NCBI RefSeq assembly: GCF_004634385.1
Contig: NZ_CP037895.1
Span: 124,001-188,000, forward strand
DNA: 64,000 nucleotides
Origin: Thermaerobacter sp. FW80
GTDB taxonomy: Bacteria; Bacillota; Sulfobacillia; Thermaerobacterales; Thermaerobacteraceae
Reading direction: 5' to 3'
Part shown: piece by piece, positions 1 through 64,000 of the stretch
How the letters are laid out: the number at the start of each line of letters is the position of its first letter
Position numbering within the stretch: the stretch's first letter is position 1
Translations under genes and position numbers: made by a program
Notes under the pieces: generated by a model
Seen by the model: only the letters and a program-made list of their open reading frames with translations
What the model was told of the DNA's origin: nothing
The model's database searches: none

Positions 1-57
1 ACGCATCTCCTCGGCTAGCGCTTCACGGATCGCCTGGGCCGTCGTGAGCTCGCGCAC
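1..57 (-). CDS. Pyruvate/2-oxoacid dehydrogenase E1 beta subunit, 5' end only
   Basis: Only the first 19 codons lie in the window; the gene runs off the left edge. Reading from a GTG at 57 gives VRELTTAQAIREALAEEM, the usual N-terminus of E1 beta subunits of pyruvate, acetoin or branched-chain 2-oxoacid dehydrogenases. A GGAGGG ribosome site lies 8 bases upstream; a second in-frame GTG at 66 is too close to it. It directly follows the E1 alpha gene on the same strand, as expected for an alpha2beta2 thiamine-diphosphate enzyme. Identification rests on this short match plus the neighbour. Confidence 0.8.
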   Translation of the reverse strand, partial: MRELTTAQAIREALAEEMR

Positions 58-97
58 GCCCCTCACCCTCCGTCCCTCTGCGTAGACGCAACGCCCG

Positions 98-1072
98 TCA
101 CTCTGCGTAGACGTCGGCCAGCAGGTCGGCCGCATCCGGTTCCGGGCTCTCCTCGGCGTACCGGACCGCCGCATCGATCCGCTGCATGACGTCGGCTTCC
201 AGCGCATCCAACTCCTTGGCCTCGAAGCCGTGGGCCTCCAGATGCCGGCGGAAGGCGGGGATGGGATCGCGGGCCTTCCAGCGCTCCACTTCCTCCCGGG
301 TGCGGTAGCGCTGGGCGTCGCTCCGGGAGTGACCCCGGTACCGATACGTGACGGCCTCGACGAGGGTGGGCCCCTCCCCCTGGCGGGCCCGATCCACCGC
401 TTGCCGGGCCGCTTCGTACACCGCCAGCACGTCGCAACCGTCGACCCGGAGCCCGGGGATGCCGTACGCGTGGGCGTGCTCGTGGATGCGCGGGTTGCCC
501 AGCATCCGCTCCACCGGAGCGGACATGCCGTACTGGTTGTTTTCACACACGAAGACCACCGGCAGCCTCCAGATCGCGGCCAGGTTGAGCGCCTCGTGGA
601 AGTCGCCCTCGTGAACGGCCCCGTCCCCGAAGAAGGCCACCACCACCTGCGCCCGTTCCTGCATCTTCAAGGCCAGGGCCGCCCCGCAGGCGATCCCCAG
701 GCTGCCGGCGACGATGCCGTTGGCTCCGAGATTCCCGACCTCGATGTCGGCGATGTGCATGGAGCCGCCCTTCCCCCGGCAGTATCCCGACACCTTGCCC
801 ATGAGCTCCGCCATCATCCGGTTGACGTCCTGTCCTTTGGCGATGGCGTGTCCGTGCCCCCGATGGGTGCTCGTGATGTAGTCGGACGGTTCCAACGCGG
901 CGCAGACGCCGACGGCAACGGCCTCCTGGCCGATGTACAGGTGCATGGTGCCGTGGATGCGCCCGGCGTAGAAGAGCCTCTCCGCAGCCTCCTCGAAGCG
1001 GCGGATGAGCACCATGGTCTCGTACATCCAGCGGGCCAGTGCCCGGTCGCCTCCCAGCACCTGGGTGCCCAT
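98..1072 (-). CDS. Thiamine-diphosphate dehydrogenase E1 component, alpha subunit (pyruvate/acetoin type)
   Basis: 324 aa. It decarboxylates a 2-oxoacid and passes the acyl group to the lipoyl E2 of a dehydrogenase complex, together with the beta subunit encoded next. The thiamine-diphosphate motif runs from GDGAVHEG near residue 149 to ENNQYG near 178; [12 protein letters not shown] near 69 and [10 protein letters not shown] are also typical of the family. Length fits separate alpha subunits (320-370 aa). I chose the ATG at 1072 because GGAGGT sits exactly six bases before it; the GTG at 1078 touches that site. Pyruvate and acetoin versions cannot be told apart from this sequence alone. Confidence 0.9.
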
Positions 1073-1146
1073 GCTCACACCTCCGCTCCCCCTCGTCCCG
1101 GTTCCGGGGTGGTCCGTCGGGCCCGGGGTAGATCAACTGTAACTAT

Positions 1147-1161
1147 ACCATATCAAATGGT
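1147..1161. promoter_or_regulatory. Candidate operator between the divergent E1 and PTS operons
   Basis: An inverted repeat ACCAT-atcaa-ATGGT lies in the short AT-rich part of the region between the minus-strand dehydrogenase operon and the plus-strand PTS operon. Position and symmetry suggest a regulator site, but no convincing -35/-10 pair was found and the cognate regulator is unknown. Confidence 0.25.
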
Positions 1162-1247
1162 TGGCTCCGGACCGCTGGCAAGGAATCCGTCTCCGCAGGA
1201 AAACCGTGACCATCGGGAGGAGATCGACGGAAAGCGGCGAACCCTGT

Positions 1248-1263
1248 GAACACAAAAGTTCAT
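1248..1263. promoter_or_regulatory. Second inverted repeat upstream of gutM
   Basis: TGAAC-acaaaa-GTTCA is a perfect 5-bp dyad in an AT-rich patch about 100 bases before the gutM start. It could be an operator of the PTS operon. This is inferred from symmetry and position only. Confidence 0.25.
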
Positions 1264-1360
1264 TCTAAATTCACTTGTAATGGCCTGCGCACCGGGTTCC
1301 CTCGCACCCTGCTGCAACCCGGTGGACGTGGGGAGGACGGCGAGAGGGGGATGCGTCGGT

Positions 1361-1756
1361 GTGCCCGTCGACTGGCAAGGAGTCCTCGTGGCGCTGGCCG
1401 GCGCCTGGGCCGTCCAGGCTCTGCTGACGTACCGCCAAATCGCGCACTATCGGACTCTGCTCCGGCGGATCTACGCGTCCCGTAGCCGTGGCTTCCTGGG
1501 TTCCGGCCGCATCCGGCACGGCTGGCGGGGCGGAGCCGTCGTCATCCTTCTGGCGGACGAACACGGCACCATCGTCGACGCCTGGGTGCTCCGTGGCGTC
1601 TCGGTGTTCGCCCGCTTCCAGCGGGAGGAGGTGTGGAACGGCCGTCACGCAAGGGAACTCGCCGCGGTGGATTCGTCCGACCCTTCGGTCCCCCTGGTTC
1701 ACAGGGCGGCGGCCGAGGCAGCGCAGCAGATCGCGGCCCGCATGGCCGCTGGATGA
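1361..1756 (+). CDS. gutM: GutM-like glucitol operon activator protein
   Basis: 131 aa from a GTG preceded by AGAGGGGG. One N-terminal membrane segment (residues about 6-20, VLVALAGAWAVQALL) is followed by the family's YRQIAHYR stretch, a small basic region, and the GxVVILLADEHGTIVDAWVLRGVSVFARF core seen in GutM proteins (E. coli GutM is 119 aa). GutM activates the glucitol PTS operon in enterobacteria. Here it is the first gene of the operon, 48 bases before the IIC gene, the same place it has in many Firmicutes. An upstream in-frame ATG at 1280 has no ribosome site and would add a non-homologous leader. Confidence 0.8.
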   Translation: MPVDWQGVLVALAGAWAVQALLTYRQIAHYRTLLRRIYASRSRGFLGSGRIRHGWRGGAVVILLADEHGTIVDAWVLRGVSVFARFQREEVWNGRHARELAAVDSSDPSVPLVHRAAAEAAQQIAARMAAG

Positions 1757-1804
1757 TCCAAGGCGGGCACCGCCTGAAACACGCTTCCGAGGGGAAGATC
1801 CAAC

Positions 1805-2341
1805 ATGGACGTCCTTGCGCATGGCGCCGAGTGGTTCATTGGCTTGTTCCGGAAGGGCGGGGAGGTGTTTCTCAGCCTCGCGGGAGGCATCTTGCCCACC
1901 CTCATCTGCCTGCTCGTGGCCGTCAATGCGCTGGTCCGCATCATCGGCCAGGAGCGCGTGGAGCGTTTCGCGCAGCGGATCACGCGCAACGTGGTCCTCC
2001 GCTACACCCTGCTCCCCGTCCTGGCGGTGTTCTTCCTGACGAACCCCATGGCCTATACATTCGGTAGGTTCTTGCAGGAGCGCCACAAGCCCGCCTTCTA
2101 CGACGCCGCCGTCTCCTTCGTCCACCCCGTCACCGGCCTCTTTCCCCACGCGAACCCTGCCGAACTCTTCGTCTGGCTTGGCATCGCCCAGGGCGTGGAG
2201 CAACTGGGACTGCCCCTGGGTCCCCTCGCCTTGCGGTACTTCCTCGTGGGCGTCGTCGTCATCTTCCTTCGTGGCGTGGTCACCGAGCTGATCACCAACC
2301 AGTTGTTGGCCCGTCGCCAGAACGTGCGAACGAGTCCGTAA
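1805..2341 (+). CDS. srlA: PTS glucitol/sorbitol-specific IIC component
   Basis: 178 aa integral membrane protein with about four hydrophobic stretches. It forms part of the sugar-translocating channel of the glucitol permease; in this family the membrane domain is split between this protein and the C-terminal half of the next one. Segments FLSLAGGILPTLICLLVAVNALV, NPMAYTFGRF and HPVTGLFPHANPAELFVWLGIAQG match SrlA/GutA. Length is close to E. coli SrlA (187 aa). The ribosome site is GAGGGGAAG before ATG 1805; the next gene follows after 37 bases. Confidence 0.9.
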   Translation: MDVLAHGAEWFIGLFRKGGEVFLSLAGGILPTLICLLVAVNALVRIIGQERVERFAQRITRNVVLRYTLLPVLAVFFLTNPMAYTFGRFLQERHKPAFYDAAVSFVHPVTGLFPHANPAELFVWLGIAQGVEQLGLPLGPLALRYFLVGVVVIFLRGVVTELITNQLLARRQNVRTSP

Positions 2342-2378
2342 CCGGGTCGAACGCGCATCGGATCGGAGGAGGACTGCC

Positions 2379-3401
2379 ATGCGCCGGTACCGTACCGTGA
2401 TCGTCCGCAAGGGGCCGGGTGGCTGGGGAGGTCCCCTGCGGATCACCCCGTCCGACGAGCGGAATGTCATCGCCTCCGTCACGGGTGGGGGCATCCACCC
2501 GGTGGCGCAACAGATCGCCGAGCTGACGGGAGCCGACGTCGTGGACGCCTTCAACAACCCGGTCCCCACCGACAAGATGGCGTGTGTGGTCATCGACTGC
2601 GGCGGCACCGCGCGATGCGGCGTCTATCCGCGGATGGGGGTCCTCACGGTCGACGTCACCCCGACCTTCCCGTCCGGGCCGTTGATGCAATACATCCGCG
2701 AGGACAACTTCGTCTCCGGCGTGACGGCGGAATGCGTGGAATTGGCGGAAGAGGCGGGCGTCCCCACCCAGACCCGAGAGCCGGCGCCCGCGCCCGCCAT
2801 GGCAGCCCCCACGGCCACCCATGCGGCCGTCGCGCACCCGCCGGCTCCCGTGGCCCGACCCGCGGGCGGCTCGGACAACCCGCTCACGCGCACCGGGCGG
2901 GCCGTGGGGGGCGTGGTGGGGATCTTCTACCAGGCCGGCCGGGAGACCATCGAACAAGTCCTGCGCAACATCATCCCCTTCATGGCCTTCGTCTCGACCC
3001 TCGTGGGCATCATCCCGGCATCGGGCCTCGGCAACCTCATCGCCGCCGGCATCAAACCCCTGGCGGGCACCCTTCCTGGACTGCTGCTCATCTCCCTGGT
3101 ATGCAGCCTTCCCTTCCTGTCCCCCGTGCTGGGACCCGGTGCGGTGGTCGCCCAAGTCGTCGGGACCCTGGTCGGCGTGGAGATCGGACGGGGCAACATC
3201 CCGCCCCAGCTCGCCCTGCCCGCCCTCTTTGCCATCAATCCCCAGGTGGGGTGCGACTTCGTGCCCGTTGGACTCACGCTGGGCGAGGCCAAACCGGAGA
3301 CCATCGAGGTCGGCGTACCGGCGGTGCTCATCTCCCGGCTGTTCACCGGCCCGGCCGCGGTCGTCATCGCCTACCTGGCGAGCTTTGGCCTCTACCGCTG
3401 A
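2379..3401 (+). CDS. srlE: PTS glucitol/sorbitol-specific IIB component with membrane domain
   Basis: 340 aa. The N-terminal cytosolic IIB domain (about residues 1-130) carries VIDCGGTARCGVYP, so Cys74 is the likely phospho-acceptor. An Ala/Pro-rich linker (about 131-165) leads to a membrane domain (about 185-340) with several hydrophobic helices, including NIIPFMAFVSTLVGIIP and SLPFLSPVLGPGAVVAQVVG. This two-part layout is that of SrlE/GutE. It accepts phosphate from IIA and passes it to the incoming polyol. The start has GGATCGGAGGAGGA just upstream. Confidence 0.93.
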   Translation: MRRYRTVIVRKGPGGWGGPLRITPSDERNVIASVTGGGIHPVAQQIAELTGADVVDAFNNPVPTDKMACVVIDCGGTARCGVYPRMGVLTVDVTPTFPSGPLMQYIREDNFVSGVTAECVELAEEAGVPTQTREPAPAPAMAAPTATHAAVAHPPAPVARPAGGSDNPLTRTGRAVGGVVGIFYQAGRETIEQVLRNIIPFMAFVSTLVGIIPASGLGNLIAAGIKPLAGTLPGLLLISLVCSLPFLSPVLGPGAVVAQVVGTLVGVEIGRGNIPPQLALPALFAINPQVGCDFVPVGLTLGEAKPETIEVGVPAVLISRLFTGPAAVVIAYLASFGLYR

Positions 3402-3468
3402 TGTCGGCACGTCCTTGCGCTCAATTCGGCACGTCCAGACGCCAACCTGGGACAGGTGGGAGAGCGCG

Positions 3469-3891
3469 ATGACCGTGTTCGAGAGCCGCGTCCTCGAGCT
3501 CGGACCCGAAGCGGAAGAGCTGATCGCCGCAGGCTTCCTGATCCTCTTCGGGCCGTCGGCTCCGCCCGAACTGCGGCAAGTCGCCGTGATCCACGAGCCC
3601 CGGCACCACCGGGCCCCCCTCGAACCGGGTCAGCACCTGTGGGTCGGGCCGAACCGGTACACCATCACAGCGGTCGGGTCGATGGCCAACCAGAACCTGC
3701 AGAACCTGGGACACGTGGTGATCAAGTTCAACGGACGAACCGAACCCGAGCTCCCCGGCGACGTGTGCGTGGAGACCTGGCCGACGCCCGCCGTACGACC
3801 GGGCATGTGGATCCGCGTCGAGAGGGTGGCCTCGATCCCGGCGACAACGGAAGGGGGGCGCGAAGGTGCTGAACATCAACCGGCACCTTGA
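3469..3891 (+). CDS. srlB: PTS glucitol/sorbitol-specific IIA component
   Basis: 140 aa soluble protein. It carries phosphate from HPr to the IIB domain of SrlE. The phospho-histidine is probably in VIHEPRHHR near residue 40; LWVGPNRYTITAVGSMANQNLQNLGH is the conserved core of the family. The ATG at 3469 follows GACAGGTGGGAGAGC. The end overlaps the next gene by 26 bases, which suggests translational coupling. Confidence 0.88.
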   Translation: MTVFESRVLELGPEAEELIAAGFLILFGPSAPPELRQVAVIHEPRHHRAPLEPGQHLWVGPNRYTITAVGSMANQNLQNLGHVVIKFNGRTEPELPGDVCVETWPTPAVRPGMWIRVERVASIPATTEGGREGAEHQPAP

Positions 3892-5200
3892 CGACCGTGA
3901 ACGAGTCGGCGCACCCATTCGCGTCGGCCTGGTCGGGGCGGGTCAGATGGGCATGGCCTTCGCCGCCCAGGTGGGGCGGATGCGCGGCATGCGCCTGCTG
4001 GCCGTGTGCGATCTCGATCCGGCACGGGCTGCCGATGCCCTGGTCGCCGCGGGATGGGCGCGGGACCGGATCGTCGATCTGGACGCGGGACCATCCCCTG
4101 ACGGCGAACGACCGGGTGTGACGGTGGCTGCAGAGCGCCTGCTCGAACGCCCGCTCGACGCCGTCGTGGAGGCCACGGGCGATCCCGAGGCGGGTGCGCG
4201 GGTGGCGGACGCCGCGATCGCCGCGGGGTTGCACGTGGTGATGCTCAACGCCGAGGCCGATGCGACGGTAGGCCCATGGCTCGCGTACCAGGCCGCGCAA
4301 CGGGGCGTCGTGTACACCGGGTCCGCCGGTGACGAGCCGGGTGCGACCAAGGAGCTCTACGATTTCTGCGATGCATTGGGCTTCGAGGTGCTCGTCGCGG
4401 GGAAGGGGAAGAACAACCCCCTCGACCCCTTTGCCACCCCGCAGAGCGTCCGCGCCGAAGCCGTGCGCCGCGGGATGAACCCGAAGATGCTGGCGTCCTT
4501 TGTCGACGGAACGAAGACGATGGTGGAGATGACGTGCCTCGCCAACGCCACCGGCCTGGTCCCGGATGTCCCCGGCATGCACGGCGTCGAAGCCGACCTC
4601 GACACCGTGGTCGATCGACTCCGCCTCGTCAGCGAAGGCGGCGTGCTGAACCGGTACGGCGTGGTCGAGTACGTCCGAGGCTTGGCACCGGGCGTGTTCG
4701 TCATCTTCCGGGCACAGCACCCGATATCCCTGGAAACCCTCCGGTACGTCCGCCTGGGCCAGGGCCCCAACTTCGTGCTCTACCGCCCGTACCACCTGAC
4801 CAGCGTGGAAACGCCCTTGTCCGTGGCGCGTGCCGCGATCTATGGGGAACCCACCATCGCGCCGCTCGGCGCCCCGGTGGCGGAGACCGTCGCCGTGGCC
4901 AAACGCGACCTTCACCCCGGCGATCGCCTCGATGGTCTGGGGGGGACGACCGTATACGGCCTCTGCATCGAAGCGGAACGCGCTCGCCGCGACCAGCTGC
5001 TCCCTGTGGGGCTGGCGCTCCCAGGGACCCGCGTCGCACGTCGCGTGCGGAAGGGGGAGGTGTTGACGTACGGGGACGTCGAATGGCCCAGCGAAGAACC
5101 GGTCGTCCTCACCTTGCGCAGACGGCAGGACCAGCACTTCGCAGCCATGGGGCCCGATGCGCACCGTGTTCCGAGTCGCACATCACCTCCTGAGGAGTGA
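3866..5200 (+). CDS. NAD(P)-dependent oxidoreductase with C-terminal SAF domain (homoserine-dehydrogenase-like)
   Basis: 444 aa. The N-terminal Rossmann fold starts with RVGLVGAGQMGMAFAAQ (near residue 20), a dinucleotide-binding loop. The middle part resembles the homoserine-dehydrogenase/oxidoreductase family. The C-terminal ~100 residues (from ETVAVAKRDLHPGD to RKGEVLTYGDV) form a SAF domain; such proteins are often mislabelled as FlgA. Genes of this kind occur beside polyol PTS systems, so it probably oxidises an imported polyol or polyol phosphate; the substrate is not known. The GTG start lies inside srlB behind AAGGGGGGCG. Alternative starts exist further in. Confidence 0.75.
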   Translation: MLNINRHLDDRERVGAPIRVGLVGAGQMGMAFAAQVGRMRGMRLLAVCDLDPARAADALVAAGWARDRIVDLDAGPSPDGERPGVTVAAERLLERPLDAVVEATGDPEAGARVADAAIAAGLHVVMLNAEADATVGPWLAYQAAQRGVVYTGSAGDEPGATKELYDFCDALGFEVLVAGKGKNNPLDPFATPQSVRAEAVRRGMNPKMLASFVDGTKTMVEMTCLANATGLVPDVPGMHGVEADLDTVVDRLRLVSEGGVLNRYGVVEYVRGLAPGVFVIFRAQHPISLETLRYVRLGQGPNFVLYRPYHLTSVETPLSVARAAIYGEPTIAPLGAPVAETVAVAKRDLHPGDRLDGLGGTTVYGLCIEAERARRDQLLPVGLALPGTRVARRVRKGEVLTYGDVEWPSEEPVVLTLRRRQDQHFAAMGPDAHRVPSRTSPPEE

Positions 5201-5205
5201 AGGGC

Positions 5206-6456
5206 ATGGGTGTGATCCAGTACATCCTCGATCTCGGCGCCTCCGTGATGCTTCCCATCATCATCTTGCTCTTGGGGGCAGCCTTTGGCCTCGGATGGGG
5301 ACGATCCTTCCGGGCGGGTCTGACCATCGGCGTCGGTTTCGTCGGGATCGGCCTCGTCATCAACCTGCTGGTGGAGAACCTGGGACCGGCGGCCAAGGCC
5401 ATGGTGGATCGGTTCGGCGTGCAGCTGGACGTGGTGGACGTCGGCTGGCCGGCGGCTGCCTCCATCGCCTTCGCGTCACAGGTGGGGGCGTTCGTCATCC
5501 CCATCGGGCTTGGGGTCAACATCCTGATGTTGCTCACGCGGACCACCCAGACGTTGAACGTCGACCTTTGGAACTATTGGCACTTCGCCTTCACGGGCGC
5601 CCTGGTGGCCGCCGCCACCGGAAGCCTGCCACTTGGCCTCATCGCGGCTGCGATCAATGCCGCCATCGTGCTGAAACTGGGCGATTGGTCTGCCCGCTCC
5701 GTCCAGGAGTTCTACGATGCACCCGGCATCTCGTTGCCCCACGGGTTCTCGGCGGCGTACGTGCCCATCGCCGTGCCGTTGAACGCCCTTCTCGACCGGA
5801 TCCCCGGCATCCGATCCGTGGTCATCAGCCCGGAATCCATCCAGCGCCGGCTCGGCGTCATCGGGGATCCCCTGGTCCAGGGACTGGTCCTGGGCATCGC
5901 CCTCGGCTTGCTAGCCGGATACAACGCTCAGAAGACGTTGCAGTTGGGCATCACGATGGCCGCCGTCATGTTGCTGATGCCGCGGATGGTCCGCTTGCTC
6001 ATGGAGGGGCTCATGCCGGTCTCCGAGGCCGCCCGGCAGTTCATGCAGCGGCGGTTCGCCCACCGGATGGTCTACATCGGGCTGGATTCGGCCATCGCCG
6101 TCGGACACCCGGCGGCCATCGCCACGTCCCTCATCCTGGTGCCGATCGCCATCGGGCTGGCGGTCATCATCCCTGGTAACCACGTCCTGCCCTTCGGGGA
6201 TCTGGCCACCATCCCGTTCATGGTCGCCATGGTGATTCCCGTCGTCCGGGGCAACGTATTTCGATCGGTCATCATCGGTTCGGTGGTCCTGGCCGTCGGC
6301 CTGCTCATCGCCACGAACGTGGCGCCCCTGCACACCGAGGCTGCGATTGCCAGCGGCTTTCAGATGCCCGAGGGCGCGACGCTGATCTCCAGCATCTGCG
6401 ACGGTGCCAATCCGCTGACGTGGGTTCTCCTGAAGTTGATGCAGTTGGTCTCGTAG
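5206..6456 (+). CDS. gatC: PTS galactitol-type IIC component
   Basis: 416 aa membrane permease with about ten hydrophobic segments. The N-terminus (QYILDLGASVMLPIIILLLGAAFGLGWGRSFRAGLTIGVGFVGIGLV) and the LWNYWHFAFTGALVAAATG segment are typical of GatC/SgcC. It moves a polyol across the membrane while a IIB partner phosphorylates it. The ATG at 5206 has GAGGAG eight bases upstream and lies five bases after the preceding stop; the GTG at 5197 is too close to that site. It is followed by the IIB gene. Confidence 0.9.
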   Translation: MGVIQYILDLGASVMLPIIILLLGAAFGLGWGRSFRAGLTIGVGFVGIGLVINLLVENLGPAAKAMVDRFGVQLDVVDVGWPAAASIAFASQVGAFVIPIGLGVNILMLLTRTTQTLNVDLWNYWHFAFTGALVAAATGSLPLGLIAAAINAAIVLKLGDWSARSVQEFYDAPGISLPHGFSAAYVPIAVPLNALLDRIPGIRSVVISPESIQRRLGVIGDPLVQGLVLGIALGLLAGYNAQKTLQLGITMAAVMLLMPRMVRLLMEGLMPVSEAARQFMQRRFAHRMVYIGLDSAIAVGHPAAIATSLILVPIAIGLAVIIPGNHVLPFGDLATIPFMVAMVIPVVRGNVFRSVIIGSVVLAVGLLIATNVAPLHTEAAIASGFQMPEGATLISSICDGANPLTWVLLKLMQLVS

Positions 6457-6531
6457 CTTCGTGATACACTGGGATCGCATCCATCGGTGCCTTGCACGCC
6501 AGGGATGGCCGCGGTGACGGGGGGTCGGGTG

Positions 6532-6825
6532 ATGCGGAAGAAGCGCGTCCTCGTCGTCTGTGGAACGGGCATCGCGACGTCGACGGTGGTGGCCGAGAAG
6601 GTGGCGAACGCCCTTCGCAGCCATGGCATCGATGCGGAGTTGATCCAGTGCAAGGTGACCGAGGTTCCCAACTATCTCAGCGACACGGACCTCATCGTGG
6701 CGACCACGGTCGTGGGCGATACCCGTGGCGTGCCCGTCGTACCGGCGGTGTCGCTCCTGACGGGCGTGGGAGAGCAGGAGGTCATCGACAAGATCGTGGA
6801 AGCGCTGTCGACCGCCCAGCGTTGA
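6532..6825 (+). CDS. gatB: PTS galactitol-type IIB component
   Basis: 97 aa. The N-terminus RVLVVCGTGIATSTVVAEKV has the phosphocysteine loop of lactose/galactitol-type IIB proteins (Cys10), and TEVPNYLSDTDLIVATT is also typical. It passes phosphate from a IIA protein to the polyol bound by GatC. No matching galactitol IIA gene is next to it. The ATG at 6532 (or GTG 6529) follows GGGGGGT; an earlier ATG at 6487 has no ribosome site. It is the last gene of the operon. Confidence 0.88.
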   Translation: MRKKRVLVVCGTGIATSTVVAEKVANALRSHGIDAELIQCKVTEVPNYLSDTDLIVATTVVGDTRGVPVVPAVSLLTGVGEQEVIDKIVEALSTAQR

Positions 6826-6837
6826 TGGGCCCGCCGG

Positions 6838-6904
6838 GCGTATAGCGCATAGCCCTTGGGGGGCAAAGGGGGCAAAGGGGGGCAAAGGGCATAGCCCTTG
6901 TCTG
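6838..6904 (+). repeat. G-rich tandem repeat downstream of the PTS operon
   Basis: Three near-identical GGGGGCAAA units stand between two copies of GCATAGCCCTTG. No gene is evident here. The block is the first part of a 429-base stretch without a gene (6826-7254); the rest holds the hairpin at 6946-6980 and then nothing I can recognise. Confidence 0.6.
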
Positions 6905-6945
6905 GCCATAATCCATACCCCTCGTCGGCCGATGCCCCGAGCCGG

Positions 6946-6980
6946 GCCGGGGGCCGGTCTCGGCGAGACCGGCCCCCGGC
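6946..6980 (+). terminator. Strong GC hairpin after the PTS operon
   Basis: A perfect 16-bp stem (arms GCCGGGGGCCGGTCTC and GAGACCGGCCCCCGGC) closes on a GGC loop. It lies 120 bases after gatB. No T-run follows, so an intrinsic-terminator role is only likely, and a dispersed palindromic repeat is the other possibility. Confidence 0.5.
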
Positions 6981-7254
6981 GCTGGCGTGGGGACCGACGG
7001 TCGGCGCCGCGGCGGGGCCTCCGTCGGCCGCTGCTCTCCTCGTCCTCCGTCCGACACTGTTCTCCCCGCGGTGGTTCGAGCGCTGCTGGAGGAGGTCAGC
7101 GGGTACGCCATGGGTCAACGCCAGGGGTCGGCCGCCATGTCCCGTGCTTCATCGCTGAACACATGCACGCCTGCTCGCCGTCCTAACCTGCTCGCCGTCC
7201 TAAATCTATATACTCGAGTGGCCATGTCCCCGGCGCAGGCCACCTCACACCACC

Positions 7255-8688
7255 CTACAGGTTGAACACCACAAGTCGCAGGTCCGTCAGGTGCTCGATG
7301 GCGTAACGCGGACCCTCGCGGCCGATGCCGCTACCCTTGACGCCACCGTAGGGCATCAGGTCCACCCGCCAGTTGGGGATCTCGTTGACCATCACGCCGC
7401 CGACCTCGATGCGCCGCGCCGCCTTCATGGCCACGCCGATGTCCCGGGTATAGATGCCGGCCTGCAGGCCGTAGAAGCTGTCGTTGACCATGGCGATGGC
7501 CTCGTCCACGTCGTCGAAGGGCACCACGGAGACGACCGGCGCGAAGACCTCCTGGCAGACCACCTTCATGTCCGGGCGCACGTCCACGAGCACCGTGGGC
7601 TCCAGCACAGCGCCCCGCCGCCCACCGCCGCAGACGATGCGGGCCCCCTGCGCGACGGCTTCGCGAATCCAGGCCTCGGCCCGCTGGGCCTCGGCCTCGC
7701 TGATCATAGGCCCCACGTCGGTGTCCGGATCCAGCGGGTCGCCGACCTTGAGCTTCCGGGTCTCCGCCACCAGCTTCTCCAGGAAGGCCTCGTACACCGG
7801 CCGCTGCACGTAGATCCGCTGCACCGACAGGCAGATCTGCCCGGCGTTGGCGAAGGCACCCCGGGCGCAGCGGGCCGCGGCCAGGTCCAGGTCGGCGTCG
7901 GCGCAGACGATGGTCGCCGAGTTGTTGCCCAGTTCCAGCACCACCCGCCGCAGCCCCGAGGCCGCCTTGATCCGCTCGCCCACCGCCGCGCTGCCGGTGA
8001 AGGTGTAGGCGGCGATGCGGGGATCCGCCAGCAGCCACTCCCCCACCTCGCCCCCCGCACCCGTGACCAGGTTGAGGTAACCGGCCGGCAGTCCGGCATC
8101 GACCAGGGCCTGGACCAGGTGAACGGCGCTCAAGGGCGTGGCGGTGGCCGGCTTGAGGACCACCGCGTTGCCCGCCGCCAAGGCGGGGCCCACCTTGTGG
8201 GCCGCCAGGTTCAACGGGAAGTTGAAGGGACTGATGGCCGCCACCACTCCCACGGGAACCCGCAGGGTGAAGGCCAGCCGGTTCTCCGCCCCCGGGGCGG
8301 CCTCAATCGGTACCTGCTCGCCGTGGATGCGCTTGGCCTCTTCGGCCGAGATCTCCAGGGTCTGGGTGCAGCGGTCCACCTCGATTAGCGCCTCTTTGAG
8401 GGGCTTGCCTGCCTCGGCGGCGATGGTGCGGGCCAGCTCGGGCTTGCGCTCCCGGACCAGCTCCGAGGCCCGCTTGAGGATCTCGTAGCGGCGGTACGGG
8501 GGCAGCGGATTCTCTCGGTAGGCCCGTAGCGCCGCGGTCACAGCCCGGTCCACGTCCTCCCGCGTCGCCCGGGCGACATGACCGATCACCTCGCCGGTGT
8601 ACTTGTTGTACACCGCGATGGTCTCGGGTCGAACCACCCATTCGCCGCCGATGAACAGCCCATGGGTGCGAACCGCAACAGCAGCCAT
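7255..8688 (-). CDS. NAD(P)-dependent aldehyde dehydrogenase
   Basis: 477 aa ALDH-superfamily enzyme that oxidises an aldehyde to an acid. Visible landmarks are ISPFNFPLN (cofactor pocket), FTGSAAVGERI, the Glu of VVLELGNNS and the catalytic Cys in NAGQICLSVQR; the C-terminus PYGGVKGSGIGREGPRYAIE is also typical. The subgroup resembles lactaldehyde or non-phosphorylating glyceraldehyde-phosphate type enzymes, but the substrate cannot be fixed. The ATG at 8688 has GGGAGG ten bases upstream. It ends a run of minus-strand acyl-metabolism genes. Confidence 0.9.
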   Translation of the reverse strand: MAAVAVRTHGLFIGGEWVVRPETIAVYNKYTGEVIGHVARATREDVDRAVTAALRAYRENPLPPYRRYEILKRASELVRERKPELARTIAAEAGKPLKEALIEVDRCTQTLEISAEEAKRIHGEQVPIEAAPGAENRLAFTLRVPVGVVAAISPFNFPLNLAAHKVGPALAAGNAVVLKPATATPLSAVHLVQALVDAGLPAGYLNLVTGAGGEVGEWLLADPRIAAYTFTGSAAVGERIKAASGLRRVVLELGNNSATIVCADADLDLAAARCARGAFANAGQICLSVQRIYVQRPVYEAFLEKLVAETRKLKVGDPLDPDTDVGPMISEAEAQRAEAWIREAVAQGARIVCGGGRRGAVLEPTVLVDVRPDMKVVCQEVFAPVVSVVPFDDVDEAIAMVNDSFYGLQAGIYTRDIGVAMKAARRIEVGGVMVNEIPNWRVDLMPYGGVKGSGIGREGPRYAIEHLTDLRLVVFNL

Positions 8689-8798
8689 GATCCTATCGCC
8701 TCCCGCCGGATGGCCGGTCCTCCGGCCGTCCCCCACCCCCACGATACCGGTGCTCGCCCTCGGCCACCAGGCGCTCCCGGCTCAGATGGCCCGAAAGT

Positions 8799-9320
8799 TC
8801 AGTCCGCATGCGGCAGCACCAGCTGTCGAACCGCTTCCCCGGCAGCCAAGCGATCGAAGCCCTGGTTGATCTCTTCGAGGCCAAGGCGATGGGTGATCAA
8901 TCGGTCGACGGGGAGCCGACCCGCCCGGAACAAGCGGAGGAAACGCGGCAAGTCCCGCCGGGGGACGGCGGAACCCATGTACGATCCCCGGATCACGCGC
9001 TCCTCGGCCGTCACCGTCACCGCCGGGATGGACAACATCGCCGCGGGATGCGGGAGGCCGACGGCCACGGTGGTGCCACCCCGCCGGGTGGCCCGATAGG
9101 CCTGGGCCAGGACGTCGGCGTTGCCCGCCGCCTCGATGGCGTAGTCCACGCCACCCCCCGTGAGATCCCGCACCGCTTCCACCGCGTCGACATTCGGGGC
9201 GTCGACGGTGTGCGTGGCGCCGAGGGCGCGAGCCCGCTCCAACTTGTCCGGCAGTACGTCGACGGCCACGACGGGGTACGCCCCGGCCGCCACCGCCCCC
9301 GTCACGGCCTCCCCGACGAC
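8799..9320 (-). pseudogene. Zinc-type alcohol dehydrogenase, C-terminal fragment
   Basis: The reading frame matches only the cofactor domain of medium-chain alcohol dehydrogenases: AGAYPVVAVDVLPDKLERARALGATHTVDA, then GGGVDYAIEAAGNADVL and TRRGGTTVAVGLP, to a normal C-terminus. The N-terminal catalytic domain with its zinc ligands is missing, and the GxGxxG loop is damaged (GEAVTGAVAAGA). Upstream sequence to 9533 in the same or other frames shows no ADH similarity and is unassigned. A deletion has probably removed the first half. Confidence 0.7.
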
Positions 9321-9533
9321 CGGCCAGCCCCTCGCTCTCGAACCCGAGCAGGAGCGCCAAGGTCGACACCACCGCTTCGCGCAGCCGTGGGGCCGGTTCC
9401 CGGCATCCCCCGGGCGGCGGGCGGCCGCGATCTGGCAAACCGTTGGACGGGGTTCGTCCGCCAAGGGTCCCGTGGGGCGAGGGCAGCTCGCCGGTGCTAG
9501 CCCGACGGCCCGCGAGAGCAGGCCGATGCGACC

Positions 9534-10286
9534 TCACGGACCGCCGCGGACGTAGATCACCTGGCCCGTGACGTAGCTGGCGTCCTCGCTGCAGAGGAAG
9601 GCGATCACGCCGGCTACATCGTCGGGCTGGCCCACCCGGCGCAGGGGCGTCCGCTCGGCAGCTGCCTTCTTGAGCTCCTCGTAATCCACCCCCGTGCGCT
9701 CGGCAACCGACCGGGTCATCCGCGTCTCGATGAACCCCGGCGCCACGGCGTTGACGTTGATGTTGAAGGGCCCCAGCTCGATGGCCAGGGTCCGGGCCAT
9801 GCCCTGGATCCCCGCCTTGGCCGCCGAGTAGTTGGTCTGGCCGCGGTTCCCCAGGGCCGAGGTCGACGAGAGGAAGACCATCTTCCCGTAGCGCTGGGGG
9901 ACCATCACCCGCTGGGCCGCCTGGGCGCAGAGGAAGGTGCCCCTGAGGTGGGTGTCAATGACGGCATCCCAGTCGTCGTCAGTCATCTTGTGGATCAGGT
10001 TGTCGCGGATGATCCCCGCGCACGTCACCAGGAAGTCCAGCCGGCCGAAGGTTTCGACCACCCGCTGCACCATGGCCTCCACCTGGCCGCGGTCCCGCAC
10101 GTCGCAGGCGACGGCCAGGGCCCGGCCGCCCTCCTGGCGGATCTGGGAGGCCACCTCCTCCGCCGGCCCCTCATCCACGTCGGACACCACCACCGCCGCC
10201 CCTTCCCGGGCGAATCGCAGGGCGGTGGCCGCCCCAATGCCCCGGCCGCCCCCCGTTACCAGGGCGACCCGATCGGCAAAGCGCAT
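9534..10286 (-). CDS. Short-chain dehydrogenase/reductase, 3-oxoacyl-ACP reductase (FabG) type
   Basis: 250 aa SDR that reduces 3-oxoacyl (or oxidises 3-hydroxyacyl) thioesters with NAD(P). It shows TGGGRGIGAATA near residue 11, NAG-equivalent TCAGI, and the catalytic Ser-Tyr-Lys set in STSALGNRGQTNYSAAKAG. The end TGQVIYVRGGP is the usual FabG terminus. GGAGGATCCGG precedes the ATG. It sits between an acyl dehydratase-like pair and aldehyde/alcohol dehydrogenases, so a role in acyl-CoA metabolism rather than housekeeping fatty-acid synthesis is plausible. Confidence 0.88.
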   Translation of the reverse strand: MRFADRVALVTGGGRGIGAATALRFAREGAAVVVSDVDEGPAEEVASQIRQEGGRALAVACDVRDRGQVEAMVQRVVETFGRLDFLVTCAGIIRDNLIHKMTDDDWDAVIDTHLRGTFLCAQAAQRVMVPQRYGKMVFLSSTSALGNRGQTNYSAAKAGIQGMARTLAIELGPFNINVNAVAPGFIETRMTRSVAERTGVDYEELKKAAAERTPLRRVGQPDDVAGVIAFLCSEDASYVTGQVIYVRGGP

Positions 10287-10352
10287 CCGGATCCTCCTCT
10301 CCCTCCACGGGTCCGCCGCCCCGCCCCTGGGCCGGTTCGTCCAGGGCCCGGT

Positions 10353-10410
10353 ACCGGTTCCCGGGCAGGCCCCGTTTCAGGACCGGCTCCCGGTCGGGCC
10401 CCGCTTCAGG
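10353..10410. repeat. 29-bp tandem duplication
   Basis: Two adjacent 29-base copies (10353-10381 and 10382-10410) differ at only a few positions; each starts ACCGG and ends TTCAGG. The second copy contains the stop codon of the MaoC gene, so the duplication extended the intergenic spacer. Confidence 0.7.
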
Positions 10411-10864
10411 ACGAACCTGCCGGCGCCGGCACCAGCACCTCGCCCTCGCCGGCGGTGACGGCTTCACCCCGCTGGTTTTCGGCCCACACCTCAACCCGCA
10501 CCCGCCGCAGGCCGGGGGCCTCTTCCGCCCCCACCTCCACCACCCGGCCCTTGCAGGTCAAAACATCGCCGGGCCGGACCATTTGCCGGAAGCGGACCTT
10601 CAACCGGCGCACCCCTTCCGGGCCCGCCAGCTGGACCAGATACTGGCCGAGGAAACCCATGCTCAGCATGCCGTGGGCGATGACGCCGTCGAGCCCGACC
10701 CGCCGGGCGGTCTCGTCGTCGGTGTGGATCAGGTTGTAATCGCCGGAAGCCCCGGCGTATTTGACCAGCTGCACCTTGGTTATGGGCTCTTTGACCAGCG
10801 GCGGCAGCTCGGCCCCGGGTTCCCAGCGTACCGGGGCTGCCTCCGCTCGCACCGGTTCCGGCAC
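10406..10864 (-). CDS. MaoC-family (R)-specific enoyl hydratase-like protein
   Basis: 152 aa hot-dog fold protein. The hydratase motif YAGASGDYNLIHTDDETAR near residues 36-54 holds the catalytic Asp and His, and GVIAHGMLSMGFLG follows as in MaoC/PhaJ proteins. It would hydrate a 2-enoyl thioester, probably as a heterodimer with the neighbouring FAS1-type dehydratase-domain protein, as in HadAB-like pairs; the pairing is inferred from adjacency. The start at 10864 has GGGAGGTGAAG upstream. Confidence 0.85.
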   Translation of the reverse strand: MPEPVRAEAAPVRWEPGAELPPLVKEPITKVQLVKYAGASGDYNLIHTDDETARRVGLDGVIAHGMLSMGFLGQYLVQLAGPEGVRRLKVRFRQMVRPGDVLTCKGRVVEVGAEEAPGLRRVRVEVWAENQRGEAVTAGEGEVLVPAPAGSS

Positions 10865-11023
10865 GGTTCTTCACCTCCCTGGCAGCGGGCTCCGGCCCGC
10901 TGCAGGCCCTCCGGCATCACCCGCCGGGGACCCTGCGGCACCGCCCGCCCCGGGCTCGCCGCCACCCCGCGGAACCCCTGCGGCCCTGCCGGCCGTGGCC
11001 GACACCGCGGGCGCCCCGACGGC

Positions 11024-11419
11024 TTAGCGCACGATGATGGTGCTCCGCCCCGTGAAGACCAGCTCCCCGGCCTCATCGCGCCCCTCGATCTCGGTGACCA
11101 GGAAGGTCATCTTGCCCAGGCGGCCTTCCCGCTCGTAAACGTCGGCCACCCGCGTCTTGCAGCGCAGCCGGTCGCCCGCCCGGACGGGGCGGCGGTAGCT
11201 GTACTCCTGCTCGCCGTGGAGCACCCGGCTGAGCTCCAGGTTCACCCCGGGGATGCCCATGCGGAACGTGATGGGGAAGGTGGGCGGGGCGATCTCCCCG
11301 CTCCGGAAGGCGGGGTGGGGGTCGCCAATGGCTTCGGCAAACTTGCGGATGGCCCCCTTTTCGACTTCGAAGACCTCTTCGGGGGATTCCTTTCCTATTA
11401 AAGAACGGTCGATGGACAC
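11024..11419 (-). CDS. MaoC-like protein with FAS1-type dehydratase N-terminal domain
   Basis: 131 aa hot-dog protein: SLIGKESPEEVFEVEKGAIRKFAEAIGDPHPAF at the start, APPTFPITFRM in the middle and YRRPVRAGDRLRCKTRV near the end, as in the N-terminal MaoC dehydratase family (HadA/HadC type). It lacks the D...H hydratase pair, so it is likely the structural partner of the MaoC protein encoded next. I chose the GTG at 11419 because AAGGAGG lies eight bases upstream; an ATG at 11467 gives a longer leader without a ribosome site. It is the first gene of this minus-strand operon. Confidence 0.8.
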   Translation of the reverse strand: MSIDRSLIGKESPEEVFEVEKGAIRKFAEAIGDPHPAFRSGEIAPPTFPITFRMGIPGVNLELSRVLHGEQEYSYRRPVRAGDRLRCKTRVADVYEREGRLGKMTFLVTEIEGRDEAGELVFTGRSTIIVR

Positions 11420-11570
11420 CGTCTCAGCCTCCTTTCCCGCCAAGGGGTGGGTCGGCTGGGGGGTCATCGCACGGGTGTCAAGGGGGGCTCCGATCCACCC
11501 GGAGCCCGCCCTAGGAGCTGCTTTCGCCGCCTCCCGGAGGGCGTCCTTCCGGCCGACGGCCAGGCGGCCA

Positions 11571-11603
11571 GAAAACGAACACGCCCAGGCTCAGCCTGGG
11601 CGT
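11571..11603 (-). terminator. Rho-independent terminator after the class-V aminotransferase gene
   Basis: On the minus strand an 11-bp hairpin (ACGCCCAGGCT / AGCCTGGGCGT) is followed by a T-rich tail GTTCGTTTTC. It lies just after the stop at 11626 and separates the low-GC island from the older acyl operon. Confidence 0.75.
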
Positions 11604-11625
11604 TGGGGCTTGCAGCCACCGGTTG

Positions 11626-12876
11626 TCAGGCACCGGGCCGCAAAAAGGCTTCGATGTAGGTCGAGCACCGGTCGATCTCCGCCACTGTCGTTGGCGTGTA
11701 GAAGGAAAAGCGAACTCCCCCCACCCCTGCGATGGACCGCAGCGTCACCGCCACCCGTCGGCTTCGTAACCAATGAAGCAGTTGGCGTTCTCGTTCCACC
11801 CCGCCGGGCAGGGATAGGGTTACAATGCCGGCCTGGGCATCCGGATCGGGCCGACCGAGGACGAATTCCGTCAGCCCCATCACCCTCAAGTTGTCACGAA
11901 AGTGGCGATTGAGCCCTAGGACATGTTGTTCAATGTTGTCGATGCCCAACGACTCGATTTCTTCCATAGCCGCGGCTAGCCCTACCGCACCGACGTAATT
12001 GGGCATCCCGCCCGCCTCAAACTTGCGGGCCTCCTGCCGCACAGGCAACCAATCCAGTGGATGCCGACTACGGTCCGACAGGTATTCGTCCCACCCCCGG
12101 GGCGGCTCCCAAAGGCTGAGGTATCCGTGGAATACGGAATCGCAACTTTCGATCAAACGGTCGCTGACGTACATAAAGCCCAGACCAAAGGGGCTACCTA
12201 ACCACTTGTGACCCCCGGCAATATAAGCATCGACACCCTCCAACCGAAGGTCGCGTCGCCTCACTCCTGCCTCTTGAATCCCATCGACGATTAAGAACCC
12301 TCCTCGAGCGTGCAAATGCTTCGCCAGCTCTGTAAAGGCACGAGAACCCAACCGATCCCCCGTAACCTCCTGAACGGCTGAAACGACAACAACGCGAACG
12401 GCTTGATCGCAAGCTTCCAGCAAATCGTCCAGCACAACACACCCTTGCCGCGACGGAATGACTCGAATTTGAAAGCCATACCGCACTTGGGCCCGTCGCC
12501 ACACCAGGGCTGAACTGATGAACTCTATGTCTGGTAGAGCCACTGCATCCCCCCTGCCCAGATACCCCGAGGCCGTTAGCGATGCAGCGAGGACTCCCAA
12601 CCCATGGGTGGTATTGTCAATCAATGCAATATGCCTTGGTTCAACACCCAACCATTGCGCAATGGACCGGCGGGCCCGTTCCACAACGTCCATCATTTCC
12701 AGCGTCCGTTGAGTTCCTGTCTGCCCCAAGGGTGGACCGGCTAAGGTGTCGATTGCGTCCCGCACCCGTTGCGCAACGCGGGGGGATACCAGCCCCATGG
12801 AGGCAAAATCAAGGTAAATCTCGGGCAGACCCGTAACCACCGCGCCCTGACTGTCCGGCAGCGATGACGAAGCCAT
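11626..12876 (-). CDS. Class-V aminotransferase-fold PLP enzyme (function unknown), first of two
   Basis: 416 aa. Fold-type-I PLP protein of the cysteine desulfurase/isopenicillin N epimerase group: IYLDFASMGLVSPRV at the start, NTTHGLGVLAASL for the phosphate side, VDGIQEAG with the ring-nitrogen Asp, and GGHKWLGSPFGLGFMYV with the Schiff-base Lys near 226. No reactive-loop cysteine motif of true NifS/SufS was noticed, so desulfurase activity is doubtful. It follows the antiporter gene after seven bases and a second such enzyme lies upstream of that. The substrate is unknown; GC is lower than in flanking regions. Confidence 0.75.
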   Translation of the reverse strand: MASSSLPDSQGAVVTGLPEIYLDFASMGLVSPRVAQRVRDAIDTLAGPPLGQTGTQRTLEMMDVVERARRSIAQWLGVEPRHIALIDNTTHGLGVLAASLTASGYLGRGDAVALPDIEFISSALVWRRAQVRYGFQIRVIPSRQGCVVLDDLLEACDQAVRVVVVSAVQEVTGDRLGSRAFTELAKHLHARGGFLIVDGIQEAGVRRRDLRLEGVDAYIAGGHKWLGSPFGLGFMYVSDRLIESCDSVFHGYLSLWEPPRGWDEYLSDRSRHPLDWLPVRQEARKFEAGGMPNYVGAVGLAAAMEEIESLGIDNIEQHVLGLNRHFRDNLRVMGLTEFVLGRPDPDAQAGIVTLSLPGGVERERQLLHWLRSRRVAVTLRSIAGVGGVRFSFYTPTTVAEIDRCSTYIEAFLRPGA

Positions 12877-12883
12877 GGATTCC

Positions 12884-14317
12884 TCAGAGCGCCTCCTGCA
12901 TGCCGTAAATTTCCTCAGCTTCCCGCTCGTATTCCACCTCGTCGATCAACTCAATGCCCCAACTGGTGGCCGCAGCGAAAATCATCACCAACATCAATGC
13001 CCAGCAGTAAAATACATATGGAATCAACCCTACCGGTGTGAAGTTGATGGCTGCTGCATCTTTTACGAGAGTGCCCACCATCGCAAAGGGAATGAGAACT
13101 GCCACGCTGTACGGCAAAAAGCCAATGATCGAGCATGAAGTGGCGTCAAGCAAATTACCTCGCCGCCACGGAGCAATACGAAACCGGTGGCCAAGACGGC
13201 GCACCCATGGGCCGAGCATGACCATCGTCGGTGTACCTGCTGTGGTCAAGGCGTTGACGAGGAGCGATACAAAAACCATGGCGATTTCAGCCCGACGTGG
13301 AGTGGTCGCGAACTTTTCCGACTTTTCAATGAGCCAATCAATAAAGCGCGCCTGTTCCAGCGTACCGATCATCCCCATAAGGAAGATCGTAAAGACCGCA
13401 ACCCCCCACATATCAGCAATGCCTTGAATAACAATTCCCCCGGCTGTAAACTCAGCCTTGTTGATGGAAAGTAGGCCCGATGGCGTCAACAACCCGGTGG
13501 CCAATGCCAAAATCATTCCAAAGGCCGTGCTATATAACATCGCCGATACCAAGTGTTGTCCCCGGATCATTAAATACATTAAGAGAATCGGCACCAATAG
13601 CATGGCAAGGCCCATTGGCTTCAGCTCCGGTAGCTCGCGGACGGTCTGACCTGGATTTCCGATGGCAAAGGCAATATACGTTAGGATGGTCACCGTACCC
13701 GCAACGACAGCATACTTAAGGCGGGTGCGGACGACTTTCTGAGTTGTTGTGCCCTGGGAATAGGCGGATACAATGGTCGTATCTGATATTGGTGCCAGGT
13801 TGTCACCAACAAAAGCCCCGCCGATCACCGCTCCAACGATGAGCAGCGGGTTGGCCCCTAAGGCATAACCCACGGGGAAGAGGATGGGTGTTACACCGAT
13901 AATGGTGCCGACGGAGGTTCCTGTGGATAGGGACATCATCGAAGATGCCAAGAAGGTGATGAGCGGGAACCAAGCAGAGGATATACCGATCTTAATAAAC
14001 ATCCAAATGAGCCCTTCAATTAAGCCGGTTTCGCGAAGCAGGCGCGCCATAATACCAGCGAGAAACCAGGCCAGGAGCATAATGGCCAGCATGTTTGAGC
14101 TAATGCCCCGTACCAAGGCATCGATGTACAGCTGTCGGTCTTTGGCCAGGACGAGTCCAACAAATAGGCCGAGGATGACAAAGGGCCAAAAGGCCTCCGG
14201 AAGGGCCGAGCCGGTGAAACCGAGCCACAGAATGCCAGCGAACATGACGCCAAAGGATAACAACATGGCGGGCACTCCGCCATGAAATTCGAGCACCTTT
14301 TGTCCGGCGCTGCTCAT
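12884..14317 (-). CDS. NhaC-family Na+/H+ antiporter-like transporter
   Basis: 477 aa with about twelve hydrophobic segments. GGAFVGDNLAPISDTTIVSAYSQG near residue 180 is the NhaC signature, and TGTSVGTIIGVTPILFPVGYALG precedes it. Members exchange sodium for protons or move organic anions; family members next to metabolic genes often carry a substrate. The ATG at 14317 overlaps the stop of the upstream gene (ATGA), with AAAGGGGGAAG before it. Sandwiched between two class-V aminotransferase-fold genes, it may import or export their substrate (inference). Confidence 0.82.
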   Translation of the reverse strand: MSSAGQKVLEFHGGVPAMLLSFGVMFAGILWLGFTGSALPEAFWPFVILGLFVGLVLAKDRQLYIDALVRGISSNMLAIMLLAWFLAGIMARLLRETGLIEGLIWMFIKIGISSAWFPLITFLASSMMSLSTGTSVGTIIGVTPILFPVGYALGANPLLIVGAVIGGAFVGDNLAPISDTTIVSAYSQGTTTQKVVRTRLKYAVVAGTVTILTYIAFAIGNPGQTVRELPELKPMGLAMLLVPILLMYLMIRGQHLVSAMLYSTAFGMILALATGLLTPSGLLSINKAEFTAGGIVIQGIADMWGVAVFTIFLMGMIGTLEQARFIDWLIEKSEKFATTPRRAEIAMVFVSLLVNALTTAGTPTMVMLGPWVRRLGHRFRIAPWRRGNLLDATSCSIIGFLPYSVAVLIPFAMVGTLVKDAAAINFTPVGLIPYVFYCWALMLVMIFAAATSWGIELIDEVEYEREAEEIYGMQEAL

Positions 14318-15450
14318 GGGACGGCTTCCCCCTTTTGCAAAAGATGGATTAAACAATCAACCGCATTCCGTACGTCGGCGGCGGAATTATAAAAGTGCGG
14401 CGCAATTCGGACGACATCCTGGCGGGCCGAAACAATGAACCCCTCCTTTCGCATACGGTCTTCCATGACGTGGGCGTCAGGAACCACCACTGCCAGATTC
14501 GAACCCCTTGCCGTTGGATCCAAAGGCCCCCGAACCGTCAATCCATGCCGCCCCAGGTAATCGAGGCCGTCGCGAACCAGGGCGTGCAGGTAGGTATGGA
14601 TACGCTCTACACCAACCCGCTGGATGATGGACAGGGCGGCCTTCGCGGCAAAGGCATTGATCATCGGTGCGGTTCCGTTATCAAATCGTCGTGCACCTGG
14701 CGCATAGTGGATCACTGCGGGGTTAAAGGCAAAGGGATTGGCCTGGCCAAACCAGCCGGTGACCCGAGGCTGGATTTGCTCGGCTAATTCTCGCCGCACG
14801 TAGAGAAAGGCGAGTCCTGGCGTACCAAGGAGATATTTCTGCAAACCGGTAATCAGAATATCAATGTCCATCTTCTTGACATCCAGGGGTATTTGCCCGG
14901 CCGATTGGTAGGCGTCTACTAGTACGTAGGCACCATGGTCGTGAGCGATGCGGGCAATGCGAGCCACGTCCTGCTTATAGCCGTTGTAATAGGCGACGTG
15001 AAAGGTGGAAACGAGGAGGGTCTGTTCGTCGATTGATTCCGCATATCGGTCGAGAGGAATCTCGCCGTTGTCAGGAGAAAGGAACGTCACCTGTAGGTCG
15101 GGTTGGGACAGCCATACATTGCCTACGCAGGGGAAGTCCAGAAGGGTCGTGACGATCTTGTGTCGTCCCCTTCGTGGTAAGCTCGTTGCGACAGCCGATA
15201 AGCCATGAGATACCGAGGATACCAGCGCAACCTCATCGGGCTCTGCTCCGATGAGGTTCGCAAAGGTCCGGCGTGCTTCCTCACAAGCTGCCATCCATGC
15301 GTCCCAGTCCATGCCCCGGATCGACCAGCTCTCGATGAATTCGTCGATGGCCGCCCGGACTTCCGTATGAAGGGCACTTTGGGAGCAGCTGGATAGCTGG
15401 GTGAGGTGATTGAGGATGGGGAAGTGGTGCCGTTCATACGGTCCGTCCAT
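14314..15450 (-). CDS. Class-V aminotransferase-fold PLP enzyme (function unknown), second of two
   Basis: 378 aa. Key features: SSVSHGLSAVATSLP (phosphate loop), VDAYQSAGQIPLDV (Asp that holds the pyridine ring) and ITGLQKYLLGTPGLAFLYV (Schiff-base Lys near 230). It is clearly distinct from the first copy at 11626-12876, so the two are not a recent duplication. It is the first gene of a three-gene operon with the antiporter (4-bp ATGA overlap). The ATG at 15450 has a GGAGGGGGG stretch upstream and overlaps, head to head, the start region of a Crp-like regulator. The substrate is unknown. Confidence 0.75.
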   Translation of the reverse strand: MDGPYERHHFPILNHLTQLSSCSQSALHTEVRAAIDEFIESWSIRGMDWDAWMAACEEARRTFANLIGAEPDEVALVSSVSHGLSAVATSLPRRGRHKIVTTLLDFPCVGNVWLSQPDLQVTFLSPDNGEIPLDRYAESIDEQTLLVSTFHVAYYNGYKQDVARIARIAHDHGAYVLVDAYQSAGQIPLDVKKMDIDILITGLQKYLLGTPGLAFLYVRRELAEQIQPRVTGWFGQANPFAFNPAVIHYAPGARRFDNGTAPMINAFAAKAALSIIQRVGVERIHTYLHALVRDGLDYLGRHGLTVRGPLDPTARGSNLAVVVPDAHVMEDRMRKEGFIVSARQDVVRIAPHFYNSAADVRNAVDCLIHLLQKGEAVP

Positions 15451-16019
15451 GGCATTACCCCCCTCCGCGCCACTGGGTGTCACGGTCTCACCTTGGCTCG
15501 ATCATCTTCCCTTCGACTGGTCCGCCATCGCGACATCCCATCGCCAGGTGGCCAAAAAACGCGGTGAAACCGTCTTTCGGCAAGGTGAACCCGCCCAGCA
15601 AGTCTACATCGTTCAGACGGGGAGGGTCCGGTTGGCCATGGCCTCCACCGATGGCCGCGAAAAAACCCTGGCCATCATTGGCCGCAACGGCCTCATCGGG
15701 CAGGTGGCTGGGGCTTCCGCAGCCTTGTACCCGTATACGGCGGTTACCACCACGGCGGCCACCCTGTGGGCCTTTACCACGCAGGAATTTCACGATGCCA
15801 TTGGGGCCTCTCCCATGTTGAGTCGTCAAGTCATTGAATTTCTCAACATGAAGGTTCACATGCTCGCGATCTATTCGCATTTGTTAGCCTATGGTACGCC
15901 GTTACAGCGAATGGGCTGTGCCTTGGTGAGCCTCGCTATGACCTATGGCCAATGGCTTTCTAACGAGTCCGTGCGGATCACCATCCCCTTCACCCAGCAG
16001 GAAATGGCCGACCTTGTCG
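15449..16019 (+). pseudogene. Crp/Fnr-family regulator, 5' part, interrupted by an insertion sequence
   Basis: About 190 codons. The cyclic-nucleotide-binding-like beta barrel is visible (RGETVFRQGEPAQQVYIVQTGRVRLAMAS, then GRNGLIGQVAG), followed by the long helix and the first helix of the winged HTH (TIPFTQQEMADLV). There the frame runs into the IS256 element. The rest of the gene lies at 17443-17585. The start is uncertain: the ATG at 15449 overlaps the divergent gene's start, and ATG 15416 with GGTGAGG upstream is an alternative. It probably once controlled the divergent aminotransferase-antiporter operon. Confidence 0.85.
16012..16019 (+). repeat. Target-site duplication, left copy
   Basis: CCTTGTCG here is repeated at 17435-17442 on the other side of the element. 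An 8-bp duplication is normal for the IS256 family. A ninth matching base (G) is shared, so 9 bp is also possible, but aligning the element's ends favours 8. Confidence 0.85.
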
Positions 16020-17434
16020 GGCCGTGTCCCGGCAAGTGGTGGAAAAGCGGCTCCCCCTCGGGTTCCATGGGCTTACCTCGCTGCAACAGCCAAGGCGCTC
16101 ACCGAGTCACTCCCCAACGCGTCACCGCCCTTGAGCTTCGCCATCGACGCCTGGCTAAAGTACCGCCGCTGCACCAGCCACTCGTCCTGCTGCTCCTCCA
16201 GCAGCGCACCCAGCAGGCGCAGCACCGCCGCCACGTTCGGGAAGATGCCCACCACGTCGCACCGCCGCGCCAGCTCGCGGTTCAGCCGCTCCAGGACGTT
16301 CGTCGAGTGGATCCCCCGCCAGTGCTCCGGCGGGAAGTCCATGTAGGCCAAAACCTCCTCCGCGGCCTCCCGCAGCAGGCTCGCCACCTGGGGGAACCGC
16401 CGCTCCAAGTTTGCCGCCACCTGCTCCAGCTGCTGCCGAGCCGAGGCACGGTCCGGCTGGGCGAAGATGGTCCGTACCAGCGCTGCCACCATGGACTGGG
16501 CGTGCTTGGGCACCCGCGCCAGCAGGTTCCGCATGAAGTGCACCCGGCACCGCTGCCACGTGGCGCCTGCCAGCACCTCACCGATGGCTCGCTTGAGGCC
16601 CTCGTGGGCGTCCGAGATCACCAGCCGCACGCCCTTCAGCCCCCGGGCCACCAGGCGACGTAGGAAGTCCAGCCAGAACTCGTACGTCTCGGCCGCGCCC
16701 ACGTCGAACCCCAGGACCTCCCGTTCCCCTGTCTCCCGCACACCCACGGCGATCACGGCCGCCATGTTCACCACCCGTCCGTCTTGCCGCACCTTCACCG
16801 CCTTGGCGTCCAGCCACACGTAGGGGTACTCGCCTTCCAGCGGCCGGTTCCGAAAGCGCTCCATGTGCTCGTCCAGCTCGGCGCAGATGCGGGAGACCTC
16901 GCTCTTGCTCAAGCCCCCGACGCCCAGCGCCTGGACCAGCTCGTCCACCTTGCGCGTGCTCACCCCGTGCACGTAGGCCTCCTGCACCACGGCCAGCAAG
17001 GCCCGCTCCGCGCGCCGCCGCGGCTTCAAGAGGCTGGGGAAGTAGCTGCCGCGGCGTAACTTCGGGATCTGCAGCTCGATGGTGCCCACGCGCGTGTCCC
17101 AGCGCCGGGGGCGGTACCCGTTTCGGTAGGTAGTGCGCGACGGGGTGCGCTCGTAGCGCTGGGCGCCGATGAGTTCGCTGACCTCGACCTCCATCAGCTG
17201 CTGGGCGAGCCAGCGCAGGCCCTCCCGCAGGGCGTCGACCTCGGGCTCGCCCTGGTACTGGCGCAGCAGTTCGAGAAGTGCCATCCTGAAGTCAGCGGTC
17301 ACCGGTGGTCCGACCTCCCTTCGTGCTCGGGTTCGTCCAACCCGAAGGGAAGCCGCCGGTGACCGCTGCTGTCAACGGCCACCAGCCACGCCTAAACCCT
17401 GGCCGGAAAGTCCACCACTACCCGGGACTTTAAC
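16020..17434 (-). mobile_element. Complete IS256-family insertion sequence (1415 bp)
   Basis: It is bounded by the 8-bp duplication CCTTGTCG. The ends are imperfect inverted repeats that share GTCCCGG and AGTGGTGGA at equal offsets (left from 16020; right read inward from 17434). One full-length transposase gene lies on the minus strand. A subterminal inverted pair GCGGTCACCGG / CCGGTGACCGC flanks the transposase start region (17290-17370). The element splits a Crp/Fnr regulator; deleting the element and one duplication restores the reading frame exactly. Confidence 0.92.
16073..17302 (-). CDS. IS256-family transposase
   Basis: 409 aa mutator-type DDE transposase. The acidic residues appear as D165 (YVWLDAKAVKVR), D231 (LVISDAHEGLKRA) and the Glu of NVLERLNRE near 338; CRVHFMRNLLARVPK near 252 is the conserved C/H segment. 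Length is normal (about 400 aa), with no frameshift, so the element may still be active. The GTG start has GGGAGGT nine bases upstream. Confidence 0.95.
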   Translation of the reverse strand: MTADFRMALLELLRQYQGEPEVDALREGLRWLAQQLMEVEVSELIGAQRYERTPSRTTYRNGYRPRRWDTRVGTIELQIPKLRRGSYFPSLLKPRRRAERALLAVVQEAYVHGVSTRKVDELVQALGVGGLSKSEVSRICAELDEHMERFRNRPLEGEYPYVWLDAKAVKVRQDGRVVNMAAVIAVGVRETGEREVLGFDVGAAETYEFWLDFLRRLVARGLKGVRLVISDAHEGLKRAIGEVLAGATWQRCRVHFMRNLLARVPKHAQSMVAALVRTIFAQPDRASARQQLEQVAANLERRFPQVASLLREAAEEVLAYMDFPPEHWRGIHSTNVLERLNRELARRCDVVGIFPNVAAVLRLLGALLEEQQDEWLVQRRYFSQASMAKLKGGDALGSDSVSALAVAAR

Positions 17435-17442
17435 CCTTGTCG
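17435..17442 (+). repeat. Target-site duplication, right copy
   Basis: CCTTGTCG, identical to 16012-16019. Confidence 0.85.
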
Positions 17443-17585
17443 GTACCAGTCGCGTCACGGTGGCCCTTGGACTAGGCCGCTTGGTGAAATCCGGACTGAT
17501 CTCCCGCAACGGGCGGTATTACCACATCCACAACGTGTCGCGACTCCTTGGCGTGATGGAGGAGGCCGGCGGAGAGTCTGCTTAA
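17443..17585 (+). pseudogene. Crp/Fnr-family regulator, 3' part
   Basis: About 47 codons encode the second half of a Crp winged HTH: GTSRVTVALGLGRLVKSGLI with the recognition helix, then RNGRYYHIHNVSRLLGVM and a stop. Joined to the 5' part at the duplicated site, the sequence reads ADLVGTSRVTV without a break. No start or promoter is visible for this fragment alone. Confidence 0.9.
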
Positions 17586-17684
17586 GTCCAAGTCTAAACG
17601 GTGAGGAAGGTGCAAATCTGTTAACCCATTTACAGTAGGATCACGGCCGGAAGCATCTTGGCGAAGGTCCGAAACACTAGGCCG

Positions 17685-17800
17685 CCAGAAGCCGTCGCCG
17701 GAAGTCCATTGAAAAGTCAAAGGTCACCGGGGGACGGTCCCCAGGGCCACGGGACCTGCAACCCAAAGGGGAGCCGCCGGTGACCTTCGCGATTCGCTTG
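17685..17800 (-). mobile_element. Remnant of a second IS256-type element end
   Basis: On the minus strand the pattern GGTCACCGGCGGCTCCCCTT...GGTGACC followed by a short reading frame VTFDFSMDFRRRLL matches the leader and N-terminus of the intact transposase (VTADFRMALLELL) and its subterminal inverted repeat. The frame stops after about 16 codons. The region 17586-17824 otherwise holds no gene. Confidence 0.6.
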
Positions 17801-17824
17801 AACCGCCGGTGGTTGGGTGTTTGA

Positions 17825-19472
17825 TCAGTGACCAAAGGCCCCTTCAAGCCACTCGGCCACCACGGTCGGCGTGACCTTGGCGTCGACCAGCATCGCTCCT
17901 TGGGCCCCTGCCGCGACCCACTCTCGAACGGCGTCAAGATCCTCCACCCGACGCACGGTGACGGCACGCATGCCTACTGCCCGCGCCAGCGGCGCAAAAT
18001 CCACGTCAGGAAAGCGCACGAGGTCAAGGCCAACACCCGTTGGCTTGAAGTGGTGAACCTCCGCGCCGTACGCCGCGTCGTTATAAACCACGATAAGCAT
18101 CCGGAGTTGAAGGCGAGTCACCGTTTCCAGTTCGGAAAGCCCCATCAGGGCGCCCCCGTCACCCAAGGCAGCCACGGTGAGGCGATCCGGCATTGCCACC
18201 GCGGCACCGATGGCCGTCGCCAATCCCAGCCCTACCGATTGAAAGGCCTGGGTGAACACGAACCCCCTCGCATCAGGAACCCGTAGGTACATGGCCGGGA
18301 ACCCCATGAAATGCCCTGAGTCGGTCACCACCACCCGCTCTTCGGGTAAGATCGCGTCCAAGGTGATGGAAAGGGTGCGCGGATCAATGGTGGTTCCATC
18401 GCTGGCATCCTCGTAAGGAACGCCGTGCCAGCTGCCCGCCCGAATGGCCTCCTGGATGCCGGGCTCTCTCCAGGACGAAACCGGCACCGCCGACCGCTCG
18501 AGCTTATCTAACAAGGCGACCGCGACCTCTCGGGCGTCCCCCAACAGGGCCAGGTCGACCCGATGGTGGAGTCCGATGGCCTCCGCTTCCTCGTCCACCT
18601 GCACAATGGTGGCTTCGGGATTGAACAGCTTCCCGTGCCGTGTAGTCCACATGTTTAGCGACGCGCCAAAAGCCAGAACCAGGTCGGCCTCGTGGATCAG
18701 TTCAGCGGCCACCGGGGAGGCAAACCCTCCGGAAATACCCAGACACCAGGGGTTGCCCGCAAACAGGCCATTGGCCACGGCCGTCGTCGCCAGGAGGGCG
18801 CCGATCCGATCCGCCAAGCGCTGAAGAACGTCGCCCGCACCGGCCCGGACGGCACCCCGTCCTGCAAGGATGAGGGGACGACTTGCCCCCCGTAGTAAGT
18901 CAACCACCCGGGCCACATCATCGGCGTGGGGACGAACGGGGCTGAGTTTCGGTAGGGATGGCAGGACCGTTTCCTGTTCCACCGCCGATGCCTGAACGTC
19001 TAGGGGCATGCTCAAGACGACCGGGCGCCGTTCCGTCTGAGCCCGCCACCAGGCCCGAACCGTATCCGTGATGGCAGACTGGGGGGGTATGGAGGCGCTC
19101 GAAAATCGCGCCCACACCGGAAGCCAGCTGGGCCTGGTCGATGCGAAAGTTGGAGGTCACCGCCGCCCTGGGCGTGTCCGCCGCGAGGATGAGAAGGGGC
19201 GTCCGGCTCTTGGCCGCTTCCGCCAAGCCGGTCATGATATTCGTCACCCCTGGCCCTTGGTGCACCGTGCAGACGCCCACCTGGCCGGTGACCCGAGCGA
19301 AAGCGTCCGCCATGGTGATGGCACCCGCTTCGTGGCGGGCTGCGACAAACCGGGCCCCTTCCGCACATAAGGCGGCGCTGACATGGAAGTTGCCACTGCC
19401 AATAAGGCCAAAGAAACAGCGGACCCCCAGTTGTGCCAGGACACGGGCCACCGCGTCGCTAACCCGCTTCAT
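17825..19472 (-). pseudogene. Thiamine-diphosphate enzyme (acetolactate synthase/benzoylformate decarboxylase superfamily), frameshifted
   Basis: The two frames together give about 548 aa. The first (from 19472) has the cofactor-activating Glu in ARHEAGAITMADAFARVTG and HQGPGVTNIMTGLAEA. The second (to 17825) has FGASLNMW and the cofactor motif GDGGALMGLSELETVTRLQLRMLIVVYNDAAYG. They join at a run of seven G at 19081-19087: six bases would keep the frame (LHTPP then QSAITDTVRAWW). This is either a recent inactivation or a sequencing error. The start overlaps the cyclase stop (ATGA). It is the last gene of the anthranilate operon. Its substrate is unknown. Confidence 0.8.
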
Positions 19473-20260
19473 GGACGGGCCTCCTCGCCACGAGGAACCA
19501 AGGCCAGCACCCGGGCGGGACTGCCGGTGCCTCCGACGATGGGCAGCGGCGCCACCACCAGGATGCTACCGGTTGGAGGAAGTTGATCGAGGTTGCGGAG
19601 CTGCGTAATGCCGTACTTTCCGGCCCCCAGCAAGTAATGATGGACGGGGAAGGGGGGATCGAACCGGGCGGCCAGACCCGCATCGGTACCCACGGTCTCC
19701 ACACCGATGCCTACAATTGGTGCTTCTTCTGCCAGCCACCGGGCACATTCCACCGAGACACCGGGGGTATGGGGTCCCTGGGCGTCGGCGTTAAAAAACG
19801 CCTGCTCGTCGTCACCCCGAGCGCTCCAACCCGTACGGAACAAAAGCCACGATCCCTCGGGCAAACGGCCGTGGCGTTGCTCCCACTCCTCAATATGGGC
19901 AATCTCAAGGAGAAAGTCCGGGTTTTCCGCACACTCGGCGCTCTTATCAATCACCACAGCGGGTGCAATCAGGCTGCGCAAGGGAACTTGGGATACGTCA
20001 AGGCCTTCCCGCCCGCTGATCCAGTGGATGGGGGCGTCAAAATGGGTGCCCACATGCTCACCCAACTCAAGGTCGTACCACGCCCAGGCTGGCCCTCGAT
20101 CGTCATAGTGGCTGACAACCGTCCGGGAAAAGCGCTTGGTGTTTGCAAAGGGAGGAGGCAGCTGGATGACAGGCGTGCGTTCCGACAATGGCGCGGATAG
20201 ATCCACAATGTCCACGGCCCCGGACGTCATCGCCGCAAGGAGTTGCGCAAGAACCGTCAT
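19469..20260 (-). CDS. Cyclase-family metal-dependent hydrolase (kynurenine-formamidase fold)
   Basis: 263 aa. The metal site HVGTHFDAPIHW lies near residue 69, followed later by FRTGWS and PGVSVECARWLAE, as in the cyclase/KynB family. Such enzymes hydrolyse amides or esters, kynurenine formamidase being the best known. In an anthranilate operon a kynurenine-related role is attractive but unproven: no tryptophan dioxygenase or true kynureninase was recognised nearby. It overlaps the thiamine-diphosphate enzyme gene by 4 bp. Confidence 0.8.
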   Translation of the reverse strand: MTVLAQLLAAMTSGAVDIVDLSAPLSERTPVIQLPPPFANTKRFSRTVVSHYDDRGPAWAWYDLELGEHVGTHFDAPIHWISGREGLDVSQVPLRSLIAPAVVIDKSAECAENPDFLLEIAHIEEWEQRHGRLPEGSWLLFRTGWSARGDDEQAFFNADAQGPHTPGVSVECARWLAEEAPIVGIGVETVGTDAGLAARFDPPFPVHHYLLGAGKYGITQLRNLDQLPPTGSILVVAPLPIVGGTGSPARVLALVPRGEEARP

Positions 20261-20330
20261 GGTGCCACCCCCAGTGAAAATGGAACACCTGTGAAAATGG
20301 AACAATCGTGGTACCCACGGCCTCGCTGCG

Positions 20331-20750
20331 TCACGGCAGGGATCGTTCCGCTGGATCCGGAACGACGGCCGTTGCCTCAATTTCGACCTTTGCCTCCGGT
20401 TCCACCAGCGCTTGGACTTGGACAACGGACATGGCGGGGTAATGGGGGCCGATCACCTCGCGATAGACCACACCCAGCTGGGGAAGGGCCGCCAGGTACT
20501 CCTCGCGATCCGTGATGAACCAGGTCAATCGTACCAGGTGCTCCGGAAGGCCGCCCGCTTCGGCGAGGACTTCCACAATATTTTTCAGGGCTTGGCGAAC
20601 TTGACCGACGAAGTCGTGGGTTTCGAAACGGCCCTCGGGATTCCAGCCCACCATCCCTGAGAGGAAGACCAGCGTACCCCGAGCGGCAATCCCGTTGGCG
20701 TAACCCTTTGGCTTGGCCCAGTGTGGTGGTTGAAGCACTTTCATTTTCAT
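20331..20750 (-). CDS. RidA-family protein (enamine/imine deaminase-like)
   Basis: 139 aa. Family landmarks are FLSGMVGWNPEGRFETHDF, RLTWFITDREEYLAALPQLGVVYREVIG and the C-terminal EAKVEIEATAVV. RidA proteins hydrolyse reactive enamines/imines. In the 2-aminobenzoyl-CoA pathway an amino group must be released from a reduced non-aromatic ring intermediate, so this protein probably speeds that step (inference). RidA-type genes are known beside such operons. GAGGGA precedes ATG 20750. Confidence 0.85.
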   Translation of the reverse strand: MKMKVLQPPHWAKPKGYANGIAARGTLVFLSGMVGWNPEGRFETHDFVGQVRQALKNIVEVLAEAGGLPEHLVRLTWFITDREEYLAALPQLGVVYREVIGPHYPAMSVVQVQALVEPEAKVEIEATAVVPDPAERSLP

Positions 20751-20791
20751 TTCGAGTCCCTCGCTACCGAGAACCTGGCGTGGTGTTCTTC

Positions 20792-22414
20792 CTAAAGGGT
20801 GCCCGACCTCTGCCGCAGCACAAAGCGTTGGAGTTTACCGGTGGCGGTGCGAGGCAGCGCATCGCAAAATTCGATGGCGCGAGGATATTTGTAGGGAGCG
20901 ATCGTCTGCTTGACAAAGTCTTGAAGCTGTCGAGCCAATTCGTCCGTCGCCGTGACCCCTTCCGCCAGCACGATGAACGCCTTGACCACCTGACCACGGT
21001 CCGGATCCGGAACCCCAACGACGGCGCATTCGCGAACGGCCGGATGGAGCAGCAATGCCTCCTCGACTTCCGCCGGCGAAATATTGTAACCGGACGAAAT
21101 GATTAAGTCGTCGGTACGTGCCTGGTAGACGAAGTAGCCTTCCTCATCCAGCAGGTAGGCATCGCCGGTCACATTCCACCCCCGCTGCACGTAATCCTTT
21201 TGGCGCTCATCGGCCAAATAGCGACAACCGGTGGGTCCTTTGACCGCAAGGCGACCCACTTGACCCGGGGGCAGGGGGTTGCCGTCCGGGTCGAGCACGC
21301 AGGCCCGATAGCCTGGTACCGGCTTGCCGGTGGCCCCCGGCTTCGCCTCTTCCTCGGTGTGGGAAATAAAGATGTGGAGCATCTCGGTGGAGCCGATGCC
21401 GTCGATGATCTCTATGCCAGTGGCCTGTCGCCAAAGCAGGCGGGTGGAGGCGGGCAAGGCCTCACCGGCTGAGACGCACTTGCGCAAAGCCTTGAGGTCG
21501 AAGTCGCCTGCCTTGGCGGCCATGGCCCGGTAGGCCGTGGGCGACGTGAAACACACGGTGGCCGCAAATTTGGCGATGCCCTCAAGCAAGAGGTCGGGGG
21601 TCGCCCGCTCCAGAAGCACACTGGAAGCACCGATGCGCATGGGGAAGAGCACCAAACCACCCAGGCCGAAGGTGAAGGCCAGTGGCGGACTGCCAATAAA
21701 GACGTCGTTGGGCGTTGCACGGAGGACGTATTTGCCAAAGGTATCGCAAACCGCCAACACATCGCGGTGGAAGTGGACGCAGCCCTTGGGCCGTCCGGTG
21801 GTGCCCGAAGTAAAGGCGATGAGGACCGGATCGTCACTGGCCGTATCCACGTTTACGAAACCCTTGGGCTTGGTCGACATCAGGGCTTCGAGCCCGTCGG
21901 GGCCCTCGCAACCGAAGTAGCGGACTTCCCGCAGCGTCGGGCAGTGTTGGCTCGCTTCCTCCAGATCCTCCCGGAATCTCCAATCGCACAGCGCGTGGGT
22001 AATCTCGGCCTTGGATAGAATGTCGATGAGCTCTTTGGTACGCAACAGCGGCATGGTGGTGACGACCACACCACCGGCTTTGATCACCCCAAACCAACAA
22101 GCTACCAACATGGGGTTGTTGGGCGCCCGGAGCAGCACCCGATTGCCGGGTTCGAGCCCCATGTCTTCCACCAGCACATGGGCGATCTGATTGGCTTTGG
22201 CTTGCAGCTCGCCGTAGGTCCAGCGCACACCAGGCGCCACCAGGGCCACACGCTCCCCCTGCCCTTGCTCGACCCAGTGATCAAGAAGTGGGCGAGCACA
22301 GTTCAGCCGCTTCGAGTATTGGAGTTCAGGCAGTTCAAAAATGAACTCAGGCTGCATGTCGGGTGGCGGCAACCGATCGCGGACGAAGGTATCCTTATGA
22401 GCGGTTTGGCTCAT
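20792..22414 (-). CDS. abmG: 2-aminobenzoate-CoA ligase (benzoate-CoA ligase family)
   Basis: 540 aa AMP-forming acyl-CoA synthetase. It activates anthranilate to 2-aminobenzoyl-CoA with ATP and CoA. The P-loop is [21 protein letters not shown] near residue 180, the A5 motif is [15 protein letters not shown], then [22 protein letters not shown] and the adenylation Lys in [14 protein letters not shown]. The FISH and CVHFHRD segments are typical of benzoate/aminobenzoate ligases. The ATG overlaps the acyl-CoA dehydrogenase gene by 20 bp, with GAGGGGGATTGCC upstream. Specificity for anthranilate is inferred from the operon. Confidence 0.85.
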
Positions 22415-23606
22415 GGCAATCCCCCTCTGCGAGCCGTTCGCGATACTCCCGTAGCAGTTCCCGGGCAATGATGAGTTGCTGGATCTCCGTCGCCCCCTCA
22501 TAAATGCGGAGGGGCCGGATCTCCCGGTAGAGCGCCTCGACCCGCTGACCCCGTGTGACCCCCAGACCGCCCCACATTTGGATGGCGGCATCAATGACCT
22601 GCTGAGCGCTCTCGGTGGCGACCATCTTGGCCATGGCCGCCTCTTTGGTGACCCGTCGACCTTGGTCTTTGAGCCACGCGGCTCGATACGTCAACAGGGC
22701 GGCTCCCTCGACCTGGGTGGCCATGTTGGCCAATTTGGCCTGGGTAAGCTGAAAATCGGCCAGGACAGCGCCGAACATCCGCCGGTTCACGGCTCGGTGC
22801 AGCGCTTCGTCCAGCGCCCGCCGGGCAAAGCCGAGGGCGGCCGCCGCGACCGACGTACGAAAAACGTCTAGGGTCTGCATGGCGATTTTGAACCCCTGCC
22901 CAGGCGCACCCAGCCGTTGGCCTTGGGGAAGGCGGCAGTCGCGGAAGCGCAGGGTGGCGAGGGGATGGGGAGCCATCACCTCAAGGCGTTCGGCGATCTC
23001 GAAGCCGGGTGTCCCGGCGTCCACGATAAAGGCGGTAATGCCCCTCGCTCCTTCACCCTCCCCCGTGCGTGCGAAGACCACGTAGAAATCAGCGATTCCA
23101 CCGTTGGAGATCCAAGTCTTGACGCCATTGAGGACGTACTCGTCACCTTCCAGACGACCCTCACAGCGTAGGGCAGCCGCATCGGACCCGGCATCAGGTT
23201 CGGAAAGGGCAAAGGCAGCAATGGCTTCGCCGGTCGCAACCCGCGGCAAGTACCGCTGGCGTTGCTCCGGCGTACCGAAGAGGCTAATGGCCCCAGAGCC
23301 CAAGCCTTGCAGCGCAAAGCTAAAGTCGGCTAACCCGCTGTAATAGGCCAGCGTCTCACGGATCAAACAGACCGCCCGGGTATCGATCGAGGAAGAACCA
23401 CCCCCTTCTTCGCGTCCACCGACCGCATAACGGAGCCAGCCGGCCTTGCCGAGCAAGCGCACCAGCTGTCGACAGGCCGAATCCACATCCACAGGGTCTA
23501 AAGGATGGGTCGCCAGGTGATTCCGCGCCCACCCTTCCAGGCGCTGTTTCAGGTCCCGGTGGTGGGGCTCGAAAAACGGCCAGTCCAGGTGGGCGGCTTC
23601 TCCCAT
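22395..23606 (-). CDS. Acyl-CoA dehydrogenase
   Basis: 403 aa FAD enzyme for 2,3-desaturation of an acyl-CoA. Signatures: [38 protein letters not shown], and the C-terminal [37 protein letters not shown], which contains the usual catalytic Glu. It starts four bases after the hydratase stop behind GGGGGATTAAGGCC. In the operon it would act on ring-opened dicarboxyl-CoA or cyclohexenoyl-type intermediates of anthranilate breakdown. Confidence 0.88.
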
Positions 23607-23610
23607 GGCC

Positions 23611-24480
23611 TTAATCCCCCTGAAATTCGGGCATCCCCTTGGCCAAAAACGACTGATAGCCGCGGGTGAAGTCGCGCGTGGCCATACAGATGGCCTGGGC
23701 CTGGGCCTCGGCCTCGATGGCCTCATCCAGGCCCATGTTCCACTCCTGATGAAGCATCGCTTTGGTCATAGCCAAGGCAAAGGTGGGGCCCTGGGCCAGC
23801 TCCAACGCCAGGGACTGGGCGGCGGGAAGAAGTTCCTCGGGCGCGAGCAAGCGGTTGAAAAAGCCCCACCGTTCCGCTTCAGGACCATCCATCATCCGGC
23901 CGGTGTAAAGCAGCTCGGCAGCCCGTCCCTGGCCGACCACCCAGGGCAGCAGGGTACACGCTCCCATGTCACATCCCGCCAAGCCGACCCGCGTAAACAC
24001 GAATCCCACTCGGCTCCGCGGGGTTCCAAGGCGGATGTCGGAGGCTAAGGCGATCATGGCCCCGGCGCCTACGCAAACGCCGTCGACTGCCGCAATCACC
24101 GGCTGAGGACAATGGCGCATGGCCTTGACCAAATCGCCCGTCATCCGGGTGAAGCGCAGCAGCCCCGGCATGTCGGTTTCCACTAGCCGGCCGATGATCT
24201 CAAAGACGTCGCCCCCAGAGCAGAAGTTGCCCTCGGCCCCGGTGACCACCACGACTTTGATGTCCACCGCGTAGGCCAGGGCCCGGAAAAGATCCCGCAG
24301 CTCGGCATAGCTCTCAAAGGTCAGGGCGTTTTTGCGCTCGGGACGGTTTAGCGTAATGGTGGCGACGGAACCCTCAACAGACCAGAGAAAATGCCGGGCC
24401 TGATAGTCCGCCAGGCGAAGCCCATGTCCCGGAAGGTGAAGGCCCTTCATCGGGCGTAGCGGTGGCACGTCCTGTTGCAC
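23611..24480 (-). CDS. Enoyl-CoA hydratase/isomerase
   Basis: 289 aa crotonase. Visible are [17 protein letters not shown], the oxyanion-hole segment [12 protein letters not shown] and [23 protein letters not shown]. The usual catalytic Glu pair region reads [16 protein letters not shown], where the first Glu appears replaced, so hydratase or ring-opening chemistry may differ from standard crotonase. The GTG at 24480 has GGAGG nine bases upstream and overlaps the MarR stop region. Confidence 0.82.
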
Positions 24481-24481
24481 G

Positions 24482-24997
24482 TCACGGCGCCTCCTCGTTC
24501 CCAGTGGCAAGCACGTGCTGTTTCAACTTGGCCAACAGACGGTACAGCAACTCCTTCTCCTCGCGGGAAAGACCTGCAAACAGGTCGATGATCCAGCCTT
24601 CGTGAATCTTGGCCATGGCAGCAAAGCGGCGGGACCCGGCGGGAGTCAGCTTGACCTTGATGGCGCGCCGGTCTTGAGGATGGGGTTCTCGTGCCACCAG
24701 CCCCTCCCGCTCCAGCTCGTCGACCAGACGGGTGATGTTGCCCGCTGTGACCATCATGCGCTGCGAAAGTTCATTCATGGTGAGACCCGCCGGGTGGCGT
24801 TCCAGCTGGGCCAAGAGGTCGAACCGGGGCAGGGTCGTTTGAAACTCTGCCCGCAACCGGACCCGTACCTGATGCTCGATCAGGTTCGTCGTCGACAGCA
24901 GCCGGAGCCATAGTTTGATGGCCTGGTGGTCGTCCTCGGTGATCCGGGATTCAAGGTCCAACGAAACCACCTTGGCCTCCTTGGTCCGCGTACCCAT
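24482..24997 (-). CDS. MarR-family transcriptional regulator
   Basis: 171 aa with a winged helix-turn-helix: [63 protein letters not shown]. MarR proteins usually repress aromatic operons and release DNA when a substrate or its CoA ester binds. It is embedded in the operon, 10 bases after the SDR gene, with an ideal AAGGAGGATCCC before the ATG. The likely target is the AT-rich promoter at 28240-28300 (inference). Confidence 0.9.
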
Positions 24998-25007
24998 GGG
25001 ATCCTCC

Positions 25008-25787
25008 TTACATGACCTCGCCGCCAGCGACAGCGATGGCTTGCCCGTTGATGGCCGCCGACTCCGGCCGACAGAGCCAAAGCACGGCGTCGGCCACCTC
25101 GCTGGGTTCAACCAGTCGACCGAGGGGAATGCTTTTGACCAGCTCGGCCCGGGCCTCCCCTTCGGTGCGTCCGGTGGCAACGGCGATGGTTTGGACTGCA
25201 TTGCGGATCAGGTCTGTTTCCGTATAGCCCGGACAGACGGCATTAACCGTGATGCCCTTGCGGGCCAGTTCTCGTGCCAAGGACCGGGTCAGCCCGACGA
25301 CCCCGTGTTTGGAAGCACAGTAGGCGCTGACGTACGGGTACCCGGTAAGTCCAGCCGTGCTGGCCACATTGACGATGCGCCCCCAGCCGGCCGTCAGCAT
25401 GCCGGGCAGGGCGCACCGGGTACAAAGGTACGTGCTGGTCAGGTTGACGGCCAGCAAATGGGTCCACAGCTGCAGGTCCGTCTTGAGAAAGGGCCGGGAC
25501 TCGACCTGGCCCGCGTTATTGACCAAGATGGTCACCGGACCGAAGGCTGCCGCGGCCCCCCGAAAGGCCCGGTCCACCGCCGCCGGATCCGTGACGTCGG
25601 CCACCTTGAGATGCACGTCCGTCAGGGCCTTAAGGTGGGTCGCCCGCTCCCGAAGGGCTTGCTGGTTGCGGCTGACCAGGGTCAAGCGAGCGCCCGCCCG
25701 AGCCAAGGCCTCGGCAATGGCCGCGCCGATGCCCCGGCTTGCCCCCGTGATCAGGGCGTGCTGGCCTTCAAGGAAGCGCTCGCTCAT
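25008..25787 (-). CDS. SDR-family 3-hydroxyacyl-CoA dehydrogenase-like oxidoreductase
   Basis: 259 aa. It has [28 protein letters not shown] and the catalytic set [27 protein letters not shown]. The end [14 protein letters not shown] is typical. It likely oxidises a 3-hydroxyacyl-CoA in the beta-oxidation-like part of the anthranilate route. The ATG overlaps the stop of the monooxygenase gene (ATGA). Confidence 0.85.
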
Positions 25788-28189
25788 GAGCTGGCTTCCA
25801 CCTCCGCCCGGTCCTGGGCGGCCCGGGCCATGATGCGCTCCAGCTCTTCAATAATCGCCCGCTCACCCTCTTGAGCCGCCTGGGCCCGAGCCATGAGGCG
25901 TTCCAACTGCTCCTTGCCATCCAGGTACTGCTTCGGCCAACCGACCTTGGTGTACCCCAGCTTGGCGGCTTCCAGGAGGGTCCAGTGGGGATTGGCGAGG
26001 TGGGGCCGAGCAATGGCACATAGATCCGCGCGCCCCGAGGCGATGATCGAGTTGACATGGTCCGCTTCGTAAATGGATCCCACCGCCATGGTGGCAATGC
26101 CCACCTCATGACGAATCCGGTCGGCAAACGGGGTCTGGTATAAACGCCCGTACACCGGCCGCGCCATGAGGGTGGTTTGCCCGCTGGACACATCGATGAG
26201 ATCGGCACCTGCCTCCTTGAACAGGCGGGCGATCTCCACCGCATCGTCCGGGGTGATGCCCCCTGGTGCCCAATCATGAGCGGATATCCGAACGGACATG
26301 GGCAGGTGGGCGGGCCACACCTCCCGCATTGCGCGGAACACCTCAAGGGGGAAGCGCATGCGGTTTTCAAGGCTTCCGCCATACTCATCGGTGCGTCGGT
26401 TGGTGAGCGGGCTGATAAACGCGGAAAGCAAGTAGCCATGGCCGCAGTGAAGTTCCAACCAGTCAAAACCACACTCGATCGCCCACTGGGTCGCTCGCAC
26501 GAAATCGGCCTTCACGCGGTCCATGTCTTCCCGGGTCATCGCCCGCGGCACCTGATTCTCGGGGCTCCACGGAATGGGGGACGGGGCGATGACCGGCCAG
26601 TTCCCATCTGGCAAAGGCTTGTGATACCCTTCCCAGCCAACCCGGGTGGAACCCTTGGGCCCGGAGTGACCCAGTTGGAGGGCGATTTTCGCATCGGTAT
26701 GCTGGTGCACAAACTCCACGATGCGCTTCCAGGCATCCACATGGTCGCGTTTGTACATCCCCGCACAACCCGGGCTGATGCGACCCTCGCGGGACACAGC
26801 GGTCATCTCCGTAAAGACCAAGGCCGCCCCCCCTAAAGCCCGTGCCCCCAGGTGCACGAGATGAAAGTCGTTGGGGGTGCCATCGATGGCGGAGTACATC
26901 GCCATGGGAGACACAACCACCCGGTTCTTGAGGCGGATGCTGCGCAGCTGAAAGGGGGTAAACATCGGCGGGACCGGTTGATCACCAAGTCCGCACTGGC
27001 GTGCAAACCAGATTTCGAAGCGCTTGATGTAGTTGCTATCCCGCTGGCGTAACTCTTCGTGAAAAAGCCGTTGCGACCGGGTCAGTAGCGTGTAAGCAAA
27101 CTGCTCCGGCTCAAGGTAAGCATAGCGCTTGACGTTTTCGAACCAGTCCGCCGAGTTACGGGCTGCGTTCCGCAGACGCAGTAGCTCCACCTTACGGTCC
27201 GCTTCGTAGGCCTTCAGGGCTGCGACCACGGCCCGCTCATCCTGGTCGCCATATTTGGCGAACGCTTTGACCAAGCCGATGGCGTCCTCCATCGCCAGTT
27301 TGGTACCTGAACCTACGGAGAAGTGCACGGTGTGGGCTGCATCGCCCATCAACACCAGGGGCACGGGGCGACCCTTCACGTCGAGCCGGTGCACCCAGGA
27401 TTTACAATGGAGCCACGGGAAACGCAGCCATTGGGCGGATCCCCGCAAGTGGGCCGCATTGGACATCAAGGCGTGGCCATCCAGATGACGGGCAAAGAGG
27501 CGTTCGCAAAAGGCAATGGACTCTTCCTTCTCCATTCGATCCATCCCGGCGGCTTTCCAAACTTCCTCCGGGGTTTCAACGATGAAGGTGCTGGTTTGGT
27601 GGTCGAAAGGGTAAGCGTGAGCGGTAAACCAGCCCCACTGGGTTTGCTCGAAGGCGAAAGTGAAGGCCTTAAAGGGTTTATGGGTTCCGAGCCATACGTA
27701 GCGGCACTTACCCCACTCGATCTCGGGTTGAAAGGCATGGGCGTATTGGCTGCGAATCCGACTGTTGACCCCATCGGCGGCGACCACCAGATCGGCGTTC
27801 CACTCTTCGGCCAGAGTCACCACATCTTCCACTTCGTACTGGAAGGCCAGGTGCACACCTAGTTCACGGGCTCGTTCCTGGAGAATGAGGAGCAAGCGTT
27901 TGCGTGCGATGCCGGCAAAGCCATGGCCGCCCGAGCGAATGACCCGTCCTTTAAAGTGAACTTCGATGTCATCCCAGTGGTAAAAGTTGCGTTGGATCGC
28001 GTCGTAGCTTTCCCGGTCGGCGGCCTTCAGGCTGTCCAGGGTGCTGTCGGAGAGCACCACGCCCCAGCCGAAGGTATCATCGGGCCGATTGCGCTCATAG
28101 ACCACCACTTCGTGCCCAGGATCGAGCTTTTTCATCAGCAGGGCGAAATAAAGCCCCGCAGGGCCACCCCCAACGCAAAGGATGCGCAT
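25784..28189 (-). CDS. abmA: 2-aminobenzoyl-CoA monooxygenase/reductase (FAD hydroxylase-OYE fusion)
   Basis: 801 aa. The N-terminal half (about 1-390) is a FAD monooxygenase: [21 protein letters not shown], then the GD motif [23 protein letters not shown]. The C-terminal half (about 410-760) is an old-yellow-enzyme domain: [65 protein letters not shown]. This arrangement is that of the bifunctional anthraniloyl-CoA monooxygenase/reductase (also annotated salicylyl-CoA 5-hydroxylase). It hydroxylates and then reduces the ring of 2-aminobenzoyl-CoA. First gene of the operon; ATG 28189 has GAGGGGACGG upstream. Confidence 0.92.
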
Positions 28190-28249
28190 GTTACCGTCCC
28201 CCTCTAGCGACCCAGCACCACCGGGTCCCACCCAGACGCATCCTAAGCT

Positions 28250-28300
28250 TTAGGTTACCTGAAAATATTATATACGTCAACTTTTTAAACATTTATTTTT
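28250..28300 (-). promoter_or_regulatory. AT-rich promoter region of the anthranilate operon
   Basis: The stretch 28255-28300 is strikingly AT-rich for this DNA. On the minus strand TTGACG (28280-28275) can serve as -35 with TAACCT 17 bases later, and a TATAAT (28272-28267) is also present. The overlap of AT-rich repeats fits control by the MarR protein of the operon, but the exact promoter is uncertain. Confidence 0.55.
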
Positions 28301-28384
28301 ATGGGCGGCGGCCCTGCAAGCCGGGGCCGACCACCGAACTTATCCAGCAGGAATCCACGGGATGGGGTCGGAGCCCGCTGTGGC

Positions 28385-29539
28385 TTAGGTCACCGTCTGG
28401 GGCCGCTCCGTGAGCCGGGCGGGTTCCACCGGCACCGGCCGGCCCTCTAGGTCCAGCACGGGGCTTGACTCCTCGAACCAGCTGGCGGGCGCCGCGTGGC
28501 CCCAGAAGGTGCCCCGCCGCGGGTCGTTGACGCTCCAGCGGATGGGCTCGAAGTCGGGATCGCCGGTGTAGTAGTCGCAGGTGTAGAGCTCGATGCGGTG
28601 GCCGTCGGGGTCCCGCAGGTACACGAAGAAGGCGTTGCTCAGCCCGTGCCGCCCAGGCCCCCGCTCGATGGCCGCCGCCAGCCCCGCCGCGGCCACGATG
28701 TCGCAGGCCCGCAGCACGCTCTGGGTGTCGCTGACCCAGAACCCCAGGTGGTGGAGCCGGGGCCCGTCGCCGTTCATCAGCGCCACGTCGTGGACGTTGG
28801 GCTTGCGGTACATCCAGGCCGCCCAGAGCCTCTCGCCCGGCCCTGGCGGGTCCGTGGCGGTGTACTCCGAGCAGCGGAAGCCCAGGGCCCTGTAGTGGTC
28901 GAAGGCCGCCGCCACGTCGGGCACGTGCAGGTTGAAGTGGTCGAGGCGCAGGATGTGGGCGCCGCGGTAACGGTCGAACCGCTGCAGCAGGCGTTCCGCC
29001 CGCTCCATGCGGCAGAAGAACTCCACGGGAAAGCCCAGGGGGTCCTGGACCCGCAGGGCGCGGCCCTGGCCGGGTTCGTCCCCGGCTTTGAGCCAGAGCA
29101 CGGGACACCCCCGGGACTGGAAGAACGCGGCCAGCCGGTCCAGGTCGTCCTCGTCCGCCACCCGGTACGCCAGGTGAGCGACGGCGGGCAGGGAGCGGCC
29201 CTGAGCCGTTGCGGGCCCCGATCCAGGCTCGAACCGGTCCGCCTCCGATGGAAACCCCTGGCTGTCCGGGACCGATCCGGGCGCCTCCGGGTGCGGACCG
29301 GGCCCAGGCCCCCAGCGAGCCGGTCCGCCAGCCGCCGGGAGCCGCCGCAGCACCAGGCTGTGGTGGACCTGTTCCTCGTAGCCCCGGAGGTACAGGGCGC
29401 CGGGTTCCTCCGCCGTCACCACGAACCCCAGCAGGTCGACGTAGAACCGGCGGGATGCCTCGAGATCCGAGACCAGGAGCTCGGCGTGGGCCGCCCGCAC
29501 GATGTCGAACGGCGGCCGCTGCCACCGCATGTCGACCAT
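28385..29539 (-). CDS. hpaD: 3,4-dihydroxyphenylacetate 2,3-dioxygenase (extradiol, VOC fold)
   Basis: 384 aa. It opens homoprotocatechuate next to the diol. Two VOC repeats are visible. The C-terminal one has the metal ligands: His in LRLDHFNLHVPD, His in RLHHLGFWV and Glu in DPDGHRIELYTCDYYTGDPDFEPIRW, which is also the substrate-specific tail of this enzyme. A Pro/Gly-rich insert (about residues 68-110) lengthens the N-terminal domain beyond the usual ~320-365 aa. GTGAGGGGGG precedes ATG 29539. It is the last gene of the hpa operon, 13 bases after hpaB. Confidence 0.88.
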   Translation of the reverse strand: MVDMRWQRPPFDIVRAAHAELLVSDLEASRRFYVDLLGFVVTAEEPGALYLRGYEEQVHHSLVLRRLPAAGGPARWGPGPGPHPEAPGSVPDSQGFPSEADRFEPGSGPATAQGRSLPAVAHLAYRVADEDDLDRLAAFFQSRGCPVLWLKAGDEPGQGRALRVQDPLGFPVEFFCRMERAERLLQRFDRYRGAHILRLDHFNLHVPDVAAAFDHYRALGFRCSEYTATDPPGPGERLWAAWMYRKPNVHDVALMNGDGPRLHHLGFWVSDTQSVLRACDIVAAAGLAAAIERGPGRHGLSNAFFVYLRDPDGHRIELYTCDYYTGDPDFEPIRWSVNDPRRGTFWGHAAPASWFEESSPVLDLEGRPVPVEPARLTERPQTVT

Positions 29540-29552
29540 CCCCGGGCCCCCC

Positions 29553-31073
29553 TCACAGACCCGCCGCGGCGGCACCGGATGCCGGCCCGGCTTCCGGCCG
29601 CGTCGCCCCGCCGGCGGTGGCCGGTTCTTCCGTCAGGAACCGCCGCACCCGCTCCTTGAAGGGCTCCCGGTCGTAGCTCGCCACCAGCGCCCCCGCCATC
29701 CGCACCGGGTCGCCGAAGAAGAAGTACTCGTACAGCGCCTGCCGCCCGGCGAAGGCGGAGAGGGCCGCATCCCATGCCAGGCGGAAGAGCCGCACCCGCT
29801 CCACCCCGTCCAGGGTCGCCGCCTGCAGGTAGCGCTCCACGTCGGCCCGCCCCGGCCCGAACACGTCGCCCTCGGTGGGCAGGGCCATGAGCCCGCTGGC
29901 CCCCAGCTGCCGGAGGATCTCCACGAACCGCTGGTACACCTTGGGGAACCAGTTGCGGCCGGCGTTCAGCGGCCCCCACGCTGGCGTCATCACCCCCCAC
30001 CGGTTGGGCGCCGCGTCGACCTCCGCCGCCCGCAGCAGGCTGGCCAGGATCTCCCGGGCGACGATGATCTCCGCCACCTTCTCCTGCACGTGCTGGAACC
30101 GCTCGATCTGGATGGCGTCGGTGAGCAGCGACACGACCCCCAGGATGAACTCCGTCTTGGCCAGGTTCTTCACCATCACCTGGTGGGTCATGAAGGCGGT
30201 GGCCGACGTCTCCGCATAGAGGCCGTTGCAGAGCTCCGGGTGGCCGATCATGAAGCACCGCTCGTAGGGCACCAGCACGTCGTCGAAGATCACGATGGCG
30301 TCGATCTCGTCGAAGCGGGACCCGAGCGGGTGGTCGAACCGGCTGCGCCCGTAGTCGAAGCTCTCGCGGCAGAGGAAGCGCAGTCCCGGCGTGTCGCAGG
30401 GGATGGCGAAGGCGTAGGAGTAGGGCTCGTCCTCCGGCGTCGCCTTGAGCAGGGTCGAGGGGAAGACCATGATCTCGTCGGCGATGGGGCCCAGGGTCGC
30501 CAGCATCCGGGCGCCGCGGATCACGATCCCGCGGTCGGTGTGCTTGACGATCCGCGCCGCCAGGTAGGGGTCCTTCTGCCCCGCCGGCCCCGCCGCGCGG
30601 TTGGCCTGGGGGTTGATCAGCGTGTGAGTGAGGAGCAGGTCGTTCTCCCGGATGTACTCGTAATAGCGCCGGATGTTCTCCGCGAAAGCGGGGTCCGCCT
30701 GGGCGAACCACGCCGCCGCCCCCGCCATGGCGACGATGGCCCCGCTGAGGTAGTCGCCCGTCCGGCCCAGCATCCCGCCGCTGTAGTCGGCCCAGACCTG
30801 CATAAAGGCTCGCCGGCGGGCCAGGTCGTCACGGGTGCGCGGCATGAGGAAATGCACCCCCACCGGCTCGCCGGTGGTGGGCGACGGGTAGGTCATGATG
30901 TCCCGAAGCTCCGGCCGGTGTTGGAGGTCGTAGAGGGCGGCGAAGGTCCGCACCAGGTTGCGGAAGGCCGGGTGCTCGGCGATGCGGCCCGTCACCCGCT
31001 CCCCGTGGATGAGCACGTCGCGTCGGGAGGCGTTGAGCGCCTCCACGTAGGCACGGCCGTCCCGTGCCGGCAT
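29553..31073 (-). CDS. hpaB: 4-hydroxyphenylacetate 3-monooxygenase, oxygenase component
   Basis: 506 aa FADH2-dependent hydroxylase. It makes homoprotocatechuate from 4-hydroxyphenylacetate using reduced flavin from a separate reductase (HpaC), which is not in this window. Recognisable parts: MPARDGRAYVEALNASRRDV, HFLMPRTRDDLARRR, NDLLLTHTLINPQ, GPIADEIMVFPS, FDDVLVPYERCF and the C-terminal FFFGDPVRMAGAL. Length fits the family (about 480-520). GAGGAGGGGGAAC precedes ATG 31073. Confidence 0.9.
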   Translation of the reverse strand: MPARDGRAYVEALNASRRDVLIHGERVTGRIAEHPAFRNLVRTFAALYDLQHRPELRDIMTYPSPTTGEPVGVHFLMPRTRDDLARRRAFMQVWADYSGGMLGRTGDYLSGAIVAMAGAAAWFAQADPAFAENIRRYYEYIRENDLLLTHTLINPQANRAAGPAGQKDPYLAARIVKHTDRGIVIRGARMLATLGPIADEIMVFPSTLLKATPEDEPYSYAFAIPCDTPGLRFLCRESFDYGRSRFDHPLGSRFDEIDAIVIFDDVLVPYERCFMIGHPELCNGLYAETSATAFMTHQVMVKNLAKTEFILGVVSLLTDAIQIERFQHVQEKVAEIIVAREILASLLRAAEVDAAPNRWGVMTPAWGPLNAGRNWFPKVYQRFVEILRQLGASGLMALPTEGDVFGPGRADVERYLQAATLDGVERVRLFRLAWDAALSAFAGRQALYEYFFFGDPVRMAGALVASYDREPFKERVRRFLTEEPATAGGATRPEAGPASGAAAAGL

Positions 31074-31377
31074 GTTCCCCCTCCTCGCGTGCGTCGCCGC
31101 TCGGTCCGGCGGCCGGCTGCCTGCCGCCCCGCCAGGCCTGGTTCTTCCGGACGAACCGGCCCCAGCCCGGCTCGCCCTGTGCACCACCCATCCCGCTCGC
31201 CCTGCGAAGCACCCTGGGCGCCGGGTTGGCATACCCGAAAGCACCCCGGCCGGCGTCCCCTGTGCCCACGGCCGCATACGGCATCGCCATCGGCGGCACC
31301 GCCTGCGGGACCGGGGCCGCGGCGCGGCGGACTGGCGCGGGCTCGGTGGCGCTCACCGGCCCGCCCAGCCAGCCGGT
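31074..31377. other. 304-bp spacer inside the hpa operon
   Basis: No gene is evident. At 31140-31157 the genome's frequent motif occurs as a head-to-head pair, GGTTCTTCC then GGACGAACC, making an 18-bp near-palindrome. A transcript processing site or attenuator is possible but nothing else supports it. Confidence 0.5.
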
Positions 31378-32928
31378 TCATCCCGCACCGAAGCGCGGGA
31401 TCGGGTGCTCCCCCAGGGCCACGTGGATCACCTGCCGCTCGCAGTAGAACTCGAAGCTGTAGTCGCCGCCCTCCCGGCCGATGCCGCTGTCCTTCATCCC
31501 GCCGAAGGGCGTCCGCAGGTCGCGCACGTTCTGGGAATTGAGCCACACCATGCCGGCGTCGATGGCCTGGCCGACCCGGTGGGCTCGCCCCACGTCCCGG
31601 GTCCAGACGTAGGCCGCCAGCCCGTAGCGGACGGCGTTGGCCAGGCGGACCGCCTCGTCCTCCGTGCGGAAGGGCGTCGCGACCACCACCGGCCCGAAGA
31701 TCTCCTCCTGGAACACCCGCATGCCCGGCCGGGCGCCAGCGAAGACCGTCGCCTCGAGGTAGTTGCCCCCCGCGAGCTCCGGCGGGAGCCCGGGTGGCCG
31801 CCGCCCGCCGGTGAGAAGCTCCGCCCCCTCGGCCCGCCCGGCCTCCACGTATCCCATCACCCGCCGCCAGTGCTCCGGGTGGATGAGCGGCCCCAGCTCC
31901 GTGCGCGGGTCGGCCGGGTCGCCGATGCGGATCCGAGCCGCCCGCCGGGCCACGGCCTCGACCACGTCGCGGTAGACCGGTTCTTCCACCAGGAGCCGCG
32001 ACCCCGCCGTGCACCGCTCGCCGTTGAGGGAGAAGACGCCGAACACCGCGGCGTCCACCGCCCGCTCGAGGTCCGCGTCGGCGAAGATCACCACCGGCGA
32101 CTTGCCGCCCAGCTCGAAGGAGTACCGCTTGAGGGTGGCGGCCCCGTTGGCCATGATCGCCTTGCCCGTCGTGGTCTCGCCGGTGAAGGAGATCAGGTTG
32201 ACCGCCGGGTGGGCCACCAGGCTGGCCCCGGCCGGCTCGCCGAAGCCGTGGACCACGTTGAACACACCCTCCGGCAGCCCCGCCTCCGCCACGATCTCCG
32301 CCAGCAGGTGGGCGGAGAGGGGCGCCCACTCGGCGGGCTTGAGCACGCAGGTGTTCCCCGCCGCCAGGCAGGGCGCCACCTTCCAGGTCGCCAGCATGAA
32401 GGGGGTGTTCCACGGGGTGATCAGACCCGCCACCCCGACGGGCTTGTGGACCACGTAGTTGACGAACCGGTCGCCCACCTGCCAGACGTGACCGCCCAGG
32501 TCCTGGATCCGCCGGGCGAAGAAGCGGAAGTTCTCCGCCGCCCGGGTCGCCTGCCCCCGCGCCTGGCTGATGGGCATGCCCGTGTCCAGCACCTCCACCC
32601 GGGCGATGGCCTCGCTGCGGGCTTCGATGCGGTCGGCGATGCGCTCCAGGTACCGGGCCCGCTCCGCCGGCAGCATCCGCGGCCACGGCCCCTCGTCGAA
32701 GGCTCGCCGGGCCGCCTGCACCGCCGCGTCGACGTCGTCCGGGCTGCCCTCCGCCACCTCCGCCAGAGGCCGGTTGGTGGCAGGGTTCAGGGTGGTGAAG
32801 AACCGGCCTTCCTTCCCCGGGACGAACCGACCGCCGATGAAGTGCAGCGCCTGCCGGGGGACGGCGGCCGCCGGCGTGCCCGCGCCTTGCCCCTGTTGGT
32901 GGACCGCCTCTCCCATCGCTCCGCCCAT
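31378..32928 (-). CDS. hpaE: 5-carboxymethyl-2-hydroxymuconate semialdehyde dehydrogenase
   Basis: 516 aa aldehyde dehydrogenase. It oxidises the extradiol ring-cleavage product of homoprotocatechuate. Landmarks are ITPWNTPFMLATWKVAPCLAAGNTCVLKPAEW, FTGETTTGKAIM, SFELGGKSPVVIFADAD and the catalytic Cys in SLNGERCTAGSRLL. The NSQNVRDLRTPFGGMKDSGIGREGG end is characteristic of HpaE/HpcC. Two ATG codons (32928 and 32916) compete as start. Assignment is supported by hpaB and hpaD alongside. Confidence 0.9.
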   Translation of the reverse strand: MGGAMGEAVHQQGQGAGTPAAAVPRQALHFIGGRFVPGKEGRFFTTLNPATNRPLAEVAEGSPDDVDAAVQAARRAFDEGPWPRMLPAERARYLERIADRIEARSEAIARVEVLDTGMPISQARGQATRAAENFRFFARRIQDLGGHVWQVGDRFVNYVVHKPVGVAGLITPWNTPFMLATWKVAPCLAAGNTCVLKPAEWAPLSAHLLAEIVAEAGLPEGVFNVVHGFGEPAGASLVAHPAVNLISFTGETTTGKAIMANGAATLKRYSFELGGKSPVVIFADADLERAVDAAVFGVFSLNGERCTAGSRLLVEEPVYRDVVEAVARRAARIRIGDPADPRTELGPLIHPEHWRRVMGYVEAGRAEGAELLTGGRRPPGLPPELAGGNYLEATVFAGARPGMRVFQEEIFGPVVVATPFRTEDEAVRLANAVRYGLAAYVWTRDVGRAHRVGQAIDAGMVWLNSQNVRDLRTPFGGMKDSGIGREGGDYSFEFYCERQVIHVALGEHPIPRFGAG

Positions 32929-33125
32929 GACCTCACGCTCCCATCGGCCATCCCCGCAACCGCCGCCCGGTCGCCTCGATCACTGGCCATGGCCGAGGGC
33001 GACCATCCGTACGACGCAACGGGCCATGGCCACCGCCCAACGGCCGTCCGCTTGACCCGGCCGGACCCCATCGCCCCGCGGTAACCCACCCTCAAACGGT
33101 CTCGGGTCACGCAACCGGCCTCGGG

Positions 33126-33944
33126 TCACGGCCCGGTGGGCGGCGTCCCCACGGGTCCGGCCCGCGGCCCGGTGTCTAGCCCGCTGCGCGGCCCGCCGGA
33201 CGCCGGTTCCTCCACCACCGGGTTCTCCAGCGCCCCCAACCCGTCGATCTCCAGCCGCATCACGTCGCCCGGTCGGACCGGGCTGATGCCCTTGGGCGTT
33301 CCGGTCAGGATCACGTCGCCGGGCTCCAGGGTCATGAACTCGCTGAGGTACGCCACCAGCTCCGGCACCCGGCGCAGCATCTGGGAGGTGTGCCCCTGCT
33401 GCCGCAGCTCCCCGTTGACGTACACCCGCATCCCCAGCGCGTGGGGGTCGGCGATCTCCCCCTCCACGAGATAGGGCCCCAGGGGACAGAAGGTGTCCCA
33501 GCCCTTCGCCTTGACCGGCGGCCGGTAGACGTTGGTGATGAAGTCCCGCACCGTCACGTCGTTGGCGATGGTGTAACCGCCCACCACGTCGTAGGCCCGT
33601 TCGGGCGCCACCCGCCGGCACCGCCGGCCGATGACCACCGCCAGTTCGATCTCGTAGTGGACGAACCCGGCCCCCGCCGGCACCACCACGGGCGCCCGGT
33701 GACCCACCCAGGTGTTGGGCGGCTTGAAGAAGAGGGCCGGTTCGTCCGGCACGGAAAGCGACAGCTCGGCGGCGTGGTCGGCGTAGTTCAGGGCCAAGCC
33801 GATCACCTTGCGGGGCTCGACGGGTGGCAGGAAGCTCACCGCGTCCTCCAGGTGGGGGCGGCCGGCCTCGTCGACCAGGATGCCGGGCTCGGCCAGGTAT
33901 CCCTCGTGGTAGCGGCCGGCAGCGAGGAAACGGGCCCGCTTCAT
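33126..33944 (-). CDS. Fumarylacetoacetate-hydrolase family protein (HpaG/HpcE-like decarboxylase-isomerase)
   Basis: 272 aa. FAH fold with VIGLALNYADHAAEL, FKPPNTWVGH, the metal-binding HYEIELAVVIGRR, GYTIANDVTVRDF and MTLEPGDVILTGTPKGISPVRPGD. In homoprotocatechuate pathways this family supplies 5-oxopent-3-ene-1,2,5-tricarboxylate decarboxylase and 2-hydroxyhepta-2,4-dienedioate isomerase (HpaG). Only one FAH module is present, whereas E. coli HpcE has two. The ATG overlaps the stop of the aldolase-like gene (ATGA). The last ~30 residues are low-complexity. Confidence 0.82.
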   Translation of the reverse strand: MKRARFLAAGRYHEGYLAEPGILVDEAGRPHLEDAVSFLPPVEPRKVIGLALNYADHAAELSLSVPDEPALFFKPPNTWVGHRAPVVVPAGAGFVHYEIELAVVIGRRCRRVAPERAYDVVGGYTIANDVTVRDFITNVYRPPVKAKGWDTFCPLGPYLVEGEIADPHALGMRVYVNGELRQQGHTSQMLRRVPELVAYLSEFMTLEPGDVILTGTPKGISPVRPGDVMRLEIDGLGALENPVVEEPASGGPRSGLDTGPRAGPVGTPPTGP

Positions 33945-35119
33945 GCCGTCCCGCCTCCCGCCGCCCCGGCGGCGTCCGGCGCGGCGGTCGGCCCGCGCCG
34001 CCCGGAAGCCCCGGCCGCCCCCGGCGCCGGATCGGCCGTCGCACCGGCACGCGGGCCGGCGTCGCCGCGCCCGCTGACCCTGGAGGTCGGCCCCATCCCG
34101 CGGACCGCGATCCCGCTGCCCGCCCCGTCCGGCGAGCCGGTGGCGTCCCCGACCGCGGCGACCGGGCCGCCGGCATCCTCACCGGCGGCAGGTTCCCCGC
34201 CGCGCGGCACCGGCTCGAGCCCGTACGACGCCATGACCTGCCGCAGCCGCTCCTGGTTCGCCGGCGACGGCTCGCACAGCGGCGGCCGGTACACGGGGTG
34301 GATGCGTCCCAGCTGGCCCAGCACCCACTTCACCGGGCCGGGGTTCGTCTCCAGGAACAGGGCCTCGTTCATCGGCAGCAGGTGGTAGTGGAGGTCGATG
34401 GCCTCCCGCCAGCGGCCTGCGGCCACGTGGTCGTAGAGGGCCGCCACCTCCCGCGGCAGCACGTTCGCCGTGGCGCTGAAGTGGCCCACGCCGCCCACGG
34501 CCAGCATGGGGTAGCAGAGCAGCTCGATGCCCGAGTAGACGTGGAAGTCCCGCCCGCAGGCGTGGAGCACCTTGGAGACCTGCTCGAAGTCCTTGTTGGA
34601 CTCCTTGACGCCGATGATGTTGGGGCAATCCCGGCGCAGCCGGGCCATGGTGGCCGGCTCCAGGTTCACCGCCGTCCGCCCGGGGATGTTGTAGAGGATC
34701 AAGGGCAGGTCGACCGCGTCCGCCAGCCGGCGGAAGTAGCGGTACAAGCCCTCCTGGGACGGGCGGTTGTAGTAGGGGACGATCACCAGGGCCGCATCGG
34801 CGCCCAGCTTCGCGGCGAATCGCGTGAGGCGCAGGGTCTCGTCCAGGTTGTTGGTGCCGGTGCCCGGGACGAACGCAACCCTTCCCCGGATGGTGCGGGC
34901 GGCCAGCTCCATCACCTGTTCCCGTTCCTCCAGGGACAGGGCGCTGGGCTCCCCGGTGGTGCCACAGACGGAGATGCCGTGGCTGCCGCTGTCGATCTGC
35001 CACTCGATGAGGTCGACCAGGGCCTTCTCGTCGATGACCCCGTCGGGGCGGAAGGGGGTCACCAGCGGGACGATGGACCCCTTGAGCCGCGCGATGTCCC
35101 GCGGCGCCGTCCTGGCCAT
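33941..35119 (-). CDS. DapA-family aldolase (dihydrodipicolinate synthase/N-acetylneuraminate lyase superfamily)
   Basis: 392 aa. Class I (Schiff-base) aldolase fold: SIVPLVTPFRPDGVID, VCGTTGEPSALSLEER, PYYNRPSQEGLYRYF, ILYNIPGRTAV and the lysine in NIIGVKESNKD near 161. The catalytic part ends near residue 300; the last ~90 residues are a Pro/Ala/Gly-rich tail that normal DapA proteins lack. Since it lies between a GntR gene and hpa genes, it may cleave the C7 dicarboxylate at the end of the pathway, in place of HpaI; lysine biosynthesis is the alternative. GGGGAGG precedes ATG 35119. Confidence 0.78.
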   Translation of the reverse strand: MARTAPRDIARLKGSIVPLVTPFRPDGVIDEKALVDLIEWQIDSGSHGISVCGTTGEPSALSLEEREQVMELAARTIRGRVAFVPGTGTNNLDETLRLTRFAAKLGADAALVIVPYYNRPSQEGLYRYFRRLADAVDLPLILYNIPGRTAVNLEPATMARLRRDCPNIIGVKESNKDFEQVSKVLHACGRDFHVYSGIELLCYPMLAVGGVGHFSATANVLPREVAALYDHVAAGRWREAIDLHYHLLPMNEALFLETNPGPVKWVLGQLGRIHPVYRPPLCEPSPANQERLRQVMASYGLEPVPRGGEPAAGEDAGGPVAAVGDATGSPDGAGSGIAVRGMGPTSRVSGRGDAGPRAGATADPAPGAAGASGRRGPTAAPDAAGAAGGGTA

Positions 35120-35140
35120 GGTTCCGGCCTCCCCTCTCAA

Positions 35141-35206
35141 GGCGTCCCACGACGCATCCCACTTCCTGCGATAGGCGTCCCACGGCGCATCCCACGTCCT
35201 GCGATC
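35141..35206. repeat. 33-bp tandem repeat, two copies
   Basis: Copies at 35141-35173 and 35174-35206 begin GGCGTCCCACG and end CCTGCGAT, with about three differences. They lie upstream of the DapA-family gene, between it and the GntR gene, and could carry a regulator site or just be a slippage product. Confidence 0.75.
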
Positions 35207-35330
35207 GCGGGCCGGCGGGGCGAACGGCTCCGGATCCGGGAGGGTCGGCCACGACCCGCGAGCGGGACACCGAGCGGGCTTGGCGCGTCATCGCCTGCGC
35301 AGACGGATCCGTCCGGGGCAGGCGGGTCCG

Positions 35331-36005
35331 TCACGAGGCGGGACCACCCGTGGGGACGCCCGCCGGCTCCGGCCGGTTCGTCCGATAGGCGGCGACGGTG
35401 CGCAGCTTGTGCTGCCGGGCGAAGGCTTCGATGGCCTCCGGCTCCGCCCCGGCCCGGATCATCTCCAGCAGCTGGCGATGCTCTTCGATGGACTCCCAGC
35501 CCCGGTGGGGGACGTAGCGGAAGATGGTGCTGCGAATGCGGTCGAGGCGGTCCCACGTCTGGTGCAGGAGCTCGATGAGATAGGGGTTGGGGCATCCGGC
35601 GTAGATGGTGAAGTGGAACCGGCGATTGAGACGGCCGAAGGCCATGACGTCCAGTTCCTCGAGCGCCTCGGCCATGGCCCGGTTGATGGACTCCAGGTGC
35701 TGGAGGTCCACGGCCGCGAGGCGGGGCGCCGCGGCAGCCGTGGCGGCCCCTTCGAGGACGGCCAGGACCTCCATCAGGTGCTCCCATTGGCGGGGGTCGG
35801 CCGGCGCCACCTCGGCCCCGGCATGGGCGCGGTAGACCACCCAGCCCTCGGCCTCGAGGCGACGGATCGCCTCCCGGACGGGCACGGGACTGACCCCCAG
35901 CTCCCGCGCCAGGGCGTCGATCACCAGCCGGTAGCCCGGGCCGTAGGTCCCGTCGAGGATCCGCTGGCGGATGACCTGGTAGGCATGCTCCTGTTTGCTG
36001 CCCAT
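35331..36005 (-). CDS. GntR-family regulator (FadR/FCD subfamily)
   Basis: 224 aa. The N-terminal winged HTH reads YQVIRQRILDGTYGPGYRLVIDALARELGVSPVPVREAIRRLEAEGWVV. The rest is a helical FCD ligand domain with metal-site residues spread through LNRRFHFTIYAGCPNPYLIELLHQTWDR and EEHRQLLEMIRAG. It is upstream of and co-oriented with the hpa genes and probably controls them, responding to a pathway acid. ATG 36005 has GGAGGGG nearby. The open frame continues far upstream, but that part is antisense to gerAA and is not used. Confidence 0.9.
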   Translation of the reverse strand: MGSKQEHAYQVIRQRILDGTYGPGYRLVIDALARELGVSPVPVREAIRRLEAEGWVVYRAHAGAEVAPADPRQWEHLMEVLAVLEGAATAAAAPRLAAVDLQHLESINRAMAEALEELDVMAFGRLNRRFHFTIYAGCPNPYLIELLHQTWDRLDRIRSTIFRYVPHRGWESIEEHRQLLEMIRAGAEPEAIEAFARQHKLRTVAAYRTNRPEPAGVPTGGPAS

Positions 36006-36089
36006 CCCACGGCCCCTCCGTTCGGCCTGGGCGGACCGCCGCCGTCGCGGGTGCCGCAGCCCCGGGGTCGAACCGGCCCGATGGCGTCG

Positions 36090-36120
36090 GATGCTATCTG
36101 AAATCATATAGGATCCACGA
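36090..36120 (-). promoter_or_regulatory. Candidate promoter/operator of the GntR-hpa operon
   Basis: An isolated AT-rich patch lies about 90 bases upstream of the GntR start. On the minus strand it reads ATCCTATATGATTTCAG, offering a TATGAT-like -10 and partial dyad symmetry (GGATnn...nnATCC). No clear -35 was found. Confidence 0.35.
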
Positions 36121-36299
36121 AGTGGCTGCCAACCCCCGCCGCTCGATCGTCCCGCCATCGCTCGCTCCGGGTGGCCGAGCCCGCACCCGCCACGGGCGGT
36201 CCGGACGGCGATCCGACCACGGCGACCCCCGTTGCGATGCCTTCGACCCCGGCGGCAACCCGCTAGGAATGATCCGCGACAGCCCATACTACGCCTGCC

Positions 36300-37880
36300 A
36301 TGGCCAACCGCAACCTGGTGGAACGGCTCACGCGCGACATCCATACGGCCAGCGCCCGGCTCGGGGCGTATCTGGACGGTTGGGCCGCCGACCGGGCGAC
36401 GATGGAACCCCTTCCCCGCGGCCTCGATGAGACCACCCGCCGCCTGGCCACGCTGCTCGGCCATGCCAGCGACCTGCACATCCGTCACCTGCGGCTGCCG
36501 GGCCAGGTCCGGGTGGCCGTCGCGGTGATCGACGGGCTGGCCGACGACGAGCTCATCCATCGCTTCGTGTTGGTCCCGCTGGCCCGCGTCCCGACCGGCA
36601 TCGACACCCCGGAGAAGGTGGTGCGGTGGCTCGTCCGCCGCGGGCTGCAGGGAACCCGCCTGCAAGCGGCCCGCCGCTTCGACGACGTCGTGCGGGAGCT
36701 GCACCGCGGCAGCGCCGTGGTGCTGGTGGACTCGGTCGACCGCGCCCTCATCCTCGACTTCAGCGGCTTCGAACACCGGCTCCCGGAGGAGCCGACGTCG
36801 GAGGTGGTGACACGCGGGCCGCGGGAGGGCTTCACCGAGGTCCTGCGCACCAACCTGGCCGCCATCCGGCGCCGCCTGGCCGACCATCGCCTGCGCATCG
36901 AGGACTTCGAGGTCGGCCGCCTGAGCCACAGCCGGGGCGCCCTCCTCTACGTGCTCGGTCGCGCCGACCCCTTGCTGGTCGAGACCGTCCGCAAGCGGCT
37001 CGCCGCCGTCGACCTGGATACCGTGGTCGACACCAGCCAGCTGGCCGCGTTCCTCTCGGGGCGGCCCTGGTCGCCCTTCATGCAGTACCGCAGCACCGAG
37101 CGCCCCGACGTCTGCACCGCCGCCCTCACCGAGGGGCGGGTGGTCCTGATGCTGGACGGGACGCCCTTTGCCCTGATCGCCCCGGCGACCTTCTGGGACT
37201 TCCTGCAGAGCCCGGAAGACCACTACCTGCGCTGGCCCTTCGGGACCGCCATGCGTCTCCTGCGCCTCTTCGCCGTGTTCGTCAGCGTGATCGGCCTGGC
37301 GCTGTACGTGGCCATCGTCAACTACCACCATGAGCTGATCCCGACCAACATGCTGGTCACGATCCTCACCAGTCGCGCCGCCGTCCCCTATCCCACGGTG
37401 GTCGAGGCGATCATCTTGAACCTCGGCTTCGACCTCCTGCGCGAGGCGGGGGCCCGCATGCCCCGCGGCATCGGCGGTGCGCTGTCCGTGGTCGGCGCCT
37501 TGGTGGTGGGGGAGGCCATGGTGCGGGGTGGTCTGGCCAGCGCCCCGATGGTGGTGCTGGCCGCGGTGACGGCGGTCGCCACCCTCTCCCTGCCGACCTT
37601 CGCCGTCACGGTACCCTTCCGCCTGATCTCCTACGCCCTGTTGCTCCTGGGCAGCGCCTTGGGGTTGTTCGGCATCGCCATGGGGGTGACCGTCGTGGTC
37701 GGGCACCTGAGCTCCCTGGAGTCGGTGGGGAAGCCCTTCCTCGCCCCGCTGGCACCCTGGCGGGGTGGGGCGCTGCTGGAAGACGTCCTGGTGCGCATGC
37801 CGTGGACCCGGCACCGCAAGCCGGTGCCCTTCGTCCCCGTGGAGCGGACCTTCGCGCGGACGGCGGGGCCCACGCCATGA
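36300..37880 (+). CDS. gerAA: Spore germination protein, GerAA type (locus 1)
   Basis: 526 aa A-subunit of a GerA germinant receptor in the spore inner membrane. The N-terminal ~290 residues are soluble (including RLRIEDFEVGRLSHSRGALLYVLGRADP and STERPDVCTAALTEGRVVLMLDGTPFALIAP). A membrane region follows (about 315-475) with FWDFLQSPEDHYLRWPFGTAMRLLRLFAV, the most conserved GerAA segment, and NYHHELIP. Its stop overlaps the next start (ATGA). No ribosome site precedes ATG 36300, and a CATACTA box sits nine bases before it. Confidence 0.9.
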   Translation: MANRNLVERLTRDIHTASARLGAYLDGWAADRATMEPLPRGLDETTRRLATLLGHASDLHIRHLRLPGQVRVAVAVIDGLADDELIHRFVLVPLARVPTGIDTPEKVVRWLVRRGLQGTRLQAARRFDDVVRELHRGSAVVLVDSVDRALILDFSGFEHRLPEEPTSEVVTRGPREGFTEVLRTNLAAIRRRLADHRLRIEDFEVGRLSHSRGALLYVLGRADPLLVETVRKRLAAVDLDTVVDTSQLAAFLSGRPWSPFMQYRSTERPDVCTAALTEGRVVLMLDGTPFALIAPATFWDFLQSPEDHYLRWPFGTAMRLLRLFAVFVSVIGLALYVAIVNYHHELIPTNMLVTILTSRAAVPYPTVVEAIILNLGFDLLREAGARMPRGIGGALSVVGALVVGEAMVRGGLASAPMVVLAAVTAVATLSLPTFAVTVPFRLISYALLLLGSALGLFGIAMGVTVVVGHLSSLESVGKPFLAPLAPWRGGALLEDVLVRMPWTRHRKPVPFVPVERTFARTAGPTP

Positions 37881-40219
37881 GATCGCAACGGGTCGAAGCC
37901 CTGCAGGTCGCCATCAACGCCATCATCGCGGTGACCACGGCGGCGCTGCTGTACCTGCCGCGGCCCGTGGTGGTGCGGGCGGGGCGGGATGGCTGGGTGG
38001 CGGTGGGCCTGGCGACGCTGCTCGGCATGGCCCTGGCCTGGTGCTGGTGGGCCCTGTTCTTCCGGCCGGAGCGGGCACCGGGCGAGCAGGCGTCGGGGAC
38101 CCGGCCCGGCTGGGGCGATCGCCTGCTGGCCGCGGGCCTCGCCGGGTACGCCACGTACCTGACGGCGGTGCTCGTCGCCCAGGTCGCCACCGTGTTCGCC
38201 ACGGTCCTGCCGGAGATGCCCGTCGCGGTGTTCGCCGCCGGGACGGCGCTGACGGGTTGGGTCCTGGCGGCCTACGGCCTGGAGGCGGTCTACCGCAGCG
38301 GCCAGGCGCTCTTCCCCCTGATGGTGGGGGCCAGCGTGCTCAACCTCGCCGTCGTGCTGGCGGGGAACGTGGACGTCCGCGAGCTGACGCCCCTCCTCGA
38401 AACGGGTCTCGGTCCGGTGATGGCCGCCTTGCCAGTGGCCTTGGCCTTCGCCGGCGAGGCGGTCGTCGTGCTGGCAGCCGCCGGCCGGGTCCGGGACCCT
38501 GGGCGCCTGCGCCGGGCGCTGCCCCTGGCCGTGGCCCTCTCAGGCCTCCTGCTGGTCGCCTACACCGCCGCCGCCGTCGCGGTGCTCGGGGCGACCGAGG
38601 TGGCGCGGTCCACCTTCCCCGTGCTCAGCCTGATCCGTCAGGTCCGCGCCAGCCTGTTCCTCCTGCGCCTGGAGATCCTCACGCTGTTCGCGTGGCTGAC
38701 GGGCGCCTTCGTCCATCTGGGCTTGTTGCTGACGGCGGCCGGGACGGCCGCGTCCCGCGCTCTCTCCGTGCGGTCGCGATGGCACGGCGTGGTGACCGCC
38801 GTCCCCGCCGCCGGGGCGGGATGGTTGGGCGTGGTGGCGTTCGAAAGCGGTCCAATGCTTCTCGACCACGTGGAGCGGATCTTCCCGGCGGTGTCCATGA
38901 CGGGGATGGCCTTCCTGCTGGTCGGCGGGTGGTTGAGCCTCAAGGGACGCCGGTCCAGCCGACCGCGACCGCCGACGCCCCGGACCGGGTCCCCCCGGTT
39001 GGACGGGAGGGAGGAGACCGGATCCGCTGGGTCTGCAAAGGCAGGTCCTTCCCGCCTCGAGGTCCGTGGCGCCGCACCCGGGTCGCGGCGGGCCGCGGCC
39101 CTGGGGATGCTCGCCCTCTCGGCCGGCCTGTTCCTCGGCGGCTGCTATGGCCGCATCGAGCCCGAGCAAGCCGCCGTGGTGACGGTGCTGGGCCTCGATC
39201 GAACCCGCAGCGACCGCCTGCTGCTGACCGTCGAGATCGTCGGCGCCCCCACCGCCGGTCCCATGGAACAACCGGGCAGCATCGCCCACCGGCTGCTCCA
39301 CGCCGAAGGCCAGTCGCTCCTCGACGCGCAGCGGCGGCTGGAGCTGGCCGCGGGGCGGGAGATGCTGTGGAGCCACGTCAACGTGGTGCTGGTGGGGCGG
39401 GACCTGGCCCGATCGGGCCTCGAGCCCGTCCTGGACACCCTGTCCCGGCGCTACACCTTTCGCCGCAACGCCTTCCTGTTCGTCACCGACGGTCCGGCCG
39501 GCCAGTTCCTCCGCCGCCTCCACCCCGCCTTCGGCGCGCCGCGGTTCGTCGCCTTCCAGCGGATGATGCTTCGCCCCTCCGCCCGTCTCGGTCCACCCAT
39601 CGATCTGAACGCCTTCCTGCGCACCGTGGGCCACGGGGGTGAGGATCCGGCGGTGCCCGTGGTGGATCTCGCCGCGTCGACGCTGACCGAGCCCATGGTG
39701 CGGCGCGTGGCCCTGTTCCGCGGCCTGCACCTGGTCGCCCTGGCGGACGAACCGGCCACCCGGGGCCTGTACTGGTTGACGGGCCAGCAAGAGGTGGACC
39801 GGCTGGTGTGGCCCTGCCCCGGGGATCCGCCGGGCCGTGGGTTCGGGGCCACCGCCGTGCGCAGCAGCAGCCGGCGGAGTGCCCGCTGGACCCCCGAAGG
39901 GCCTGCGGCCTCCGTGCGGGTGCGCGTGGAGGCGGACGTCGAAGAGTGGCGATGTACGGAGCCCCTGACGACGGCCGCCTTGCCGCGCGCCGAGGCCGCA
40001 GCGGAACGCGCCGTGCGCCGCGACGTCGCCGCCCTTATCGACTTGGCGCGGCGCCAGGGGGTGGATCCGGCCGGGTTCGGCCTGGAATTGCACCGCCGCG
40101 ATCCCGCCGCGTGGCGGACCGTGGCCTCGCGGTGGCGCCGGCGCGTCGCGAGCCTCCCGGTCTCGGTGCAGGTGGACGTCCACCTGCGGCGCACCGGGTT
40201 GACGATGGGTGCGCCCTGA
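37877..40219 (+). CDS. GerAB-GerAC fusion protein (permease plus Ger(x)C lipoprotein)
   Basis: 780 aa. Residues 1-355 are a GerAB-type APC-superfamily permease with ten hydrophobic segments (first LQVAINAIIAVTTAALLYLPRP; then TALTGWVLAAYGLEAVYRSG). A Pro/Arg-rich linker (about 356-400) leads, without a stop, into a complete GerAC: the hydrophobic signal LGMLALSAGLFLGGC with lipobox Cys423, GRIEPEQAAVVTVLGLDR, WSHVNVVLVG, then the C-terminal GerAC domain (DVAALIDLARRQGVDPAGFG to the end). The two parts are separate genes in locus 2. Starts within gerAA's stop (ATGA). Internal initiation at ATG 39109 could still yield a free GerAC. Confidence 0.88.
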   Translation: MRSQRVEALQVAINAIIAVTTAALLYLPRPVVVRAGRDGWVAVGLATLLGMALAWCWWALFFRPERAPGEQASGTRPGWGDRLLAAGLAGYATYLTAVLVAQVATVFATVLPEMPVAVFAAGTALTGWVLAAYGLEAVYRSGQALFPLMVGASVLNLAVVLAGNVDVRELTPLLETGLGPVMAALPVALAFAGEAVVVLAAAGRVRDPGRLRRALPLAVALSGLLLVAYTAAAVAVLGATEVARSTFPVLSLIRQVRASLFLLRLEILTLFAWLTGAFVHLGLLLTAAGTAASRALSVRSRWHGVVTAVPAAGAGWLGVVAFESGPMLLDHVERIFPAVSMTGMAFLLVGGWLSLKGRRSSRPRPPTPRTGSPRLDGREETGSAGSAKAGPSRLEVRGAAPGSRRAAALGMLALSAGLFLGGCYGRIEPEQAAVVTVLGLDRTRSDRLLLTVEIVGAPTAGPMEQPGSIAHRLLHAEGQSLLDAQRRLELAAGREMLWSHVNVVLVGRDLARSGLEPVLDTLSRRYTFRRNAFLFVTDGPAGQFLRRLHPAFGAPRFVAFQRMMLRPSARLGPPIDLNAFLRTVGHGGEDPAVPVVDLAASTLTEPMVRRVALFRGLHLVALADEPATRGLYWLTGQQEVDRLVWPCPGDPPGRGFGATAVRSSSRRSARWTPEGPAASVRVRVEADVEEWRCTEPLTTAALPRAEAAAERAVRRDVAALIDLARRQGVDPAGFGLELHRRDPAAWRTVASRWRRRVASLPVSVQVDVHLRRTGLTMGAP

Positions 40220-40278
40220 TCCCACGGGCACCGGTCCCCGAGGCCGCGCGGGCAGGAACCGACTGCCAGGGGACGTAT

Positions 40279-41949
40279 ATGGCGGAGCGACGGGGCGGCA
40301 GCGTCCTCCCGCCGCCCGCGCAGCCCGTCCAGGGGGCCCAGGCCGTGGATTTCAAGGAATATGACCGATACGACGGTCTCGGTCTCGCCGAGCTCATCCG
40401 CTCGCGTCAGGTGAAGGCCGTGGAGGTGGTCGAGGCGGCCATCCGGCGCATCGAGGCCGTCAATCCCCGGCTGAACGCCGTGGTGGTACCGCTTTTCGAG
40501 CAGGCTCTCGAGCGCGCCCAGGCGATCGACGGTCAGCTCGATGCCGCCAGGTCCGGGACCGTCAGGGCCTCCGGTTCCGCCCCCGGTGACGCGACCGGTG
40601 GATCCCCGGCCACCACCGGCCACGCTACGGGTTATTCCGCCGGAGGCCCCTTCGCCGGCGTCCCCTTCCTCGTCAAGGACCTGGGCGAGGCGCTGGCCGG
40701 GGTGCCCTTGACCAACGGCTCCCGGGCGTATGCCGGGTTCGTCCCGGATCACGACGCCGAGACGGTGCGGCGCTACAAGGCGGCCGGGCTCGTCATCCTG
40801 GGGAAGACCAACACGCCCGAGCTGGGCCTCGTGGCCTTCACCGAGCCCGAGCTCTTCGGCCCCTGCCGCAACCCCTGGAACCTCTCCCGTACCCCGGGCG
40901 GCTCGAGCGGCGGCTCCGCGGCGGCGGTGGCAGCGGGCATGGTGCCCCTAGCCTCGGGCGGCGACGGCGGCGGATCCCTGCGCATCCCCGCCTCCCATTG
41001 CGGCCTCTTCGGCTTGAAGGCAAGCCGTGGCCGCACCCCGACCGGGCCCGACTTCGGCCAGCTGTGGCACGGTGCCGCGGTCTACGGGGTCGTCACCCGC
41101 TCAGTGCGGGACAGCGCCGCCATCCTGGACCTGCTGGCCGCGCCGGAGCCCGGGGCACCCTACGTGATCGCCCCGCCCCGCCGTTCCTACCTGGACGAAC
41201 TCGGCCAGGACCCTGAGCCGCTGCGCATCGCCATGGACACCCGCTCGCCCGTCGGCCGGCCCGAGGATCCCGAGTGCGTGGAGGCGGTGCGGCGGGCCGC
41301 GCGCCTGTTGGAGGAACTCGGCCACCACGTGGAGGAGGCCCGCCCGGAGATCGACGGCCTGGCCCTGGCCCGCAGCTACCTCACGATGTACTGCGGGGTG
41401 GTGGCGGCGGAGGTGCGGCGGGTGCGGGAGCTGCGGGGTCCGGAGGCGGTGCAGCAGCTGGAGCCGGCTACGCGGATGCTGGGCCTTCTGGGTGAGACCG
41501 TCAGCGCGGGGGAGTTCAGCCGCGCCCTGGACCAGTGGGACCAGGCCGCCCGGGCGCTGGGCCGGTTCTTCCAGCAGTGGGACCTGTACATGACGCCCAC
41601 GGTGGCCCGGCCGCCCGTGGCCATCGGGGAACTGAAACCGTCGCCGGCCCAGGAACGGCTGATGAAGGTGCTCAACGGCCTGGGCGCCCTGGGCTCGGGG
41701 CGGATCTACCGGGCGGCGGGCATCCTGGAGACGGTGGCGCTGGAAAACCTGGCCGCAACCCCCTTCACCCAGCTGGCCAACCTGGCCGGGGTGCCGGCCA
41801 TGTCGGTGCCGCTCCACTGGACGCCGGAGGGCCTGCCCATCGGCGTCCAGTTCGTGGCGCCCTTCGGCGGCGAAGACGTGCTCTTCCGCCTGGCGGGGCA
41901 GCTCGAGCGGGCGGCGCCGTGGTGCGAGCGGCGGCCGCCGCTGCCGTGA
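40279..41949 (+). CDS. Amidase-signature family hydrolase
   Basis: 556 aa. Amidase-signature serine hydrolase with the Ser-Ser-Lys triad: Lys in PFLVKDLGEAL, glycine-rich RTPGGSSGGSAAAVAAGMVPLASGGDGGGSLRIPAS holding both serines. A low-complexity insert (about residues 92-120) is unusual. The nearest known groups include 6-aminohexanoate-cyclic-dimer hydrolase and other broad amidases; the absence of gatB/gatC rules against the tRNA amidotransferase. AGGGGAC precedes ATG 40279. Its substrate is unknown. It follows germination locus 1 on the same strand. Confidence 0.87.
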   Translation: MAERRGGSVLPPPAQPVQGAQAVDFKEYDRYDGLGLAELIRSRQVKAVEVVEAAIRRIEAVNPRLNAVVVPLFEQALERAQAIDGQLDAARSGTVRASGSAPGDATGGSPATTGHATGYSAGGPFAGVPFLVKDLGEALAGVPLTNGSRAYAGFVPDHDAETVRRYKAAGLVILGKTNTPELGLVAFTEPELFGPCRNPWNLSRTPGGSSGGSAAAVAAGMVPLASGGDGGGSLRIPASHCGLFGLKASRGRTPTGPDFGQLWHGAAVYGVVTRSVRDSAAILDLLAAPEPGAPYVIAPPRRSYLDELGQDPEPLRIAMDTRSPVGRPEDPECVEAVRRAARLLEELGHHVEEARPEIDGLALARSYLTMYCGVVAAEVRRVRELRGPEAVQQLEPATRMLGLLGETVSAGEFSRALDQWDQAARALGRFFQQWDLYMTPTVARPPVAIGELKPSPAQERLMKVLNGLGALGSGRIYRAAGILETVALENLAATPFTQLANLAGVPAMSVPLHWTPEGLPIGVQFVAPFGGEDVLFRLAGQLERAAPWCERRPPLP

Positions 41950-42009
41950 TCCCGCGGGCCGGCCGGTGGAGTCGGGCGTAGAAGCCCGCGGGTCCGGCAG
42001 CGGGCGCCC

Positions 42010-42030
42010 CGGGTTGCCCTTTTTAACCCG
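42010..42030. terminator. Weak hairpin between convergent genes
   Basis: CGGGTT and AACCCG form a 6-bp stem around a T-rich loop between the amidase and the convergent membrane-protein gene. It may end transcripts from either side, but is short. Confidence 0.3.
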
Positions 42031-42031
42031 T

Positions 42032-42576
42032 TCAGTCCTCAACTCCCCGGGTCGCCGCGGGCGGCCGCTGGATCCTTGGCAGCGGGGCCTGCGGGCGCCT
42101 TGTGGCTGCCCTGGCCGCAGCCAGCAGGACCAGCGGCGATACGACAAGGCCCGCCCCGATGTAGGCCGGCGTGTAGTACGGCAAGGCTTCAGCTTGAAGG
42201 ACGCCGAGCCACTCCTGACCCTTGAAGAGGTCCAGATGGGCCAGATAGGTGAGATGGGCACCGCCCAGGATCACCACGCGCTCCATCGCCGCCGCCACCA
42301 CGCCCAGGGCGGCCACCTGGGACCACGGGTGTGCGGTCTGCCTGCGACGGCTGACCCAGCCGACGAAAAGGCCGCCCACCGCGTACGGGATCGTGCTCAT
42401 GAGCAGGCCGCTCGTCCACACCGCCGCGGGGGCCAGGGGGCGTTGTGCCAGGCGCTGAAATCGGTCCGGCCGAGCAGGAGCATGGCGAACAGGATGACCA
42501 GCCCCAGGACCTGGGGCGTCAACACGTATGCCACTCCGGTCACCGCCAGCGTCAGGACGCACTCGATGGCAGGCAC
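42032..42576 (-). pseudogene. Small membrane protein, frameshifted
   Basis: Two frames make one sensible ~180-aa membrane protein. The first starts at GTG 42576 (VPAIECVLTLAVTGVAYVLTPQVLGLVILFAMLLLG) and the second continues with PAAVWTSGLLMSTIPYAVGGLFVGWVSRR and two more hydrophobic helices to 42032. The switch is at 42428-42440, in runs of five G on the plus strand; one extra base would give NAPLAPAAVW. I do not recognise the family. It follows the next membrane protein gene by seven bases. Confidence 0.6.
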
Positions 42577-42583
42577 CGTCGGA

Positions 42584-42997
42584 TCATCTCCCCTCAGCCC
42601 GGGGCCGGCCAAGGCACACGGCCAGGTCCGCAGCGATCAGCACCAGATACGCCACCAGAGGCAGCAGGACGACCAACCGCACGGGCGACATCAAGAAGGG
42701 CACCGCCAGGATCGCCGTTCCTCCCGCCAGGGACAGGTCATAACCCAGGAGCCTGGCGGTACGGGCACGCGGGTTGAGCCGCCGTTTGGCCAGCGGCGCC
42801 CAGCTGAGGGAGAGCAGGGCCAGCAGGGTTGCGAGCAAGATCATGCCAGTGCTGTGGAACCGGCCCCCCTGCACGTGGTAAGGGAGCCAGAAAAGGGCCC
42901 CATAGAGGACCGCCGCAGAACCTGCCACCCCCACGAGCAGCGGCGGCACCGCCGTGATCCGGTCGACCGTCTTCACCCCCGTCTTCACCCCATCCAT
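42584..42997 (-). CDS. Small integral membrane protein of unknown function
   Basis: 137 aa with four predicted membrane segments (ITAVPPLLVGVAGSAAVLYGALFWL, STGMILLATLLALLSLSWAPL, DLSLAGGTAILAVPFL, VRLVVLLPLVAYLVLIAADLAVCL). GGAGGGG precedes ATG 42997. It is the middle of three small minus-strand membrane-protein genes and is not recognised as any family. Confidence 0.7.
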   Translation of the reverse strand: MDGVKTGVKTVDRITAVPPLLVGVAGSAAVLYGALFWLPYHVQGGRFHSTGMILLATLLALLSLSWAPLAKRRLNPRARTARLLGYDLSLAGGTAILAVPFLMSPVRLVVLLPLVAYLVLIAADLAVCLGRPRAEGR

Positions 42998-43026
42998 CGC
43001 GTTCACCCCTCCATGTATCAGCAGTC

Positions 43027-43356
43027 TCAGTAGGCGGTCGCCATCCCGTACATCAGGAGCAGGACAAGCACCGCCAGGTAGACGGGCGCCACCGCCACCG
43101 CGGCGAGATCCGTCCGGCCCCGCTGCATCGCCACCCCCGCCCCCACCAGCAGCAGCGGCCCCAGAGCACCGAGGGTGGCCAGCACCGCCGACAGGCCGAG
43201 CAGATAATAGCACGGCCCCAACGCGCAGATCGCCGCGACGAACAGCCATCCCGGCCGTCGCCGCACCAGGCCAAGGACCGACGCCGCCACCATGGCGAGC
43301 GCGGCACCGATGCCTGCTGTCAACTGCACGGTGACGGCGTGAAGATCGAAGGGCAC
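43027..43356 (-). CDS. Small integral membrane protein of unknown function
   Basis: 109 aa, almost wholly hydrophobic, with four segments (AGIGAALAMVAASVLGLV, WLFVAAICALGPCYYLLGL, LATLGALGPLLLVGAGVAM, LAAVAVAPVYLAVLVLLLMYG). A strong GGAGGTGGGAG site precedes GTG 43356. It is first of the three membrane-protein genes. No function can be given. Confidence 0.7.
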   Translation of the reverse strand: MPFDLHAVTVQLTAGIGAALAMVAASVLGLVRRRPGWLFVAAICALGPCYYLLGLSAVLATLGALGPLLLVGAGVAMQRGRTDLAAVAVAPVYLAVLVLLLMYGMATAY

Positions 43357-43433
43357 GATCTCCCACCTCCCCCGGGAGCCGGTGCAAACCTCCTGCCCGC
43401 TCGCGCCCGCACCAGCCCCCTGCCCCCTCAGCC

Positions 43434-43448
43434 AGCGTAAGTTACGCT
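43434..43448 (-). terminator. Short perfect hairpin after the beta-helix gene
   Basis: AGCGTAA-g-TTACGCT lies directly after the stop codon of the cupredoxin/beta-helix gene. It is a small dyad without a T-run, so terminator function is uncertain. Confidence 0.3.
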
Positions 43449-43449
43449 G

Positions 43450-45864
43450 TTACGCTTCGGCTCCTGCTCCCGCCCTTCTGCCCCGCCACGGGCTCCACCG
43501 CGCCGACACCCAGTACACAAGCCCGCCCACCACGGGCAGCACCACGGCCACGGCCACCCAGAAGACCCGGGCCCAAGGCCGCAACCTGCGCCGCCCGGTG
43601 TCCCGCCCCGTCCAGACCACCAGGGCCAGGTCGGCCACAGGGGGCAGGATCATCGTCGCCAGGTACCCCACGGCGCCCGCCAGGTCACCGGCCAGGGAGC
43701 GTTCGGCAGGCGGGAGCTCATCCGCTGGCGGCAGGACGGCCGGCTCCTCCCCGCTGACGGCCACACCGCCCGCTCCCCCACCTCCACCGTGGCCGGAACC
43801 GCCGCCGGCCGGAGTGATGCGACCCGTCCCGGCCGGAGCCGCGCCACTGGGCCCCGAAGGACCTCCTACACCAGCCCCGCTGCCCGCCGCGGGGACCTCC
43901 GTCCCGGAAGCGCCCGCCACCCGCAAGACCTCCACCGGCAGCGGCGACGGCGGGTCCACCGGCGCCTGGTCGACCGGCGGCGGAACCTGCCGGCTCTCGG
44001 GCGTCGGCCAGGATGGCTTGGGCGGTGCCAGCGGATCCGGCATGTTGGGCTGGGGTGGTGGGACGGGCTGGTTCCGCCAGTCGTTGTCGGGCACGTCGCC
44101 CGTGCTCGCGGCCAGGAAGAGGCGTCCCGTCACCAGCAGCGGTGCCGGATCGCCGCCGCCCACCCGCCTGAGCAGGCTGCCGGGCCCGCACCCGTACAGC
44201 ACCTGGATGCCCCACGGCCGGCTGGTCCGGAACCGGTTGCCGACAAAGCAGCTGCCCGGCCCGGCCGGTGCCGCCAGCGCCAGGTCCGCGTGCCCCGAAT
44301 CCCACACCGTGTTGGCCCGCACCGTGTGACCCGAGGCGATCCAGACCTGCTCGTCCAGGTTGGGGACGATGAGGATGCCGTAGTTGGGGTGGTCCCAGAT
44401 CAGGTTGCCCTCGATGACGTTGTTGATGCCGCCGGCCACCACGATGCCGTTGCCGAAGGACGGGTACTGCAGGGCCTTGGTCGGCGCGTCGAGGTTGTGG
44501 TTGCTGTAGATCAGGTTGTTGACGATCCGCGTCCCGTCCTGGGGCGCCAGCTTCTCCGAATCCAGGGTGTTGGGGACGATGCCCGACATGTTGTACCGCC
44601 AGACGGAGTTCATGATGGTGAGGTTGCCGCCGGCGTTGGTCCCCGAATAGCCCAGGGCGTTGTACTCGGCCACCACCTCGGTGATCACCGCGTGGCACGG
44701 CTTGCACTGGCCGATGTAGAAGCCCGAGTCGGGGCTGCCCGAGGCGTAGGAGTGGTCGAACTGGCCGTAGACCGAGTCGTAGGCGTAGATGCCGTAATCC
44801 CCGTTGTTGTAAGCCGTCAGGTACGAGCCGCGGTAGCCCAGCACGCCCGTCCAGTAGAAGCCGTTGAGCAGGTGGTTGCGGGCGGTCATGTTCTCGATGA
44901 CCACGTCGTCGGCGCCCAGGACCTTGATCCCGTTGGCCCGCTTGAACTCCCCGTCGATGATCACCCGGTTGCGGTCCAGGCCGCGGAGGGTCAGGTGGGG
45001 CTTGGTCACCACCACTTCCTCGCGGTAGATGCCCGGCCCGACCACGATCAGGTCCCCCGGTTCGGCCGCGTCGACGGCCGCTTGGATGGTGGGGTAGTCC
45101 TCGGGCACCCGCAGGGTGTCGTACGGGCCCGCCGGCCGCGGGGGCGGCCCAGGCGGCAACGGTCCCTCCCCCCCAGACGAACCGGCACCCGATCCGGGGC
45201 CACCGACGGCTGCTCCAGGCCCACCGCCCGATCCGGCCCCGGCACCACCTCCCACTCCCTGGGCGCCGCCTGCGGCGCCACCGGCCCCGTCGCTCGGTGC
45301 GCCAGGCGCCGTCCCGCCGCCGGCACCGGGTTCTTCCACGATGACGACGCCGGCCATGCCGATGCCCCCGGGGGCGCCGTGGTAGATGCAATAGTACGGG
45401 TACCGTCCAGGCTGGTCGAACCGCCGGCGGTACACGTCCCCGGGCCGCAGGTGGCCGGAGTCCCATGACCCGTCGTCCGCCGTCACGGTGTGGGGGTTGC
45501 GCCCCGTCACCTCCCAGACCACGGTGGTGCCCGGGGTGATGCGGATCACCGGGTCGCGGAAGAAGTCGTCACGCGCTTCGACGTAGACCTCCGGGCTGCC
45601 GGCCGCAGCACCCTGCGCCGACGCTGCCTCCGCCCTCCGCGGCATGCCCCCTTCCGGTGCGCGGGTGGCTCCCGCCGCCACCGCCACGACGCCCAGCAGG
45701 ACCGCCGCCGCAAGCGGGAACCGTTGGCGCTCGAAAGCCCGGGTCCACACGATCCCGAGCCCGGCAAGGTCACAGCGGACGCGGGGGAACCCGCCGCGTC
45801 TCGGCTGCGGACCACCACGGCCTCCCGCAACGGCGCTACCGCAACCCGCCACGCCTGCCGCCAT
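43450..45864 (-). CDS. Membrane-anchored cupredoxin / right-handed beta-helix / PLDc_N protein
   Basis: 804 aa. An N-terminal hydrophobic segment (about 48-66) precedes a plastocyanin-like domain (about 90-178) with a full type-1 copper set: H125 (NPHTVTAD), C159, H162 and M170 (YYCIYHGAPGGIGM). A Gly/Ala linker (180-240) leads to a NosD-like parallel beta-helix (about 250-560; DYPTIQAAVDAAEPGDLIVVGPGIYREEVVV at its start). A Pro-rich linker is followed by a C-terminal two-helix PLDc_N-like anchor (WARVFWVAVAVVLPVVGGLVYWVSAR). It probably faces outside. Substrate and role are unknown. Confidence 0.8.
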   Translation of the reverse strand: MAAGVAGCGSAVAGGRGGPQPRRGGFPRVRCDLAGLGIVWTRAFERQRFPLAAAVLLGVVAVAAGATRAPEGGMPRRAEAASAQGAAAGSPEVYVEARDDFFRDPVIRITPGTTVVWEVTGRNPHTVTADDGSWDSGHLRPGDVYRRRFDQPGRYPYYCIYHGAPGGIGMAGVVIVEEPGAGGGTAPGAPSDGAGGAAGGAQGVGGGAGAGSGGGPGAAVGGPGSGAGSSGGEGPLPPGPPPRPAGPYDTLRVPEDYPTIQAAVDAAEPGDLIVVGPGIYREEVVVTKPHLTLRGLDRNRVIIDGEFKRANGIKVLGADDVVIENMTARNHLLNGFYWTGVLGYRGSYLTAYNNGDYGIYAYDSVYGQFDHSYASGSPDSGFYIGQCKPCHAVITEVVAEYNALGYSGTNAGGNLTIMNSVWRYNMSGIVPNTLDSEKLAPQDGTRIVNNLIYSNHNLDAPTKALQYPSFGNGIVVAGGINNVIEGNLIWDHPNYGILIVPNLDEQVWIASGHTVRANTVWDSGHADLALAAPAGPGSCFVGNRFRTSRPWGIQVLYGCGPGSLLRRVGGGDPAPLLVTGRLFLAASTGDVPDNDWRNQPVPPPQPNMPDPLAPPKPSWPTPESRQVPPPVDQAPVDPPSPLPVEVLRVAGASGTEVPAAGSGAGVGGPSGPSGAAPAGTGRITPAGGGSGHGGGGGAGGVAVSGEEPAVLPPADELPPAERSLAGDLAGAVGYLATMILPPVADLALVVWTGRDTGRRRLRPWARVFWVAVAVVLPVVGGLVYWVSARWSPWRGRRAGAGAEA

Positions 45865-45881
45865 GACGCATCCCCCCAGGC

Positions 45882-45906
45882 GGCGTGGAACGCAGCGTTC
45901 CACGCC
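45882..45906. promoter_or_regulatory. Perfect palindrome upstream of the beta-helix gene
   Basis: Arms GGCGTGGAACGC and GCGTTCCACGCC around one A, 18 bases before the start codon and just before its ribosome site. It is a good candidate operator, or an RNA hairpin that controls translation. Confidence 0.5.
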
Positions 45907-46045
45907 ATCGATGGCGCGATCCGGTCCCCGCGCCGTCGACGTCGCCGACGCCCATGACGCGGCGATCGGGTGGGGTCCGGATCCGGTGGCGCGGGTCCCA
46001 CCGTTCGGCGAGGTGGTGCGATCTGCTCCGCTCCTGCGGCTGTTC

Positions 46046-46146
46046 GACGTCGGAGGCGACGGTTCTTGCTGCCCGGCCTGGACCCACGGGGTCGGACTCA
46101 TGATGGAGGCCGGCTGCTTGACGTCGGAGGCGACGGTTGTTGCTGC
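46046..46146. repeat. 27-bp direct repeat pair
   Basis: The copies at 46046-46072 and 46120-46146 differ at one base and each starts GACGTCGGAGGCGACGG. The starts are 74 bases apart in the spacer before the PuuD-like gene. They may be binding sites, but could also be a remnant of duplicated coding DNA. Confidence 0.7.
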
Positions 46147-46250
46147 TGGGAACGGCTCCCCGTCGAAGGGCTCCCGGGAGGAACCGGCCCCGGCGGTGCG
46201 AAGGGAACAGCGATCGCCATCGCTGCGGCTCGTGGGGTGATGGTCGTGTG

Positions 46251-46976
46251 ATGGTCGTGCCCCGACCCGTGATCGGCGTAACCTCTTATGGGTGGGACGC
46301 GCGCGGTCGCCTGTTCGTCCCCGGCGACTACCTGACGGCGGTGCGGCTGGCCGGCGGCATCCCCGTGGTCCTCGTGGCGGACGGCCCGCCGCCAGAGGAG
46401 ATCGCGGCCCGGGTCGACGGGGTCGTCCTGGTGGGAGGCGGTGACGTGGACCCCATCCATTACAGCGCCGACCCCCACCCCACCGTCACCGGGGTCGATG
46501 CAGCGCGCGACGCCTTCGAACTGGCCCTGGTCCGCCTGGCCATCGAGCGCCGCATCCCCGTCCTGGGCATCTGCCGCGGCGCCCAGGTGATGAACGTGGC
46601 CCTGGGGGGTGACCTGGTCCAGCACATTCCCGACCGCTACGGCCACGGGGTATCGCACGCACCCCCCGACGGGAGTGGACCGCGAGCGGTGCACGCGGTC
46701 ACCCTGGTGCCGGGCAGCAAGCTCCACCGCATCTACGGGTCGGACCGCATCCCGGTGCGCTCCCGCCATCACCAGGCCGTGGGGCGGCCCGCCCCGGGCC
46801 TGGCGGTGGCGGCAACCGCGGACGACGGCGTCGTCGAGGCGGTGGAGTGGACCGATCCCACCCATCCCTTCGCCATCGGCGTGCAGTGGCATCCCGAGGA
46901 CGGGATCGCCCACGATGCGCTCCAGCAGCGGCTCTTCGCGGCGCTGGTCGAGGCGGCCGGACGGAGCGGGGCGTGA
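46251..46976 (+). CDS. Class I glutamine-amidotransferase-like hydrolase (PuuD family)
   Basis: 241 aa. The nucleophile elbow is PVLGICRGAQVMNVALGG (Cys near 107), and the His-Glu pair is in AIGVQWHPED. RSRHHQAV is typical for gamma-glutamyl-gamma-aminobutyrate hydrolase-like members, which cleave gamma-glutamyl amides in polyamine or amine use. The neighbours give no pathway. The start codon has only a weak GTGGGGTG site. Confidence 0.88.
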   Translation: MVVPRPVIGVTSYGWDARGRLFVPGDYLTAVRLAGGIPVVLVADGPPPEEIAARVDGVVLVGGGDVDPIHYSADPHPTVTGVDAARDAFELALVRLAIERRIPVLGICRGAQVMNVALGGDLVQHIPDRYGHGVSHAPPDGSGPRAVHAVTLVPGSKLHRIYGSDRIPVRSRHHQAVGRPAPGLAVAATADDGVVEAVEWTDPTHPFAIGVQWHPEDGIAHDALQQRLFAALVEAAGRSGA

Positions 46977-47040
46977 GCGGTGCGCCGCCCCCGGTGGCAC
47001 CGTGGCGGGGGGACGATCGCCGCCGGACGGCACCCTCCCG

Positions 47041-48357
47041 TCACGGCGCCGAGACAGTCAGCTGCTGCCCGCGGACGTGGAAGGTGACCGTCAGCTCGGG
47101 ACGGAGGTCCCGCACCCAGGTGCGCCACTGGGTCCGGATGGTCCGCCATGTCGCCGGGTCCTGGCGGTGCAGGGCCGCCCCGAACCCGACGGGGTCGACG
47201 CCCAGCGCCGCGGCGCGGGCCAAGGCGGCCTCGATCCAACCGCGGGTCTGCCGGGCTGCCGCCTGGGCCACCGCTTGGATGCGTCGCCGGTCGACCTGGG
47301 GGTCGCGGCACTGCCACTCCAGCACGACGCCCGCCAGGTCGACCTCGAGGCGAACCCCGGGCATCGCGGCGCCGGACAGGGCCTTGGCCCCGTTCGCCCT
47401 GGACCCGGCCGCTGCCGCCCCGGCCGCCCCGTCCGCCCCAGAAGCCCCGGCGCCGCCTGCGCCGTCCGCCACGGCCGTCGGGCCGATCACCCGCACCCGC
47501 GCCTCGTCGTGGTCGACCTGGAGCGACACGCCGGTGCCACCGGTCCGGTCTCCGGATCCGCCCCCACCGGGTGCCGTGGCGGTCTCCCCCGGACAGGGCA
47601 CGACCAGGGTGAAGGGATGCGCCTCGCCCCGCGCCATCAGCAGCCCATGGTGGAGCGGAGGCGGCAGGAAGCCCACCAGCCGGTCGCCACGGAACAGGGC
47701 GATCCCCGCCGGCGCAGGGCTCCCGGAGCTCCCCTCCCCGGCCGTGGTCACCACGGGGAGGAAGGGGTCGGTGCCCGGCGTGTCGAGCCAACGCAGGACG
47801 GTGTTGCCGTCGACGCCCCGTATGGTGCCGGGCCGGTTCTTCCGGGTCACGGCGTCGAAGGAGCGGGCCACGGCCCGGTCGAGGGAGGGCCGCAGCTGCA
47901 GAAGCATCGCGCCGGCCTCGCCCCGCACCACGTACAGCGAGGCCCGACGCTCCACGCGATACCCGCGAGAGATCATCTCCAGCAGGGGCCGCAGGCCCGA
48001 CCGCGCCGCCGCCTCGCCCACCAGGATGTGATCCGCGAAGGACCAGCGGACCTCGCGGGGGATGCGATCGTCCAGCGCCTGGGCGGCCGCCTGGGGACCA
48101 GGCCCGACCGCCGAGCGGAACAGGTTGGTCCGCGTCGCGGCACCGGCCGCCCCCGCTCCCGCACCCCCCAGCGACGCGGGCAGCACCAGCTCGGGCACCG
48201 GCACCGCCACCGTCCACCGGTAGCCGCCGGATGGGGCGCGGTCCAGGGCGGCCACGGTGACGAAGGCCAGGTCGTTCACCTCGCTGTAGCCCCAGCACCC
48301 CGTCAAGGCCAGGGCACTGAGGACCAGGACGAACCCGGCCCCGAGCCGAGCCCTCAC
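47041..48357 (-). CDS. gerAC: Spore germination lipoprotein, GerAC type (locus 2)
   Basis: 438 aa Ger(x)C lipoprotein. Signal peptide with lipobox FVLVLSALALTGC, then WGYSEVNDLAFVTVAALDR and WSFADHILVGEAAARSGLRPLLEMISRGYR. The C-terminal domain (RQTRGWIEAALARAAALGVDPVGFG to the end) matches that of the fused protein in locus 1. A Gly/Ala-rich insert lies near residue 300. The GTG start overlaps the gerAB stop (GTGA). It is the last gene of a three-gene operon. Confidence 0.9.
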   Translation of the reverse strand: MRARLGAGFVLVLSALALTGCWGYSEVNDLAFVTVAALDRAPSGGYRWTVAVPVPELVLPASLGGAGAGAAGAATRTNLFRSAVGPGPQAAAQALDDRIPREVRWSFADHILVGEAAARSGLRPLLEMISRGYRVERRASLYVVRGEAGAMLLQLRPSLDRAVARSFDAVTRKNRPGTIRGVDGNTVLRWLDTPGTDPFLPVVTTAGEGSSGSPAPAGIALFRGDRLVGFLPPPLHHGLLMARGEAHPFTLVVPCPGETATAPGGGGSGDRTGGTGVSLQVDHDEARVRVIGPTAVADGAGGAGASGADGAAGAAAAGSRANGAKALSGAAMPGVRLEVDLAGVVLEWQCRDPQVDRRRIQAVAQAAARQTRGWIEAALARAAALGVDPVGFGAALHRQDPATWRTIRTQWRTWVRDLRPELTVTFHVRGQQLTVSAP

Positions 48358-49631
48358 GTTGTCACTGCCTCCTCCGGGGCGCCGGCCGCCCGCACCGACA
48401 CCGCCCCCCTCCCGCCGTCCGTCGGTGGCCGGAGCGTCCGCCCGGAGCGGGAGCCGACCGCGGGATCGATCCCGGGGCTCCCTCCGTTGGCCGCTGCGGG
48501 GACTTCGTCGACGGCCGAGCGATCGGGGGCCGGCGGGGACGTTGACCCGTCGCCCCGACGACGCGGATCCACCGGCAGGAGGCCCGCCACCGTGCCGGCC
48601 GCCAACCCGGCCCATCCCACCAGGGGCCACACCCGGGTGAACTGCCATTCCCAGCGCTGGGTGTCCGGGAAGAGCCAGAAGGCGACGGCGACGGCCGCCG
48701 CCGTCACCGCCCCGTGAACCAGCCCCTGCCGGCGTTCCGTGAGCCCCAGGGTCACCCGCAGGGTGACCCCGGCGACGTAGACGAAGAGCGCCAGCTTGAG
48801 GGCGATCCCCAGCAGCCAGGCCGAGATGGTGAAGATCTCGGGTCGCGAGAGCACCGGCACCGGCCGCGCCAGCCGCGCCAAGACGAACGTGGGCGCCACC
48901 GCCCGCGTGGTCTCGCCAGGCCCCAACACCGCCACACAGGCCGCCGTCACGCCGGCCAGCAACCCGATCATGCCCGCCGCGGCCAGCACCAGCGGCCGGA
49001 TCCGCCGATCCCGGGATGCCAGCCCGTCCGCGAAGTAGGCCAGCAGCAGGGTCTCCGCCGCCGCGGCCGCCATCACCCCGGCGCCCCGCACCAGGGGAGC
49101 GGGGCCGTGCTCCAGCAGCGGCAGCAGCTGCGCCCACTCCGCGTTGCCCGGCAACAGGATGGCCAGGTTGACGAAGAGCGCCGCCACCATCACCGGCAGG
49201 ACCATCAATCCCACCCGCGCCAGGGTCTCGCGGCCGTAGGCAGCCAGGACCCACGCGGTCAGGGCCAGCGTCCCGTGAAAGGCCCATACGGGCGTCTCGG
49301 CGTAGACCACGACCATCAGCATCACCGTCTCCCCGAGGATCCCGCCGGCATGGTAGACGGCATAGGCCACCAGCACCGGCAGCAGCAGCCAGCGCGCCCA
49401 GGGGTGGCCGCGCAGCCGGTCGAGGGGCGTCAGGCCCGGCCGCAAGTAGAACGCGTACCAGGCGCCGAGGACCAGGGCCACCACCGGGGTGTTGGCCAAC
49501 ACCGCCAGCCACGCATCCCGGCCGGCCACGGCCGTCAGCGACCGCGGCAGGAAGAACACCAGGGTCGCCAGCACGACGACGATCAGGAGCGCGGCAAGGG
49601 ACACCGAATCCACCTGATCGCGCCGTGGCAA
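48354..49631 (-). CDS. gerAB: Spore germination permease, GerAB type (locus 2)
   Basis: 425 aa. APC-superfamily permease with ten hydrophobic segments (first DSVSLAALLIVVVLATLVFFLPRSL; TLALTAWVLAAYGRETLARVG aligns with the fused GerAB of locus 1). Members bind the small-molecule germinant. The C-terminal ~65 residues are a Pro/Ser-rich tail, comparable with the linker found in the fusion of locus 1. TTG start at 49631 with GGGAGGG upstream. The stop overlaps gerAC by 4 bp. Confidence 0.9.
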   Translation of the reverse strand: MPRRDQVDSVSLAALLIVVVLATLVFFLPRSLTAVAGRDAWLAVLANTPVVALVLGAWYAFYLRPGLTPLDRLRGHPWARWLLLPVLVAYAVYHAGGILGETVMLMVVVYAETPVWAFHGTLALTAWVLAAYGRETLARVGLMVLPVMVAALFVNLAILLPGNAEWAQLLPLLEHGPAPLVRGAGVMAAAAAETLLLAYFADGLASRDRRIRPLVLAAAGMIGLLAGVTAACVAVLGPGETTRAVAPTFVLARLARPVPVLSRPEIFTISAWLLGIALKLALFVYVAGVTLRVTLGLTERRQGLVHGAVTAAAVAVAFWLFPDTQRWEWQFTRVWPLVGWAGLAAGTVAGLLPVDPRRRGDGSTSPPAPDRSAVDEVPAAANGGSPGIDPAVGSRSGRTLRPPTDGGRGAVSVRAAGAPEEAVTT

Positions 49632-49723
49632 TGCCGTCCCTCCCTACCCCGCCCCAGGCAGGCGGCCCGGTGGGCCCAGGCCCGTCAGGGCGGCCCCCGC
49701 AAGCGCTCGCGACCCGCCCGGGC

Positions 49724-51622
49724 TCACCGTCCCCGTCCCGTCTCGCGCCCGATCAGCGGCGGCTTGCCCCGCATCATCACCCACGGTGCCCGGACCAGCG
49801 TGTCCTCCCAGCCCTGCGGCCGGTAGGGCGCGTGGGGCGTCAGATACGGCACGCCCACCGAGCGCAGGGAGGCCATGTGGGCCAGGACGATGAGGAAGGC
49901 CGTCACCAGTCCGTACATCCCGAAGACCGTGGCCACCCCCAAGAAGACGTAGTGGAGGATGCGGAAGGGGATGGCGGCGGCGAAGGTCGGTAGTGCGAAG
50001 GCGGCCATGGCGCTGGCGCCGATCAGGATCAGCGTCGGCGCGGTCACGATGCCCGCCCGCACGGCCGTGTCCCCGATGACGAGGCCGCCCACGATGGTGA
50101 GGGCGCCGCCGACCTGGCGGGGCAACCGCGTGGTGGCCTCCCGCAGGATGTCGAATATGAAGCTGAGCACGATGGCCTCGAGGGCCGTGGGAAAGGGCAG
50201 GGCCTCCCGCGATGCCGCCAGGGTGAAGAGGAACTCCCGCGGGATCAACTCCTGGTTGTAGGTGGTCACCGCCACATAGAGGGGGAGGCCCACGGTCATC
50301 AGCAGCACGGCGAACAGCCGCACCAGCCGCAGGGTCGAGGCGAAGGGCCAGCGCAGATAGTAGTCGTCCGGCGACTGCAGCAGGTCCCAGAACTGCAGCG
50401 GCACCACCACGGCAAAGGGTGTGCCGTCCACCAGCACCGCCACCCGCCCTTCCATCAGCCCCGCCGCCACCACGTCGGGTCGTTCGGTCAACCTCGCCTG
50501 GGGAAAGAGCGAGAGCGGCCGATCCTGGAGCAACGCCTCCACCTGTTCCTCCGAGAAGACCAGATCCCAAGGGGCGGACTCCAGCCGCCGGCGCACCAGG
50601 GCCACGGTGCCCGGATCGGCCCGGCCGGCCACGTAGGCGATGGCCGTGCGGGTGCGCGTCTGCCGGCCGGTGTCCAGCTCCTCGATGCGCAGATGGGGGG
50701 TGCGCAACCGACGCCGCAGGGCGGCGGTGTTGGTCCGCAAGACCTCGACGAAGGCCTCCCGGGGACCGCCGATGGTGCCCTCGGTGGCCGGGTCGTCGAT
50801 GCTGCGGTGTTCGAACTGGCGCACGTCGACGAGCCATGCACCCCCCGACCCCGCCGCGGGCCCAGAGGACGCCGGGGACGAGGGCACCGCGGGCACGCGG
50901 GACGGCGAGGACGAGGGTACCGCGGGCACGGGAGGCACCGGAGACGACGGCGACGCCGGGGGCACGGGGATCGCCATGCCCGCCGGGCGATCCACCGCCA
51001 CCAGCGCGCATCCCTGGAGGAGACCGTCCACGACCTCGGCGAGACGGTGGACAGGGCGAGCCCGGCCGCCGGGCAGGAGCCCGCGATCCAGCCACCGGGC
51101 CGCTTCGTCGGCCGGCTCCGGCAATCGCTCGGTCAGGGGCCGCAGGATGCAGCGATGGACCAGCTCCTCCCCCACCAGCCCGTCCACGTAGGCCACCAGG
51201 ACGACGGCCGCCTGAGGCCGGCGAATCGGCACCACCACCAGGTCGGCCGGGTGACCGAGGGCGTCCCGCAGCCGATGCTCCAGCTCCGACACGGCGGGCG
51301 GGATGGGCGCCGCCAGCGCCAGCTCCGCCGCCCAGCGATCCACCTGGCCCAGGAAGTCGTCCAGGTGCTCCCGCAGCCGGGTGACCGGAGACTCGGCCAG
51401 GGGCGGTTGTCCGCTCACCGGCACGGGCGACCGGGAGGGTAGGCGGGGGTCGGTGCGACCCGGCCGCCCGCCCGCCCCCGACAGGCCCCGGTCGGGATGG
51501 ATCGCCGGCTGTCCTGTGCCGGCCGGGGCGGATGCGGTCCGGTCGCGGATACGGCCCGTGCCGGACTCCCGCATCGGCCTCCTCGGGTCCATGGGGTTCG
51601 ACGGCTCCTCCAGGGCCTTCAC
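49724..51622 (-). CDS. gerAA: Spore germination protein, GerAA type (locus 2)
   Basis: Up to 632 aa. Soluble N-terminal part with RLREHLDDFLGQVDRW, then IRRPQAAVVLVAYVDGLV. A Pro/Ser-rich insert lies near residues 212-258. The core is HLRIEELDTGRQTRTRTAIAYVAGRADP and RLTERPDVVAAGLMEGRVAVLVDGTPFAVVV, with membrane segments from about 420. The conserved FWDLLQSPDDYYLRWPFASTLRLVRL matches locus 1. The start is uncertain: GTG 51622 lacks a ribosome site; ATG 51592 and ATG 51574 lie inside a GAGGAGG-containing stretch. Confidence 0.87.
   Translation of the reverse strand: MKALEEPSNPMDPRRPMRESGTGRIRDRTASAPAGTGQPAIHPDRGLSGAGGRPGRTDPRLPSRSPVPVSGQPPLAESPVTRLREHLDDFLGQVDRWAAELALAAPIPPAVSELEHRLRDALGHPADLVVVPIRRPQAAVVLVAYVDGLVGEELVHRCILRPLTERLPEPADEAARWLDRGLLPGGRARPVHRLAEVVDGLLQGCALVAVDRPAGMAIPVPPASPSSPVPPVPAVPSSSPSRVPAVPSSPASSGPAAGSGGAWLVDVRQFEHRSIDDPATEGTIGGPREAFVEVLRTNTAALRRRLRTPHLRIEELDTGRQTRTRTAIAYVAGRADPGTVALVRRRLESAPWDLVFSEEQVEALLQDRPLSLFPQARLTERPDVVAAGLMEGRVAVLVDGTPFAVVVPLQFWDLLQSPDDYYLRWPFASTLRLVRLFAVLLMTVGLPLYVAVTTYNQELIPREFLFTLAASREALPFPTALEAIVLSFIFDILREATTRLPRQVGGALTIVGGLVIGDTAVRAGIVTAPTLILIGASAMAAFALPTFAAAIPFRILHYVFLGVATVFGMYGLVTAFLIVLAHMASLRSVGVPYLTPHAPYRPQGWEDTLVRAPWVMMRGKPPLIGRETGRGR
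50876..50930. repeat. Coding repeat in locus-2 gerAA
   Basis: Two 22-bp copies (50876-50897 and 50909-50930, one mismatch) with a 33-bp period encode part of the Pro/Ser-rich insert of GerAA. The insert is likely to vary in length between strains. Confidence 0.6.
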
Positions 51623-51910
51623 CGGCTTTCACCGACCGCGACGCGCGATGGCGGGTCGCTCTGCAAAGACCCCGTGTCCTGTGAAGATCTCACCTGGATA
51701 AGGTCGCCGGCTTTCCGGGGTGGTATGCCCGTTTCGATGGCAGGAGGAACGCAAACGAAGGACGCGGCCGGCTCCGGCCTTCGGAGGCCGGGCCGGCCGC
51801 GGGACTCCCGCTCCGGGGCGTTCGCGCTGCGTTGCGGCCGCGTTCCCTGGCCAGTCGTTGGGTCCCGCACGGGTCCGCGGGCTGCCACGAGGGAACGCCA
51901 TCGGTGCGCG

Positions 51911-53278
51911 TCACGGCAGCAGGACCAGCCCCACGCTCATCACCACGAAGGCGGCCAGCATCACAACGGCCGTGTACCCCAGGATCTGGCCCGCGCGCAG
52001 CCCCGTCATGCCCAGCAGCGGTAGGGCCCAGAAGGGCTGGATCATGTTGGTCAGCTCGTCACCAAAGGCCACCGCCATGACCGCCTTCCCCAGGTCCAGA
52101 TTCAGCGCCTGGGCGGCCTGGATCACGATGGGGCCCTGGACCGCCCACTGACCGCCGCCCGACGGCACCGCCAGGTTGACCAGGGCGGCGCTGACAAAAA
52201 TCCAGAACGGGAAGGTGAGGGGCGTCGAGATGGCCACGAACCAGTTGGCGATGACGGCTACCAGTCCGGACGAGGTCATGATGCCCATGATGCCGGCGTA
52301 GAAGGGAAACTGTAGGATGACCCCGCTGGCGGAGCGCACGCCGTCGGCCACGGCCTGGGCGTACCGGATGGGCGTCCCGTGCAGGAGCAGCCCGAGGACC
52401 AGGAAGATGAAGATCACCATGTTGATGTCCAGGGCGGCGATGCCCTTCTGGGCAAAGGCGCTGACGATGGAGACCACGCCTGCCACGACCACCAGGCCCA
52501 CCAGCACCCGACTGTTCTCGAGCCGCTCCGCCAGGGTCAGCTGCTCCGCGGGGCCTCCCGAGGCCAGGGGCGGCTCGGCAGCTGCCGCCGCCCCGTTCCC
52601 GGACGAACCGGCCAGGGCCGGTGGCATCGCCACCACCTCTCCGTCGGCGGGATGCATGCGAGCCATGATCCACGGCGACAGGAACAGCAGCACCAGCACC
52701 ACGATGATGTTGAACGGCCGGAAGAGGGTTTCCGTCAGGGGAAGGAGGCCCATCTGCTGCTCCAGGAAGTGACCAGGGGTGTTCACCGTCAGCGGGGCCG
52801 AGCCCGAGAGTCCGCCGTGCCAGATCATCAGGCCGATGTACCCTGCGGCTACAAGCAGAGGGAAGTGCACCTTGATCCCGCGCCGGGCGCAGGACCGCCC
52901 GACCTCCAGGGCCAGTAGAGCGCCCGCCACCAGGCTGAGGCCGTAGTTGATCAAGCCGAGGGCACCGGTGACGAAGGCCACCAGGGCGACCGCCTGCCTG
53001 GGCGACCGGGGCCAGTCCGCAAGCCGCTGGAGTCCGCGGCGCACCACGGCGGTGTTGGCCAGTGCGTAGCCTGTGACTAGGATCAGCGTCATCTGCATGC
53101 CGAAGGCCAGCAGGTTCCAGAAGCCGCCGTACCAGTCCAGCACAAGCTGGTAGGGTCCGCGGTCGGTGAAGACCAAGCCCATCGCGTACACCACCAGCGT
53201 CAGCAGAATGGCAAAGATGAAGGAGTCCGGAACATAGCGATGGGTGAACCGGCTGAGCGCCTCACCGATACGCTGCAC
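51911..53278 (-). CDS. Short-chain fatty-acid transporter (AtoE/TIGR00366 family)
   Basis: 455 aa with about eleven membrane segments. Diagnostic pieces are RFTHRYVPDSFIFAILLTLVVY, MIWHGGLSGSAPLTVNTPGH and the conserved VNLAVPSGGGQWAVQGPIV near residue 355. Family members take up acetoacetate or butyrate. I use the GTG at 53278 (QRIGEALSRFTHRY follows) behind a GGGGGTGGGG stretch; GTG 53374 would add an unsupported leader. The gene stands alone, after the NTF2-like gene. Confidence 0.85.
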   Translation of the reverse strand: MQRIGEALSRFTHRYVPDSFIFAILLTLVVYAMGLVFTDRGPYQLVLDWYGGFWNLLAFGMQMTLILVTGYALANTAVVRRGLQRLADWPRSPRQAVALVAFVTGALGLINYGLSLVAGALLALEVGRSCARRGIKVHFPLLVAAGYIGLMIWHGGLSGSAPLTVNTPGHFLEQQMGLLPLTETLFRPFNIIVVLVLLFLSPWIMARMHPADGEVVAMPPALAGSSGNGAAAAAEPPLASGGPAEQLTLAERLENSRVLVGLVVVAGVVSIVSAFAQKGIAALDINMVIFIFLVLGLLLHGTPIRYAQAVADGVRSASGVILQFPFYAGIMGIMTSSGLVAVIANWFVAISTPLTFPFWIFVSAALVNLAVPSGGGQWAVQGPIVIQAAQALNLDLGKAVMAVAFGDELTNMIQPFWALPLLGMTGLRAGQILGYTAVVMLAAFVVMSVGLVLLP

Positions 53279-53376
53279 GTACCCCACCCCCAGCTGGGAA
53301 GGAAAATAAGCCCACCGGCATCCCACAACACGAATCTCGTTGTCACTGGTACCGAATATGCGGTGCAACCCCACGC

Positions 53377-53733
53377 CTACACGAACCGGTCCATGAAGTA
53401 ACTGTAGCGACGCCAGATGAGACCGTCGCGAAAGTGGTAAAAGTCTGCAAACCGCACGGCGACCTCTTCCCCGGTCTTCAAGATGCCTCGGAACACGCCG
53501 CGCACAGCCACCTGGTCGCCCTCAACCAGGACGGCATCCAATTGGTGCCGGCCCTCCCGGATCAGCCGCTCGGCTTGGTAGAAACGACGTAGGGCATCGA
53601 TGCCTTCGATGGGATCCCGTCCGCCTCGCTCATACCGCACCTCCGGGTGGAATAGCGCCAGCAGCCCGTCAAGATCCCCTGCATCAACCCGCTGATAGTA
53701 GGTCAGAACCGCATCTCGCAGGCGATCGTCCAC
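53377..53733 (-). CDS. NTF2-like (SnoaL/ketosteroid isomerase-like) protein
   Basis: 118 aa cone-shaped alpha+beta protein: AVLTYYQRVDAGDLDGLLALFHPEVRYERGG, IEGIDALRRFYQ, then DQVAVRGVFRGILKTGEEVAVRFADFYHFRDGLIWRRYSYFMD. Members may be enzymes or small-molecule binders; no function can be given. GTG 53733 has GGGAGG seven bases upstream. The longer start (53751) runs through that site. Confidence 0.75.
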   Translation of the reverse strand: MDDRLRDAVLTYYQRVDAGDLDGLLALFHPEVRYERGGRDPIEGIDALRRFYQAERLIREGRHQLDAVLVEGDQVAVRGVFRGILKTGEEVAVRFADFYHFRDGLIWRRYSYFMDRFV

Positions 53734-53812
53734 GACGGATCCTCCCCCCACACCCGTGCATCAGCCCGGGGCTTCGCCGGTCTCGGGTGCTGGTTGTTTC
53801 GACATCATTCGC

Positions 53813-53841
53813 TTGTCCCACCTTCCTGCGCAACGTATACT
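53813..53841 (+). promoter_or_regulatory. Sigma-A-type promoter of the truncated peptidase gene
   Basis: TTGTCC (53813-53818), a 17-base spacer and TATACT (53836-53841) form a near-consensus vegetative promoter about 65 bases before the start at 53908. Confidence 0.65.
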
Positions 53842-53907
53842 CACCCGTGACCCGAGTGGGTTTCCAACCCGCTGGTAGGCTCCACGACTCGAAACGAGCG
53901 TAGGGTG

Positions 53908-54528
53908 ATGCTTGGTCGGCTTGGCCACTGGCGGTATGCCAGCACCTGCGTCGTTCTGGTTTTGTTCCTCGCCGGCTGGATGGGGGTCAGCCTGGCGGTA
54001 TCTCCATGGCCAGCGGAGGCCAACAGCCCCTTTGACAACAAGGTTGTACGGCGAGTCGACGCGGAGCGGGCGATCGAACACGTGCGTGTCTTGTCCGAGC
54101 ACATTGGGCCGCGGCCAGCGGGGCTGCCCGCCGAACGCCAGGCTGCCGAGTATATCGCCTCAATTCTCCAGCAATATGGCTATGAGGTATCCATGCAAAC
54201 CTTTCCCACCCCAGACCAGTACATTGGGACCGTGACCCTCCCCGACGGTACCAGCTGGCAAATGGGTGCTTCGCGATTTGGTGCTATTACGGGTAACAAT
54301 CCGGTTCGCGGACTCGTCATCGATGCGGGACGCGGGCTATCCCCGGACGAGTTTCCCGATGACGTTCGTGGCAAAGTTGTGCTGATGGAGTACGTTGCGA
54401 GTGCCCGTAATACCCAGGTTGCCAACGCCGCAGCGCGGGGCGCGGCAGCCGTCATCCTGTACTCGACCGTCGGTCCCCATTATCGCCCGCGGGCTGGAGA
54501 GGTATCCGTCGCAGCAGCTATACGCTAA
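53908..54528 (+). pseudogene. M28-family aminopeptidase, truncated after the PA-like region
   Basis: 206 aa. A signal/membrane segment (ASTCVVLVLFLAGWMGVSLAV) precedes an M28 N-terminus (AIEHVRVLSEHIGPRPAGLPAERQAAEYIASILQQYGYEV) and part of a protease-associated domain (NNPVRGLVIDAGRGLSPDEFP, GKVVLMEY, ANAAARGAAAVILY). The zinc-binding catalytic domain that should follow (about 200 more residues) is missing: the frame stops and unrelated sequence begins. It keeps a good promoter and AGGGTG site, so a short product may still be made. Confidence 0.75.
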
Positions 54529-55077
54529 GCACATTTGGTTCATTCTGCTCTCCTTAAGAAACACGCCATCCCGCCGGTTTGGGTGGACAGCCGAGGTAAC
54601 CGAATCCGGCTGTCTTCCCTTTCCGGCGGTTTGCTTCAATCCCTGCTTCAACGCCAGCCGGGGCAGGGGCTCACCCTGCCCGAAGCGTCACATGCCTGAG
54701 CATCCGGTCGCTTCAAATCGCTGGCGCGGTGCCTCTCCAACGCTTACGGGCTTAAGGCGCCAGGCGAACTGCTTGCGGAACTTCTACACCTTGGGATCGA
54801 TCGCGACCTGGCTTGGGATCGATCGCGACCTGGCAGTAAGGATCACGCGTAGACACCCAGAGGAGATGCCGGCGGCCCGCTTCCGTTCTACCTCCGCGCG
54901 GGTTGCCGCCCGTCCTGTCTGGATTCACGCCCATCGGCTCCGGGCTATCCTCCGCCTTGGGGGTCGACCCTCCTGGGGCAGAGGAATCCGCCTGTGTCAA
55001 GGGAATCCATCTGTGGCACCGAACGGTCCCAAAAGGCGATCGGCGCCGCCGCACGTACCGTCCAAGGAGGACTTCAC
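54529..55077. other. Decayed region between the truncated peptidase and the DUF262 gene
   Basis: 549 bases without an intact gene. It holds the msrA remnant with its 22-bp tandem duplication (54755-54850). The rest, including 54860-55060, shows nothing I recognise. Confidence 0.6.
54755..54850 (-). pseudogene. msrA C-terminal remnant
   Basis: On the minus strand DPYCQVAIDPK matches [12 protein letters not shown] near the end of the intact MsrA at 60819-61478, and the DNA beside it (GCGGAACTT...CACCTTGGG on the plus strand) also matches. A 22-bp unit (about 54790-54811, starting TTGGGATCGATCG) is duplicated in tandem within it, disrupting the frame. Only the last part of the gene remains. Confidence 0.65.
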
Positions 55078-56874
55078 ATGTCTACGCAACGGTACTCTGT
55101 GGCACCCCACCCCATCGAAACCTTGCTCGCCTGGGTCAAGTCGGGCGAGATCGCCATTCCTGAGATTCAGCGGCCTTTCGTCTGGAATGCGACCAAGGTC
55201 CGCGACTTCCTGGATTCCCTCTACCGGGGCTACCCCGTTGGTTACCTCATCGCCTGGCGCAATCCCACCGTCCGGTTGAAGGACGGCACCCTGTCGGCCG
55301 GCAAACGGATCCTCATCGACGGGCAACAGCGGGTCACGGCCCTACGGGCCGCACTGCTAGGCGAGGAGGTGCTGGACGAAAACTACGCCCGGAAACGCAT
55401 CCACATCGCCTTCAACCCCCAGGAGGAGCGCTTTGAAGTCCGTAACTCCGCAATTGCTAGGGACCCGGCCTGGATTGACGACATCAGTCGCCTGTTCGCG
55501 CCGGATGCCTATCTAGGGGACTTCGTCGACGACTACGTAGCAAAGAATCCGGATACCGATCGCAAGCAGGTGGGCCGGGTCCTGGAACGGCTGAAGAAGA
55601 TCGTGAACAACCACATCGGCCTGATCGAGCTGGCGGAAGACCTGGATATCGAGACCGTCACCGAGATCTTCATCCGGGTGAACTCGGCCGGGGTGGAACT
55701 GTCCCAGGCCGACTTCGCCATGTCCAAGATCGCCGTCAACGAGACCTATGGCGGGCACCTTCTGCGGAAGGCCATCGACTACTTCTGCCACCTGGCTCGG
55801 AACCCAGAATTCCACGTCCACATTGAGAAGAACGATGCCGAGTTCACCCGGAGCGAGTTTTGGCCCAAGATGAAATGGCTCAAGGACTTCAACGACGACC
55901 TGTACGACCCGAATTACACGGATATGCTGCGGGTCGCCTTCACCACCCGGTTCGGCCGGGGCAGGCTGCAGGACCTGGTCGCCCTGCTGTCGGGTCGCAA
56001 CTTCGAGACCCGGGAGTACGAGGAAGCCATTGTTGAGGATTCCTTTGCCAGGCTCAAGGACGGTATCCACGCCTTCATCAACGAGACCCACTTCAAGCGC
56101 TTCGTGATGATCCTCCGCTCAGCAGGATTCATCACGAGCAACATGATCACCAGTCATAACGCGGTGAACTTCGCCTACATCCTGTACCTGCGGGGCCGGT
56201 CCGAGGGCATTACGGCCGATGAGCTGGAACGCATTGTGCGACGATGGTATGCGATGTCCATCCTGACAGGACGGTATACAACGCATCCAGAGACAGTCTT
56301 CGACCTGGACATTCGTCAAATCGAGAGCCATGGCATTGCGCGCTACACGGAAGCCGTCCTGAACAGTGAACTTTCCGACAGCTTTTGGACCACCCTTCTT
56401 CCTCAACTGATGGAAACCTCTTCAGTCCAAAGTCCCTATTTTGTCGCCTTTAAGGCGGCGCAAGTTTGCCTCGGGGACAGGGGATTTCTTTCCACCAACA
56501 TCACGGTTCGGGATCTTCTCCTCAATCATGGTGATCATCATCACATCTTCCCGAGGAAGTACCTGCAGCAGCTCGGGCTGAGCCGGGGCCGCTACAACCA
56601 GATCGCCAACTTCGTCATCGCCCAGAGTGAGATTAATATTGCCATCGGCGACACCCCGCCACACATCTACTTCAAGGAGTTGTGGGACCAGGTCAACGGC
56701 GGCCCCAAGAAGTACGGTGGCATCACAGATCCCGAAGCACTGAGGAGGAATCTTGAGGAAAATTGCATCCCCCTGGCCGTGCTGGAGGGCGATGTGCCGG
56801 ATTATGATTCGTTCCTGGCTGAGCGTCGCCGCTTGATGGCGCTCCGGATCAAGCGATGGTTTGAGAGACTATAG
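55078..56874 (+). CDS. DUF262 / GmrSD-type putative restriction (phage-defence) protein
   Basis: 598 aa. The N-terminal ParB/Srx-like DUF262 domain shows [32 protein letters not shown] (near 26) and the DGQQR box in [15 protein letters not shown] (near 79). [23 protein letters not shown] is the usual middle motif. Near residue 485 an HNH-like [15 protein letters not shown] marks a DUF1524-type nuclease part. Proteins of this type (GmrSD, BrxU, SspE) restrict phage DNA with modified bases. Ideal AAGGAGG before ATG 55078. It stands alone among pseudogenes, which suggests acquisition by transfer. Confidence 0.85.
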
Positions 56875-56914
56875 GGCAACCATTCCCGCCCCTTTCACGG
56901 AAGGGCCCGGTCCA

Positions 56915-57090
56915 ACTTCCGCGGCTGGCGGCTGCCGCCCGAGTTGCCCACGGCGGAAAAGCGGCTGAAGGCGATTCAGGCGGCCAAGGCCCGGCTGGCG
57001 CAGCGAGCGACGGGCCGAGGCCGAAGCCAGGGAAGCGGCGCGGAAAGCGGAATCGTTGTTTCCAGTGATGGACTTGGCCCGGTTTAGGGG
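56915..57090 (+). pseudogene. Transposase-like remnant
   Basis: The plus strand encodes RGWRLPPELPTAEKRLKAIQAAKARLAQR, which resembles the charged helical segment in the middle of IS1182/IS5-type transposases, then loses frame. No ends or other domains are seen. The 56875-57300 spacer otherwise holds a TACAAT box at 57155-57160 without a clear -35, which may be the thi operon promoter. Confidence 0.4.
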
Positions 57091-57300
57091 ACGGACACCC
57101 CGATACCTGGGACGTAAGCCCCAGTGAGGGTGATCCCCATACCAGCCAGAGTGGTACAATGCAAAACGAAGCCGCGCATCAATTCGCAGTTCGATTGTGG
57201 AGCCGACGCTTGCGGCTGACGGAGTAGGTCACCGCCCGGCCCCCGGCACGATGGGGTCGGGCGTTGCTTTCCGGGCTGTCGGATGGGAGAGGAGAATCCC

Positions 57301-58009
57301 GGTGGCCGGGGGCGTTCTGCATCTGGTAACGGATCGCAAGGCCGCGCCCGACCTCGTCGCCGTCGTCCAGGCGGCGGTGGCGGGTGGGGTGCAATGGGTC
57401 CAGTTGCGCGACAAGACGGCCGCCGCTCTGGACTTGTTCCACCTGGCCCAGAGGCTGGCGCCGGTTTGCCGGGCCGCGGGCGCCGGCCTGCTCGTCAACG
57501 ACCGCGTGGATGTGGCGGTGGCAGCCGGGTGTGACGGGGTCCACCTGGCCCGGAAGAGCCTGCCGGTGGCTGCCGCCCGGCGCATCCTGCCCGTCCCCAT
57601 GCTGCTCGGCGCCTCCGTGCATTCGCTTGCGGAAGCCCAGGAGGCGGTGCAGCAGGGAGCCGATTACGTCACCTTCGGCTCGGTGTACCCCACCCGTTCC
57701 CACCCCGGCCAGCGGCCGGCGGGTCTGGATGAACTGGCGCGCGTGGTGGATGCCGTCCCCGTCCCCGTGTTGGCCATCGGCGGCATCACGCCGGACAACG
57801 TGGAGGCGGTGCTCGCCACCGGGGTCGCGGGCATCGCCGTGATCTCCGCCATCCAGGGCGACCCCGACCCGGCGGCGGCCGCGGCGCGGCTGCGGGAGCG
57901 TATGGAAGCCTCGGCCCACCGGCCGCGCCACCCATTCCCCAAACCTCGGTGCGTCGCGACCCCTGGCCAGGAGACCCCGCTGCGACTCCGGGAAGGAGGA
58001 CGAGGATGA
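57301..58009 (+). CDS. thiE: Thiamine-phosphate synthase
   Basis: 235 aa TIM-barrel enzyme that joins the thiazole phosphate and pyrimidine pyrophosphate. Motifs: [74 protein letters not shown] and [17 protein letters not shown] 57301 has AGAGGAG upstream; the long frame starts earlier but lacks a ribosome site. The stop overlaps the next start (ATGA). A TenI-type aromatase, rather than ThiE, is the other option for this fold. Confidence 0.87.
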
Positions 58010-59199
58010 TGGCCGTCTCCGATGTGCCGACGGTGACGGTGCTGGTCAACGGGAAGCCGGTGGCCGTGTCCGGTCGTCCTGCGGGCAACGGCCCCACGCT
58101 GGTCGACCTGCTGGCCCAGATGGGCTACTCCGCCGATGCCCCCGTCGCGGTGGCCGTCGACGGCCGGGTCGTCCCGAGGCGCCAGTGGGCCGAGTTCGTC
58201 TTGCGGGAGACCCACCGGGTGCAGGTGGTCAAGGCCATGGCCGGGGGCGCCCCGGCCCCCGACGCGCCCGCAGGCCCGCAAGGGCCGGTACCTTCGGATG
58301 GACCGCTGCACCGCCGGCCGACGAGCCCGGGCCCGGAGCCCGCAGCGCCGGAGGCGCCCGCACCCTCGGACGGGCCGCAGGCCGGTTCGTCCGCCACGGA
58401 TCCCCTGGTCATCGCCGGGCGCACCTTCCGGTCCCGGCTCTTCCTCGGCACCGGCAAGTACGCCGATCCCGCCACCATGGTCGCCGCCCTGGAGCGGTCG
58501 GGCACGGAGATGGTCACCGTCGCCATGCGGCTGATCGACCCGGATGACCCGGCCGGCGGCGACATCCTCGCCCACATCGACCGCAGCCGCTACCACCTGC
58601 TGCCCAACACCGCCGGGGCGACGACGGCGGAGCAGGCCATCGGCATCGCCCACCTGGCGCGGGAGGCACTGGGCACCAACTGGATCAAGCTCGAGGTCAT
58701 CGGCGATCCCCGCACGCTGCTGCCCGACCTGCAAGGCACGCTGGAGGCGACGCGCCGGCTGGTGCGGGATGGATTCGTCGTCCTGCCGTACTGCACCGCC
58801 GATCTGGTGACCTGTCTGCGGCTGGAGGACGCCGGGGCCGCCGCGGTGATGCCCCTGGCGGCGCCCATCGGGACGGGGCAGGGCATGCAGGACTGGGTCG
58901 GCATCCAGCGCGTGATCGAGCGGGTCTCGGTGCCGGTGATCGTCGACGCCGGGCTGGGCGTCCCGTCGGATGCGGCCATCGCCATGGAGATGGGGGCCAG
59001 TGCCGTGCTGGTCAACACGGCCATCGCCCGGGCGAAGAACCCGCCGCTCATGGCCGAGGCCTTCCGGTGGGGCGTCATCGCCGGGCGGCAGGCCTTCCTG
59101 GCCGGCCGCATGCCGCCGCAGCGGGAAGCCAGCGCCTCGAGCCCGGTGCGAGGAGTGCCGCAGCTGCAAGGCATCGCCGCCCCGGGTGGGAGCGGGTAA
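58006..59199 (+). CDS. ThiS-ThiG fusion: sulfur carrier and thiazole synthase
   Basis: 397 aa. Residues 9-81 are a ThiS ubiquitin-fold domain ([47 protein letters not shown]), ending at Gly80-Gly81. A Pro-rich linker (82-131) joins it to ThiG (about 134-390): [69 protein letters not shown] with the Schiff-base Lys, and [28 protein letters not shown]. ThiS normally acts through a free C-terminal Gly-Gly. AAGGAGG lies six bases before ATG 58006. No thiF or thiH is in the window. Confidence 0.92.
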
Positions 59200-59220
59200 G
59201 GCGCCGAGGAGCGATCGCCC

Positions 59221-60678
59221 ATGCCCAGCGGGACTGCATCGCCCACCCCATCGCCCATCACCGACCACGGCGGGTCTGGCCCGTATGACGTGGCGATCGC
59301 CGGCGCCGGGGTCGTCGGCCTGGCCGCGGCCTTCGAGCTGGCCAGGCACGGCGCGCGGGTGGTCGTCGTCGAGGCCGATCGCCCTGGCAGCGGCGCCTCG
59401 ACCGTCGCTGCAGGGATGCTGGCGCCCGGGCACGAGGCCCACGCCGACCCGCTGCTGCGGGAACTCGGTCTGCACAGCCACCGGCTGTGGCCGTCCTTCG
59501 CCGAGGCGGTGGAGCGCGTCTCCGGCCTGACGACCGGCTACGTGGGACGCGGGATCGCCGTCCTGGCCACGGACCCCGGGGAGGCGGACGAACTGGCGGC
59601 ACGGGCATCGGAACGGGCGGTTCCACCGCCGGACCGACCGGCCCCCTCCTCGCAGGGAGCCGGAACCCCGGGACCCGGTGCAGGGGCTCCGGGGACGGGG
59701 GCTTCAGGTCCCGCGATCCGCCGCGCCGAGCAGACGGGGCTGGCCCCCGCCGACCCCGCACCGCATCGGGCGGGGAGCGGCGTCGAGCTCTCGGACGCCG
59801 GCTGCGGCGTCGAACTGTCGGATGGGGGCTTTCGCGATCCGGTGTGGCTTGCCCGCGAGGACCTCCCGGCCCACCTGGCCGTCTTCCCCGGGGCCTGCGG
59901 CGCCCTGTTCTTCCCCGAAGGGGGCCACGTGGACCCGGTGGCGACCGTCCGCGCCCTCGCAGCCGCCTTGGCCGCCTCGGGCGTGACCCTGCTCCCCGGC
60001 ACCCGCGTCCACGGCTGGCGGGACGAACCGGCCCCGGGCGGCCGCCGCCTGGTGGCCGCCCTGACCACGGCCGGCGAGATCCGCGCCAGCTGGTTCGTCC
60101 TGGCGGGTGGGGTCTACAACGCCACCCTGGCTGCCCAGGCCGGCTTTTCCCTGCCGGTGGTGCCGGTCAAGGGGCAGATCCTGGCGGTGGAGCCGCCGGC
60201 ACCTGTGGCTGCGTTCGTCCGCGGGCAGGTGCCGGTGTTCGGTGGGAGCGTGTACCTCGTGCCCCGACGCGACGGGCGTCTGTTGATCGGCGCCACGGAG
60301 GAACCGGAAGCGGGCTATGACACGGGCATCACCCTGGGGGCCGTCGGCCGGCTTGCGACGGCGGCGCAACGCCTCCTGCCGGAGCTGGCCGGGGCCCGGT
60401 GGCTGAAGGCCCGGGCGGGGCTGCGGCCGGGGACGCCGGACAAGCGGCCGATCATCGGCCGGGCGCCGGGGTTCGTCAACGCCCTGGTCGCGGCGGGTCA
60501 CTACCGCAACGGGATCCTGCTGGCGCCCCTGACGGCCCGGATCGTCGCGGTGCTCTGCGCCGGCAAGGCCTCCGGCCGTTCCGCGCTCCCCGGGGGCGGG
60601 GAGGCCGTCATTCCGGCCCACTGGCTGGAGGCGTTGCGACCCGAGCGGTTCGCCCAGGCGCCTCCCACGGCCTCTTGA
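59221..60678 (+). CDS. thiO: Glycine oxidase for thiazole biosynthesis
   Basis: 485 aa FAD-dependent D-amino-acid-oxidase-fold enzyme that makes iminoglycine for ThiG. FAD site: YDVAIAGAGVVGLAAAFELARHGARVVVVEADRPGSGAS. Later KGQILAVEPP, YLVPRRDGRLLIGATEE and GLRPGTPDKRPIIGRAPG, plus GHYRNGILLAP. A Pro/Gly-rich insert (about residues 138-190) with a tandem GVELSD unit makes it longer than usual (about 370 aa). ThiO fits an aerobic thiazole route in place of ThiH. Confidence 0.9.
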   Translation: MPSGTASPTPSPITDHGGSGPYDVAIAGAGVVGLAAAFELARHGARVVVVEADRPGSGASTVAAGMLAPGHEAHADPLLRELGLHSHRLWPSFAEAVERVSGLTTGYVGRGIAVLATDPGEADELAARASERAVPPPDRPAPSSQGAGTPGPGAGAPGTGASGPAIRRAEQTGLAPADPAPHRAGSGVELSDAGCGVELSDGGFRDPVWLAREDLPAHLAVFPGACGALFFPEGGHVDPVATVRALAAALAASGVTLLPGTRVHGWRDEPAPGGRRLVAALTTAGEIRASWFVLAGGVYNATLAAQAGFSLPVVPVKGQILAVEPPAPVAAFVRGQVPVFGGSVYLVPRRDGRLLIGATEEPEAGYDTGITLGAVGRLATAAQRLLPELAGARWLKARAGLRPGTPDKRPIIGRAPGFVNALVAAGHYRNGILLAPLTARIVAVLCAGKASGRSALPGGGEAVIPAHWLEALRPERFAQAPPTAS

Positions 60679-60818
60679 CAGGGGCCCCCTGGCGTCCGGC
60701 GGCCGATCGCCCCCCGGCTGATGCCCGGACCGCGTCCGACGAACCGGCTCGCTCGGAAGAACCGCGTCATACATTCCATCGTGCCGCCGCCGCTCAGCCC
60801 GTCGCGGACGTGGTGGGA

Positions 60819-61478
60819 TCACGAGGTCACCGGCTTCAACCGTCCGGCGAACCGCTGGCGGAACTTGCGCACCTTGGGGTCGATGACCACCCGGCAGTAC
60901 GGGTAATCCGGGTTCTTCCAATAGAACCGGCGGTGATACTCCTCGGCCGGGTAGAACGCCGTGAACGGCACGACCTCCGTGACGATGGGATCCTTCCAGC
61001 GACCGCTGGCCTCGAGTTCGCGGATCGTCGCCTCCGCCACCGCCTTCTGCTCCGGCGAGTGGTACAGGATGATGGACCGGTACTGGGGCCCGACGTCATG
61101 CCCCTGGCGGTTGGGCGTGGTCGGGTCGTGGATCGCGAAGAAGACCTCGAGCAGATCGCGGTAGCTGATCACCTCCGGATCGAAGGTGATCTGGACGACC
61201 TCGGCATGGCCGGTGGTGCCGGTGCAGACCTGCTCGTAGGTGGGGTTCGGAACGTGGCCCCCGGCGTAGCCGGGTTCGACCCGGACGACGCCCTCGAGCT
61301 CCGCGAAGACCGGCTCGAGGCACCAGAAGCAGCCGCCGCCGAGGGTGGCGGTCTCCCAGCGGCGCCTGCTGCGCGCGCCGTCCACTGCCTCCGCGGTGTC
61401 GTCTCTCGCTTCCGCGATGTCGGTCGCATGCGCGGTCCTGAGTTGGCGGTCGGCGCGCTGCCCGTCCTTCGCCTCCAT
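60819..61478 (-). CDS. msrA: Peptide methionine sulfoxide reductase MsrA
   Basis: 219 aa. It repairs S-methionine sulfoxide. The active site is [18 protein letters not shown] near residue 47, followed by [27 protein letters not shown], and the substrate pocket [15 protein letters not shown]. An N-terminal charged extension of about 40 residues precedes the domain. The ATG at 61478 follows GGAGGATACC; the ATG at 61490 overlaps that site. Confidence 0.93.
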
Positions 61479-61936
61479 GGTATCCTCCATGGAATTTCGG
61501 TCCCCCTCTTCAGCGCATGGCGGGCCGGCGCATGGCGGGCCGGATTTCGTTCCGCAGGGCGGGGCGCCGGATTTTGTTCCGCAGGTCGGATCCGCCGCCC
61601 GGAACCCCGGCCCCGGGCGGCGACCGGAGCCAGCGCGTGCCGCCTCGACGCCCTGCGTCCCGCCCTCCGGTGGCCCTTTCCCGGCCCCTTCACCCTTCCT
61701 CTTTCAAGTTAAGTTGCCCGATCGTTCACCCCTGGCGTTCCCTCCTGGCCGTCTCCGACCCGGCCGCCGGGCGCCAGCCGAGGAGGCCCGGGGCCGAGGA
61801 CGTCCTGGACAAGGGTGCCCTGACTCGCTAGAGTGGGGGCTGGGCCCCGGCGTCGCGGTTTGGGTGCTCCGTCGGATCCTGCCGCGAGGCGACCGGGGCA
61901 GCTCGGTCCGAGACGCCCGAGGAAGGGGGATCCATC
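61479..61936. other. Divergent spacer between msrA and the DJ-1/PfpI gene
   Basis: 458 bases with no gene. It contains a perfect 15-bp tandem repeat (GCGCATGGCGGGCCG at 61513-61527 and 61528-61542) followed by two near-identical copies of a 20-base unit with a GTTCCGCAGG core. No promoter is clear. Confidence 0.55.
61513..61586. repeat. Short tandem and direct repeats
   Basis: Two perfect copies of GCGCATGGCGGGCCG stand in tandem; then GCCGGATTTCGTTCCGCAGG and a near copy with one change occur about 27 bases apart. Probably slippage products in a non-coding spacer. Confidence 0.7.
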
Positions 61937-62500
61937 GTGGCCAAGGTGCTTATCCTGACCGGCGATGCCGTCGAAGCCCTCGAAGTGTACTATCCGCTGT
62001 ACCGCTTGAAGGAAGCCGGCCACGAGGTCCAGGTGGCAGCCCCCACCAAGAAGACGCTGCGGACCGTCGTCCACGACTTCGAGCCGGGTTGGGAGACCTT
62101 CACCGAGAAGCAGGGCTACAAGCTCGAGGCGGACCTGGCGTTCGCCGACGTCAAGCCGGAGGAGTACGACGGCCTGATCCTGCCCGGCGGCCGGGCACCG
62201 GAATACATCCGGCTCAACGAGCACATCCCGCGCATCGTCGGCCACTTCTTCGAGGCGAACAAGCCCGTGGGCGCCATCTGCCACGCGGCGCTGATCTTCT
62301 CGCGGGTCCGGGACCACCTCAAGGGGCGGCAGCTCACGGCCTACACGGCCTGCCGGCCGGACGTCGAGTCGCTGGGCGCCACCTACGTGACCGAGCCGCT
62401 CCACGTCGACGGGAACCTGGTTTCCGCCCACGCCTGGCCGGATCTTCCGGGCTTCATGCGCGAGTTCCTGCGGCGGCTCGACGAGTACCTGAAGCGGTGA
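61937..62500 (+). CDS. DJ-1/PfpI-family protein
   Basis: 187 aa. The nucleophile elbow is VGAICHAALIF (Cys near 115) and the family core is KVLILTGDAVEALEVYYPLYRLKEAGHEVQVAAP and YDGLILPGGRAPEYIR. Members act as deglycases, glyoxalases or stress proteases; the exact role is open. GTG start with AAGGGGG seven bases upstream. Confidence 0.9.
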   Translation: MAKVLILTGDAVEALEVYYPLYRLKEAGHEVQVAAPTKKTLRTVVHDFEPGWETFTEKQGYKLEADLAFADVKPEEYDGLILPGGRAPEYIRLNEHIPRIVGHFFEANKPVGAICHAALIFSRVRDHLKGRQLTAYTACRPDVESLGATYVTEPLHVDGNLVSAHAWPDLPGFMREFLRRLDEYLKR

Positions 62501-62585
62501 GGCAGATCGCGCTGAGGCGCGAGGGGGAGCCGCGAGCAGCACGTCGCCTGCGGAGCGGATACGCGGTCGGTCGATGCAGCGCATG

Positions 62586-62616
62586 GGAGGCCCCACCCGA
62601 GCCGGGTGGGGCCTCC
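62586..62616. terminator. Bidirectional terminator hairpin
   Basis: Perfect 13-bp arms GGAGGCCCCACCC and GGGTGGGGCCTCC around GAGCC, between two convergent genes. T-runs are weak on both sides. Confidence 0.7.
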
Positions 62617-62651
62617 TGTGCTCGGCTCAAGGCTGCGGTCGCCGTCGACCC

Positions 62652-63440
62652 CTAGAGCACGGCCAGCTCCTCGTCCTTGCGATCCGTGATGAACATGTGT
62701 CCTGGCGCATGGGTGATCATGAACTCCGGCTTGGCGCTCATCGCCACGGCCTGGGGGGTGACCCCGCATGCCCAGAAGACGGGGACCTCCCCCGGCCTGA
62801 TCGTCACCGGGTCCCCGAAGTCGGGCTTCGCCAGGTCACGGATCCCCAGCGCCTCTGGGTCCCCGATGTGAACCGGTGCCCCGTGGACTGCCGGGAAACG
62901 TGACGTCACCTGCACCGCCCGCACCACCTGCTCCTGGGGGATGGGGCGCATGCTCACCACCATCGGCCCGTGAAAGACACCTGCCGGCGTACACGGACGG
63001 TTCGTGACGAACATGGGGACATTGCATCCTTCTTCGATGTGACGGACGGGGATGCCGGCTTCGAGCAGAGCCGCCTCGAACGTGAAGCTGCAACCGAGAA
63101 GGAATCCGACGAGATCGTCCCGCCAGTAGTCGCGGATGTCCGTCACCTCGGCCTTCAATACCCCGTTCTCCCAGATGCGATAGCGGGGAACGTCGGTTCG
63201 CAGGTCGGCCTCCGGTGCCACCATGCGCGGAACCGGTGAGCCGACGTCTGTCACGTCGAGCAGCGGACACGGTTTGGGATTGCGAAAGCAAAAGAGCAGA
63301 AAGTCGAAGGCGTATTTCTGGGGTAGGATCACCACGTTGGCCTGCGCGTAGCCGGGCGCCAGGCCCGGGGTCGGCCCCGTGTACTGCCCGCGGCGGATGA
63401 CCTCTCGCAGTTCGGGCAGGGACAGATGGCGAACGTCCAC
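62652..63440 (-). CDS. ycsI: DUF1445 (YcsI-like) putative hydro-lyase / D-glutamate cyclase
   Basis: 262 aa. Family core: LAPGYAQANVVILPQKYAFDFLLFCFRNPKPCPLLDVTDVG, DLVGFLLGCSFTFEAALLEAGIPVRHIEEGCNVPMFVTN, and the C-terminal PVFWACGVTPQAVAMSAKPEFMITHAPGHMFITD. Related proteins are linked to D-glutamate/5-oxoproline metabolism. It lies beside pxpA (ycsF), as in the B. subtilis ycs group. GTG start at 63440; GGAGGGGG lies somewhat far upstream. Confidence 0.88.
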   Translation of the reverse strand: MDVRHLSLPELREVIRRGQYTGPTPGLAPGYAQANVVILPQKYAFDFLLFCFRNPKPCPLLDVTDVGSPVPRMVAPEADLRTDVPRYRIWENGVLKAEVTDIRDYWRDDLVGFLLGCSFTFEAALLEAGIPVRHIEEGCNVPMFVTNRPCTPAGVFHGPMVVSMRPIPQEQVVRAVQVTSRFPAVHGAPVHIGDPEALGIRDLAKPDFGDPVTIRPGEVPVFWACGVTPQAVAMSAKPEFMITHAPGHMFITDRKDEELAVL

Positions 63441-63528
63441 TCCTGATCCGCCCCCTCCTCGGCCAGGACACCCTGCGCTCGTGCCTCACCCGTGGCCACC
63501 ACCGTCATGCTGGTATGTCGATCCGCCT

Positions 63529-64000
63529 TCACCCGCCGACCACCTGCGCCAGCGGCACGACCTCCACGCCCGCCTCTTCGAGCGCCCGCCGGATCCGGGC
63601 GACGAAGGCGATCGCCTCGGGGTTGTCTCCGTGTACGCAGATGCTGTCCGCCCGGATGGGGACCTCCTCCCCCGTGATCGCCGTGACCTTGCCCTCGGTC
63701 ACCATCCGCACGGCGCGGGGGATGGCGATCTCCGGATCGTGGATCATCGCATCCGGTCGCGAACGGGGAACCAGCGTGCCATCGGCATTGTAGGCACGGT
63801 CGGCGAAGACCTCCTGGGCCACCTTCAACCCGACCTCCTCGGCCGCCCTGACCATGGCCGAACCGGCCAGGGCGAGCAAGATGGCGTCCGGTGCCGCGGC
63901 CTTGACACCCTCGGCGATGGCCCGGGCGAGCCGGAGGTCCCTCGCCGCCATGTTGTACAGCGCACCGTGGGCCTTGACGTGTTGCAGCGGGCGACCCGCG
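63529..64000 (-). CDS. pxpA: 5-oxoprolinase subunit A (LamB/YcsF family), 3' part
   Basis: The gene is cut by the right edge of the window; about 156 codons remain. HVKAHGALYNMAARD at the edge is the conserved VKPHGALYN motif, so the frame continues beyond 64000. Then QEVFADRAYNADGTLVPRSRPDAMIHDP and SICVHGDNPEAIAFV follow. With PxpB and PxpC it opens 5-oxoproline to glutamate using ATP. Confidence 0.92.
   Translation of the reverse strand, partial: AGRPLQHVKAHGALYNMAARDLRLARAIAEGVKAAAPDAILLALAGSAMVRAAEEVGLKVAQEVFADRAYNADGTLVPRSRPDAMIHDPEIAIPRAVRMVTEGKVTAITGEEVPIRADSICVHGDNPEAIAFVARIRRALEEAGVEVVPLAQVVGG

Follow-up and report, generated by a model that had tools for sequence, protein, structure and literature searches.

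A gerAB–gerAC gene fusion, conserved in frame and recurrent among spore-formers, within a GerA-type germinant receptor operon

The fused gene and its operon

The window analyzed here, by which we mean the whole stretch of 64,000 nucleotides, contains a 780-codon open frame that runs from ATG to TGA and encodes a GerAB permease, a linker of ~47 residues and a complete GerAC (Table 1). The frame is preceded by gerAA, and the two genes overlap as ATGA, which holds both the TGA stop of gerAA and the ATG of the fused gene. The Pfam domain calls on the fused gene all exceed the curated cut-offs. Hydropathy analysis revealed ten hydrophobic segments in the permease part, the last of which ends by residue 353, and an eleventh that coincides with an internal lipoprotein signal and ends in the lipobox cysteine Cys423 (39143-39145); the residues LFLGG lie directly before Cys423, downstream of the hydrophobic stretch. 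A preliminary description had reported a single 780-residue frame that holds both subunits with no stop, a retained lipobox ending in Cys423 and a second locus (47041-49631) with separate gerAB and gerAC. The open frame and the Pfam domains bear out the first of these, hydropathy and a comparison of GerAC cysteines the second, and the sequence the third.

Table 1. Features of the fused operon and of the paralogous gerAB and gerAC genes in the window.
Feature	Position	Strand	Evidence
gerAA, which encodes the A subunit and opens the operon	36300-37880	+	Pfam GerA, PF03323, E 8.4e-153
Fused gerAB-gerAC gene, 780 aa	37877-40219	+	Open frame; Pfam domains; same fusion in two other species
GerAB domain match (Spore_permease, PF03845), residues 7-301	37895-38779	+	Pfam, E 1.3e-30
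Linker, residues 356-402, Pro/Arg/Gly/Ser-rich, net basic	38942-39082	+	Three-species junction comparison
Internal lipoprotein signal, residues 403-423 (SRRAAALGMLALSAGLFLGGC)	39083-39145	+	Hydropathy, lipobox comparison
ATG codon 411, weak internal-start candidate	39107-39109	+	Only junction ATG/GTG/TTG conserved in three species
GerAC N-terminal domain match (Spore_GerAC_N, PF25198), residues 426-597	39152-39667	+	Pfam, E 3.1e-27
GerAC C-terminal domain match (Spore_GerAC, PF05504), residues 611-774	39707-40198	+	Pfam, E 5.1e-25
Separate gerAC, paralogous operon	47041-48357	-	Sequence, Pfam
Separate gerAB, paralogous operon	48354-49631	-	Sequence, Pfam

The operon shares its three parts, their order, strand and Pfam domains with the tricistronic receptors of the GerA family (B. 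subtilis gerAA-gerAB-gerAC type), whose archetypal ABC gene order has been described (PMC5083711). An A subunit with a GerA domain, a ten-segment Spore_permease and a GerAC behind a lipoprotein signal are all present, and a solved structure, 3N54 (spore germination protein B3), is matched by the GerAC part of the fused profile. The signal consists, as in other lipoproteins, of basic residues and a hydrophobic run followed by cysteine, at an internal rather than an N-terminal position. In the described layouts of the family B and C are separate genes that yield separate proteins, whereas here, in three species, they occupy one frame. Because all the domains that define the receptor are in place, we regard the fused gene as a variant within the GerA-type family; judged from its sequence, the missing separation marks a variant and not a non-member. 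Structure prediction with the window sequences alone as input gave a mean pLDDT of 39, too low to be of use.

The window contains two paralogous gerA operons (36300-40219 and 47041-51622), which lie on opposite strands in convergent orientation, about 7 kb apart; two further GerAC genes are located elsewhere in the genome. Both the second operon (- strand) and a relative from a sister genus, G465, have a gene order like that of the fused operon, and their GerACs form the group closest to the fused GerACs of the genus in the tree described below. Unlike in the fused gene, gerAB and gerAC are separate in both: in the second operon they overlap as GTGA, with a strong Shine-Dalgarno sequence for gerAC, whereas the G465 relative has a TGA and a likely GTG start of its own for gerAC. 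Judged by its E-value, G465 C489 had at first looked like an orthologue of the fused gene in which the two parts are separate; this candidate was rejected, as it groups with the second locus.

Conservation of the fused frame within the genus

The fused locus has a GC content of about 74%, and spurious open frames fill much of the window. Because the genome is GC-rich, the open frame by itself says little. We sought a coding signature in the linker by codon-position GC and codon usage and found none, with tests that we consider uninformative. The same fused frame is, however, found in two of the three other species of the genus (L020:4404-6797, 797 aa; L019:6149-8608 (-), 819 aa), as a search of related genomes suggested in the preliminary description revealed. 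The linkers of these two genes are 17 and 39 codons longer, respectively, and the frame is maintained; when the junctions are aligned, one gap spans 66 and the other 117 bases, both multiples of three. An in-frame stop was sought in the junctions of all three species and none was found, and in all three the domains score well past the Pfam cut-offs. Since the frame is held in two further species despite the junction gaps, and since fusions also occur in genomes of lower GC content (see below), the comparison indicates that the fusion exceeds chance. A sequencing or assembly error was rejected on the strength of the two further species.

In the fourth species, G001, the whole operon is absent between the same neighbors (gntR and an amidase-like gene), and a search of this site for a remnant of the operon found none. 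A helicase-like gene of ~1067 aa lies between gntR and the amidase-like gene at this site (L191:6862-10065, G001:C1); by eye, its product seems to carry phospholipase-D-type and zinc-finger parts.

Fusions in other spore-formers

We searched about 400 genomes from the phylum and 154 from the class with a profile of the fused protein and subsequently with one built from several such proteins, and scanned the matched loci frame by frame. Outside the genus, fused genes were found in G053 (L106, L175), G007 (L174), G175 (L104), G273 (L124) and G416 (L112), which is a lower bound, as no more than two candidates per genome were scored in the ~400-genome screen. The GC content of these loci ranges from 0.51 to 0.65, and their linkers are shorter. 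Like the fused gene of the window, they hold GerAB and GerAC in one frame with a lipobox cysteine, and gerAA lies directly upstream except at L124, where the contig ends. Even where the linker comprises only a few residues, the junctions of the fused lineages retain a hydrophobic run, with basic residues and Gly-Cys. Two scans of genome contigs found no relatives.

Fused and separate genes were mapped on a FastTree phylogeny built from 130 GerACs. Five changes between the two states are required on this tree, three of them forced by well-supported branches, a count that does not separate gain from loss. As read from these loci, the fusion is rare yet recurrent, and its scattered distribution on the tree probably reflects several independent events. 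The genuine in-frame fusion with a retained lipobox that the preliminary description had proposed stands, and its recurrence outside the genus had not been foreseen.

Full-span profile matches that contain one stop were excluded from the fusion count. Such a single stop parts the two genes, which apparently share a frame, in the unrelated genomes G202, G362, G235, G391, G054, G100, G468, G376 and others; the loss of one stop could therefore fuse them. At a further locus, G007 L107 (G007:C13, about 2932-3783, -), the last 284 residues of a fused gene are found, with 99.6% identity to L106, which is whole in G053, a relative of G007. Upstream on this contig there is no permease part, which suggests disruption or misassembly.

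The internal signal and candidate internal starts

Comparison of the gene with that of G002 revealed five synonymous and no non-synonymous codon changes in the 21 codons of the internal signal, and two synonymous and 12 non-synonymous changes in 21 codons of the adjacent linker. Within the genus the signal is, by this measure, under purifying selection while the linker drifts. Because the protected stretch starts at SRRAAAL, ahead of ATG 411, the beginning of the signal, with its arginines, seems to be translated and in use. The lipobox cysteine is present in 9/9 fused and 117/117 separate GerACs examined. At position -3 of the lipobox, asparagine is found in the fused GerACs of one other genus (L174, L175, L106; NSGC, NQGC) and also in some separate GerACs. 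Both the LspA family (E 1.4e-40) and the Lgt family (E 4.6e-47) are represented in the genome.

Besides ATG 411, no ATG, GTG or TTG in the junction is common to all three species. Predicted Shine-Dalgarno pairing at this codon amounts to -5.3, -5.8 and -1.7 kcal/mol in the three species, compared with -11.8 for the paralogous gerAC; the gerAB start itself reaches only about -6.3, so that these scores alone are not decisive. The selection on the signal carries more weight.

Discussion

The reading that best explains the data as a whole, and which we favor with moderate confidence, is that the product of the operon is a germinant receptor of the GerA type, with subunits B and C synthesized together in a single polypeptide. 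With no stop in the frame, a ribosome reading gerAB enters gerAC unless it shifts frame. To the same moderate degree we consider it likely that this chain would then be lipidated and cut at Cys423 by Lgt and LspA to give separate GerAB and GerAC. One-chain synthesis followed by lipoprotein processing is favored because the cysteine is kept in all the fused and separate GerACs examined and because both enzyme families are encoded in the genome.

Provided that GerAB, as a permease of the APC type, begins inside, its ten helices also bring it to an end there, and an eleventh helix therefore places GerAC outside; the observed order of ten segments, basic linker and eleventh segment suits such an outward GerAC. 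GerAB has been modelled on the APC transporter GkApcT (PMC8617281). Accordingly, insertion of the permease by ten helices would leave its end in the cytoplasm, where the basic linker would also remain, and the retained signal would cross as the eleventh helix and bring GerAC to the outer face. Lgt would lipidate Cys423 and LspA would cut before it, so that mature GerAC would be a usual lipoprotein and GerAB would retain the linker and the signal helix as a tail. GerF has a part in the diacylglycerylation of the C subunits of B. subtilis (PMC11841064). The fusion would act mainly on expression, through one start, equal amounts and co-insertion. This route assumes that LspA can cut a signal embedded as an internal helix in a polytopic protein. 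The asparagine at position -3 in two fused families of one other genus departs from the classical motif and counts against this reading, although some separate GerACs share it, and so does the linker without a coding signature; the sequences would look no different if Cys423 were lipidated but the chain left uncut.

An alternative to which we give roughly a one-in-four weight is that the chain stays whole, with the signal, lipidated or not, as a permanent eleventh transmembrane helix that tethers GerAC to GerAB in the assembled receptor. The topology fits, gerAB ribosomes must run into gerAC in the absence of a stop and of a good internal start, and the repeated occurrence of the fusion indicates that cells tolerate a joined chain, if only while it is being made. 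A lipobox cysteine in every fused lineage and purifying selection on the signal are, however, harder to explain for a mere membrane helix. Less likely still is that GerAC is mostly made from an internal start, at ATG 411 or a non-ATG codon, and that the fused chain is a minor or unstable product. All three species have ATG 411 immediately upstream of the hydrophobic core, and a purine-rich run, GGGAGGGAGGAG, lies in the linker near 39005-39016. This run has no in-frame ATG, GTG or TTG at a usable distance downstream, other start codons of the junction are not shared by the three species, and the Shine-Dalgarno pairing at ATG 411 is neither clear nor consistent when set against that of the paralogous gerAC. 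Initiation there would also lose the conserved SRRAAAL with its pair of arginines. Hence, of the two routes to two proteins raised in the preliminary description, processing is favored, and the internal start fares poorly.

Very improbable, finally, is an artefact or decay, that is, a missed stop, a frame error or a gene losing function. The linker without a coding signature and the species that lacks the operon at this site would be compatible with it, but three genomes agree although their linker lengths differ, their domains score well above the cut-offs and the signal is under purifying selection. Separate genes at the site in related strains, or a missed base, had been named as findings that would speak against the fusion; the relatives that bear the operon are all fused, and the three species show no sign of a frame error.

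It had also been proposed that a tethered receptor would fix the two subunits at a 1:1 ratio. This argument is weak, because published models already have A, B and C at 1:1:1 in a pentamer or hexamer (PMC11841064, PMC13170314), and the fusion sets no new ratio. What the fusion might do is couple synthesis and membrane insertion. The stability of GerAA and GerAC depends on GerAB (PMC8617281), and selection for joint production of B and C would be in keeping with this dependence.

We found no report of a GerAB-GerAC fusion in the literature searched; most subscription reviews lay outside this search, and a prior description is possible. Likewise, no description of anchoring of these receptors by a permanent helix was found in that literature. 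A C-subunit lipoprotein covalently tied to its permease by a permanent eleventh helix in several lineages or, alternatively, a general case in which LspA separates a polytopic membrane protein from a lipoprotein synthesized in the same chain, is a doubtful but conceivable outcome.

Taken together, the sequence comparisons confirm a fusion that is conserved, recurrent and part of a known receptor family, and that leaves the nature of the receptor unchanged. The natural fusions reveal which ends of the B and C subunits tolerate joining while the gene persists. They thereby limit the possible models of the assembled channel and provide a ready-made construct for structural work. The retained lipobox offers a sharp test of whether LspA can free a lipoprotein that is joined to the end of a protein with many helices, and the loci with a single stop show how easily neighboring subunit genes might merge.
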